From the NCBI GenBank assembly GCA_003140895.1, contig PLLH01000071.1:10067-53661 (forward strand): a DNA stretch of 43,595 bases, written 5' to 3'. The notes below the pieces were generated by a model. The model saw only the letters and a list, made by a program, of their open reading frames with translations. It searched no databases and was not told the DNA's origin. Positions 1-43,595 of the stretch are shown here, in pieces. The DNA comes from Elusimicrobiota bacterium (GTDB lineage Bacteria > Elusimicrobiota > Elusimicrobia > F11). The position numbers and the translations under genes are program-made. Each line of letters starts with the position of its first letter. Within the stretch, counting starts at the first letter, position 1.

Positions 1-10
1 ACACGATTTA

Positions 11-535
11 ATGAAAATTCGATGTGATATTCATCTTGGCTCCACCGTTTCCAAAGTCCTGCTGGTTCCGAGGCCCGAGGAAAAAGACGAGCATTTGGCT
101 CTGAAATTGGCGGCCTACCTGATGTTTCTGGCGAAAGACCCGATTGTCGAGCCTTCAGCGGATCATCCCTGCCTTTCCGGGATCACTCATCGGCCTGATG
201 TTTGCACTCTGGACGCCGGAGGACAAATAAATTTATGGGTCGATTGCGGCTCCGTGACGTTAAATAAGTTAGATAAAGTCACGCGCCGACTCCCCGGAGC
301 GAGGGTCATCGTGTTGAAAGCGTCTTTACGGGAAGCCCAGCGGCTGCGTCGGGATCTTCAGGAAACCATAAAACATGAAACGAGAATTGAAATCTGGACC
401 TGGCCCGATGGACTATTTGATGTGTGGCTTCACGCGTTAAACGATAAGACGGAAGTTTATGGGGACGCGCATGAAAAATCGTTCAACTTGGTCGTTAACG
501 AAATTCCTTACGCCGTCGATTTGGTTGACGTGTAG
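11..535 (+). CDS. YaeQ-like family protein
   Basis: A 174-residue soluble protein that resembles the YaeQ family (about 180 residues), which belongs to the PD-(D/E)XK nuclease-fold superfamily and has no settled function. The recognisable part runs from a helix with LALKLAAYL (near residue 30) to a core strand pair with GGQINLWVDCG (residues 70-80), followed by a basic helix and RVIVLKAS, matching the EIELWIDLG and KACGRA/VVVY stretches of YaeQ. The usual active-site acidic pair is not clear: the family E is replaced by Q in GGQINLWVD. The ATG at 11 gives a normal family length, so the gene is probably complete although it begins at the window edge. It converges on cydB with a 43-bp gap. Family call is by eye. 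Confidence 0.6.
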   Translation: MKIRCDIHLGSTVSKVLLVPRPEEKDEHLALKLAAYLMFLAKDPIVEPSADHPCLSGITHRPDVCTLDAGGQINLWVDCGSVTLNKLDKVTRRLPGARVIVLKASLREAQRLRRDLQETIKHETRIEIWTWPDGLFDVWLHALNDKTEVYGDAHEKSFNLVVNEIPYAVDLVDV

Positions 536-578
536 GGGGACGCATGAGAAGCGGCTGGGCCATTCTCTTCGGAGATGA

Positions 579-1616
579 CTAGTTCGTTTTTGTTGTCCGC
601 CGGAAGGCGTGGCGTTTGAAGATGAAGTAGAGAGCGCCGAATGAGGGAACAACGATAAAGACTGTTCCGAGCAAAACCGCGATCGTGATAGGCCATAAAA
701 CAGAGGCCGGCGCCGCGGCCACCGAGAGGGAAAGATCCGGCGCCAGGATGTAGGGATATTGCGCCGCGGCGCCGGCCCCCATCAAGATCGTCACGAACGT
801 CCACGCCATGAGACGTGACCATCCATATTTTTTTAAATACAGACCTGCCATATCTCCCACCAGACTGAGTCCAATCAAAAAAACAAAAACCCAGAAGAAA
901 GTCCCTTTCACCGCGTGTTCAAACAATAAGCGAGCTCCACTGGAAGCGGTCCAAAGAGAAAGAAGCAGCAGCCCGGCCGTTAGAGATCCCGTGATGCCCG
1001 CGCGTTGTCTGAAATCTTCTTGAAGGCTCGGATCCGTTGTTTCCAGCGTTAAGTAGATAGCGGAAAGATGAAGGACGGAAGCTGTCATGAAAAGTCCTGC
1101 CACGATTGGAAACGTCGCGGCCCAGCTCGAAACAAAGTTTGAGGCCACCCATCCGCTCGCGGGGTCCACGCGTATGGTTCCGGAGAGGATGCTTCCGACG
1201 GACACGCCCAACATGAAGGGGGCCGCGAGGCTCGACACTCCAAAGGTGAGCGTCCAGATGGCTGACGAACAGACGTCGCCATCGGCGTAGGCGCTGAAAG
1301 CGAAGGCGGCGCCCCGCAGGACAAGAAAAATGAGCGTTAAGAGGAGAGGGATAAAAAGAGCGACGGACATCGCCGAGAAGGCCGTCGGCATTGTGACGAA
1401 AAGAAGAACGACGACAATAACAAGCCACACATGGTGAGCTTCCCAGACAGGGGTGAGGGCCTCTCGAATGAGGCGGCGATAAGAATCCGATCTCTGGCGC
1501 GGGGGAAAGAGAGACCACGCCCCAGTCCCCAAGTCCGCGCCTCCCGTCAAAGCGTAGACATAAAAACAAAAGACGATGAGGCTGTAGACCAGAAGGACGA
1601 TACCGGGAGTTGTCAT
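579..1616 (-). CDS. cydB: Cytochrome bd ubiquinol oxidase subunit II
   Basis: Subunit II of the quinol-oxidising, oxygen-reducing cytochrome bd complex in the inner membrane; it pairs with CydA and stabilises the heme site. The 345-residue protein has the typical string of about eight hydrophobic helices and begins with the family-like segment GADLGTGAWSLFP (residues 25-38), followed by REALTPVWEAHHVWLV (residues 50-65), a well-known CydB stretch. Length fits the shorter, CIO-like CydB group. Its start codon overlaps the cydA stop by 4 bp (ATGA), so the two are translationally coupled. It is the last gene of a three-gene minus-strand run (metal-binding protein, cydA, cydB). Confidence 0.95.
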   Translation of the reverse strand: MTTPGIVLLVYSLIVFCFYVYALTGGADLGTGAWSLFPPRQRSDSYRRLIREALTPVWEAHHVWLVIVVVLLFVTMPTAFSAMSVALFIPLLLTLIFLVLRGAAFAFSAYADGDVCSSAIWTLTFGVSSLAAPFMLGVSVGSILSGTIRVDPASGWVASNFVSSWAATFPIVAGLFMTASVLHLSAIYLTLETTDPSLQEDFRQRAGITGSLTAGLLLLSLWTASSGARLLFEHAVKGTFFWVFVFLIGLSLVGDMAGLYLKKYGWSRLMAWTFVTILMGAGAAAQYPYILAPDLSLSVAAAPASVLWPITIAVLLGTVFIVVPSFGALYFIFKRHAFRRTTKTN

Positions 1617-2923
1617 GGCGTCCCCTTCGGGCTTTGTTGGATTAATTTTTTAAGAACAACCACCAGCGTGAAGGTTAAGAGCGCATAGATCAACATGAAT
1701 CCGATAAAGGGGATGATGAGTCCCGGCATGGGGGTGACGGCGTCGGCGGTTTTCATCAAGTTGTAAATAATCCAGGGTTGCCGTCCCACCTCTGTCACGA
1801 TCCAACCGGTTTCAACCGCCACAAAGCCCAAGGGACCAAAGAGGAGTGTTAATAATAGAAACCATTTTTGATCAGGCAACCGTTTCATGCGCCAGGCTAA
1901 AAAGAAGCCCAGGAGTCCCAGACCCATTAACGCAAATCCAATGCCGACCATGATGTCGAAGGAGGCGTGAACCAGTGGGGAGAAGGGGCGCTCGTCTCGA
2001 GGAACGGATTTGAGTCCAATGATTTCGGCGTTGGGGTTGTGAAAAGCCAGCAGGCTCAATCCATGGGGAATTTCTATGGCAAATTTTGTTTTTTCTTCAT
2101 TCATGTCGGGATAACCGCCGATTCGAAGGGGCGCTCTCTTCTCCGTTTCCCATTGACCTTCCATGGCCGCCAGTTTAATGGGTTGGTTCTTGGCGACGTA
2201 TCGCGCGCTTACGTCTCCCGACATGGGTTCAAGAACGGCGAAGATGGCTCCCACAGAGAAAGCGATGGCGAAGGCCCGTTTATGGAAAAGGGTGTTCGAA
2301 TCTCGAAGGATCATGAGGGCGTGGACCGCTGCCACGCCAAATCCGGCGGCCAGAAAGGCGGCCAGGGTCATGTGAAGGGTCTCGGTGAAGGCGGCGGTGT
2401 TCAGCATCGCGGCCCAAACGTTGATGTTCGCCGCTTTGCCGTTGATGACGTCGAATCCGGCGGGCGTGTTCATCCATCCATTGGCGGAGACAACCAAAAC
2501 GCCGGAGGCGGCAGCAGCCCCGGCGACCAAACACCCTGAAAGCCAGTGAAGCCGGGGGGGGACCCTGTCCCACCCATAAAGATAAACGCCGACGAAAATC
2601 GCTTCAACGAAAAACGCGAAGCCTTCCAGCGAAAAGGGCAGACCGATGACGGGTCCCGCGAAGGCCATGAATTTGGGCCAGAGAAGGCCCATTTCAAATG
2701 AAATGACCGTTCCAGAAACCGCGCCAATGGCGAATAAGACAGCGAAGGCTTTCGACCATTGTTTTGCAATGGCGAGATAAACGGGCTCACGCTTTTTCAG
2801 CCAAAGCCCTTCGGCAATAATCATGAGAAGAGGCATACCGATGCCCAAGACGGCAAAGACGATATGGAACATGAGCGTCGTGGACATCATCAGGCGGGCG
2901 GTCATGAGATTTGTCATAAGCAT
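1613..2923 (-). CDS. cydA: Cytochrome bd ubiquinol oxidase subunit I
   Basis: Heme-bearing catalytic subunit of cytochrome bd oxidase, which oxidises quinol and reduces oxygen with high affinity. Visible landmarks are His20 (heme b595 ligand position), Glu100 and Glu107 in FSLEGFAFFVEAIF, His184 in TETLHMT and Met325 in FDIMVG (heme b558 ligand positions), and the GRQPW motif at 380-384. At 436 residues it lacks the long Q-loop insertion of the E. coli protein, as in cyanide-insensitive-type (CIO) oxidases. Three Met codons lie near the start (codons 1, 3 and 7); a TAAAAT lies one base before the first ATG and seven before the second, so the true start may be codon 3. The upstream metal-binding protein gene is 48 bp away on the same strand. 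Confidence 0.96.
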   Translation of the reverse strand: MLMTNLMTARLMMSTTLMFHIVFAVLGIGMPLLMIIAEGLWLKKREPVYLAIAKQWSKAFAVLFAIGAVSGTVISFEMGLLWPKFMAFAGPVIGLPFSLEGFAFFVEAIFVGVYLYGWDRVPPRLHWLSGCLVAGAAAASGVLVVSANGWMNTPAGFDVINGKAANINVWAAMLNTAAFTETLHMTLAAFLAAGFGVAAVHALMILRDSNTLFHKRAFAIAFSVGAIFAVLEPMSGDVSARYVAKNQPIKLAAMEGQWETEKRAPLRIGGYPDMNEEKTKFAIEIPHGLSLLAFHNPNAEIIGLKSVPRDERPFSPLVHASFDIMVGIGFALMGLGLLGFFLAWRMKRLPDQKWFLLLTLLFGPLGFVAVETGWIVTEVGRQPWIIYNLMKTADAVTPMPGLIIPFIGFMLIYALLTFTLVVVLKKLIQQSPKGTP

Positions 2924-2971
2924 GATTTTAGTTTCTTTTGCGTTCGTGGGCCAATAAGAGTGTGAGTCGTT

Positions 2972-3883
2972 TTACTTTAACGTTTTCAAGAGCGCGTTCA
3001 CGTTATAATCAATGGTCGATAAATAGTCCGTTGTTTTCGGAGCCGCCCCGGGGCCGACGGCCATCGGGATGATTTTGGCTCTGGTGGCTTTCGCGATGGA
3101 TTCCGCCGTTGTCTTGTCGCTCCATGGGTCTATAAGGAGTATCTTCACCCCGTTGGATTTCATGCGGCTCGTGAGGGCCTGGACGTCGGCCGCCGAGGGG
3201 GGAATTCCAGGTTTGGGTTCAATTTCGCCCATCGAACCCAATTCGAATCGTTTGGCAAAATAGGTCCAGTTTTTGTGGTAGCTGACGAAGGCTGTCCCTT
3301 TAAGCGGGGCCATCTTATGCGTCCATTCTTGAATCCGCATATCCAGACGGCTTTGAAAGGATTTCCTGTTCTTTTCGAAGAAGCCCGCGTTGAGCGGAGC
3401 CAACTCCGTTAGCTTTTTGGCGATGAGGTCGGCGACGAGCTTCCCATTTCCCGGGTCTGTTAAATAGTGGGGGTTTCCGTTGGGGTGGATGTCTCCGGAC
3501 GGTTGGGTTGAGTCAGTTGGAGTGTCGACCGGTGTGATGACGCCGGAGGCGTCTAAAAAGCCTTTGGTTCCAGGTTGAATGCTCTTGTTGCGTGAGCGTT
3601 GAATTAAGGAGGGCGCCCATCCGGATTCAAGGCCCACCCCTGTTTGAATGAAGAGATCAGCGCTGGCCAATGTCTTGATATGAGTCGATGCTCCGTCGAA
3701 GAAATGGGCGTTTTGATTCCCCGGGATGAGAGGTTCGACACGGACATCGCTTCCGCCAATGTCGGCAACGATGGCGGCCAAGTCCGACGTTGTCGTGACC
3801 ACCTGGAGCGGTTTGGCGAAAACGCGGGGCGCGGCCAGCATCACGCTCGCGAGAAATCCCAGGAGAAGTTTTTGAGTTCGCAT
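2972..3883 (-). CDS. Zinc/manganese ABC transporter substrate-binding protein (ZnuA/TroA type)
   Basis: A secreted metal-capture protein of the cluster A-I (ZnuA/TroA/PsaA) family. Residues 1-23 form a signal peptide ending AAPRVFA. Likely metal ligands are His60 in QNAHFF, a His near 139 in GNPHYL, and a His near 203 in SYHKNW, with an acidic ligand in LLIDPWSD near 251. The IEPKPGIPPS segment is the typical family loop. A short polar stretch at about 118-135 replaces the long His-rich loop of ZnuA. No permease or ATPase gene is in the window, so its transporter must be encoded elsewhere or it works alone. It heads the cydAB run, which hints at metal supply linked to respiration, but that is inference. 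Confidence 0.9.
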   Translation of the reverse strand: MRTQKLLLGFLASVMLAAPRVFAKPLQVVTTTSDLAAIVADIGGSDVRVEPLIPGNQNAHFFDGASTHIKTLASADLFIQTGVGLESGWAPSLIQRSRNKSIQPGTKGFLDASGVITPVDTPTDSTQPSGDIHPNGNPHYLTDPGNGKLVADLIAKKLTELAPLNAGFFEKNRKSFQSRLDMRIQEWTHKMAPLKGTAFVSYHKNWTYFAKRFELGSMGEIEPKPGIPPSAADVQALTSRMKSNGVKILLIDPWSDKTTAESIAKATRAKIIPMAVGPGAAPKTTDYLSTIDYNVNALLKTLK

Positions 3884-4068
3884 AAGGATTGTTGTGTCTG
3901 TTTTATATTAAATTTTTTATCCTGTCGGCATTCCACATCGGGAATCCTTTTAGAAATAAGTCGAAACTCAATCGGATGTAATCTGTTAATGATGATTCCA
4001 TATATCGCCATGGCGTTCGACGCTTATCTGCCGAAGACAGGCGGGACGCGTGTTTTTTCGAGAACGGT

Positions 4069-5070
4069 GTGAGGCCGCCGTCCCGCGCTGTTCTTCTCAT
4101 TAATTTGGGCGGCCCTCAAACAATAGAAGGGGTCCGCCCCTTCTTGTTTCATTTGTTCAATGATCCGGAGATTCTTCGCCTTCGTCCGTCCTGGTTAAGA
4201 TGGTTGGTGGCTCACGCCATTTCCCTGGCGCGAAATAAGACCTCTCAAGACATGTATCGTCAAATAGGCGGCGGGTCTGCGATCCGCCGGCTCACCGAGG
4301 CTCAAGCGTCCGCGTTGGAACGGATGTTGGCCGCCACGGGGGATCCCTGCTTGGTTAGAGTGGCTTTCACGTGTTCCGAGCCCTTTATCGAATCGGTCGT
4401 GCAAGAGGTGGCGGCGGTGGGCGCGAACCGTTTATTGGCGCTTCCGCTCTATCCTCAGTACTCGTTGTCGACATCGAAAAGCGCTTTGGATCGATTTGGG
4501 CGAGCGGTTCGCCGGTGGATCCCCTCCGCCGATTACGATGAAATCGCGTCTTACCCCGATGAACCCGGTTTTTTGGACGCTCATGCGGACTTGATTCGGA
4601 CCGAATTGGCCAAGATGAAACCGGCGGATGAGACGGGGCCGCATCTCTTGTTCTCGGCGCATTCCATCCCTGAACGTTTTGTGAGTCGATATGGAGATCC
4701 CTATCCCGTTGAGGTTCGGCAATCGGTTGACGGCATTCTGAATAAATTGGCCTGGAAAGGCCCCTGGAGTTTGGCGTGGCAATCGAAGCTGGGACCGCTC
4801 AAATGGATAGGACCGTCGGTGAAAAACGAAATTGAGCGGTTGGGGCACGTCGGAGTCAAACGGATTCTCATCCATCCGGTGTCGTTTGTGACCGATCACG
4901 TTGAAACGCTCTATGAGATTGATATTCTTCTGGCGGAGACGGCCAGAAAGGCGGGGATTCTGGAATTCCGCCGGACCCCGGCGTTGAATGACCACCCATT
5001 GTTTATTCGGTCTCTGGCGGATTTGGTCAGGCGTCATCCGTCCTTTATGGAGAAAAAAGTTCATGGTTGA
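4069..5070 (+). CDS. hemH: Ferrochelatase
   Basis: Inserts ferrous iron into a porphyrin ring in the last steps of heme synthesis. The 333-residue length is normal. It opens with VLLINLGGP (residues 8-16); the catalytic His is His198 in FSAHSIPERF, and the family signature HPVSFVTDHVETLYEID (269-285) carries Glu279. WQSKLGPLKWIGPS (237-250) is another conserved block. The start is GTG at 4069 with no clear Shine-Dalgarno site; no better start precedes INLGGP. It lies divergent from the metal-binding protein gene (185 bp between) and overlaps the next gene by 8 bp, so the two are likely one transcript. The neighbouring hemG supplies the preceding pathway step. Confidence 0.96.
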   Translation: MRPPSRAVLLINLGGPQTIEGVRPFLFHLFNDPEILRLRPSWLRWLVAHAISLARNKTSQDMYRQIGGGSAIRRLTEAQASALERMLAATGDPCLVRVAFTCSEPFIESVVQEVAAVGANRLLALPLYPQYSLSTSKSALDRFGRAVRRWIPSADYDEIASYPDEPGFLDAHADLIRTELAKMKPADETGPHLLFSAHSIPERFVSRYGDPYPVEVRQSVDGILNKLAWKGPWSLAWQSKLGPLKWIGPSVKNEIERLGHVGVKRILIHPVSFVTDHVETLYEIDILLAETARKAGILEFRRTPALNDHPLFIRSLADLVRRHPSFMEKKVHG

Positions 5071-5683
5071 ACGCGAAGGCGTCATTAAATTCGATCTGCA
5101 GTATAAACAGACTCCGGCGCTCACCTATTCTGCGCTCAGAGAACTCAATGCATGGCGGACTCTTCTTCATCGGGCGCGGTTGATCGGTCTGGACCCGTCC
5201 CGGTATGGGGGTGTCGGATACGGGAATATCAGTCAGCGTCATAAGAAAACCTTCGTTGTGAGCGGGACACAAACGCAGACTCGTCCGCTCTTGACGGCGC
5301 AACACTACTCAATCGTCATGGAATGCGATCCGGACATCAACCGGATCAAAGCGCGTGGGCCGGTGGCGCCTTCGTCGGAGGCGCTCACGCACGGTACGGT
5401 TTATGATCGCGACACCCGCGCCCGGTTCGTCATGCACGTGCATTCGCCGATCATCTGGAGAAAGGCCAAATCCCTCGGAATTCCTCTGACGGATAAACGG
5501 GCTGCGTTTGGAACGCCGGAGATGGCGGCGGAAGTTGAGCGGCTGTTTAAAAAAGGAGTTCTTCGAAAAAGGCCGATCTTCGCCATGGGAGGGCATGAAG
5601 ACGGGGTGGTGACATTCGGTCGAACAGGGGCCGAGGCGGGTTTTCTTCTTCTTCGGACGCTTGTTCAGGCCGTCCGGTCTTAA
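5063..5683 (+). CDS. Class II aldolase/adducin family protein
   Basis: A 206-residue protein of the class II aldolase/adducin fold, the family of zinc-dependent fuculose-phosphate-type aldolases and MtnB dehydratases. GVGYGNISQR and VVSGTQT (phosphate-binding loops), a zinc-binding HVHS motif, and a later His in MGGHEDGV are all present, so the metal site looks intact. The substrate cannot be told. An in-frame ATG exists 75 bp upstream, but the ATG at 5063, overlapping the hemH stop by 8 bp, gives the normal N-terminus. Its stop overlaps the stop of convergent hemG (5680-5683). It sits in a heme cluster without an evident link to that pathway. Confidence 0.85.
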   Translation: MVEREGVIKFDLQYKQTPALTYSALRELNAWRTLLHRARLIGLDPSRYGGVGYGNISQRHKKTFVVSGTQTQTRPLLTAQHYSIVMECDPDINRIKARGPVAPSSEALTHGTVYDRDTRARFVMHVHSPIIWRKAKSLGIPLTDKRAAFGTPEMAAEVERLFKKGVLRKRPIFAMGGHEDGVVTFGRTGAEAGFLLLRTLVQAVRS

Positions 5684-7047
5684 CTCGAGAGGCTTTCAAT
5701 CACCTTCTTTGAATATTTGACGACGTCTCCCACGCTAATCCCTTCTCGATAATTTCCCGCGCACCGAAGTCCCTTCCACGTTTTTTCCATCTCACTTATT
5801 TTTTTCTGACGTTCCCTATGCCCGAGCGTGTATTGGGGAATGGATTGTTCATATCGGAGAAAGGAAATCAGAGCGGGATCTTTTAAGAGAGGAAGATGCT
5901 GTCTCAATGTTTCATTGGCGGATTGAATGAGGCGTTCATCCGATTTTTTCAACATGTCCAGATGGCTGGCTCCTCCCATGAACACCGTCATGAGATGATG
6001 GCTTTGGGGCGCGCGTCCTTCAAAGAGGGAGGAATTCCAAAGGCATCCCAATATCTCCGATTTTTCCGATGGCGCCACCAAATAACCGAATCCGTTCAGG
6101 TCGTGTTTGAGGGCGGATTTTTCAATGGAACAATGATAGGCCGCCAGCGGGGCGTAGGGGATGGCTTTGAGAGCGGTTGCGGCCTGGGATGCGAACGAAG
6201 AAATAAGGCTCGCGGCGTCATACGCCGGTAAGGCCAGGATAAGGGAGGTACTGTTAAATCGCCCTTGAGAGGTCGAAATAGTCCATGACGTTGTTCCGAT
6301 GGGAGGCGTGATGTCAATTCTCTCTGAGTTAAGGTGAAGATGGCCGGCGAAGGAGTGAGCCAGCTTGATGGGAAGAGTTTCGAGTCCGTTTTTAAATGAC
6401 ATGAGCCCCTTTGGGACTTTCGTCCCCGTTTTCTTTTCCGATTTTCTTCCTTTGATCGCTCCCCAAAGGAGGCTTCCATATTCTTTTTCCCATTGAACGA
6501 GACGGGGGAACGCTCCTTCCGCCGACAGCTCAGCGGGATTTCCGGCCCAGACCCCCGACACATAAGGGGACAGAAGCCGTTCGTACACGGTTCGGCCCAA
6601 TCGGCGTAGAGCGAAGGATTCCAGCGATTCCTCTTTGGATGATGTTCTGGCTGGAATCAGCGGTTCCCGCAAGAGCCGCAGAACGCTTGGAAAATTGACG
6701 AGTTTTGTTTTGAACAACGCTTTCAGCGACATCGGGACTTCGTGAAGCTGTCCGCTCATGCGGATATAACGAGGGATTTTGGGATGGGCCAGCAGAAGAT
6801 GGGAGGAGAGGTCCAATCCCTCCACCATGTCCATGAGCTCATTTGTGGGGAGAACCGTGTTGGGACCGAATTCGAGCAAAAAGCCGTTCCGGCATTCTGA
6901 CTTTATCACGCCGCCGGGGCGATCGCTCGGCTCTAAAATTTCAACGGAAAACCCGCGCTGACGCGCAAAAAAAGCGCAGGCCAAGCCGGCGATGCCGGCT
7001 CCGATGATGGTGATGTCTGAACGATGCTCGGATGAGTTTGTTGTCAT
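5680..7047 (-). CDS. hemG: Protoporphyrinogen oxidase, oxygen-dependent HemY type
   Basis: FAD-dependent enzyme that oxidises protoporphyrinogen IX (or coproporphyrinogen III) to the porphyrin used by ferrochelatase. The 455-residue protein begins with the dinucleotide-binding loop IIGAGIAGLACAFFARQRG, followed by the FAD motif EILEPSDRPGG; GVWAGNPAELSAEGAFPRL is a family hallmark in the middle, and the C-terminus has CAGNYREGISVGDVV, the second FAD contact. It may act in either the protoporphyrin- or the coproporphyrin-dependent branch; sequence by eye cannot settle which. The start has no visible Shine-Dalgarno site. It follows the giant gene by 35 bp on the same strand and may be read from that transcript. 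The symbol hemY is also used. Confidence 0.95.
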   Translation of the reverse strand: MTTNSSEHRSDITIIGAGIAGLACAFFARQRGFSVEILEPSDRPGGVIKSECRNGFLLEFGPNTVLPTNELMDMVEGLDLSSHLLLAHPKIPRYIRMSGQLHEVPMSLKALFKTKLVNFPSVLRLLREPLIPARTSSKEESLESFALRRLGRTVYERLLSPYVSGVWAGNPAELSAEGAFPRLVQWEKEYGSLLWGAIKGRKSEKKTGTKVPKGLMSFKNGLETLPIKLAHSFAGHLHLNSERIDITPPIGTTSWTISTSQGRFNSTSLILALPAYDAASLISSFASQAATALKAIPYAPLAAYHCSIEKSALKHDLNGFGYLVAPSEKSEILGCLWNSSLFEGRAPQSHHLMTVFMGGASHLDMLKKSDERLIQSANETLRQHLPLLKDPALISFLRYEQSIPQYTLGHRERQKKISEMEKTWKGLRCAGNYREGISVGDVVKYSKKVIESLSS

Positions 7048-7082
7048 GGCTGAAGGAGGGGATGATATTACAAATCGGGGGG

Positions 7083-10000
7083 CTAGGCCATTTGGGCCAG
7101 GAGGCGGGCGGCCTTGATGAATTGGTTTTCATCAAATCGGAGAAGGGGAATCGCCTGCAGCCATTGGTTGATGAAGATAATCGCGGCGGAGCGAAGGGGA
7201 GAGTCGGCGGGGACACCGTCGTAATCAAGCACAACACGATAAGAAACAACCAATTGATAATGGACGGCGCTTCCCTTGTTCAAGCGCGCCAGCCGCTGCG
7301 AAAAAGCAGACATATTCAGAAGAACCGTCTCTCCGGCGCTGGGGGTTCCGAAGAGTCCTTCGTCGAGGAGAACCACTCCTCTGGAGCCGGCCCGCCCGGA
7401 TAGTTGTTCCTGAAGCCGGGATGTGGCCGCCAAAAACACAGGTTTTAAGCCAGTGCCTTTGCACGAGTCGATCGATTTCTCGACGAGTTTTGACAGAGCG
7501 TTTTCGGTCCACGGGGTTTTGTCGTCGATAATGATGATGGGCTGCGCCGGCGTTTCAAGCTGGGTTTTGGCGACGGCGTTCGTTCGCTGAAGCGCCTCTT
7601 CCAATTGCATCGCATTGATGTCATCGGATGTATGTCCGGATTGAAGCGGGGCCCCAATGGATCGATCAAGAGAGAGAGTGGGATTCATCCCTTCCAGCAC
7701 CGCCGCCGAATTTCCCTGAGCTATCGCCTTGGCGAGGGTTTCTTCCTTTGACTCAGAAAACCATCCCAATCGGGATTTGAAGAAATGGATGAAAGGGATG
7801 GCCATGAGGGCCAATGGAGCCGCCCCGCCGGTGGCAGATGGGGGCGTTGGCGTTTCTTTCTTTATCGTTTTCTCCAATTCGCCTACGATTTCGGCGATGG
7901 GATCAGGAATAATCGTTGGCGCGATCGATTCATTCGGAGGCTTTGAATAGATCTCCAGTTTTTTGAGCTCACCGAGCGTGTCTTTGGTGAATTGCTTGAG
8001 TGTTCCTCGGAATTTCATGAGGATGAGATCCCATAGACTGTATTGAAACCCGGCGTAATTGATGAACTGAGGGCTGGACGTGTTCCATTCGGCCCAATGG
8101 GGAACCACTTGTTTTTCGAAGGCGGCTTTCATTCGTTTCTGAAGAAGAGGCTGCTGGAACGCGAGAATTGTTTTGGGATGAAGGTTGTTTTTCTTCATGA
8201 CTCCCGCCGCGTAATTTACGTTCTCAATGGAGGTTGTGGATTGAATTTCAACGCGGATCGAATTGATGGGGATTCCTTTGGCCAGGCACAGGGCCAGGAA
8301 GAGGATTCCTTCGGGAATTTTGGTGTCGTATCGGGTCTTTCTGTCGAGGAGTCGTTCCATGACCAATTCTTCGATGGTCTTCTGCTCAAGCTCTTCCTCG
8401 GAAAAGACGCCTTTATAAAATTGTTCCCATAGCAGTTCTCCTTGCTTGAGGCCACGACGTTTTTTCTCCCGGTCCCATCCGTTGATGAGGTTGAAAGTCG
8501 TTTCCATCTCATGCCAGAAGGCGTTGTCGCCTCGTTTTTTTAACGAGGCAAGGGCGTCCAAAAGATAGTCCACTTCTTCAAATGTTTTCTTCTCGAGTTG
8601 AGCATCTCCCAGGCCCTTCAGCTTTTTAATTTGGTTTAGCGTCCATGTCCCGGATCCAACGCCTCCCGCAATGAGAAGCATGGGTTTGGGGCCTTTTATG
8701 CCCATCCAGATGTCAGCGGCTTGATTGACAACGCGAAGAAGGTAATTGCCGAACACGACCATCACGTCAATTTGTTGGGGGAAGGGTTCTCGTTCGCCCA
8801 GGAAATTGGCGACGGTTTGGACGCGCCTGATATTTCTAAATGGAGAAAGCCTGGAGAGGGCTTGGAACAACCGAGTCGAAGGGGCGCCAACGCCGAGGGG
8901 AAGTTCAATTTTTTGATGAGCTATTTCATTTTTCATCGTCATCCCATGCAGGTCTTTTAGAAGGTGGACTGCGAACGGAAGAAGAAAGACCCAATAGGGG
9001 AAGGCCGCCGGGGACTGGAGGTAGAAAATAAACGTCATAAGATAGAGTCCGAACGTGACGAAATGAGCGGCGGCGCTTTTTATGGGCGGGGCGCGCTGGA
9101 AGAAAGGAGATTGAATCCGGCTTTCCACGAGCGTGTGGCGCTCGGAATAAAATGCAACCGAGGCTGTGACCAGTGAAATTCCCAGGGCGGGACCCAGCAG
9201 CGCGGTCAATCCCAATGAGAGCAGAAGGATGCCGATTCCTTCCACGATGGCTCCCCCGAATCCGAAGCCCGCTTTCGCTTTCCATGACGGTTTAACGTTT
9301 GGATTCAGCATGAGATACATGAGATAGGGAAGAGAGCTGATCGAGGCGGCTGATTGCGCGTGGGTTACGTGGTAGACCCGGTTACGGACCCCGCCCCGTG
9401 ATTCGCCGAAGATAGCGCCCCTTGTATCTGAGACGATTTCGACCTTCATTTCTTCTCTCAGTGGACTATAGCGGTTGAACATAAACATGGTAAGAAGGGG
9501 GTCAACGTTGGCCACGACGGCTGACCATAGGAGCGTCACTCCATGCGGATTTCTTAGGCGATACGGGAGTCGATACGAAAATTCGGCGAGATCATTGGGG
9601 CCGAAATATCCGTCGTGGAGATTTTCTAGCCGGGTGTTTTCCGTTTTGCTTGTTCCTTGCGGATTGAAGCAGGGCATGTTCCAGAGGATGAGGTCGTATT
9701 CTCCTGTTTCGGGGAGGTTGTCTCCCACGTCGGCGTGGACTTGAAACCCGGCATTCTTCGCCATGATTCGGACATTGGCGACGGCAAAGGGGTTGATATC
9801 CCGCACGTGGAAGCGGGGTTCTTGCGCTTTCTCGCCGGGATGATTTTGCGCCCACTTTTTCCACATTTCGTGAGCCAGCCAGGTGTCGAAGCCGGAGCCG
9901 CCGCCCATAACGAGGACATCTTTTATCGCTGGGAGAGGGCGACCCCGTTGTTTTTGATAATCCTCGTCCAAGTGCCACACGGCTTTCACGTATCCATGGT

Positions 10001-13000
10001 CGGATTTGATGGCAATGTCTTCACCGGGGGAGTAAACGGTGGGAAAAATCGGGAGAATGATTCGAGGATTGGATGTGAGTCGGCTTTTTATCGTTTCGAT
10101 TGTTTTTGAAAAATCGGATAAATCAATGGATTTGACTTCAATCCGGTCTGATTCGTGGATCTCCACATAAACGAAGGGAGGCGTCATTAAACTGGGCTCG
10201 ACCGAGCGCAAAGCGATGCCGGGTCGCTGGTCTTCGAGAAATTGTTTTATCGCTTGATGTTCGGCTTTTTGTTTTTGATGGAAGGCGTCCCATTTCTTGA
10301 CGAAGAACGGGTCGTCGAACGAAGGGATTTGAAAATAATACGGGGTGAGGTCAAAATATTGGACTGCCTTTTCGTCGCCGTATTTTTGGTTCTCTGCGAC
10401 GGGGAGCCTGGTTGTATCTTCGGTTGGGATGATGGCCAGTAATTCTCCGGCAGCATTGAAGAGAAGATCAAATTCATCCACGTTTGAGAGTTCTGTTCTG
10501 AGAATTCGTCGGGTCTCCGGTGGACACCAATGGGAGGCCACATTAATTCGTTGAACCAGGTGCCCCTTCATGTTGGTTGGGGTGCCGGCGGCGATTTTTT
10601 GAATGAGGCCGGCATCTTCAAGCCCCAACACCGAAAGGAATTCCCACGCCGGCATCTCCTTCAGTGAGTCGGGAAACCTGATTTTGTTTCGATCCGGAGA
10701 GAGGTGCTGTTGGATGATGGCCAGAGCCTCATCCTGTTCTTTGGCTTCTGTTAAATCAAAGAGATTGATCAAGGCCCCGTCGGCGTTGTGAACCCTATTT
10801 TTCGCCAGCGTGTCGAGTTGTGGTTTTGAATATCCGTTATGAGCTAGAAGAGCGCCAAACGAGGTTTCATCGAGAGAGATGTCAAAAAAGTTTGACAGTT
10901 CCGCCATGGCTTCCAGGGGGCCCGCGCTGAGATGGGCTAAGTTGTGAGCCCCGCTCAACTGGTCTCCGCGCTCCACTGGAACTTCCCCTAAGACCGCGTC
11001 ACGACGGAAACTCCCCATCATGGCTGTGTGCGGGTTGGTTCCACCTAGAAATTCCTCCCTCATCATTTGCCAGGATTGTCCTTCGTGGTTCCGGCTTCGA
11101 ATGTACAGGACGATCGTTTTAACGGGCTCGTTCGATGAATTCGTTGATTGAGCGAATAAATTTACGAGGCTCGTGAAGTGCCCGTTGACGAGAATCAGGG
11201 TTTTTACGTGCCCCGTTTGAGGATCTTTGATTTGAACAGGCAGGGCGTAGCGTGCTCCCATGGTTTTTATTTTTTTTGTCCCATGGGGGAAGCCGGTTTG
11301 CCAGAGCGCGTCCACCTCGTCCCAGGATAAGCCGAATCGTTTCATGAGTTGGCTTCCGCTCACGATCATATCCGCGTTAAAGGCCGTACCGTATTTTTCT
11401 TCAAAATCGGTGCTATCAAAGAGGTTTCGAATCCCTTGGATCAATGTGGGGGATGGAGTTTCTTCGCTAAACCCGGCGAAATGCTCCCGGTAGTGGTTCT
11501 GTAAGATGTCTGGATGTTCATGGAAATCGTCTCCATCAATGACGCGAACGGCGATGGGGTCATAACCGAAATAATCCAGTCGACGGACGGCGTCGAGAAT
11601 GACTTTTCTGTTGAATCCATGAGGAGGTTTAAGGATAAAGCACATATCTGTGTCCGTGAGTTGAGGTTGTTGGTCCTCGTGTGGTTTTCGGAAAACATGG
11701 TGCGGGGCTTGAGAACCCATAATGAGACTGACGAGTTCATCTGCGTTTCTTGTCAAATTTCCAACGAGGATGTGTTGAATCCCCGGCAGGGGATTCCGTT
11801 GGATGGAGAGAGCGATGGGTTTGACGTTCATCATGAATTTTTTCCAGTCATCGCGTGATTCGTCTCGCTCTTCCGCGCGGTTGGCCAGGTTCATGATGAC
11901 GTTTCGAACCGATGGGGATACAGGTGAATTGAGGTCGGACCCAATAAGGGCGTTCTGGGTCGCTGCTTTTGTTCCATTTATATAGGTGTGAAATAAATGA
12001 AATGCCTTCCGGATATTGGCGTACGTTTCATCGCCCGCGTCGTTCAGAAGGCCGAGTATGTCTTCGGGTGAAATCGAAGGGGGAATCCCGCGGCTTGTTA
12101 ATTTGGCGTTTAGAGGAGATTTTGAATCCACGCCTATAAAGGGAGTTGGGTGAAACAGGACGAAGTCATCGTAGAAAATGTGAATCAGAAAGGCGTCCAA
12201 CGCTGAGAGTCCGATGAGCGGAAAAAGAACGTAGAGTGAAAAAACAGCGAAGCGGAAAAGTTGTCTTAAGCTCAATGGAGGGGCGCGAGTGAAATAGATG
12301 TTGGTGATATGGCTTTCCGTGACCATGTGGAGAACGGCGTAAGCGATGAGAACCAGTGCCAATATGAGAGACGCCTGAATCGGTCCCATCCACGCTTTCA
12401 ATGTACTCGAGAGGATGATGGCCGTCACACCCTCCAATAGGGCTCCTCCTAGGCCAAACACGAATTTGGTTCTCTTTGTGGGTTTGGCACGCGGGTGTAG
12501 GAGAAGATAAAGGAGATAGGGAAGCGAAGATAAAACGAGGTTCGGGCTCCATGAAGAAGGTGAAATAAACGCCGCCGGGGCCGGAGTGGGGTCTTCTTGT
12601 TTGTCTCCGCCATCGCCTCCGTCACCCCTTTCTTTCGTGATCAGAACAATGGTGGCGAGGCTTAAATCTATTTGGGGATCTTTTGAATCAAGATAGGCGG
12701 CGAGAGCTTTATTGGATGTAATGGGGATCCCAATGGTGGGAGGGATTTTATTGTCAGTGCGATTCGTTTCTCCCCAACCCAATTCTTCTTCAGCCAGGCG
12801 AGTCCCGGCGGCTGTGAGAGCGTGAGTCATATAAGTCGCCTTTGTTTTGAAGAGGAGAGGTGCGTTGCGGCTGTGTAAAATTCGAAAGTGGGTCGGAAGA
12901 TTAACGACGTGTTGGCTGATGATAATTTTGGACCCGGGGGTATGATTCCACCAATACTCAAGCATGGCATCGGAGAAGAAATTGATGCCGGATTCAAGGT

Positions 13001-16000
13001 GGATTTGCGGGGCCATTCCTTTGCCCCGAGCTTTTTGTTCAATCATCTGAAGCTTGACCCAAAATCGCAGGTTCTCTTTCACGCGGAGGGGAGTCGGCCC
13101 GCTCATGTCCATAATTTGGCGGAGCCTATTCAGCCGGACGTCTTCATTTGGGTTGGTCGGGAAATCGGATTCTAAAAATGAGGTGAGTCGATTTTGTAGA
13201 TCGACGTGCGACAATGGTTCTCCCATTTGTCTCCGTTCTTCCAAAAGCTCAAGACAGAAAAGATCGAAATTTTCAAAATAAAATGATTTGTGCCCCATCG
13301 TTGTCATGGCATCCATCCAGGACAGGAAGAAGAGGGTCGACTCGGATAACCGATCGTCGAGACCGATCTTGGAGGTCTGCATGACGTAATTAAAGGATTG
13401 GTCCTGTTTTTTCTGGGTCTCAACTGTGACGGTGTTGAACGGGGACTCCCAGGCTTGAAATTGATCAGGTGTGGATGGTCGGATTAGAGTTCGTAAGCGG
13501 GATGTTTCTTCTTTGAGATCCGGCATGTTGACAGATTTTGCCTGATCATTCACCAGTTTTATGAAGACATCTTCCCCCATTAATTCGAGCCTTTTTCGTG
13601 TCGTTTCGTCGATGATAAATGGGGTTATGATGGGACCCAATGGTTTTTGTTGAACGGCCAAGTGAGTCAGTCTTCTTGTGAAGTCGTCCCACCAAGAGCT
13701 GTTTTCAGCATCGCTGTCATTGATCATTTGGGCCATGCAAGCGATGAAACCCTGAAGCATTTGGATTTTCATCTTAACCTGGTCATCCCAACCCAGGGTC
13801 GCCATCATGTGCTCGTTTTCAAATTCCCAAACAAGGGCCCGGACCAAGTACGGATATAAAAAATCGGACGGTCCGTCGTAGTAAAAAACAGCTTCGATGG
13901 CAGCGTTAATGAGATCGGCGGCCTGTTCTGGTGTGTTTGGAAGCGGAAGATTGATTTCGGAAAAGGGGTCGAAACTATTCGAAGCGATATAATCGACGGT
14001 GATCGGCCCATCGGGGCCGATAATGTCCGCTTTTTTAAAATGTTCAGATTGATCCTCCGGCTCGGACCCAATGGAAAGCGGGGCTTCCGGGAATAGAAAT
14101 ATTTGAACTTCGTGTGTGATGATGTGTGTGGCGAGGAGAACGAGGACGGTGCCGCTCAAAAGGAGTCCGATGAAAGGAGCCCAATTCTTGGATCCCCATC
14201 CAGCCAGAATGGCCAGGGCGGAGGCGCCCAGGGCGATTCGGGACATCTGTTGTATCCATCGAGCGCCGATGATGCGTTTCGCCATGAGACCCAGATCGTT
14301 TTGATTCGCGTGTTGTCTTACAAACGATGAGATGCGATTGGAGTTGAAAACGATGGAGAGAGTGGATGGGAGTTCTCTGATAACCGTTGGGAGTTGTCTC
14401 CACCGGTGAAGCGTTCCTGCCATTGAGCGCGCTCCGCTGACGGACACCGATTCAAACGATCGGGTGGTTCGCGAGAAGGATGATTGGACAGTGGCTTGAT
14501 TGTCGATGGTGACGTGGACATCACCTCCGTGGATTTGAATGTGGAATGAGCGGGCCGGAATCCCTGTTAGTTGTTCCAATGTGTTCTTAACGGTCTCGGG
14601 TTGAACCGTTCCGAGGCGTAGCCAGAGAGAGCGACTGGCGGTCATGACCCCGGCCAGGATGCGAGTCGATTTGGTCCAAACGGGGGGAGAAAGGAAAAGT
14701 TTCTCACCTTGGGCCAGTTTTTCGAGAGGCGTTTTCTCTTGAGTGAAGACGCTCAGAGAGGTTGCGCCGTTTCCGGTGTCGATTTTGGATATTCGGGGGA
14801 CAAATGAAATGGTCGTGAGCCCGGAATCCCGCGCCTGCCGATCTATACCGTCTGAGTGGAACCCGCCCGTCACGAGCACGGCGACCTTCGCGTTATGCTT
14901 CTCCATCGCTTTGAGGAGGTTCTCCGTCATCGCTTGGTCGCGCGCTTCGGCTTCGGAGTAGAATCTTTCAAAAGACGAAAGATTCAGTTTGTAGTCTATA
15001 GTCCATGGTCTATAGCCTATGGACTTATATTCTTTCCACTCTTCCCGCGTCAGTGAGAAATCCAGCAGTTTCCCGATCAACGAGAGCTGTTTGGATTCGT
15101 CAATCAGCCGCTTCTCGTACTCCGAGGTGATGAGCGAAGCGTAAACGATCTCTTCGCCTTGTTGAATTTCTTTGAGGAGGGCTTCGGTGTCGAGAGAATC
15201 CGACATAAAGACATACCGCAGATAGGCGTTCAAGGCGGTGAATTGGTCCAGGTTTATTTTTTTCTTTGAGCAGAGATTTTTGACGAAGCGGAAGAAATCC
15301 GCCTGGCCTACCCGGCCGAGGCGAACTCCCACGCTCATGCTGAGAAGTGATTGTGATTCGACGGGCGTCAGCTTCTTCGCCAACCGTTCAATGAGCGCTC
15401 CTCGTTCCGATTCAACGCGTTTAAAATCCATCGATGATTCAAGCTGGACCGCTTGTAGAAAGTCAGTGATATTTTTTGTTTGGGATGCGGGGGGCGCGAA
15501 GGTGGTTAGCTTTTTGACGTACTCGCTCAATGGCAGCGTTCCATTCCGATAGGCTTCGACTTGGCGGTCGAAATCCATTAAGGCCGGGTTGAGGTTGTTG
15601 ATTTTTTCTTTGGCGAGGCGGGAACGGTGTTTTTGGTTCTGTGTTTTATAGGAAGGGATCAGTGGGGCCGATTGTCGATAGGCTTGAACGTTGGCCGCGT
15701 AATGGGTTGGATCGTCAATGCCGACGATGGGAGGGATGTCGGCGGGGCTGGTTAAGGCCGTGAGAATTGGACCTGAGATCTTGTTGTCTTTGAGCAAGCT
15801 GGCGGCTGTTTCGTTCACCGATTCGTGATCGGAGAACCGGCGGAACGCAGACACGTCAATGGCCCCGAAGGCCCCTTCAAGCGCGATCAAATCAATTTGT
15901 TTGTTCGTGATCAGCTCTTGAAGGGTGAGGCCGATGTTCGTTTGGGCGTCGTTGTTTAAGTGGACGTCTTGGATATGAAGGAGGGTTCGAGCGTTGGTTT

Positions 16001-16337
16001 TTGTCGGGGGAAGGCTGATTTTTCGGATTGTCCCGCGGGAGGAGCACAAGGATGAGATGAGCCCGGATAACCGAGCTGAGTGTGGGGCTTGGTCTATTGA
16101 GCGTGGTAAAAAGCGAGTTGAGGACAATTGCCGTAAGTTAAATTGTGTTGAAACAGGCAAGGGATTCCCTGGAGCCAACGCCAACTGGTTCGCCGGAGGC
16201 GTTGCTTGAAGGGATTTCTTCCGTTCGGCCCACAGACTGGTTTCCGGCTTGTGAGCAAACAAGCAGTTTGTGAAGAGGAGAAAGGAAGCCAAAAGGAGAC
16301 TGATGGCTTTGGTAATGATTTTCTTTGATTTCACCAC
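7083..16337 (-). CDS. Giant secreted/membrane multidomain protein (ChaN/TraB-like, methyltransferase-like, YdcF-like)
   Basis: An unbroken 3084-codon ORF. Order: signal or anchor helix (10-28); ChaN/TraB-like domain (about 115-550) with HIQDVHLN (121-128), ALEGAFG (152-158) and VTGGFHSDGI (489-498), the GxxH/E/GxxH layout of that superfamily; membrane pair (700-750); unknown soluble region (760-1240); four-helix membrane module (1268-1395); unknown region (1400-2050); class I methyltransferase-like domain (about 2138-2330) with GGGSGFD, RDINPFAV and WNMPCF; a second copy of the membrane module (2333-2470); a YdcF/DUF218-like domain (2522-2748) with VVFGN, IAGGVGSG and IQSTTSIENV; and a C-terminal region to 3084 that I cannot assign. 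The start is GTG at 16337 or GTG at 16334, without a Shine-Dalgarno site. Its N-terminal third is paralogous to the gene at 21659. Overall function unknown; an envelope role is inferred from the signal peptide and YdcF domain. Confidence 0.88.
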   Translation of the reverse strand: MVKSKKIITKAISLLLASFLLFTNCLFAHKPETSLWAERKKSLQATPPANQLALAPGNPLPVSTQFNLRQLSSTRFLPRSIDQAPHSARLSGLISSLCSSRGTIRKISLPPTKTNARTLLHIQDVHLNNDAQTNIGLTLQELITNKQIDLIALEGAFGAIDVSAFRRFSDHESVNETAASLLKDNKISGPILTALTSPADIPPIVGIDDPTHYAANVQAYRQSAPLIPSYKTQNQKHRSRLAKEKINNLNPALMDFDRQVEAYRNGTLPLSEYVKKLTTFAPPASQTKNITDFLQAVQLESSMDFKRVESERGALIERLAKKLTPVESQSLLSMSVGVRLGRVGQADFFRFVKNLCSKKKINLDQFTALNAYLRYVFMSDSLDTEALLKEIQQGEEIVYASLITSEYEKRLIDESKQLSLIGKLLDFSLTREEWKEYKSIGYRPWTIDYKLNLSSFERFYSEAEARDQAMTENLLKAMEKHNAKVAVLVTGGFHSDGIDRQARDSGLTTISFVPRISKIDTGNGATSLSVFTQEKTPLEKLAQGEKLFLSPPVWTKSTRILAGVMTASRSLWLRLGTVQPETVKNTLEQLTGIPARSFHIQIHGGDVHVTIDNQATVQSSFSRTTRSFESVSVSGARSMAGTLHRWRQLPTVIRELPSTLSIVFNSNRISSFVRQHANQNDLGLMAKRIIGARWIQQMSRIALGASALAILAGWGSKNWAPFIGLLLSGTVLVLLATHIITHEVQIFLFPEAPLSIGSEPEDQSEHFKKADIIGPDGPITVDYIASNSFDPFSEINLPLPNTPEQAADLINAAIEAVFYYDGPSDFLYPYLVRALVWEFENEHMMATLGWDDQVKMKIQMLQGFIACMAQMINDSDAENSSWWDDFTRRLTHLAVQQKPLGPIITPFIIDETTRKRLELMGEDVFIKLVNDQAKSVNMPDLKEETSRLRTLIRPSTPDQFQAWESPFNTVTVETQKKQDQSFNYVMQTSKIGLDDRLSESTLFFLSWMDAMTTMGHKSFYFENFDLFCLELLEERRQMGEPLSHVDLQNRLTSFLESDFPTNPNEDVRLNRLRQIMDMSGPTPLRVKENLRFWVKLQMIEQKARGKGMAPQIHLESGINFFSDAMLEYWWNHTPGSKIIISQHVVNLPTHFRILHSRNAPLLFKTKATYMTHALTAAGTRLAEEELGWGETNRTDNKIPPTIGIPITSNKALAAYLDSKDPQIDLSLATIVLITKERGDGGDGGDKQEDPTPAPAAFISPSSWSPNLVLSSLPYLLYLLLHPRAKPTKRTKFVFGLGGALLEGVTAIILSSTLKAWMGPIQASLILALVLIAYAVLHMVTESHITNIYFTRAPPLSLRQLFRFAVFSLYVLFPLIGLSALDAFLIHIFYDDFVLFHPTPFIGVDSKSPLNAKLTSRGIPPSISPEDILGLLNDAGDETYANIRKAFHLFHTYINGTKAATQNALIGSDLNSPVSPSVRNVIMNLANRAEERDESRDDWKKFMMNVKPIALSIQRNPLPGIQHILVGNLTRNADELVSLIMGSQAPHHVFRKPHEDQQPQLTDTDMCFILKPPHGFNRKVILDAVRRLDYFGYDPIAVRVIDGDDFHEHPDILQNHYREHFAGFSEETPSPTLIQGIRNLFDSTDFEEKYGTAFNADMIVSGSQLMKRFGLSWDEVDALWQTGFPHGTKKIKTMGARYALPVQIKDPQTGHVKTLILVNGHFTSLVNLFAQSTNSSNEPVKTIVLYIRSRNHEGQSWQMMREEFLGGTNPHTAMMGSFRRDAVLGEVPVERGDQLSGAHNLAHLSAGPLEAMAELSNFFDISLDETSFGALLAHNGYSKPQLDTLAKNRVHNADGALINLFDLTEAKEQDEALAIIQQHLSPDRNKIRFPDSLKEMPAWEFLSVLGLEDAGLIQKIAAGTPTNMKGHLVQRINVASHWCPPETRRILRTELSNVDEFDLLFNAAGELLAIIPTEDTTRLPVAENQKYGDEKAVQYFDLTPYYFQIPSFDDPFFVKKWDAFHQKQKAEHQAIKQFLEDQRPGIALRSVEPSLMTPPFVYVEIHESDRIEVKSIDLSDFSKTIETIKSRLTSNPRIILPIFPTVYSPGEDIAIKSDHGYVKAVWHLDEDYQKQRGRPLPAIKDVLVMGGGSGFDTWLAHEMWKKWAQNHPGEKAQEPRFHVRDINPFAVANVRIMAKNAGFQVHADVGDNLPETGEYDLILWNMPCFNPQGTSKTENTRLENLHDGYFGPNDLAEFSYRLPYRLRNPHGVTLLWSAVVANVDPLLTMFMFNRYSPLREEMKVEIVSDTRGAIFGESRGGVRNRVYHVTHAQSAASISSLPYLMYLMLNPNVKPSWKAKAGFGFGGAIVEGIGILLLSLGLTALLGPALGISLVTASVAFYSERHTLVESRIQSPFFQRAPPIKSAAAHFVTFGLYLMTFIFYLQSPAAFPYWVFLLPFAVHLLKDLHGMTMKNEIAHQKIELPLGVGAPSTRLFQALSRLSPFRNIRRVQTVANFLGEREPFPQQIDVMVVFGNYLLRVVNQAADIWMGIKGPKPMLLIAGGVGSGTWTLNQIKKLKGLGDAQLEKKTFEEVDYLLDALASLKKRGDNAFWHEMETTFNLINGWDREKKRRGLKQGELLWEQFYKGVFSEEELEQKTIEELVMERLLDRKTRYDTKIPEGILFLALCLAKGIPINSIRVEIQSTTSIENVNYAAGVMKKNNLHPKTILAFQQPLLQKRMKAAFEKQVVPHWAEWNTSSPQFINYAGFQYSLWDLILMKFRGTLKQFTKDTLGELKKLEIYSKPPNESIAPTIIPDPIAEIVGELEKTIKKETPTPPSATGGAAPLALMAIPFIHFFKSRLGWFSESKEETLAKAIAQGNSAAVLEGMNPTLSLDRSIGAPLQSGHTSDDINAMQLEEALQRTNAVAKTQLETPAQPIIIIDDKTPWTENALSKLVEKSIDSCKGTGLKPVFLAATSRLQEQLSGRAGSRGVVLLDEGLFGTPSAGETVLLNMSAFSQRLARLNKGSAVHYQLVVSYRVVLDYDGVPADSPLRSAAIIFINQWLQAIPLLRFDENQFIKAARLLAQMA
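8094..8774 (-). other. YdcF/DUF218-like domain in the giant protein
   Basis: Residues about 2522-2748 fit the YdcF/ElyC/SanA (DUF218) pattern: a first strand IDVMVVFGN followed by helix RVVNQAADIW, a strand and glycine loop LLIAGGVGSG, then after an insertion of about 110 residues the second half RVEIQSTTSIENV with helix YAAGVM and a strand TILAFQQP followed by a basic helix. The E-x-x-S-x-x-T-x-E-N element is the best-conserved feature of the family. DUF218 proteins are linked to envelope polymer metabolism (ElyC) and the barrier function of the envelope (SanA). The insertion is longer than usual. Confidence 0.65.
9348..9926 (-). other. Class I methyltransferase-like domain in the giant protein
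   Basis: Residues about 2138-2330. DVLVMGGGSGFDT is the SAM-binding motif I; RDINPFAVANVRIMAKNAG matches the acidic loop and following helix of the 'small methyltransferase' group (PrmA/HemK/RsmC-like); YDLILWNMPCF sits where these enzymes carry D-x-x-x-x-NPPY. The replacement of the second P and the Y (NMPCF) leaves it open whether the domain is active and on which substrate. A cytoplasmic cofactor domain flanked by membrane modules implies that this part faces the cytoplasm. Confidence 0.6.
14996..15023 (-). repeat. Heptanucleotide tandem repeat, four units, inside the giant gene
   Basis: On the + strand four consecutive 7-mers read CTATAGT, CCATGGT, CTATAGC, CTATGGA (28 bp), with a partial related unit (TTGTAGT) just before. 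They encode the poorly conserved stretch between EWKEYKS and SSFERFYSEAE of the ChaN/TraB-like domain. A perfect 9-bp inverted repeat (GAATCTTTC/GAAAGATTC, 14961-14985) lies 10 bp away. A unit of 7 bp means gain or loss of one unit would shift the frame. Confidence 0.7.
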
Positions 16338-16340
16338 TCA

Positions 16341-16375
16341 ATTTTAAGCTCTAGCCATTAAGAACTCATTAAGAA
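16341..16375 (-). promoter_or_regulatory. Pho-box-like direct repeats and -10 of the giant gene at 7083-16337
   Basis: Reading toward the gene, TTCTTAATG occurs twice with an 11-bp period (16375-16367 and 16364-16356), followed by TAAAAT (16346-16341) as a -10 with five of six consensus bases. The first A of that element lies 15 bases past the start of the nearer TTAA. Predicted transcription start falls at the GTG codons, which would make the mRNA leaderless. PhoB/SphR-type regulators bind direct repeats with this 11-bp period, for example CTTAACCT-N3-CTTAACCT in cyanobacteria. The identity of the regulator is inferred. Confidence 0.55.
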
Positions 16376-16434
16376 TTGGTAACCGAGATGTAAAAATTTA
16401 GATTAATGTAAGAGGTGGTGGTATTCAGGTCGTG

Positions 16435-16443
16435 TGCTAAAAT
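16435..16443 (+). promoter_or_regulatory. Possible extended -10 promoter of the rubrerythrin-VIT1 gene
   Basis: TGCTAAAAT combines a TGn extension with a five-of-six -10 element, about 50 bp before the chosen ATG. No good -35 is visible 16-18 bp upstream. Weak evidence. Confidence 0.3.
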
Positions 16444-16491
16444 CACGCATTCGTGAACCGATTGAGAGATCAATGTGGAGGAAAAGACGTT

Positions 16492-17664
16492 ATGAATACG
16501 ACAGATAGAAATTTGTGGTCTTCTTTTATTGGGGAAGCCAAGGCCAACCGCACGTACATCGCGTATGGGATCAAGGCGTTGGAAGAAGGTCACCCGGAGG
16601 TGGCTCAGATCTTTTTTGAGGTGGCCGGCGCTGAAACCATTCATGCCATCCAACACTTAAAAGCGGTGGGGGCCGTCAAATCAACCATGGAGAACCTTCA
16701 GCAGGTGGTTGAGGAAGAACAGTATGAGGGGCAAACCATGTACCCGCGGTTTTTAAAAGCAGCCCAAGCCGAAAAACGGTCTGAGGCGCTGGCCGCTTTT
16801 CAATTGGCGATGGAGCGGGAACAACATCACATGGAAATGTTTACCACCGCGTTGGAGGGGTTGAAAAAGAAGCTGGCGGTGACTTCCGTGCCGCGTTCGG
16901 TCTCGACTCCGATCCAGGTGGCCGAACATGTTTCCGGAAAGAAGAGTGAGCCCAGTCAGGAACTCGTGAAAGAAAAATTGCGGATCGTGAAATTGGAGCG
17001 AATCCGCGAGGTGGTTTTTGGGATGCAGGATGGCATTGTCTCGACCGTCGCGGTGGCGGCTTCGGTGATGGCGTCAACGCGATTGGTGGGGCCGACGCTC
17101 GTGGCGGCGTTTGCGTCCGGTTTGGCCGGCATGATTTCGATGGCCGCCGGGAGTTATCTTGGGTCCAATGCGGAGCGGGATCTTCATTTGGCAGAGATCA
17201 AAAAAGAAGCGCTCGAAATCAAGGAAAAACCGGAGGAAGAACTGGCTGAATTGATAGAGGTCTACATCCAAGAAGGATTTAGCCGGGAGCAGGCGGAAGA
17301 AGTGGCCAATAAAATAGCGCAAGACAAGGATCTGTGGCTTAAAACATTGGCCGAAAAAGAATTGGGGATTTCAATTGATGCCACTCAAGAACGGGCTCCG
17401 TTGAAAGACGCCCTGGCGATGGGGGTCTCATTTATTATTGGGGCCGGGTTGTCGGTACTGCCCTATGTGTTTGTGGCACCGGCTTATGCCATTCCGGTTT
17501 CCATTGGTCTCAATTTGGTCCTCTTGTTTATTTTGGGGGCGGTAAAAAGCCGGGTGACGCGGGGGAATCTGTGGTTGTCTGGACTTGAAGTGGCTGGGAT
17601 TGGATTGTTAGCCTCTCTCGTCGGCTACTTTTTGGGCCGTCTTTTCCCTGTGCAGGGAATGTAA
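16492..17664 (+). CDS. Rubrerythrin-like ferritin domain fused to VIT1/CCC1 transporter (MbfA type)
   Basis: A 390-residue fusion. Residues 1-135 are a four-helix diiron domain: Glu15, E48-x-x-H51 in AETIHA, an EEEQYE stretch on helix three, and ExxH in MEREQHHMEMF. After a linker, residues from about 165 form a VIT1/CCC1 membrane domain beginning with REVVFGMQDGIVSTVAV, a diagnostic stretch, with about five helices. Such fusions (MbfA in rhizobia) export iron and protect against peroxide; the ferritin part senses or delivers iron. A GTG at 16453 would add 13 residues, but GGAGG at 16477-16481 points to the ATG at 16492. It is divergent from the giant gene and 27 bp ahead of the protease gene. 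Confidence 0.9.
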   Translation: MNTTDRNLWSSFIGEAKANRTYIAYGIKALEEGHPEVAQIFFEVAGAETIHAIQHLKAVGAVKSTMENLQQVVEEEQYEGQTMYPRFLKAAQAEKRSEALAAFQLAMEREQHHMEMFTTALEGLKKKLAVTSVPRSVSTPIQVAEHVSGKKSEPSQELVKEKLRIVKLERIREVVFGMQDGIVSTVAVAASVMASTRLVGPTLVAAFASGLAGMISMAAGSYLGSNAERDLHLAEIKKEALEIKEKPEEELAELIEVYIQEGFSREQAEEVANKIAQDKDLWLKTLAEKELGISIDATQERAPLKDALAMGVSFIIGAGLSVLPYVFVAPAYAIPVSIGLNLVLLFILGAVKSRVTRGNLWLSGLEVAGIGLLASLVGYFLGRLFPVQGM

Positions 17665-17691
17665 AAGAGATATCTTCTAAAGGAGGTTTAT

Positions 17692-19248
17692 TTGTTGGTT
17701 ATGAATCGAATTAAAAAATCACGTCTTCTTTTTTTGGGTGGACTGTTGTCTCTCTCTGTGTGTCTTTTCGCTTCCAATGGGAGCTGGTGGGACCGGTTTA
17801 TCCCGAGAAAACAACCTCAGGTCCTCTCAGGAGGGGCGAAGCCGGTTCCGGTTCAGGTGCCTCAGGCCGTGGTCAATTTGCAGGATTCGTTCGCCAACGT
17901 GGCGGAGGTCGTTAAGCCGGCGGTGGTGAATATTTCAGCGGTTCATATCACGAAAGTGGAGGATGAACCCAATCAATTCTTCTTCGGGGACCCGAATGAA
18001 TTTTTCTACCGGTTCTTCGGCGAAGAAGGCATGCCCCAGCAACGGCGGCCCAAGCCAAAGGAATTTCGAAGCGAAGGAACCGGATCGGGCGTGATTATCG
18101 ACCCGGAAGGCTATATCCTCACGAACAATCATGTGGTTCAGGGGGCGGATCAGCTGACGGTCACGCTCAGTAACGACAAAAGCATCAAAGGAAAGGTTGT
18201 GGGAACGGATGCTCGAACGGATTTGGCGGTGATTCGGATTAAGTCCTCCTCTCCCTTGTCCTATGTGGCGTTGGGCGATTCTTCTCAAATTCGGGTTGGA
18301 GATTGGGTGTTGGCGGTGGGCTCTCCGTTCGGACTCGAGCAGACCGTCACGGCTGGAATTATCTCGGCCATTCGTCAAACGCTGAACATTGAGGGCAAAG
18401 CTTATCACAACATGCTTCAGACGGACGCCGCGATCAACCGGGGGAATTCCGGCGGGCCGCTCGTGAACCTTAAAGGGGAAGTGATCGGAATCAACACGGC
18501 CATTTACGCGCCGACGGGCGTGTTTTCCGGAATTGGATTTGCCATTCCCGTGAACGAAGCCAAAGCCGTTTTAAAGGACTTGATCGAAAAAGGATTTGTG
18601 GAACGGAGTTGGATGGGCGTTGAGATCGTCGAAGTGGACGATGTGATGGCCAAACAATTCGGACTCGAATCGTCAAAGGGGGCTTTGGTGAATAAAGTAT
18701 TGCCAAAATCCCCGGCTGAAAAAGCCGGCGTGAAACGGGGCGATGTGATCGTAGAATTTGGCGGGAAAAAGATGATCAGCGTGCAGGAACTTCAAGACGT
18801 GGTTTCGAAAACGCCGCCCAAAAAGAGCGTTGGGATCAAGGTCATTCGTGGGGGGAGAACCCTGGCATTGTCGTTGACGACGGAGGTCATGCCCAATACT
18901 TCCCCGGACGAAAATGAAAAAGCGCCGGGGAAGGAAAAGGACTCCAGCGCAAGCGTGAAATGGCTCGGAGCGACCTTCTCAAGCCTGACGGACGCTCTTA
19001 AACGAAAATATTCCATTGAGATAGATTTGGCGGAGGGCGTTCTTGTTACCCATGTTCCGGCGGACAGCGTGGCGGCCGACGCGGGCTTAAGCGAGGGGGA
19101 TGTGATTTTATCGATGAGTCAAAAAAAGACGGGCACCCTCCCCGAATTTGAAAAAGTGACGAAGAACGTCGACGTGAAGGAAGGGGTCGTGTTCGATGTG
19201 ATTCGAGAGGGGCGCTCTTTCTATCTCAGCTATAAGAGTTTGCAGTAA
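17692..19248 (+). CDS. degP: HtrA/DegP-type periplasmic serine protease
   Basis: Envelope quality-control protease of 518 residues. An N-terminal hydrophobic stretch (11-28) exports or anchors it. The trypsin-like domain carries the triad His147 (TNNHVV), Asp177 (ARTDLAV) and Ser253 (GNSGGPL). Two PDZ domains follow: about 300-390, with GALVNKVLPKSPAEKAGV, and about 430-518, with GVLVTHVPADSVAADAGL, which bind the C-termini of misfolded proteins. An acidic, Lys-rich linker separates them. AGGAGG at 17681-17686 fits a TTG start at 17692 or 17695 better than the ATG at 17701. It converges on the PEP carboxykinase gene with 12 bp between stops, and no terminator is visible there. Confidence 0.95.
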   Translation: MLVMNRIKKSRLLFLGGLLSLSVCLFASNGSWWDRFIPRKQPQVLSGGAKPVPVQVPQAVVNLQDSFANVAEVVKPAVVNISAVHITKVEDEPNQFFFGDPNEFFYRFFGEEGMPQQRRPKPKEFRSEGTGSGVIIDPEGYILTNNHVVQGADQLTVTLSNDKSIKGKVVGTDARTDLAVIRIKSSSPLSYVALGDSSQIRVGDWVLAVGSPFGLEQTVTAGIISAIRQTLNIEGKAYHNMLQTDAAINRGNSGGPLVNLKGEVIGINTAIYAPTGVFSGIGFAIPVNEAKAVLKDLIEKGFVERSWMGVEIVEVDDVMAKQFGLESSKGALVNKVLPKSPAEKAGVKRGDVIVEFGGKKMISVQELQDVVSKTPPKKSVGIKVIRGGRTLALSLTTEVMPNTSPDENEKAPGKEKDSSASVKWLGATFSSLTDALKRKYSIEIDLAEGVLVTHVPADSVAADAGLSEGDVILSMSQKKTGTLPEFEKVTKNVDVKEGVVFDVIREGRSFYLSYKSLQ

Positions 19249-19260
19249 GAACGAGCCCCG

Positions 19261-21087
19261 CTAAACAGGTTGGAGAATTTTTTCGCCGGAGGAAGCGGTG
19301 TGTTGAAGCCCGAGCCGCTCCGAGAGCGCTTTTTGTTCCGCCCAGATTTCCCGGGGCGTCGCAGGGCCGAACAAACCAAAGAATTTCTTCTGGTCCTCGA
19401 TTTCATTTCGCCACTCGTCCTGGTCAATCTCGAACAATTGTTCCCATGATTCAGCGGAGAGGTTAAGTCCAGTCAGGTCGAGGTCACCCTTGTTGGGGAT
19501 GGACCCAATGGCGGTTTCGGTGGCGGATTTTTGATATCGGCACCGGTCGATCATCCAGAGAAGGACGCGGAGGTTTTCTCCATATCCCGGCCAGAGGTAT
19601 TTTCCGTTCTCATCCTGTTTGAACCAGTTCACGTGGAAAATGCGAGGGGGGGAGGCGAGGTTTTTCCCCATCTCCAGCCAGTGTTGGAAATACGTTCCCA
19701 TGTTGTATCCGCAGAAAGGAATCATGGCCATCGGGTCGCGGCGGAGTTCTCCGACTTTTCCGAATTGAGCGGCGGTTCGTTCCGAGGACATGGTGGCTCC
19801 CAGATAGACGCCGTGTTGCCAGCTTCTAGCTTCGAACACAAGCGGTGTGAGCCGGGCTCGCCGGCCGCCGAAAATAATGGCGGAGATTTTGACGCCTCGC
19901 GGGTCTGAAAATTTCTTTGACAGAGAAGGGCATTGCGCAATGGGCGCTGTAAAGCGGCTGTTGGGATGTGCGCCCAAACTCGCTTTGCCGTTGGAATCCA
20001 GTTGCCCCCGGTGCCAAGGCTGGCCTTTCCAGTCCCATCCTTCCGATGGGACGTCGCCGTCCATGCCTTCCCACCAGACCGATTTATCGTTTTTCAGGAG
20101 GACGTTGGTGTAAATCGCGTTCTTTTTGACGGTGGCCATCGCGTTGGGATTCGTTTTGGAATTCGTTCCCGGAGCGACGCCGAAGACGCCGGCCTCGGGA
20201 TTAACAGCCCGAAGGTTGCCTTCGTCATCAATACGAAGCCAGGCAATATCATCGCCCACCGTCCACACTTTGTACCCTTTCTTTTTTAATTCGTCGGGGG
20301 GAACCAGCATGGCCAAATTGGTTTTTCCGCAGGCGCTTGGGAAGGCGGCGGCCACATACGTGGTCTGGCCTTTGGGGTCTTCGATTCCCATGATGAGCAT
20401 ATGTTCCGCCATCCACATTTCATTTCGGCCCAAGTGACTCGCGATCCGTAGCGAGAGGCATTTCTTTCCGAGAAGGGCGTTTCCGCCGTAACCGGAGCCA
20501 ACGCTCCAAATGGCGTTGTCTTCTGGGAAGTGAAGAATGAGCCGCCGGGATTCGTTTAAGTCGGCTTTGGAATGGAGGCATTTCGTAAAGGCGCCTTTGG
20601 TTCCCAATTTTCCATAGACCCTGGAGGTCATGTGGGTCATGATTCGCATATTGAGAACCACATAAAGACTGTCCGTCAATTGAACGCCGATTTTGGAAAA
20701 GGGGGACCCCACCGGCCCCATGGAAAAGGGGATCACGTACATGACGCGCCCTTTCATGGCTCCTTTAAAATACGGGGTCGCTTTGTCGTAAGCGTCTTTC
20801 GGCGCCATCCAATTATTGGTTGGGCCGGCGTCTTCTTTTTTGCTCGTGCAGATATAGGTTAAATGTTCCGTTCGGGCGACGTCATTTTGGGCGGTTCGGT
20901 GGAAGAAACTCCCGGGCAGCGTTTTCGGATTTAATTGAAGGAGTTCGCCGGTTGAAACCGCTTCTTTTTCAAGCCGCTTTTTCTCGCTTTCAGACCCATC
21001 CAGCCACACGATTTTGTCAGGCGTGCAAAGGACGGCCATGTCTCGTACCCATTTGTTCAACTGTTTGTGCTTCGTCACTGGTTTCAT
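19261..21087 (-). CDS. pckG: Phosphoenolpyruvate carboxykinase (GTP)
   Basis: Converts oxaloacetate and GTP to phosphoenolpyruvate, CO2 and GDP, linking the TCA cycle to gluconeogenesis (or fixing CO2 in reverse). At 608 residues it fits the GTP-dependent family. FPSACGKTNLAML is the P-loop with the hyper-reactive cysteine; VWTVGDDIAWLRIDDEG carries the metal-binding acid; KTNPNAM and NYREN-like substrate elements are recognisable, the latter in the region RFTAP. An ATG 27 bp upstream is possible, but GAGAGGGAAACAC before the ATG at 21087 supports the shorter form. It is monocistronic, divergent from the small charged protein. Confidence 0.96.
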   Translation of the reverse strand: MKPVTKHKQLNKWVRDMAVLCTPDKIVWLDGSESEKKRLEKEAVSTGELLQLNPKTLPGSFFHRTAQNDVARTEHLTYICTSKKEDAGPTNNWMAPKDAYDKATPYFKGAMKGRVMYVIPFSMGPVGSPFSKIGVQLTDSLYVVLNMRIMTHMTSRVYGKLGTKGAFTKCLHSKADLNESRRLILHFPEDNAIWSVGSGYGGNALLGKKCLSLRIASHLGRNEMWMAEHMLIMGIEDPKGQTTYVAAAFPSACGKTNLAMLVPPDELKKKGYKVWTVGDDIAWLRIDDEGNLRAVNPEAGVFGVAPGTNSKTNPNAMATVKKNAIYTNVLLKNDKSVWWEGMDGDVPSEGWDWKGQPWHRGQLDSNGKASLGAHPNSRFTAPIAQCPSLSKKFSDPRGVKISAIIFGGRRARLTPLVFEARSWQHGVYLGATMSSERTAAQFGKVGELRRDPMAMIPFCGYNMGTYFQHWLEMGKNLASPPRIFHVNWFKQDENGKYLWPGYGENLRVLLWMIDRCRYQKSATETAIGSIPNKGDLDLTGLNLSAESWEQLFEIDQDEWRNEIEDQKKFFGLFGPATPREIWAEQKALSERLGLQHTASSGEKILQPV

Positions 21088-21173
21088 GTGTTTCCCTCTC
21101 GTGTCATGTGGCACCCTGCCTTCCTGAGCGAATTATGGATGATGATGTCCTAACGCGGATTTGTAGGCGGTGG

Positions 21174-21179
21174 ATTATA
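21174..21179 (-). promoter_or_regulatory. Possible -10 element of pckG
   Basis: A perfect TATAAT on the minus strand lies about 87 bp before the pckG ATG. No convincing -35 is found 16-18 bp upstream, so an activator may be needed or the match may be chance. Confidence 0.3.
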
Positions 21180-21260
21180 AGAAAAAAAGTCGATTTGAGT
21201 TTATTTTTCTTTTCCTCTCGATATATTAATATCCGTTTCATCTTTTTATGATCACGCGGA

Positions 21261-21287
21261 TTTTAAACATTGCATGTTTTAAACATT
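21261..21287 (+). promoter_or_regulatory. Repeat pair, possible operator ahead of the small charged protein
   Basis: TTTTAAACATT occurs twice (21261-21271, 21277-21287), and the middle forms an inverted repeat AAACAT-TGC-ATGTTT (21265-21279). A TATAAG follows at 21289-21294, just ahead of the gene. The arrangement looks like an operator or a promoter-overlapping binding site, but no regulator can be named. Confidence 0.35.
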
Positions 21288-21307
21288 TTATAAGTTGAGG
21301 TATCACA

Positions 21308-21514
21308 ATGGCCAAAAAGAAACCCAAGAAATCTTCTAAAAAGAAACCGGCTTCAAAGAAAGGCAAAGCCAAGACGGATATGGGCAAACTTCCCAGGTTG
21401 TCCCGTTACCAGGAGATTGGCATGGATCACGCCATGGAGATCGAAGAAGAGGCGGAGGAGTCGTCTTCGGAGGAGGATGTGGTCGAATCGCCGAATAAAG
21501 AGGAGGATTTTTAG
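21308..21514 (+). CDS. Small lysine-rich, acidic-tailed protein of unknown function
   Basis: A 68-residue protein I do not recognise. Residues 1-24 are almost pure Lys, Ser and Ala (a strongly basic tail similar in composition to histone H1 tails or DNA-compacting Lys-rich proteins); residues 25-42 are mixed (GKLPRLSRYQEIGMDHAM); residues 43-68 are highly acidic. Such opposite-charge halves suggest binding to nucleic acid or ribosomes with self-shielding, but this is inference. GAGG at 21297-21300 lies 7 bases before the ATG, which supports translation. It stands alone between pckG and the second giant gene. Confidence 0.65.
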   Translation: MAKKKPKKSSKKKPASKKGKAKTDMGKLPRLSRYQEIGMDHAMEIEEEAEESSSEEDVVESPNKEEDF

Positions 21515-21562
21515 TCCCTTTCGCCCTCAAGGGGACTTCATTTGTTACAAAAGATTTACGAC

Positions 21563-21597
21563 TTGTTAATCTCTTCTTAATCCCCTCTCGTTAAACT
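21563..21597 (+). promoter_or_regulatory. Pho-box-like direct repeats and -10 of the giant gene at 21659
   Basis: TTGTTAAT (21563-21570) and TTCTTAAT (21574-21581) repeat with an 11-bp period, and TAAACT (21592-21597) follows, beginning 15 bases past the start of the second TTAA. These spacings equal those of the other giant gene. The expected transcript has a leader of about 55 bases with a small hairpin (TCGGC/GCCGA, 21617-21633) and an AAGGA ribosome site just before the ATG. Confidence 0.55.
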
Positions 21598-21658
21598 GTT
21601 CCGTAGATATTTCGTCTCGGCGGCATGTGCCGACATTGGTTGCCCCATAAGGAACGAA

Positions 21659-24600
21659 ATGAAGCGGAACCACCCACTGATCAAAACCGTCTCTCTGGTG
21701 CTTGTGACTTCCCTGTTCACGACGAACGTTCTCCTGGCGAACGCTCCGGAGCGTTATTGGTGGAATGATCGTCAAAAGCAACGGGAAACGTCTTCCCTTG
21801 AGGATGTGGCCCCTCTCCAATTGGCGCGCCTTCCGTCTGCGCTTCAGGGGTTCGCTCAACCTTCCCTGAACCGGGGCGTATCCTCCTTGTCTCCGGCATT
21901 ATTAAGGTCCCTCGGCCCATCGAAGGGGGGCGCGAATCAGAACGTTTCCTCGCTTCTTCAGTCTCTCTCCCCCTTGTTCGGCAATGTCCAATCCATTTCG
22001 ACGCCTTCGAAAGGGAATAATAAGGTTGTTGTTCATATCCAAGATGTTCATATGAACGCCGAGGCCCAAGCCAATATCGAACAAACCGTGAAAGCCGTTG
22101 TGGAGCAGAATAAGGTTGATGTGGTGGCGTTGGAGGGGGCTTTCGGCGAGTTGGGAGTTGAACGTGTCCGCCGGTTTTATCATCAGGGGACCATTAAGGC
22201 CGTGGCGGATTATCTTCTAAAGAAGCAACTGATTTCCGGCCCCGTCCATTTTGCCATGACAAGTCCAACCGGCGTTCCGCCTTTCATTGGAGTGGATGAC
22301 CGCCGCCACTACGATGCCAACGTGGAGGCCTATAAAACGTCGGCGCCGCTCAGCGACCTGGTTCAAAAGCAATTGGCCCAAGCCGAAGCAACCCTTGTTT
22401 CCAAAAAGAAACAGGTATTCAACTCCGCTCTTCTTTCATTTGATGCCGCCCTTCAATCGGTTCATCGTGATGATTCGACTTTGAGCGACACCATTCGATT
22501 TCTGGCCAGCCGGACCGACGACATCTCCACTCAGATGGAAGTCTTTTTGGAAGCGTTGAAGATGGAGAAATCCATGGATTTCTCCCGCGTGGAAGCGGAG
22601 CGGACGAGCCTACTCAAAAATCTTGTCGGGAAACTTCAAAAGAAACAAATTGATTCTCTCGTTCAACAAAGCGCGGCGGTCCGGATGGGGCTTCTCCGGC
22701 CCTCTGACTTTTATTCGTCGTTAAAATCGATCTGCGAGTCGTGCGGCATTTCTTTGGCGCAGTACCGCGCGATGAACAGCTACATCCAATATATTCTTCT
22801 TTCCGATGCCGTTAACCCGGATCGTCTCATTGACGAGGCCGCCCAGGTTGAGAAATCTCTTTACGCCTCCTTAATTCAATCACGAGAAGAACAATTTTTC
22901 ATCGACCGATCTCACGCCCTTTCACTGACGAGGAAACTCATCAACTTCTCTCTCACTCAGAAGGAGTGGGGGGAATATAAAGAACTAGTTCCCAGTGCCC
23001 GGTGCCCAGTGCCCAGCGGGAACATCCTCGCTTCGTTCGAATCTTTCTACTCTGAAGCCGAAGAGCGCGATGCCGCCATTTCAAAGAATTTATTGAGCCG
23101 TATGGAAGAAAAAAACGCCTCGGTGGCGGTTTTGGTCACGGGCGGCTTCCATTCGTCCGGTGTGGCGGCGGCCATGAAACAAGCCGGGTTCACCACGATT
23201 ACTTTTTCTCCCAAAATAACGAAAGTCGAGAAAGACGGCGGAACCGGTTATCTCAGCGTCTTCTCTCAAGAAAAGACCCCGCTGGATAAGTTATTCGCGG
23301 GAGAAAAGTTATTCTTATCTCCTTCTCCCGAAGCCAACCCTCTACTGACGGCCAGCCTCATGACGGGTGTCTATTCGGCAATCCCTGGACCTCATCAATT
23401 TTTAGATAGGGATGCGTTTAATCAGGTCTCTCCTCTTTCCGGTTTGACCGCCCACGTGGACGAGACGTCCTCGGGAAATCGCGTAACGGTTGAAGGCTCC
23501 AACGCGCCTGTGTCGATTGACGTAACGTTGGATCGGGCCGGTCTTTCACCCGGTGAGGCGCCGACGTTGATCAATCATTCGATCGTGCCGCCAGTATCGG
23601 TTCTTCATGTTTTATCTGTCATTAAACAATGGATGGCCCGCCGCTTCGCCCCGATGCAATTGATTCGTGTCGTGTTGCCGGTGCTTTTGTTTTTCGGGTT
23701 GACCCACATCGCGTTGGGGAGCGTTGGGGATTATGACTACACAAATTATTATCCGGTGGCGCCGGCTCCAACGCAGGCTTCGCCAACGGATGTATCGCAA
23801 ACCCTTCAAAACCTGATGTCGTGGGCCCATAACATCGATTGGTCTCAGTTTCGCACGCCTCTCTTGTTCGCCTTCGTTTTTTCCGTGGTCAGCTATCTCC
23901 TCAAGGCGCTCAAGTTTGCCGCTCACGCCGCGGCGGCGTTGGGAGCGGGGCTGATTTACGCGAATTATGACGCGGTGGTGGCGGCGGGGGTCCGGTTCTG
24001 GCCTCAGACCGCCCTTCAATTCGGCGTTGTGTTGCCGTCGTTGATCGTTCTGTTTATCGTCGGGAGCCGTCACATCAAGAACACGGAAAATCCGGCGGTG
24101 CCGTTGTTGTGGACGGCTGAGGTGGTTCTTTTTGGAGTTCTTCTATCCATGATTGAAAATCAGCCGCTGGCGGTCACCTCAAATATGGTTTGGCTTTCTG
24201 TGGCGGGGGTCCTCTTTACGGTGATGTATGTGGCTGGGGCCGGCCTCCAATATGTGTCCAAAAATTTCCCCGTCCATTTGTTCGTGATCCTTACGGCCCT
24301 GGTGGCCGGGTATCGGTTTCAGAATAAATTGCCGCCGGGAGACTCCGTCCGAACGCAGATGGAGCAAATGGAAAGCCAAGTGATGGAGAAAATTCCGCAG
24401 ATTGACGTTGAGAAGTTGCCGGGGCAGATTCCGTATATTAATGAAACGCCTGAGCGGCAACAACAAGCCAAGAGCTTTTTGGATTACGTTCTGTCTGGTT
24501 TTAAAATGCTTCTTATCGGATTTGTGGGATGGAATTTGATAGGGGGAACGTCATACGCGGCGGAAATCGGTTCTTCAAGCTTTCCCTCGGTTGCCGCCAG

Positions 24601-27600
24601 TTCCATGCCATGGTGGACGTGGCTTTTGGGCCCCGCTTTCGTTATGTCGTTTTTATATCGAAGTCATAACAATCCTTTTGATGAAGATCCTCTTTCCAAT
24701 ATCTCCTCCGCCGCCGCTGAACTCCTTGACCTTGATTTGAATGATCGGATCAATGTTGAGAAGTTGATGGATCATCTCGCGTATTTTTATCCAGAGAACC
24801 TTGAAAATCCGACGCCCCGGGAGATAACGCAGCCGCTCTCGTGGACGAAGCGCCTATATGAGGAGTTCGACGAGCACCGCGCTGAATTTATCCCGGAACT
24901 TGAAAAGATAATCAGGAGACAGTTTCTTGGGGAGCCATGGGAGATTTTTCAGAAATTGGTGGCTGCTAAACTCATTTTGCATGATGCGGAGCAAACTGGC
25001 GATTTATCAGAGCGAGATCACCTCCTGGCCAAGCTTGTTGATTTGGCTCAGAAAAGAAAGGCGTCGGAATTAAATAAATCCGAGGCGTTGTTCTTGGAAG
25101 GTCTCTTGTATTTGTTTGTGGATTTGGCGGATCGGGATGACGCGGTATGGCAGACAATCAAGCCTTTCTTGCTCGAAGAGCTGCATTCAGGCCGATTCGC
25201 TGTTGCCTATACCGAAGAGAAGGACGTGTACTCATTCCCTGTGTTCTTGCAGGTTCTGGATCAATTGCCGCGGCGTCTCAAAAGCGATCGGGACCTGATT
25301 TCGCAGGTCTCGCGACTCTTCACTCAATCCGATAACGAGATATCAAAATCGGTTTTGTCCGCCGTGGCTCTTATGGCGCCAGAAGACGGCTTCCCTCTCT
25401 TAAAAGAAAACATCGAGACAAAAAATATTCCCCATATGGGTCCGATGGTCGCTGCTTCTGAAATTCTGGCTGGGTATAATGACGTATTTCTTCGGGCTCA
25501 AGATGGATTCGCTGACTGGATTGTCGCTCAGCTTAATGCGGAAGGGTCAGTTGAAGTGCAGTATAAGCTCAATTTATTGAGTGCCTTATATAAGGTGGAC
25601 CGGTCGAAGATGACGGAGCAATTCGACACGTTAGTGAAGTCGGGTAAATTCGAAAAGGCACAATGGGCGCGCATAGCGACGTTTGCATCGGATTATAAGC
25701 TGAGCCTGCCGGAAATCCCGATGGACAGCCGCGGGTTCCCCTGGGGAAAGGCGACAGGCCTGGCCGTGTTTTTTCTGGCGTTGTCGCCGTTGTCCTCCTA
25801 TGGGGCTGAGGTTGTCCATGCCGTGACAGGGGCGGCGCACATTGTCGCGAATCATTCTGATTTATCGCTCCTATATTCACTTGCCGCTCTTGCCTCATGC
25901 TCCATTGTGGGGATGTTTGGTTTTGGACCGGCGGTAAGAAAATTTTCTCCAGATGAAAATTTAACTGTCATCATAAATTCTGATTCGTACGTTTTTCATA
26001 AGTTTCCGCCGCTGTTATTCGAAGCGATGAAAAGTAAGTTTAAAGCGGACAAGCAATACGATGATTTTACATTAGGGGCGGTGCTGCCTTATCAAATGAA
26101 TGCTCGGTTAACTTTGTTTGTCAGGGAAAACCCTCAACATCCTATTTCGCATCTCGATGTGGATTTAATCAAGGTCAAATATTTTGGCGGCCATGTCTAT
26201 TTGTTGGGAGCTGTGTTCAAGGGACACGTGATTCAACTTCCCCGAAGTACATCGTCACCTGTTGTGACGGGCCAGGCTAAGGCAACGAGCGGGGGGAATC
26301 CTCCTCATCATCAACCGATCCCATCTTCGCCTGTTCCTCACCAAAAGTTAAAACGCGTTGAGCCGCTGTATCCAGCGAAAGACGCGCCTTCAACGAAAAA
26401 ATCAGCTTCACCGCGTGAGGTGCCTCTGGTTTTTGGTTCGGATGCACAGGCGGTTGATTGGATGGAGCATCTCCTCGCGTATTATCAAAATCCGTCAACG
26501 GTCAAACCGAGTTCAAAACCAAAGACGGAATCGAAAAAGCCGGATGAGTTAACCATGGGAGATCTTTATAGCGATTTTATTAATCATCGGAAAATCCCAA
26601 GCGCCATCTATGACGAAATGTTCCGGGCTTTGCCAATAGGTGAGGTGATTTACCTGTGCATCCTCACTATTTATGAACGGAGCCCACAGACGGCTCAATA
26701 TGATAAACGGCATGCCTTGTTACATTCGAAACCGGCTCGCGCTATCAAATTTAATGATGGTGATCAGGTTCTCCATGGCGATGCGGCGAAAGTCCTGCGG
26801 CGATTAATCGCCATTTTGAAAGCAAGAGAGCAATTGGTGAAAACACAGGAGTACAAAGAGCTTGTGGGGTGGCATGCGGTTTTGGAGATGCGAGACCCCA
26901 GCAATAAGAACAATATCCGTAAAAAAGAACACCCAACTCCCGCTGAGAAAAATGAGAAATTAACTACTGGTGAGAACGTGATTGTTGATGATTTTAAACG
27001 GTTGTCGGCCAATCAGAAATTTAAGGATCTCGTTGAGAAAGACGAGAATGAATTTAAAAAATTAGAGCCCTTGATCAAGACGAAGATGGAGGCGTTGGAA
27101 TCGCAGCTCGATGTAAAACTGGCCGAACTTCTTCCCGAGGAAACAGCCATTCTTCCTCCTGGAATTTCCGGCGCCGTCGCCACGATTCTTCTCCTGTGGG
27201 TCCTGCCATTTTCCTTGGGAAATTTCAATGCGGCCTCTGTTCACCTGGCTCCTCTTGTTTTCGCGGTGTGGACGGGAGCTGTGGCGCTCGCCGGCTTTCT
27301 TATGATTCGAGCCCGGATGCCGAAGACAGCAACAGCTTCACCATCCGTGTTGGACCCGGCCGTCCGGATCATCGAACAAAACTTGATTGGGGATCTCGAT
27401 GGTCATTTGGCCGATCTCAATCGAAACGGGGTTGGATTGACGCAACTGAACTCGTCACAGATGTCAACGTTCATTGGCCGCATCAAAGCTCGATTTGTCG
27501 CAGATAAAACGTCCGCGCCGGATTGGGACGTCATCCAACAAAAAGTTTGGGACTTGGCCCTCTCAGGGAATGATTCTCAAGCTCTTCGAGGATTGGTGGC

Positions 27601-28057
27601 CGATAAGAACGTGAGTTTGGTTTTGGATCCATCATCCTTCGAAAAGAAAGAAATTCTGAAAGGGCTTCAATCTCTGGCGGAGGCATTGTCACCGAGCAGG
27701 ATGTTGTACGTGATTACGAATAAATCGGATAGCGCGCGCATGAAATCCATCCGGCAGAATAATATTGTTTTGTTAACCTCAAATGAGGGGAGCAATGTGA
27801 TTGACGGCTCTGATATAGATGTCGATGTGTTGGAGGGTGTTCTTTCGGCTCCGCAGCATCGCATCGATATGTCCAATCTCGTGGCGCTTCTGGCTCCCGG
27901 TGTTGGATTTAAAAAGTCAGAAGATTTGGATGTTAAACTCCGCCAGTTGGGCCTCACCTGGATTCGTCTCCAGGATTGGTTGAGCGGGATCCCCGTTAGC
28001 CCGCTTGGCGTGGGGAATATCATCGAAACGGCCTTGGCCACGCTTATTAACGCCTAA
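21659..28057 (+). CDS. Giant secreted/membrane protein with ChaN/TraB-like N-terminal domain
   Basis: An unbroken 2132-codon ORF. Residues 9-28 are a signal or anchor. The ChaN/TraB-like domain (about 120-553) has HIQDVHMN (126-133), ALEGAFG (157-163) and VTGGFHSSGV (493-502), and is closely similar to that of the gene at 7083-16337 down to KTPLDKLFAGEKLFLSP. Then come a Pro-rich region, a polytopic stretch of about six helices (668-890), a helix pair (945-1000), a long helical, solenoid-like segment (1020-1345), another helix pair (1363-1422), a Pro/Ser/Lys-rich disordered stretch (1530-1630), a charged helical region, a last helix pair (1838-1883) and an unassigned C-terminal domain. No methyltransferase or YdcF domain is seen. 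AAGGA precedes the ATG. Function unknown; the shared domain suggests partnership or shared substrate with its paralog. Confidence 0.88.
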   Translation: MKRNHPLIKTVSLVLVTSLFTTNVLLANAPERYWWNDRQKQRETSSLEDVAPLQLARLPSALQGFAQPSLNRGVSSLSPALLRSLGPSKGGANQNVSSLLQSLSPLFGNVQSISTPSKGNNKVVVHIQDVHMNAEAQANIEQTVKAVVEQNKVDVVALEGAFGELGVERVRRFYHQGTIKAVADYLLKKQLISGPVHFAMTSPTGVPPFIGVDDRRHYDANVEAYKTSAPLSDLVQKQLAQAEATLVSKKKQVFNSALLSFDAALQSVHRDDSTLSDTIRFLASRTDDISTQMEVFLEALKMEKSMDFSRVEAERTSLLKNLVGKLQKKQIDSLVQQSAAVRMGLLRPSDFYSSLKSICESCGISLAQYRAMNSYIQYILLSDAVNPDRLIDEAAQVEKSLYASLIQSREEQFFIDRSHALSLTRKLINFSLTQKEWGEYKELVPSARCPVPSGNILASFESFYSEAEERDAAISKNLLSRMEEKNASVAVLVTGGFHSSGVAAAMKQAGFTTITFSPKITKVEKDGGTGYLSVFSQEKTPLDKLFAGEKLFLSPSPEANPLLTASLMTGVYSAIPGPHQFLDRDAFNQVSPLSGLTAHVDETSSGNRVTVEGSNAPVSIDVTLDRAGLSPGEAPTLINHSIVPPVSVLHVLSVIKQWMARRFAPMQLIRVVLPVLLFFGLTHIALGSVGDYDYTNYYPVAPAPTQASPTDVSQTLQNLMSWAHNIDWSQFRTPLLFAFVFSVVSYLLKALKFAAHAAAALGAGLIYANYDAVVAAGVRFWPQTALQFGVVLPSLIVLFIVGSRHIKNTENPAVPLLWTAEVVLFGVLLSMIENQPLAVTSNMVWLSVAGVLFTVMYVAGAGLQYVSKNFPVHLFVILTALVAGYRFQNKLPPGDSVRTQMEQMESQVMEKIPQIDVEKLPGQIPYINETPERQQQAKSFLDYVLSGFKMLLIGFVGWNLIGGTSYAAEIGSSSFPSVAASSMPWWTWLLGPAFVMSFLYRSHNNPFDEDPLSNISSAAAELLDLDLNDRINVEKLMDHLAYFYPENLENPTPREITQPLSWTKRLYEEFDEHRAEFIPELEKIIRRQFLGEPWEIFQKLVAAKLILHDAEQTGDLSERDHLLAKLVDLAQKRKASELNKSEALFLEGLLYLFVDLADRDDAVWQTIKPFLLEELHSGRFAVAYTEEKDVYSFPVFLQVLDQLPRRLKSDRDLISQVSRLFTQSDNEISKSVLSAVALMAPEDGFPLLKENIETKNIPHMGPMVAASEILAGYNDVFLRAQDGFADWIVAQLNAEGSVEVQYKLNLLSALYKVDRSKMTEQFDTLVKSGKFEKAQWARIATFASDYKLSLPEIPMDSRGFPWGKATGLAVFFLALSPLSSYGAEVVHAVTGAAHIVANHSDLSLLYSLAALASCSIVGMFGFGPAVRKFSPDENLTVIINSDSYVFHKFPPLLFEAMKSKFKADKQYDDFTLGAVLPYQMNARLTLFVRENPQHPISHLDVDLIKVKYFGGHVYLLGAVFKGHVIQLPRSTSSPVVTGQAKATSGGNPPHHQPIPSSPVPHQKLKRVEPLYPAKDAPSTKKSASPREVPLVFGSDAQAVDWMEHLLAYYQNPSTVKPSSKPKTESKKPDELTMGDLYSDFINHRKIPSAIYDEMFRALPIGEVIYLCILTIYERSPQTAQYDKRHALLHSKPARAIKFNDGDQVLHGDAAKVLRRLIAILKAREQLVKTQEYKELVGWHAVLEMRDPSNKNNIRKKEHPTPAEKNEKLTTGENVIVDDFKRLSANQKFKDLVEKDENEFKKLEPLIKTKMEALESQLDVKLAELLPEETAILPPGISGAVATILLLWVLPFSLGNFNAASVHLAPLVFAVWTGAVALAGFLMIRARMPKTATASPSVLDPAVRIIEQNLIGDLDGHLADLNRNGVGLTQLNSSQMSTFIGRIKARFVADKTSAPDWDVIQQKVWDLALSGNDSQALRGLVADKNVSLVLDPSSFEKKEILKGLQSLAEALSPSRMLYVITNKSDSARMKSIRQNNIVLLTSNEGSNVIDGSDIDVDVLEGVLSAPQHRIDMSNLVALLAPGVGFKKSEDLDVKLRQLGLTWIRLQDWLSGIPVSPLGVGNIIETALATLINA
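22991..23018 (+). repeat. Heptanucleotide tandem repeat, four units, inside the second giant gene
   Basis: Four 7-mers read CCCAGTG, CCCGGTG, CCCAGTG, CCCAGCG (28 bp). They encode the variable stretch between KEWGEYKE and SFESFYSEAEE, the same place in the domain where the other giant gene carries its own heptamer array. The unit resembles the heptanucleotide STRR repeats known from heterocystous cyanobacteria. Copy-number change by one would shift the frame. Confidence 0.75.
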
Positions 28058-28270
28058 CGAGCGTCTTCCTCTTCTTCTATCTCTTCTCCTTTCTTGCCAA
28101 GCATTTTTCACCCTCGATCTAAAATATGTGTAAGATGTTATTTGCCTCATTTAACTATTTTTTACTTTTCTTTGATTTTCCTGATTTTTTCCTGTATTTT
28201 GTCCTTGGAGATGTGTGCTGGAATTTGTGACGTTTCACATGAGATCAGCCAAGGAGCTTTTTTCACGTTC

Positions 28271-28672
28271 ATGAGGGAAAAATTGATATTCAAAGAGAAG
28301 AAATCAATTCTGATTGTGGATGACGAACCGGGGTTCCACCATATGTTCCGGTTCTTGCTGGAACCCATGGGAATCGATGTCAGTTCCGCGTATGACGGGC
28401 TGGAAGGCCTTGAAAGTTTTAAGAAGGGCCATTTTGATCTCATTCTCTCCGACGTTCATATGCCGAAGATGCCGGGGCCGGAGTTGTTTGATAGAATTCG
28501 GGAAATTAAGCCTGACCAACTTGTGATTGTGATGAGCAGCGGGTCGGATCCTGATTACAACTTTGAGAAAGAGGCCCAAAATAAAGGGGCGGTCGCGTGT
28601 CTTTATAAACCGTTCGAGGTGAACCAAATCATTGACGTCATAGAGAAAGCGCTGAATAAAGGGAACCCTTGA
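28271..28672 (+). CDS. Single-domain response regulator (CheY-like receiver)
   Basis: A 133-residue phosphoacceptor domain with no output domain. Landmarks: Asp17-Asp18 (VDDEP), phosphorylation site Asp61 (LSDVHMP), switch Ser89/Ser90 and Lys113 (YKPFE). The ORF extends upstream to a TTG at 28094 through a T-rich stretch with no ribosome site, so the ATG at 28271 is preferred; an AAGGAG lies about 16 bases before it, farther than ideal. No histidine kinase is nearby, so the partner is unknown. The gene overlaps or abuts the next receiver and the two are probably co-translated. Confidence 0.88.
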   Translation: MREKLIFKEKKSILIVDDEPGFHHMFRFLLEPMGIDVSSAYDGLEGLESFKKGHFDLILSDVHMPKMPGPELFDRIREIKPDQLVIVMSSGSDPDYNFEKEAQNKGAVACLYKPFEVNQIIDVIEKALNKGNP

Positions 28673-29052
28673 ATCTGATGAAAAAGACGATCCTCGTGGT
28701 TGATGATGAGACTGGGTTTCGGGAAATGATTTCGTTCGCTTTATCCGGATATGGATTTAATATCCTGACCGCCGGTGATGGAGCGCAGGCGGTCGAGCAA
28801 TTCAAGGATCATCACATCGACTTTATTATCACCGACATGAAAATGCCAAAGATGGACGGGTTGGACGTCATCTCGTCCGTGAAAGAAATCAATGCCGACA
28901 TTCCGGTTGTTATCATGACTGGTTTTGCCATCGAAGAACGGGTTCAAAAAGCGCTTGGATACAAGGCCGTGTCGTGTTTGCGAAAACCGTTCAATATTAA
29001 AGAGCTCCACGACATCATCCAGAAATCGCTTGGCGCAATTGATCGGCAATAA
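28669..29052 (+). CDS. Single-domain response regulator (CheY-like receiver)
   Basis: A second stand-alone receiver, 127 residues. Landmarks: Asp12-Asp13 (VDDET), phosphorylation site Asp56 (ITDMKMPKMDG), Thr84 (MTGFA) and Lys106 (RKPFN). The TTG at 28669 overlaps the preceding stop by 4 bp and lies 5 bases after AAGGGA; the ATG at 28678 is the alternative start and gives a more usual N-terminus. The two receivers are similar only at family level, so they look like a phosphorelay pair or a pair answering one kinase rather than a recent duplicate. Confidence 0.9.
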   Translation: MNLMKKTILVVDDETGFREMISFALSGYGFNILTAGDGAQAVEQFKDHHIDFIITDMKMPKMDGLDVISSVKEINADIPVVIMTGFAIEERVQKALGYKAVSCLRKPFNIKELHDIIQKSLGAIDRQ

Positions 29053-29179
29053 CTGTTTTTGGTCGCTCTCCCTCTATCCGATGTCCGACAAATATTCTAT
29101 TTTCATTATAATCCGACGAATCTTTGTTTTTAATTCAAATTTCTAAATCCTAAATCATTGTTTAGGGTTTAATAAGGAA

Positions 29180-29253
29180 CGGGGTGTAGCTCAGTTGGCT
29201 AGAGCGCTTGCTTTGGGAGCAAGAGGTCGCTGGTTCAAGTCCAGTCACCCCGA
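29180..29253 (+). tRNA. tRNA-Pro (anticodon UGG)
   Basis: Full cloverleaf: acceptor CGGGGTG/CACCCCG, D stem GCTC/GAGC, anticodon stem CTTGC/GCAAG around loop TTTGGGA (anticodon TGG in DNA), T arm GCTGG-TTCAAGT-CCAGT, discriminator A. The 3' CCA is not encoded. 74 bases long. Confidence 0.95.
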
Positions 29254-29267
29254 GATTATATGTATGG

Positions 29268-29332
29268 CACGGGTGTTGGCTAGAGCGTCCGCCGCGGCGG
29301 AAGGTCGCCAGCGAAGAGTCCAGTCACCCCGA
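29268..29332 (+). pseudogene. Degenerate tandem copy of the tRNA-Pro
   Basis: Three blocks are identical to the upstream tRNA and in the same order: TTGGCTAGAGCG (29276-29287), AGGTCGC (29302-29308) and GTCCAGTCACCCCGA (29318-29332), at nearly the same distances. The 5' D arm strand is missing, the anticodon arm is replaced by a perfect 14-bp palindrome TCCGCCGCGGCGGA (29288-29301), and the T loop is lost, so it cannot fold as a working tRNA. Confidence 0.75.
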
Positions 29333-29361
29333 ATTGTTTTTGGAAATATTAAGGAGAAAAA

Positions 29362-29670
29362 ATGGCAGAAGATATTGGCAGAAATGATCCGTGTCATTGC
29401 GGGTCTGGAAAAAAATATAAGAAGTGTCACTTGGAGAAAGATGAGCAATCGGGTCGAAAAGAGCGGGAGAAATCTCAGATCGAAGCGGCCAAAGTGCTAG
29501 AAAAAGAGAAAGAAGCGGCGGAGTCCTCTGGAAAAGAAGTTTCGCCAGCGCATCAGCCGAAGCGGCCGGTGGAGTCACAGAATCCGGGATGGTTTAAGAA
29601 AGTGGCCGGACGAATGGGCTTTTCGGGGTCAACCCAACGTCGCGCCCCCACCAGCAATAAGGGCGGTTAG
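29362..29670 (+). CDS. SEC-C motif protein
   Basis: A 102-residue protein with one SEC-C zinc-binding motif at the N-terminus: NDPCHCGSGKKYKKCH (residues 8-23), with Cys11, Cys13, Cys22 and His23 as ligands. This is the motif at the C-terminus of SecA, where it contacts SecB and ribosomes. The rest is a Lys/Glu-rich helix (25-55) and a basic, Gly/Pro-rich tail. Stand-alone SEC-C proteins are often AscA-like ribosome or SecB binders; here that is inference. AAGGAG sits 6 bases before the ATG. The mechanosensitive channel gene follows 12 bp later. Confidence 0.85.
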   Translation: MAEDIGRNDPCHCGSGKKYKKCHLEKDEQSGRKEREKSQIEAAKVLEKEKEAAESSGKEVSPAHQPKRPVESQNPGWFKKVAGRMGFSGSTQRRAPTSNKGG

Positions 29671-29682
29671 GAGTGGCAGCAC

Positions 29683-30768
29683 ATGATTAAAGAAATTGAG
29701 ATTCTGGGGAATACGATTCCCGTTTGGATTGCATTGCCGGTGTTCTTCTTGCTTTGGGTGGTCATCGGAATGGTGGCGAAGAAAATTCTTTTTCCGATTC
29801 TGAATTTTCTGGCTAAAAAAACAAGTTGGAAATTCGACGATCTTTTCTTGGAATCGCTCGAAATACCATTCATTATCATGGTTTTTGTTACAGGCGCTGT
29901 TGTCGCCATTGAGATATTGACTCTTCACGGCGAGAAAGGGGCGTTGACCAAATATTCCATCGTCTGCCTTAAAGCGGGGACCATTATTGCCATTGTCGTT
30001 TTTATCGATCAATTCTTGAGTAAACTGATCGAAACGTATTCCCCAAAGGTTGAGCTTCTTCGCATATCCAAGAGTTTGGCATCGGGGTTGGTGCATGGGC
30101 TTGTTATCGTCATTGGTGGACTGATTCTTCTGGATAGTCTTGGGGTGTCAATAACGCCGATCATTGCTTCTTTAGGGATCGGGTCGTTGGCTGTCGCTTT
30201 AGCGCTTCAGCCCACGTTGGAAAACCTGTTTTCCGGTTTTCAGATTATTTTGGACCGGCCTATCATGCCCGGGCAGTTCATTAAGTTGAATACGGGTGAG
30301 GAAGGGTTTGTTGAAAGAGTGGGTTGGCGTTCGACTTGGATTCGGCAGCTTCCCAATAATATGATCGTGATTCCCAATAAAGAGCTGGTCAACTCCCGCG
30401 TTTTGAATTATCACTATCCCTCAGCGGAACAGGGGGTGACTGTGGAAGTGGGAGTCCACTACAACTCCGATTTGAAGAAAGTGGAGAGGTTGGTTGAGGA
30501 CGTCGGGGGGCATATTATGAAAACCGTGAAGGGGGGGGTCCCGGAGTTTTTGCCTGTGGTTCGCTATCACTCATTTGGGGACTCTTCTATTAATTTCACC
30601 GCGGTTTTACGCGTCAAAGATGTCGTCGATGGTTCTCTCGTGAAACATGAATTCATCAAGTTGTTGGCTGAGCGTTTTTCGAAGGAAGGCATCGTTATTC
30701 CCTACCCTGTTCGGGCGATCAACACGGAGCAGGAAAAAGCTGTTCTTAATGGGATGAAAGCAAACTAA
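29683..30768 (+). CDS. MscS-family mechanosensitive channel
   Basis: Small-conductance mechanosensitive channel that releases solutes on hypo-osmotic shock. The 361-residue protein has about four predicted membrane helices (10-33, 60-80, 90-110, 125-150) before the pore helix and the conserved block IGSLAVALALQPTLENLFSG, followed by the β-domain start GFQIILDRPIMPGQF. The C-terminal part forms the cytoplasmic vestibule. An AGGAG lies just before the ATG. It follows the SEC-C gene by 12 bp and is probably co-transcribed. No terminator is visible in the 153-bp gap after it. Confidence 0.93.
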   Translation: MIKEIEILGNTIPVWIALPVFFLLWVVIGMVAKKILFPILNFLAKKTSWKFDDLFLESLEIPFIIMVFVTGAVVAIEILTLHGEKGALTKYSIVCLKAGTIIAIVVFIDQFLSKLIETYSPKVELLRISKSLASGLVHGLVIVIGGLILLDSLGVSITPIIASLGIGSLAVALALQPTLENLFSGFQIILDRPIMPGQFIKLNTGEEGFVERVGWRSTWIRQLPNNMIVIPNKELVNSRVLNYHYPSAEQGVTVEVGVHYNSDLKKVERLVEDVGGHIMKTVKGGVPEFLPVVRYHSFGDSSINFTAVLRVKDVVDGSLVKHEFIKLLAERFSKEGIVIPYPVRAINTEQEKAVLNGMKAN

Positions 30769-30852
30769 GTAGTTAAAACAGATAAAAAACAACGAAACTC
30801 TTGATATTCTTATTTTAATATTTTAAGACATACGAGCCGCTGAAATAATTCG

Positions 30853-30858
30853 TATAAT
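30853..30858 (+). promoter_or_regulatory. Possible -10 of the GT5/DUF4912 gene
   Basis: A perfect TATAAT lies 64 bp before the ATG in an AT-rich gap. The -35 region is not convincing. Confidence 0.35.
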
Positions 30859-30921
30859 CCTACATTGGTCACTTTGCCTCAAATCAATTAAGGAATTCGC
30901 GAATCAGAGAGAGTTTGTTTT

Positions 30922-32316
30922 ATGATTAAGAATCCTCATGTTATTTGGGTTTGCCCAAATAGCGATATAGTTTATCGTGCTCAAGGCGAAGTAAAATGCC
31001 ATCCCAGCTCGGTTATTCCCAAGCTTTCCGAGAAGGGGATGCGAATTAATCTATTTGTTCCATATAATCCAACTCTTCTTCCTAAAACAAAGCTTTCTTC
31101 TTCCCGTGTGACTCACCACAAAATCCGGCTGTCCCAGGATTATCCCGTCGATATCATTAAACTCAGCAAAGGTAACACGACCCCCGGGATTTTCATGCTT
31201 AAAACCACTGTTTTAGAGCCGGCTCTCCATGGAGCTGTGTTTGCCAAAGCCGCCATTGCGTTGGCGGAGCAGTTGAAACGCTCCGTCGATATATTCCATT
31301 TGTTTGAATGGAAGTCGTCGCTTCTTCCGTTGTTCTTGGAAATGGAGAAGAACGGCTCTCCGGTGTTGAAGAATACCCGGACGCTGTTGAGCGTTCGTTC
31401 GCTTGTTGAACAGGGGAATTTCGCGCCCGCCGTGATGTCCTATTTGGGAATTCCCGAGACGTTGTTTCATCCGGAAGGGGTTGAATTTTACGGGCGCGTG
31501 AGCTTTTTGAAAACGGGGCTTTTGTTGTCGGACGCGGTGAGCTTGATTGAAAATGTAAAGACAAATGGAATGGTCCCGGCCAGCATCAACGGCATGAGAG
31601 GCGTGTTGGACGCTCACGTGCATAAACTGAGACGATGGGTTTCAGATCGATCCGTTCGGGCCTATTTGGATATTTATCAGGAGTTGATGTCTCTTCCAAA
31701 ACCGGTGCCGATTCTTCCGAAGTTGCTCAAAAAGCTTCACCAGACGAAAGAGGCGACAACGTCCTTTTTTGATATGTGGGGCCCGGTTCCCCCGGATCGA
31801 TACAAGACGAACTATTTGGCCTTTTTGGTTCAGGCGCCGCGAAAGGCATTCGCTTTCTGGGAAAAGGCCCCGTCGGGATTTAAAGAATTTGGCCTTGTTT
31901 TAGAAGAGGCGTCTTCCGGGCAGAGACAATTGTTAGCGCGCGGGCTTGATGCCGTTTCGGATTATTGGATTGATGTGCGTCCGGACTCTTCCTACGCGGT
32001 TGAGCTTGTTGGATGGGACGATTCCGGTCTTATGAAGGTCTTGATGAGATCTCGGATCATCCGCACGCCGCGGGATTGGATGAGTTCCAACACGAACGCC
32101 ATCTTTATCGATGTTCGTGATCGTCGTCGATTCAAGATGAAATGGGGCGGTCTTGGCGACGCATGGAAACGCCTTAAGATGGGCGCCAGCGAGCGGTTGT
32201 CGGAAATTAACGCCTTCGGACAAAATATTTTGCCTCTCATCCCCAGCTCGGTTGAAAAAGTGCCCAGTTCCTGGGGGAAAGTGGCCAGCTCATGGGGCAA
32301 AAAAGAAAAGTCATGA
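30922..32316 (+). CDS. Half glycogen synthase (GT5 N-terminal domain) fused to DUF4912
   Basis: 464 residues. Residues about 5-235 match the N-terminal Rossmann domain of GlgA: FHLFEWKSSLLPLFLE (125-140) for the HxHDW stretch, SVRSLVEQGNF (157-167) for the TIHNLAYQG stretch, and GVEFYGRVSFLKTG (186-199) for GLEFYGRVNFLKAG. The ADP-glucose loop KTGGL is absent (YRAQGEVK is in its place) and the entire C-terminal GT-B half is missing, so it is probably not a glucosyltransferase. Residues 280-395 fit DUF4912, with YLAFLVQAPRKAFAFWE and SYAVELVGW. The C-terminus ends in three 7-residue repeats (PSSVEKV, PSSWGKV, ASSWGKK). It overlaps the GH57 gene by 4 bp, so a regulatory or scaffold role for that enzyme is a sensible inference. 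Confidence 0.8.
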   Translation: MIKNPHVIWVCPNSDIVYRAQGEVKCHPSSVIPKLSEKGMRINLFVPYNPTLLPKTKLSSSRVTHHKIRLSQDYPVDIIKLSKGNTTPGIFMLKTTVLEPALHGAVFAKAAIALAEQLKRSVDIFHLFEWKSSLLPLFLEMEKNGSPVLKNTRTLLSVRSLVEQGNFAPAVMSYLGIPETLFHPEGVEFYGRVSFLKTGLLLSDAVSLIENVKTNGMVPASINGMRGVLDAHVHKLRRWVSDRSVRAYLDIYQELMSLPKPVPILPKLLKKLHQTKEATTSFFDMWGPVPPDRYKTNYLAFLVQAPRKAFAFWEKAPSGFKEFGLVLEEASSGQRQLLARGLDAVSDYWIDVRPDSSYAVELVGWDDSGLMKVLMRSRIIRTPRDWMSSNTNAIFIDVRDRRRFKMKWGGLGDAWKRLKMGASERLSEINAFGQNILPLIPSSVEKVPSSWGKVASSWGKKEKS

Positions 32317-33944
32317 GTCAAGAACCGACCGGTTATTTAGCGCTTGTTCTTCACGCGCACCTTCCCTTCGTTCGTCATCCGGAATACCCCGACTTTTTAG
32401 AAGAAGATTGGTTCTTTGAGGGCGTTGTCGAGACCTACGCGCCCATTCTCATGCGTCTTGAAAAAATGCGGGGCGAAGGGCTTCGTTTTCGTTTGACGAT
32501 GACTGTCACGCCTCCGTTGGCCACCATGTTAGAGGATGAACTTTTGCGCGGGAGGATGGCAAAATACCTGGATACCCGCATTGATCTTCTGAAGAAAGAA
32601 GTGGCCGGGAATAAAGGGCATCACGTCCACTCGTTGTCTGATCATTACCTTCGAGAATTCCAGGAAATTCGTGAGTTTATTTTTGGGCGGCATGGAGGGC
32701 GGCTTCTCAATAGTCTTCGCGGTCTTCAAGCCTCCGGTCATTTGGAAATCATTACGTGCGCTGCCAGTCATGGTTTCGCGCCTCTCATGAGCGGGGTGAC
32801 GTCTTGGAGAGCTCAGATTATGACGGCTGTCCGCACCCATGAAACGTATTTCGGCGTTAAACCCCGCGGCATTTGGCTTGCCGAGTGCGGCTTTGACGAT
32901 GGAATCGACAAGATTTTGGCTGAAGCCGGGTTGGAGTATTTTTTCGTCGACTCTCATGGAATTTTGTTTGGCGATCCCCAGCCGGTATTCGGTCCCTATG
33001 CGCCTGTGATCACGGAGTATGGAATTAGCGTTTTTGCGAGAGATTCCGAATCCAGCAAGCAAGTGTGGAGCCGGGAAGAAGGGTACCCGGGCGATTTCAA
33101 TTACCGCGAGTTTTATCGGGATTTGGGATACGATGCCAACTATGACTATATTAAACCCTATCTCCATTCCGACGGTGTTCGCCGAGGCGTGGGGATCAAA
33201 TACCACAAAATAACCGGGGGCGGTGGGCTTGGCGACAAACAGTTCTACGATGTGGCGAAAGGCATGGAGAAAGCCGCTGAACACGCGGGGAATTTTATGT
33301 TTAACCGGCAGCATCAGGTCCGTCATCTAAGAGATAAAACGAAATATCCGCCGATCCTCGTCGCCCCTTATGATGCCGAACTCTTCGGCCATTGGTGGTA
33401 CGAAGGCCCCCAATTTATTGAATATCTCATTCGGAAGATTAATTTTGATCAGTCTGAGATTGAGCTCATTACTGGATCCGATTATCTGGATCGGCATCCG
33501 GTCCGGCAACTTCAACGAATTAATCCCTCGACGTGGGGATCCGAAGGGTACAACTTGGTCTGGCTCAACGGGGCCAATTCCTGGATTTATCGGCATCAGC
33601 ATTGGGCGGAGAAAAAGATGGAGGAATTAGCAAGCCGGTTTCCTCATGCGGGGGGAGACTTGAAGAGAGCGCTGAACCAGCTCTTACGCGAGCTTTTGCT
33701 TCTCCAATCGAGTGATTGGGCGTTCATTATGACCACGGGAACAACGGTTCCCTATGCGACGAAGCGATTCCGCCAACATTTGGAGCGATTTCGCAAATTG
33801 GCCGAGCAGATTGAAGAAAATCGGCTTGATAGTGGGTTTGTTCGCCATCTTGAAGGGCAAGATCCCATTTATCCAACCATTGATTACACCGATATTTTCA
33901 AGAAAACAGATGTGGCGGATGAACCTCTGTACTCCTTTGCCTAA
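32313..33944 (+). CDS. GH57 glycoside hydrolase, 1,4-alpha-glucan branching enzyme type
   Basis: A 543-residue GH57 protein, likely making α-1,6 branches in glycogen. HAHLPFVRHPE (14-24) is the family N-terminal metal or substrate motif; the nucleophile is Glu191 (WLAECGF) and the acid/base Asp354 (APYDAELFGHWW), at almost the same positions as in the Thermus-type GH57 branching enzymes. WGSEGYNLVW and the C-terminal helical stretch with SSDWAFIMTTG are also typical. A weak ATG lies 21 bp upstream; the ATGA overlap with the preceding gene is preferred. GH57 amylases remain an alternative, but the length and motifs favour branching. Confidence 0.9.
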   Translation: MSQEPTGYLALVLHAHLPFVRHPEYPDFLEEDWFFEGVVETYAPILMRLEKMRGEGLRFRLTMTVTPPLATMLEDELLRGRMAKYLDTRIDLLKKEVAGNKGHHVHSLSDHYLREFQEIREFIFGRHGGRLLNSLRGLQASGHLEIITCAASHGFAPLMSGVTSWRAQIMTAVRTHETYFGVKPRGIWLAECGFDDGIDKILAEAGLEYFFVDSHGILFGDPQPVFGPYAPVITEYGISVFARDSESSKQVWSREEGYPGDFNYREFYRDLGYDANYDYIKPYLHSDGVRRGVGIKYHKITGGGGLGDKQFYDVAKGMEKAAEHAGNFMFNRQHQVRHLRDKTKYPPILVAPYDAELFGHWWYEGPQFIEYLIRKINFDQSEIELITGSDYLDRHPVRQLQRINPSTWGSEGYNLVWLNGANSWIYRHQHWAEKKMEELASRFPHAGGDLKRALNQLLRELLLLQSSDWAFIMTTGTTVPYATKRFRQHLERFRKLAEQIEENRLDSGFVRHLEGQDPIYPTIDYTDIFKKTDVADEPLYSFA

Positions 33945-33958
33945 GGCCAAAAAAGGAG

Positions 33959-33988
33959 TTGACAGGCGGATTTGAAGCTTGTTATAAA
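33959..33988 (+). promoter_or_regulatory. Sigma-70-type promoter of glnN
   Basis: TTGACA (33959-33964), 18-bp spacer, TATAAA (33983-33988). It starts 15 bp past the GH57 stop. The predicted transcription start (about 33994) lies at the first base of the leader hairpin region. Confidence 0.75.
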
Positions 33989-33993
33989 GGCAG

Positions 33994-34066
33994 GCGTCGC
34001 AATGAAGCGGCTGTTTTTTTAGGCAACGAGGCCTTTTCCTCACGTGAGGAGAAGGCTTTTTTTTTT
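33994..34066 (+). promoter_or_regulatory. ANTAR-type two-hairpin antitermination leader of glnN
   Basis: Hairpin 1 is GTCGC-AATGAA-GCGGC (33996-34011); after a T-rich linker (34012-34020) hairpin 2 is AGGC-AACGAG-GCCT (34021-34034). Both hexaloops have A at position 1 and G at position 4, the specificity bases of ANTAR-binding RNAs. The 3' arm of hairpin 2 is also the 5' arm of the terminator (34031-34066), so the two structures exclude each other. Known ANTAR regulators (NasR, EutV) bind such pairs and prevent termination. No ANTAR protein is encoded in the window. Confidence 0.8.
34031..34066 (+). terminator. Intrinsic terminator/attenuator in the glnN leader
   Basis: Stem GCCTTTTCCTCA with TGAGGAGAAGGC (34031-34056, tight loop at ACGT) followed by ten T (34057-34066). 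It lies between the glnN promoter and the gene, 56 bp before the ATG. Confidence 0.85.
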
Positions 34067-34122
34067 GTCACGAGAAGAATTTTCTGTCATTTCTTAAAAA
34101 ATAAATTGAAGAGAGGAAGGAT

Positions 34123-36309
34123 ATGAGCATATTAAAAGATGTCACAAAAGCGATCGAATCATCGAACGGCAACGGGCAATTGAAATCAAGAGTGTCCGCT
34201 CTTGTTTCAGGAGCCGAGATAACGGAGATTTTCGGGTCCAACGTATTTAATGATCGAGTCATGAAAGAAAGGCTCCCGAAAGATACGTACAAAGCCCTCA
34301 AAAAGACCATGGAACAAGGCGCTCCCTTGACGTTGGAAGTAGCCAACGTCGTGGCGAATGCCATGAAAGACTGGGCCATTGAGAAAGGGGCCACGCACTA
34401 CACCCACTGGTTCCAACCGTTGACCGGGAAAACGGCTGAAAAACACGATTCCTTCATTTCTCCGACGACGGATGGCGGCGTCGTGATGGAATTTTCAGGT
34501 AAACAGCTGGCTCAAGGCGAGCCGGATGCCTCCTCTTTTCCCAGTGGCGGTCTTCGGGCGACCTTTGAAGCTCGTGGCTACACGGCGTGGGATTGCACCT
34601 CACCCGCCTTTTTAAAAGAGGACTCGGCCGGAAACGTCACCCTTTGCATCCCGACGGCCTTCTGTTCCTATACCGGAGAAGCGCTGGATAAAAAAGTCCC
34701 TTTGCTTCGGTCCATGGAAGCGGTGTCGAAGCAGGCGATGCGTGTTTTGAAAGGCTTAGGAAACAAAACAGCCACTCGCGTCACGGCGACTGTGGGGCCG
34801 GAGCAAGAATATTTCCTCATTGATAAGGGGTATTTTGATCGGCGGATTGATTTGATCATGGCCGGGCGAACCCTGTTTGGCGCACCTTCACCGAAAGGCC
34901 AGGAAATGGAAGATCAGTACTTCGGCGCGATCAAAGACCGTATTTCTTCTTTCATGAAAGACTTGGACATTGAATTGTGGAAAATGGGCGTTTTGTCCAA
35001 GACGAAGCATAATGAAGTGGCTCCCGCTCAATACGAGATGGCTCCCATCTTCTCCACAACGAATATTGCGGCTGACCATAATCAGCTTGTGATGGAAACC
35101 ATGCAGAAAGTGGCGCTCCGCCATGGCCTTGTTTGCTTACTCCATGAAAAACCGTTTGGGGGCGTGAATGGGTCGGGCAAGCACAACAATTGGTCGCTGG
35201 CGACGGATGACGGCTTCAACCTGTTGGAACCGGGAAGCACGCCTCACGAAAACGAGCAATTCCTTATTTTTGTGGCTGCCTTGCTCACGGCCGTGGATCG
35301 ACATGCGGACATGCTGAGGGCCGGCATTGCCACCCCTGGTAATGATCTTCGGTTGGGCGCCAATGAAGCGCCGCCGGCCATCGTCTCCATGTTTATGGGG
35401 GAGGAATTGACGGAAATTCTCCAAAATATCGCCAAAGGTAAAAAGACGGTGGCGCGGGGGCAGAAGTTTCTTCATATCGGCATCGATACGATGCCGCCCC
35501 TCCCGAAAGATAACACGGACCGAAACCGGACCTCGCCCTTTGCTTTCACCGGCAATAAGTTCGAATTTCGGATGGTGGGGGCATCGGCGTCTATCTCCGG
35601 AGTGAATGTGATCCTCAATACGATTGTGGCTGAAACGCTGGATGAAATCGCGACGCGTTTGGAGAAAGCGAAGGATAAACATAAAGAAGCGGCCGCCATT
35701 CTTAAAGCGGCGGTGATCAAGCACAGCCGCGTCATTTATAACGGCAACAATTACACGGACGAATGGGTGAGAGAAGCGAATCGGAGGGGACTCCCCAATA
35801 TCCGCTCCACAGTGGAAGCGTTGGCGGCCATGGCGACCCCTCAAGCGGAAAAACTCTTCTCGAAATATAAGGTTCTTTCGAAAGGAGAGCTTCACTCTCG
35901 CTATGAGATCTATTTGGAGCATTACGCGAAGACCATCAACATTGAAGCGATGGCGGCCATTGATATGGTGAGGAAGCTCTATATCCCCGCGGTCGTGGAG
36001 TTCACCGGACAACTGGCCCAAACGGTTGCTTCCCTTGAAGAGGTGTCGGCTTCATCGGAAATCCAGAAGTCATTGCTGGACAGTGTTTCTTCGCTTCTGG
36101 AAGCTGCCTCTGAAAAGCTCCACGCGTTGGAAGTGGCCACGAAGAAAGCTCAGGACATCAAAGAAGCGAAGGCGAAAGCCGAAGCGTATCGCGATAGAGT
36201 GTTTGTTGCGATGGGCGAACTGAGGTCTGAGATCGATGCGTTGGAGGGACTGATGCCTCGATCCTTGTGGCCGGTCCCAACCTATGCCGATATGTTGTTT
36301 AACCTATAA
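34123..36309 (+). CDS. glnN: Glutamine synthetase type III
   Basis: Makes glutamine from glutamate, ammonia and ATP in the cytoplasm as a large dodecamer. At 728 residues it fits GSIII, not GSI or GSII. Landmarks: [11 protein letters not shown] (near 85), [12 protein letters not shown] (near 225, metal-binding glutamates), [16 protein letters not shown] (near 300), [13 protein letters not shown] (near 350) and [16 protein letters not shown] (near 470). The ATG at 34123 follows GAGAGGAAGG. A strong promoter and an ANTAR-type attenuator precede it, so it is likely controlled by nitrogen supply at the level of transcription termination. A strong terminator follows. Confidence 0.97.
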
Positions 36310-36330
36310 CTAAAGAAAGTTCTTAATTGA

Positions 36331-36381
36331 CCCCCGTTCGTCCCAGTCGCCATCGGCGACCAAGGCGAACGGGGGTTTTTT
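36331..36381 (+). terminator. Intrinsic terminator after glnN
   Basis: Outer stem CCCCCGTTCG (36331-36340) with CGAACGGGGG (36366-36375), then T6 (36376-36381). An inner hairpin GTCGCC-ATC-GGCGAC (36346-36360) makes it a long two-part stem. Confidence 0.9.
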
Positions 36382-36422
36382 ATTGGCGTGTTCACCTTCT
36401 TCCATTCTGGTAAACTTCGGTT

Positions 36423-36995
36423 ATGAAGAAAAAAGACATGGCTCCCCGGGAATTTTCCGGCCCCGCTCCTCGCGGCCGGAAGGGGCTTCTTATTATTTAC
36501 ACGGGAAATGGAAAGGGGAAAACGACGGCCGCGTTCGGGGCGGCGCTTCGAACTTTGGGGCGAGGACATCGTGTGGCAGTCGTGCAATTTATTAAGGGAC
36601 AATGGCTTTCGGGGGAACTCAACGCTTTAAAGAAATTCGGAAACCAAATTGAACTCTATCCTTTGGGAGACGGATTCACATGGAATACGAAGAACTGGGA
36701 CAACGATGTCGCTTCGGCTCAAAAAGGGTGGAAGAAATGCACCGATCTTCTTGCCGCCCATAAGCACGATCTCTATATTTTTGATGAGCTGCTTTATGTG
36801 CTGAAATATCGTTTCTTGTCGGTTAAAGAAGTGACTCGGGGACTAAGCTTGAAAAGCCGTGATTCCCATGTGATTTTAACGGGACGTGGGGCTCCTCGGG
36901 CCCTTTTGTCCATGGCGGATCTCGTGACCGAGATGAAAGAAATCAAGCATCCGTACAAAAAAGGGATCACCGCTCAACCGGGCATCGACTTCTAA
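36423..36995 (+). CDS. cobO: Cob(I)alamin adenosyltransferase, CobO/CobA type
   Basis: Transfers the adenosyl group of ATP to reduced corrinoid in cobalamin synthesis or salvage. The 190-residue protein has the P-loop YTGNGKGKTTAAFG (26-39), VAVVQFIKGQW (57-67), the acidic strand LYIFDELLYVLKY and VILTGRGAP, all typical of the CobA family. No other cobalamin genes are in the window, so salvage is plausible. TAAACT ends 6 bases before the ATG and there is no ribosome site, which suggests a leaderless mRNA. Confidence 0.93.
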   Translation: MKKKDMAPREFSGPAPRGRKGLLIIYTGNGKGKTTAAFGAALRTLGRGHRVAVVQFIKGQWLSGELNALKKFGNQIELYPLGDGFTWNTKNWDNDVASAQKGWKKCTDLLAAHKHDLYIFDELLYVLKYRFLSVKEVTRGLSLKSRDSHVILTGRGAPRALLSMADLVTEMKEIKHPYKKGITAQPGIDF

Positions 36996-37140
36996 ACCCT
37001 GTAAATCAAGCATTTTCCCATTTGCCCTCCATCGTTTAATTAATAGAATAAGCATGTCATTCTCCTGGTTCCCACCCGTAAATCGCAAAGGCGTTTCGAG
37101 GTGCCGTTTCATCCAGATTAGTGATCGCTAGGGAGCTTTT

Positions 37141-40100
37141 ATGCAAGCCAAGTTTTATACGCAGGGTGATAGTTTCGTTATTGAAGCCTTCAATAACGCT
37201 TCTCCATTTTCCAGTTTCTTTCCCGGATTGGCTGGGGTTACCGGGAAACCGATGTGGGTGTTTTTTACCAATCGAGGCCAAGCGATCGCCGGTTTTGGAG
37301 TCAATGACAAAGACGGGGCGATGATGGAATTTCTCCCCGCTAATAAAGCCTATCAGGCCACCTCTCTTGTCGGATTTCGAACCTTTATCAAACGGACAGC
37401 TCCCCATCCCGATTTTTATGAACCATTTATTAATCACAACACAGAGTCGATGCAAATGATGATTATTCGTTCGCATGAACTCGAGATCAAAGACATTAAT
37501 AAGAAATTGGGCCTCGAAACGAAGATAACGTATTTCGGCGTTCCACAAGAGGATGTCCCGGTTCTGGCTCGCCGATTAACGATTCAAAATCTGTCCAACC
37601 AAACAGTTTCTCTGCAGGTCGTTGATGGGATTCCGCGAGTGGTTCCTCTGGGGATGGATAATTTTCTCGTTAAAAACATGTCGAGGACGATTGAAGCGTT
37701 CGCTGTCGTCGAAAATATGAATGAGCGCGTGCCTTTTTTTCAATTAAAGATTCAACCGGACGATCGGGCCGATATCAGTTTTATGAAAGCCGGTTTTTTC
37801 TCGTTGGGCGTCACGGATTCGTCTCTTCTTCCGGTCATCGTTGATCCTAATTTGGTGTTTGGCCAGGACACCTCTCTTCTTAAGCCGGCTCATTTTATTG
37901 AGAAGAAGAATTTGTCGATTAACGGGCAACTGACCTCCAGCATCATGCCGTCATCCCTCTTTTTAACTCAAATGAAATTGGCCCCGCGTCAGACGAAATC
38001 AATTGAATCCTACTATGGTTACGCTGAAAATGTCACCAAGGCGAATCGATTCGCTTCAAAGATAAAGTCAAACAAGAATTATTTTGAAGAGAAACGGAAA
38101 GAGATGCATTCGACGGTAGAAGACGTGGTCGATCATTTTGGGTTTAAATCCGCCAATAAAACGCTGAATCAATACGCTGATGTGACGTTTATGGACAATG
38201 TCTTGCGCGGTGGATTTCCCATGTCTCTTGGCCCCAAGGGGCCTGTCGTTCATGTCTATTCAAGGAAACACGGCGACATGGAGAGGGACTACAATAACTT
38301 CCAGATTTCAGCCACGTATTATTCTCAAGGGAACGGCAACTTTAGAGACGTGAGTCAAAACCGGCGGAATGATCTCTATCTCAATCCTCAGGTCGGAACG
38401 GCAAACCTGGACTTTTTCTTTAACCTTCTTCAGTTGGACGGTTATAACCCTCTTGTCATCGATCCGGTTAAGTTCCTTGTCCCCTATGATCTTTTGACGA
38501 AAATGGATTTCAAGATGTCCGATGAATCCAAGTCGGATTTTGACCATATTAAGCGCGAGCCCATGTTGGCTGGCAAACTCTACGAATTCGCTCAAAAACA
38601 CGCGGCGGACCCTCTTGGGGTGGACAATCTTTTTAAGGAAATGATTCGGGTGTCGGTCCCGCACTATTCCGTTCGGCACGGCGAGGGATTCTGGATTGAC
38701 CACTGGATCTATAACCTGGACCATTTAGACCAGTATTTGTCTGTGTTCCCGGATAAAAAAACATGGCTGTTTTTTGAAAAGGATGATTTTTCCTATTTTG
38801 ATTCCGATCACTTCGTACGGCCCCGACGGGAGAAGTATGTCGTTACTCCCGATGGACGCCTCAGGCAATATCAATCTGTTCAATTAAATCAGCAAAAGCG
38901 GGCGCTTATTTCTTCTCGGAAGAATGATCCCCAGAAAGTTCGAGTCGAGGCCGGAAAGGGCGATGTTTTTCAGACGACCTTTTTTATCAAACTGCTGTCT
39001 CTTGTCGTGACGAAAGTGAGCACCTTGGATCCTTTTGGCGTTGGTCTTGAAATGGAGGCGGATAAACCGGGATGGTGCGATGCCCTCAATGGCTTGCCCG
39101 GATTGTTCGGTTCTTCAACTCACGAAATGTTTGAGCTCCATCGATTGGTGAAATTGCTTAAAAACGACGTCTTGCCTCTATCCCCCAATAAAACCATTGA
39201 AATTCCACAGGAAATCTATTCTTTTTACCGTGATGTGGCGGCGGCGTTGTCTCTTGATTTTTCAAAAGATTTTAGGCCGGTGTGGAATGAAATGACCACG
39301 GCCCGAGAGATGTTCCGCGAAAAGACGTTTTTTGGCGTCTCCGGGAAAACACGCGCCGTTCGGCTATCCGATATCGTGGCTTTTCTCGGGGCCGTGTCAA
39401 AAACCTTGGAGCGAGCCGAGAAATTGTCCATCGATCCGATCACCAAACTCCCCACGTCTTATTTCTCTTACGAAGTCGATGTCCAGGCCTTGAGCGATGG
39501 CTGGCGGCAATTTTTGGATAAATTGCCTTGGAAACAACATCGGATTCAGCCTTTCTTGGAAGGCCCGGTTCACTACATGAAGATGCTTTCGACGCCCAAG
39601 GCCAAACAGCTTTATTTGGCTGTGAAACGTTCTCTGTTGGCGGATAAAAAATTAGGAATGTATCGTCTTAATGTGTCACTTCAGCCGGAATCGAGCGAGC
39701 TGGGGCGTATTAAGGCCTTTTCTCCTGGATGGCTTGAAAATGAGTCCATTTTTCTTCACATGCACTATAAATTTCTCCTGGAGCTGCTACGTCGCGGGAT
39801 GACGGATATCTTCTTTAAAGAGATTCAGACGGGTCTTATCCCGTTTCGCGACCCAAAGACATACGGGCGATCCATCTTTGAAAATTCCTCTTTTATCGCG
39901 AGCTCTTCTTTCCCCGATCCCTCTATTCATGGAAAAGGCTTTGTCGCGCGGCTTTCCGGCGCGACGTCCGAATTCCTCAGTATGATCTTCTTCATGTTCT
40001 TTGGTCCGAAGATGTTCAAAATGATCGACAACCAAATCGTTTTTTCTCCGGATCCGGTTCTTCCGAAAGAATGGTTCACGGTGGACGATACTCTCGCGGT

Positions 40101-40320
40101 GGGGAAGAACATGATGGCGGTTCGTTTGTTTGGCGTCCCGATTCGATATGTGAATTCCCGTCGAAAAAACACCTTTGGGACGGGGGCTGTTAAACCCGTC
40201 AAATATGAGTGGATTTTTGAGGGGCGTTTTCATCATCATGTGGGGAGATCTTTGGTTCCGGAAGCGTCTGAACGGTTGAGAGAAGGGCAGTTGGAAAGTT
40301 TAACGATTGTGCTTGGCTGA
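37141..40320 (+). CDS. GH94-like (cellobiose phosphorylase-like) carbohydrate-active protein
   Basis: A 1059-residue protein with no signal peptide. Residues about 1-330 look like the β-sandwich of glycoside phosphorylases and carry FFTNRGQAIAGFGVNDKD and FLPANKAYQ, stretches I recall from proteins annotated as cellobiose phosphorylase. NGNFRDVSQNRRND (near 398) and CDALNGLPGLFGSSTHE (near 645) lie in the region expected for the (α/α)6 barrel. The substrate is not clear and classical GH94 lengths are shorter (about 800). AGGGAG precedes the ATG by 5 bases. It follows glycogen-related genes, so storage or envelope glucan breakdown is a reasonable guess. Confidence 0.65.
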   Translation: MQAKFYTQGDSFVIEAFNNASPFSSFFPGLAGVTGKPMWVFFTNRGQAIAGFGVNDKDGAMMEFLPANKAYQATSLVGFRTFIKRTAPHPDFYEPFINHNTESMQMMIIRSHELEIKDINKKLGLETKITYFGVPQEDVPVLARRLTIQNLSNQTVSLQVVDGIPRVVPLGMDNFLVKNMSRTIEAFAVVENMNERVPFFQLKIQPDDRADISFMKAGFFSLGVTDSSLLPVIVDPNLVFGQDTSLLKPAHFIEKKNLSINGQLTSSIMPSSLFLTQMKLAPRQTKSIESYYGYAENVTKANRFASKIKSNKNYFEEKRKEMHSTVEDVVDHFGFKSANKTLNQYADVTFMDNVLRGGFPMSLGPKGPVVHVYSRKHGDMERDYNNFQISATYYSQGNGNFRDVSQNRRNDLYLNPQVGTANLDFFFNLLQLDGYNPLVIDPVKFLVPYDLLTKMDFKMSDESKSDFDHIKREPMLAGKLYEFAQKHAADPLGVDNLFKEMIRVSVPHYSVRHGEGFWIDHWIYNLDHLDQYLSVFPDKKTWLFFEKDDFSYFDSDHFVRPRREKYVVTPDGRLRQYQSVQLNQQKRALISSRKNDPQKVRVEAGKGDVFQTTFFIKLLSLVVTKVSTLDPFGVGLEMEADKPGWCDALNGLPGLFGSSTHEMFELHRLVKLLKNDVLPLSPNKTIEIPQEIYSFYRDVAAALSLDFSKDFRPVWNEMTTAREMFREKTFFGVSGKTRAVRLSDIVAFLGAVSKTLERAEKLSIDPITKLPTSYFSYEVDVQALSDGWRQFLDKLPWKQHRIQPFLEGPVHYMKMLSTPKAKQLYLAVKRSLLADKKLGMYRLNVSLQPESSELGRIKAFSPGWLENESIFLHMHYKFLLELLRRGMTDIFFKEIQTGLIPFRDPKTYGRSIFENSSFIASSSFPDPSIHGKGFVARLSGATSEFLSMIFFMFFGPKMFKMIDNQIVFSPDPVLPKEWFTVDDTLAVGKNMMAVRLFGVPIRYVNSRRKNTFGTGAVKPVKYEWIFEGRFHHHVGRSLVPEASERLREGQLESLTIVLG

Positions 40321-40347
40321 GAACGGTCCCTGTTTTTTTAGCAATTC

Positions 40348-40893
40348 CTACCAGCGGTAAAAATACTCGCCGATCGTATCGTAATTTCCATTCGGGAAAT
40401 AAATCAATCCTGTCACGTTGTCATAGGCGTATGGCGAGCTCAAGAAGGGCGTGTAGTCGGCGTCTCCCACGATAATGAAAATATCCTTCGGAGGGGTCAT
40501 GGCCATCATGGTCTTGGCCATTTCATCAAAGCTTCCTTCCAATTCATTATAGGAACCCATGGGATCCAAAAGCTTGGGCACGGAGATCTCAGACATGTAT
40601 TTTGGAACTAGCACCGAAGTGAGAGAGAGACCATCATTGGTGTAATGCGAGATCCCTTGTGGATAGCCGGAGAACGGAAATCTTCCATCGTGATCGGCAT
40701 AATAGAGATTGATGGAGGTTCGCAGCATTCCAAGGTTGTTTTTTGCTTTTGATTGATAGGCCCGTTTTACAACCATATCGTAACGAGGCATCACCATGGA
40801 ACTGACGATCACCATGATGCACATGACAAGCATGAGCTCCATTAAGGTGTAACCGCCGTTGGCTTTTTTTGAAAGGGCTCTTTTCTTTATCAT
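40348..40893 (-). CDS. Type IV pilin/type II secretion pseudopilin-like protein
   Basis: A 181-residue protein with a class III signal: basic leader, Gly14 before the cut, Tyr15 at +1 (instead of the usual Phe), TLMELMLVM with Glu19 at +5, then a hydrophobic helix to about 38. The following helix KAKNNLGMLRTSINLYYADHDG matches GspG-like major pseudopilins. The rest is a variable C-terminal domain. A prepilin peptidase elsewhere would process it. Its ATG overlaps the stop of the upstream gene by 4 bp. Confidence 0.87.
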   Translation of the reverse strand: MIKKRALSKKANGGYTLMELMLVMCIMVIVSSMVMPRYDMVVKRAYQSKAKNNLGMLRTSINLYYADHDGRFPFSGYPQGISHYTNDGLSLTSVLVPKYMSEISVPKLLDPMGSYNELEGSFDEMAKTMMAMTPPKDIFIIVGDADYTPFLSSPYAYDNVTGLIYFPNGNYDTIGEYFYRW

Positions 40894-41606
40894 AAGTCAC
40901 TTCTGACGGAAATTCGCGAGGCGATCTCTTTTTGAACAATCACAGTGATGCCTCTGGCCGGTTTCAGCTTGACATGCCCCGATGGAACCGGTTCTGTCCA
41001 GGTTGCGGCGTTTTCATTGATTTCTTTGACCATGGTTCCGGGAAAACCGGCGGCCATGGATCGGTCCACTTCGATATTGACATTGTCTTTTTCACGAGAC
41101 GCTTTGGCCACTTGAATCACGCCGCCGCTCCGGAAAAAAACCAACATGGGTTTTGTCAGATCGCGGGGCTCTTCGACCTTGGGCTTAAACCGGGGGCGTT
41201 TCGTCGGCTCGGGTGTTTCAGCAACGGGGAGAATCGGTTTTTCTTCAGCTCGGGCGATTTTCATTTCTATCGGCGGTTGGAACGGATTGAGAGCCAACGC
41301 CTCCGCGGGCTTCGATAGTCCCTTCTTGGCGTTTTCATCGGCTTCTAGGAATTTCGCTATCTGTTCCGGTGACAGCTTCGATCGTTGCGCGACCGGCATA
41401 TTGTCCAGCATCCCCGGTAAATATCTGACTTTAACATTGGTGTGAACCGCTTTTTTAATGGGTTCTGGGTCTTTAACGATAAACCGTGCGATGAGGGAGA
41501 CCACTATCAGGACAGAAAAAAATACAATACGCTTTTGAGTCGACACTCTTTTTTGATATTCACGGGTGTCGATGATTTTGGCGTTGCTATAATTGGATCT
41601 TGCCAT
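40890..41606 (-). CDS. Single-pass membrane protein of unknown function, pseudopilin operon
   Basis: 238 residues; not recognised. A basic cytoplasmic N-terminus (1-26) precedes one membrane helix (27-43), then a Pro/Lys/Glu-rich linker (45-150) and a small C-terminal region with repeated short strands (155-238) such as KPMLVFFRSGGVIQVA. Layout recalls PilP/GspC-like inner membrane proteins of pilus or secretion machines, which link the inner and outer membrane parts; this rests only on layout and on the 4-bp overlap with the pseudopilin gene. A TAAACT lies 8 bases before the ATG and no ribosome site is seen. Confidence 0.75.
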   Translation of the reverse strand: MARSNYSNAKIIDTREYQKRVSTQKRIVFFSVLIVVSLIARFIVKDPEPIKKAVHTNVKVRYLPGMLDNMPVAQRSKLSPEQIAKFLEADENAKKGLSKPAEALALNPFQPPIEMKIARAEEKPILPVAETPEPTKRPRFKPKVEEPRDLTKPMLVFFRSGGVIQVAKASREKDNVNIEVDRSMAAGFPGTMVKEINENAATWTEPVPSGHVKLKPARGITVIVQKEIASRISVRSDL

Positions 41607-41693
41607 ACGTATCTAGTTTAGAGGATTTGCGTTGATTTTCCAGATCGAAAAAATGATTTTTGTCACGTCCTTAAGGTCGTTTTAGGGAGACTC

Positions 41694-42419
41694 TTGTCAG
41701 ATATGTACCATAAAATCAGAAAAAACATGCGTTTTTCTTGCTTTAAATCACTGGAGTGCCTATTTGTGAGCGGGGGGCTCTTGTTGACGGCGGCGCTTCC
41801 GGCTAAAACGCAACTTATCGTCGATGATAGCGACCCTCAATTCTTTTCCGATACCAACCGCGAATTACAGGTGATGCGAGCCGGGGGGAGGGGCCTTGTG
41901 TGTAAAGAGGTGGTGTCCCGGTTGGACGCATCCTCTGTGGATACCCACATTAAGCCGGTCACGCAAGATGAGAAAACGTGGCATCCCAACGATCGAAAGG
42001 GAACGCGAAGCCATACGGTGGCGCTTGATAATAAAGTTCGGGGGGCGGAGCGCCGCCAGCCGACGCCCGCCATTGTATTCCTGCATCCCTCGCGAGTGGA
42101 CAGAGGCATTTCTCTGTTTAAACTGGGCACATTTGTTTCCGAATTGGAATCCGCCATGGATTTGAACGCGGGGACGTTTTTCGGCGATTATAAAGTTCGA
42201 GAAAAGAGAGCCGCCTTTGTTCGAAATGCCTGGAGAGATTCGATGGGGTTAGGGCTCATTTCTATTTCAGATCGGGTGCCAACGGACGAATATCAACGAG
42301 CGAAACAGCTCGGTCTTATTAATGAAAAGGCGGCCGCTTTCTTTCCTATTTTGGATCCAGAAGCAATTCAAGGGAATCTATCGGCCGAGAGCGTCACAAT
42401 TTCAACCCACACTCAATAA
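41694..42419 (+). CDS. Secreted protein of unknown function
   Basis: 241 residues; no family recognised. A basic N-terminus and hydrophobic stretch (19-37) ending ALPAKT look like a signal peptide. The mature part is polar, without clear repeats or cysteines. AGGGAG (41683-41688) sits 5 bases before a TTG at 41694; the ATG at 41703 is the alternative. The FlgO-like gene follows 14 bp later, so the two are likely one operon, perhaps for an envelope structure. Confidence 0.65.
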   Translation: MSDMYHKIRKNMRFSCFKSLECLFVSGGLLLTAALPAKTQLIVDDSDPQFFSDTNRELQVMRAGGRGLVCKEVVSRLDASSVDTHIKPVTQDEKTWHPNDRKGTRSHTVALDNKVRGAERRQPTPAIVFLHPSRVDRGISLFKLGTFVSELESAMDLNAGTFFGDYKVREKRAAFVRNAWRDSMGLGLISISDRVPTDEYQRAKQLGLINEKAAAFFPILDPEAIQGNLSAESVTISTHTQ

Positions 42420-42433
42420 AGAGGAGACCTTCA

Positions 42434-43063
42434 GTGAAAAAATCAATCGTACTCATGGCTCTTGTTCTTTTTCCGGTGACGTCCATGGCGGCCGGCGATC
42501 CGCTCAAGAAAATGGCGAAAGAGTTGGGGAAGTCTCTCGTTCAGATAAAGGGGGTTCGGGTTGGCATCTTGGCGTTTCCGCATCACGATGGGAAAGTGAG
42601 CAGTGGTTCGACGATCGTGAGTGAACGATTGACCACGTATTTAGCCACAACAAAGGGCATTTATGTGGTAGAGCGGGGCCTGATACAAAAACTATTGGAA
42701 GAACAGCATTTAATGGACGTGGGGGTACTTGATTCCAAAACGGCGAAGAAATTGGGTCACGTGTTGGGGGTCGACGTCATTGTGTCGGGGACGTTGATCG
42801 ACATGGGGGATAATAAGATTGAGGTGAACGCCCGTGGGATTAGAAGCGATTCCGGAGCCGTCGTGGCGGCGAGCCAAGCGGTGATTGAGCGGACATGGAA
42901 AGACAGGGCTCATAAACCAGGAGACGAATCGCGCGAAATGAGAATTGAACAACCGGAGCCGGTTAAAGAGAAGCCCAATGAAGAAGAAGCGATTGAAATC
43001 GGATACCCGGCATCCGGCGGTGGCCGGCCGGGTCGACCAGCCAGAGGGGGGAGAATGAGATAA
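42434..43063 (+). CDS. FlgO-like secreted protein
   Basis: 209 residues. Signal peptide 1-20 (VTSMAAG). Residues 38-140 resemble the FlgO/CsgG-like fold: VRVGILAFPHHDGKVSSG, STIVSERLTTYLA, GIYVVERGLIQKLLEEQ and KKLGHVLGVDVIVSGTL match the family pattern of outer-membrane-associated proteins (FlgO in Vibrio flagella; CsgG in curli export). The tail (155-209) is acidic then Gly/Arg/Pro-rich. It starts with GTG, 7 bases after GAGGAG. No flagellar genes are in the window, so the role is open. Confidence 0.75.
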   Translation: MKKSIVLMALVLFPVTSMAAGDPLKKMAKELGKSLVQIKGVRVGILAFPHHDGKVSSGSTIVSERLTTYLATTKGIYVVERGLIQKLLEEQHLMDVGVLDSKTAKKLGHVLGVDVIVSGTLIDMGDNKIEVNARGIRSDSGAVVAASQAVIERTWKDRAHKPGDESREMRIEQPEPVKEKPNEEEAIEIGYPASGGGRPGRPARGGRMR

Positions 43064-43121
43064 AGAATTGAGGAACAACTGTTTTTCTCGTCTTTGGCGG
43101 AGACGTTGCTAAAGGCGTTGC

Positions 43122-43150
43122 TTGACGCAGCTGTCATAAATCAATACACT
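43122..43150 (+). promoter_or_regulatory. Sigma-70-type promoter of rimP
   Basis: TTGACG (43122-43127), 17-bp spacer, TACACT (43145-43150). Predicted start near 43157, just ahead of the leader hairpin. Confidence 0.65.
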
Positions 43151-43156
43151 GCGTAC

Positions 43157-43190
43157 CAGAAGTGGCTCAGAGGGCCACTTTTTTTATTTT
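43157..43190 (+). terminator. Leader hairpin with T-tract ahead of rimP (rimP-leader-like)
   Basis: AAGTGGC-TCAGAGG-GCCACTT (43160-43180) followed by a T-rich tract (TTTTTATTTT). Its place between the promoter and rimP suggests a leader attenuator, as with the rimP-leader element known in other bacteria; it could also end upstream transcription. Confidence 0.65.
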
Positions 43191-43215
43191 GTAAGGACAT
43201 TAACGGAGAATGAAC

Positions 43216-43595
43216 GTGAGTCAGATGCTTGAGAAACTGGAAGCGTTGGTTCGCCCACTTCTCGAGCCCAACAACGTAGAGTTGGTGGATTTATCGTTTC
43301 AAAAAGAACACGAGACGTGGGTTTTACGCTTGTTGATGGACAAACCCGGGGGAATCACCCTGGACGATTGCGGGATCTGGGGAGACCGGGTCGGCACGCT
43401 GCTGGATGAGACGGATTTGATCTCTCAAGCCTATACGCTTGAGGTGTCGTCTCCCGGAGTGGACCGGCCTCTTAAAAAACTGTCGGATTTTATCCGGTTT
43501 TCCGGGGAACGGGTGGCGATCAAATTGTTTTCTCCGATCGACGGTCAGAAGAATTTTCATGGAACGTTGTTGGGAGCGGATGAAGAGAATATACG
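43216..43595 (+). CDS. rimP: Ribosome maturation factor RimP (truncated by window end)
   Basis: Needed for 30S subunit maturation. The visible 126 residues show the family pattern: ALVRPLLEPNNVELVDLSF at the N-terminus, VLRLLMDKPGGITLDDC, and YTLEVSSPGVDRPLK (the most conserved block). GGAG at 43205-43208 is only one base from an ATG at 43210 but seven from the GTG at 43216, which is preferred. The rest, including the C-terminal barrel, lies beyond the window. In most bacteria nusA and infB follow. Confidence 0.9.
   Translation, partial: MSQMLEKLEALVRPLLEPNNVELVDLSFQKEHETWVLRLLMDKPGGITLDDCGIWGDRVGTLLDETDLISQAYTLEVSSPGVDRPLKKLSDFIRFSGERVAIKLFSPIDGQKNFHGTLLGADEENI

Follow-up and report, generated by a model that had tools for sequence, protein, structure and literature searches.

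A predicted ANTAR-responsive transcription antitermination leader upstream of glnN, the gene for a type III glutamine synthetase

Introduction

The ANTAR dual-hairpin RNA motif was defined by Ramesh et al. in 2012 (PMC3369931), and the main text of that study places it before P-II, ammonium transporter and glutamine/glutamate synthase genes of diverse bacteria, with no GAF-ANTAR protein presented there as characterised at that time. In the eut leaders of E. faecalis, which belong to the EutV system, two hairpins with hexanucleotide loops that carry A at position 1 and G at position 4 (A1/G4 hexaloops) are separated, according to the same text, by linkers of 5–12 nt (PMC3369931), and the 3′ arm of the second hairpin lies in the 5′ arm of a terminator. 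Dual-hexaloop antitermination also operates at the Klebsiella oxytoca nasF leader, where the ANTAR protein NasR acts on nitrogen assimilation genes. More recently, the EutV-RNA structure provided the RNA-contact residues of EutV and redefined the minimal ANTAR site as one hexaloop (PMC8934654). Rv1626 is another ANTAR protein of solved structure.

Here we have analysed a DNA stretch of 43,595 nt (the window) that contains glnN, encoding a type III glutamine synthetase (GSIII). A previous sequence-only reading had proposed that the region upstream of glnN is an antitermination leader under ANTAR control. By combining folding, pattern searches, covariance modelling and a comparison of related genomes, we find it highly probable that the glnN leader is indeed an ANTAR-responsive transcription antitermination leader.

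Results

The glnN product is the sole glutamine synthetase of the genome, in which PF00120 has a single match. This genome comprises 118 contigs totalling 2.53 Mb (99.8% complete), and named relatives of its GSIII assign the window to Candidatus Omnitrophota. Inspection of the sequence together with folding recovered all the elements that the sequence-only reading had described upstream of glnN, namely a promoter, two A1/G4 hexaloop hairpins (P1 and P2), two copies of the extended motif GCAAYGARGC and a strong ten-T terminator that incorporates the 3′ arm of P2 in its own 5′ arm (Table 1). Our terminator/promoter scan omits this promoter because its second hexamer lacks the T that the scan demands at position 6; from the promoter position, the transcript is predicted to start at ∼33993–33996.

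Table 1. Coordinates of glnN and its leader elements in the window
Feature	Position	Strand	Description	Basis
Promoter, sigma-70 type	33959..33988	+	near-consensus; −35 TTGACA (33959–33964), 18-nt spacer, −10 TATAAA (33983–33988)	sequence read by eye
P1 hairpin	33996..34011	+	GTCGC[AATGAA]GCGGC, 5-bp stem, A1/G4 hexaloop	sequence, folding, scan, model R1
Linker	34012..34020	+	TGTTTTTTT, 9 nt	sequence
P2 hairpin (predicted antiterminator)	34021..34034	+	AGGC[AACGAG]GCCT, 4-bp stem, A1/G4 hexaloop; 3′ arm GCCT (34031–34034) contained in terminator 5′ arm	sequence, folding, model R1
Intrinsic terminator	34031..34066	+	stem GCCTTTTCCTC-ACGT-GAGGAGAAGGC (34031–34056), then T10 (34057–34066)	sequence, folding, scans
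Ribosome-binding site	34113..34120	+	GAGGAAGG	sequence reading
glnN (GSIII)	34123..36309	+	728 aa	Pfam GSIII_N 6e-82

Both stem-loops exceed the 3 bp required of ANTAR RNA hairpins and present hexanucleotide loops with A1 and G4, although P2 is merely 4 bp long in the glnN leader and is 3 bp long or bulged in several other leaders of the genome. The length of the linker falls within the functional range of the eut leaders, whereas that of the amt leader of the same genome deviates (∼28 nt). When the P1–P2 segment was folded alone, it formed two hairpins with 6-nt loops, with a folding no better than that of shuffled sequences (z about 0). Inclusion of the terminator 3′ arm caused the terminator to displace P2 (−32.1 kcal/mol, z −3.7), and the two folds exclude each other. 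The full composite, that is, two A1/G4 hexaloops followed by a P2-overlapping terminator, was present once when both strands of the window were scanned; among 300 dinucleotide-shuffled versions of the entire window, scanned on one strand, 2 contained it. Elsewhere in the window (21659–28057), an open reading frame of 2132 aa, hydrophobic over several stretches, lies upstream of two receiver-domain proteins.

The absence of an ANTAR gene near glnN had led to the prediction of a regulator acting in trans, and the genome search did yield a single ANTAR protein scoring above the Pfam cut-off, encoded away from glnN (contig C10, 5079–6287). This protein of 402 aa has a GAF-GAF-ANTAR architecture, its PF03861 domain scoring 72 bits against a cut-off of 27.3. 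Alignment with EutV showed that the equivalents of R142, K143, K147, K149, E160, M172 and R175 are kept, while a Phe replaces Tyr164, the residue stacking on G4, and R168, N173 and R177 are changed to Q, D and S, respectively; Rv1626 has the same Phe and also differs at these three positions. The protein qualifies as an ANTAR-domain member both by PF03861 and, in this alignment, by its RNA-contact residues. Its gene is directly followed by that of a glutamine-dependent NAD synthetase, nadE (L004:5079–7932), and we looked for an autoregulatory motif upstream of it and found none. Adjacency of a GAF-GAF-ANTAR gene to nadE, in varying gene order, recurs in at least nine further genomes from families f1, f4 and f5 (loci L117, L123, L127, L128, L129, L136, L137, L139 and L145), and in other families the gene is located between secA and lnt.

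Further leaders were sought in the same genome with two patterns, a P2 hexaloop before a T-run and the P2 core GGCAANGARGCC, so that candidates were retrieved by pattern and not by gene. Three leaders were found, all of them sharing the P2–terminator design of the glnN leader, and two of them precede amt-glnK and a P-II operon, the kinds of gene at which the sequence-only reading had suggested looking. The first (contig C106) carries P1 CCGC[AAAGAA]GCGG, P2 GGC[AAAGAA]GCC and a terminator, followed by the Amt and P-II genes of amt-glnK. The second contains three tandem hexaloop–terminator modules (L242:1630–1835) and precedes an operon on contig C11 whose genes encode a permease fused to a P-II domain, a separate P-II protein and another permease. 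The third, with two tandem modules (L241:1965–2085), is located before a BBP2 porin gene on contig C32. Tandem modules in series upstream of one operon should make control in the off state tighter. The fused P-II domain lies at the C-terminus of an amino-acid permease whose gene is followed by a free P-II gene (L242:1865–3739), an arrangement suggesting that transport may be gated directly by nitrogen status. The remaining matches to GGCAANGARGCC (contigs C1, C12, C16, C73, C76, C83, C85 and C92) were discarded because they had no terminator. A pattern of GC-closed hairpin pairs was also discarded as a discriminator on its own, since it gave 8 matches in the genome, fewer than the 30 in the control, and a terminator at the glnN leader only. 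The search rested on these patterns and on the covariance model described below, and members may be missed.

A covariance model (R1) was built from nine leaders. In its alignment, 92% of the cells were paired compared with at most 44% when the structure was slid, a covariation that is biased upward because the sequences had been picked partly for having hairpins; A1 and G4 were invariant across the aligned leaders while the stems varied. The top four R1 matches in the genome were the glnN, permease/P-II, amt and porin leaders (E values from 7.6e-5 to 0.019, the next being 5), all of them training members. Leaders outside the training set provide a stronger test. In the same family, such matches with P2 overlapping a terminator comprised the amt leader of genome G001, the leader of the porin orthologue in G002 and, in G003, the leaders of a type-I glutamine synthetase gene and of one further gene, the G003 genes being arranged as GAF-ANTAR, gltB, leader, glnA and second leader. 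Matches in G003 (contig C93), G081, G040 and G002 (contig C146) were rejected since they lay within coding sequence or had no terminator. The two outcomes that the sequence-only reading had named as refuting it, a genome lacking any ANTAR protein or orthologous leaders that lose the hexaloops and the overlap, were not observed. Within the family, the GSIII leader of G002 keeps both hairpins and the terminator, and that of G001 keeps the A1/G4 hexaloop of P2 and the overlapping terminator. Conservation has two limits: P1 is not canonical in G001, and in other families the leaders have one hexaloop only or differ in geometry. In 40 other genomes, 20 of them ANTAR-positive and from other families, R1 found nothing below an E value of 0.1, so the exact R1-type form belongs mainly to family f1.

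The different geometry, undetected by R1, was observed in families f16, f19, f21 and f25. It consists of a hairpin GGAC[ANNGNN]GTCC whose 3′ arm lies inside the terminator, with a second hairpin in the terminator loop that is itself an A1/G4 hexaloop in f16 and f19. In f16, the element is located between the ANTAR gene and gltB (L149:895–950 and L151:1358–1420), and comparison of G005 with G021 showed differences at other loop positions but not at A1 and G4. Leaders with a single hexaloop were found in G281 (P2 only), G035, G044 and G081, which may fit the one-hexaloop minimal site of the EutV-RNA structure (PMC8934654), and the leader of G241 contains hexaloops and no terminator. In L041 and L044, which are records labelled as Deltaproteobacteria, GSIII is preceded by two conserved hairpins with A1/G4 hexaloops that lie ∼50 nt apart, have no evident terminator and are possibly another ANTAR form. 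The single-hexaloop relatives, the minimal site and the non-canonical P1 of G001 would agree with ANTAR control of glnN by another logic, in which a single hexaloop suffices or translation is affected as well. We consider this improbable, because the glnN leader has both hexaloops, a linker of functional length and the P2–terminator overlap, and its ribosome-binding site lies ∼50 nt past the terminator.

We compared leader structure with ANTAR gene content in 295 Omnitrophota genomes, 67 of which have ANTAR genes and 107 GSIII. Taking the last 300 nt of each of 91 GSIII leaders and requiring an A1/G4 hexaloop hairpin of at least 5 bp, we found such hairpins in 14 of the 27 leaders from ANTAR-positive genomes, the other 13 having none, and in 3 of the 64 from ANTAR-negative genomes, which is the chance level (Fisher 8e-7, genomes of one family not being independent). 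Before G003 was reclassified, 13/25 leaders from ANTAR-positive genomes had the hairpin (shuffle mean 1.1), as did 4/66 from ANTAR-negative genomes (shuffle mean 3.7). The positive leaders from ANTAR-positive genomes were spread over eight families, and within family f15 alone the figures were 2/4 for ANTAR-positive and 0/20 for ANTAR-negative genomes. These results show that the presence of an ANTAR gene predicts GSIII leader structure across Omnitrophota. A strict scan of 112 GSIII leaders for the dual-hexaloop and terminator composite gave 2 positives, partly because minus-strand loci were left unturned, and the composite was not found in GSIII leaders of Firmicutes and Spirochaetes.

The shuffle-level folding of P1 and P2 alone, and the fact that short hairpins are common, would also be compatible with a constitutive attenuator, that is, a real terminator on which no protein acts and hexaloops that are coincidental. 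This explanation is very unlikely, since the P2 core joined to a terminator is found again upstream of the amt, P-II and porin genes, the stems vary but A1 and G4 do not, and the hexaloops co-occur with the ANTAR gene across the phylum. Least credible of all is a small-molecule riboswitch or another RNA-binding regulator such as a PyrR-like protein working through the leader: the Rfam search gave no family at the gathering cut-off at the leader (only a tRNA in the whole window), and the weak PyrR match (30.2 bits, E 0.034) was rejected as far under the family cut-off of 54 and full of non-pairs, while the conserved residues are exactly those of ANTAR RNAs.

Discussion

Our preferred reading remains ANTAR-responsive antitermination at the glnN leader. 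In the default state, RNA polymerase that initiates at the predicted promoter would halt at the terminator, ending at 34066. The active GAF-GAF-ANTAR protein would bind the A1/G4 hexaloops, P1 and then P2, and P2 would sequester the terminator 5′ arm, allowing transcription of glnN. This protein would likewise open the leaders upstream of amt-glnK, the operon of the P-II-fused permease and the porin gene, and together the units would form one ammonium-acquisition regulon. Its GAF domains may take in a nitrogen-status or glutamine-linked signal. More broadly, we tentatively propose, with somewhat less than even confidence, that antitermination through GAF-ANTAR proteins responding to an intracellular signal is the main control of ammonium assimilation in Omnitrophota. 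In this view, several families would, besides the classical leader form, rely on one hexaloop alone or on a second arrangement: its first hexaloop hairpin would overlap the terminator, whose loop would be formed by another A1/G4 hexaloop or a different hairpin.

Together, these leaders would make up a coherent nitrogen regulon under one regulator that extends to the sole glutamine synthetase of the genome, and this in a phylum from which hardly any member has been cultured. With its RNA targets named, the GAF-ANTAR architecture becomes open to experimental testing, and the link between ANTAR presence and leader structure can help in annotating how uncultured bacteria control nitrogen genes. 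The alternative geometry of the relatives bears on the number of hexaloops, one or two, that are required.

The mechanism is already known elsewhere; what is new here is the phylum, the GSIII target and the GAF-ANTAR input, and our literature search found no paper treating ANTAR together with Omnitrophota. The application of the ANTAR rule to a GSIII gene is supported, although it is less novel than the sequence-only reading implied, since the main text of Ramesh et al. (PMC3369931) already lists glutamine synthase genes. With the eut leaders of E. faecalis, the glnN leader shares the paired A1/G4 hexaloops, the linker length and the position of the P2 3′ arm, and the RNA-contact residues of EutV are largely kept. 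In contrast to EutV, which has a phosphorylated receiver, the input here consists of two GAF domains, and instead of eut genes the targets are ammonium assimilation genes, with one unlinked protein for four scattered units. The nasF leader resembles the glnN leader in placing dual-hexaloop antitermination before nitrogen assimilation genes, but NasR is a NIT nitrate sensor, whereas here the protein is GAF-GAF-ANTAR and its gene is unlinked to the target. A further parallel is the nitrogen regulon predicted for Desulfotomaculum acetoxidans, for which the main text of the 2012 study (PMC3369931) reports many ANTAR leaders in one genome, several of them per unit, before P-II, amt, glutamine synthase and glutamate synthase genes; the regulons of that study belong to other phyla, and its main text names neither GSIII nor Omnitrophota.
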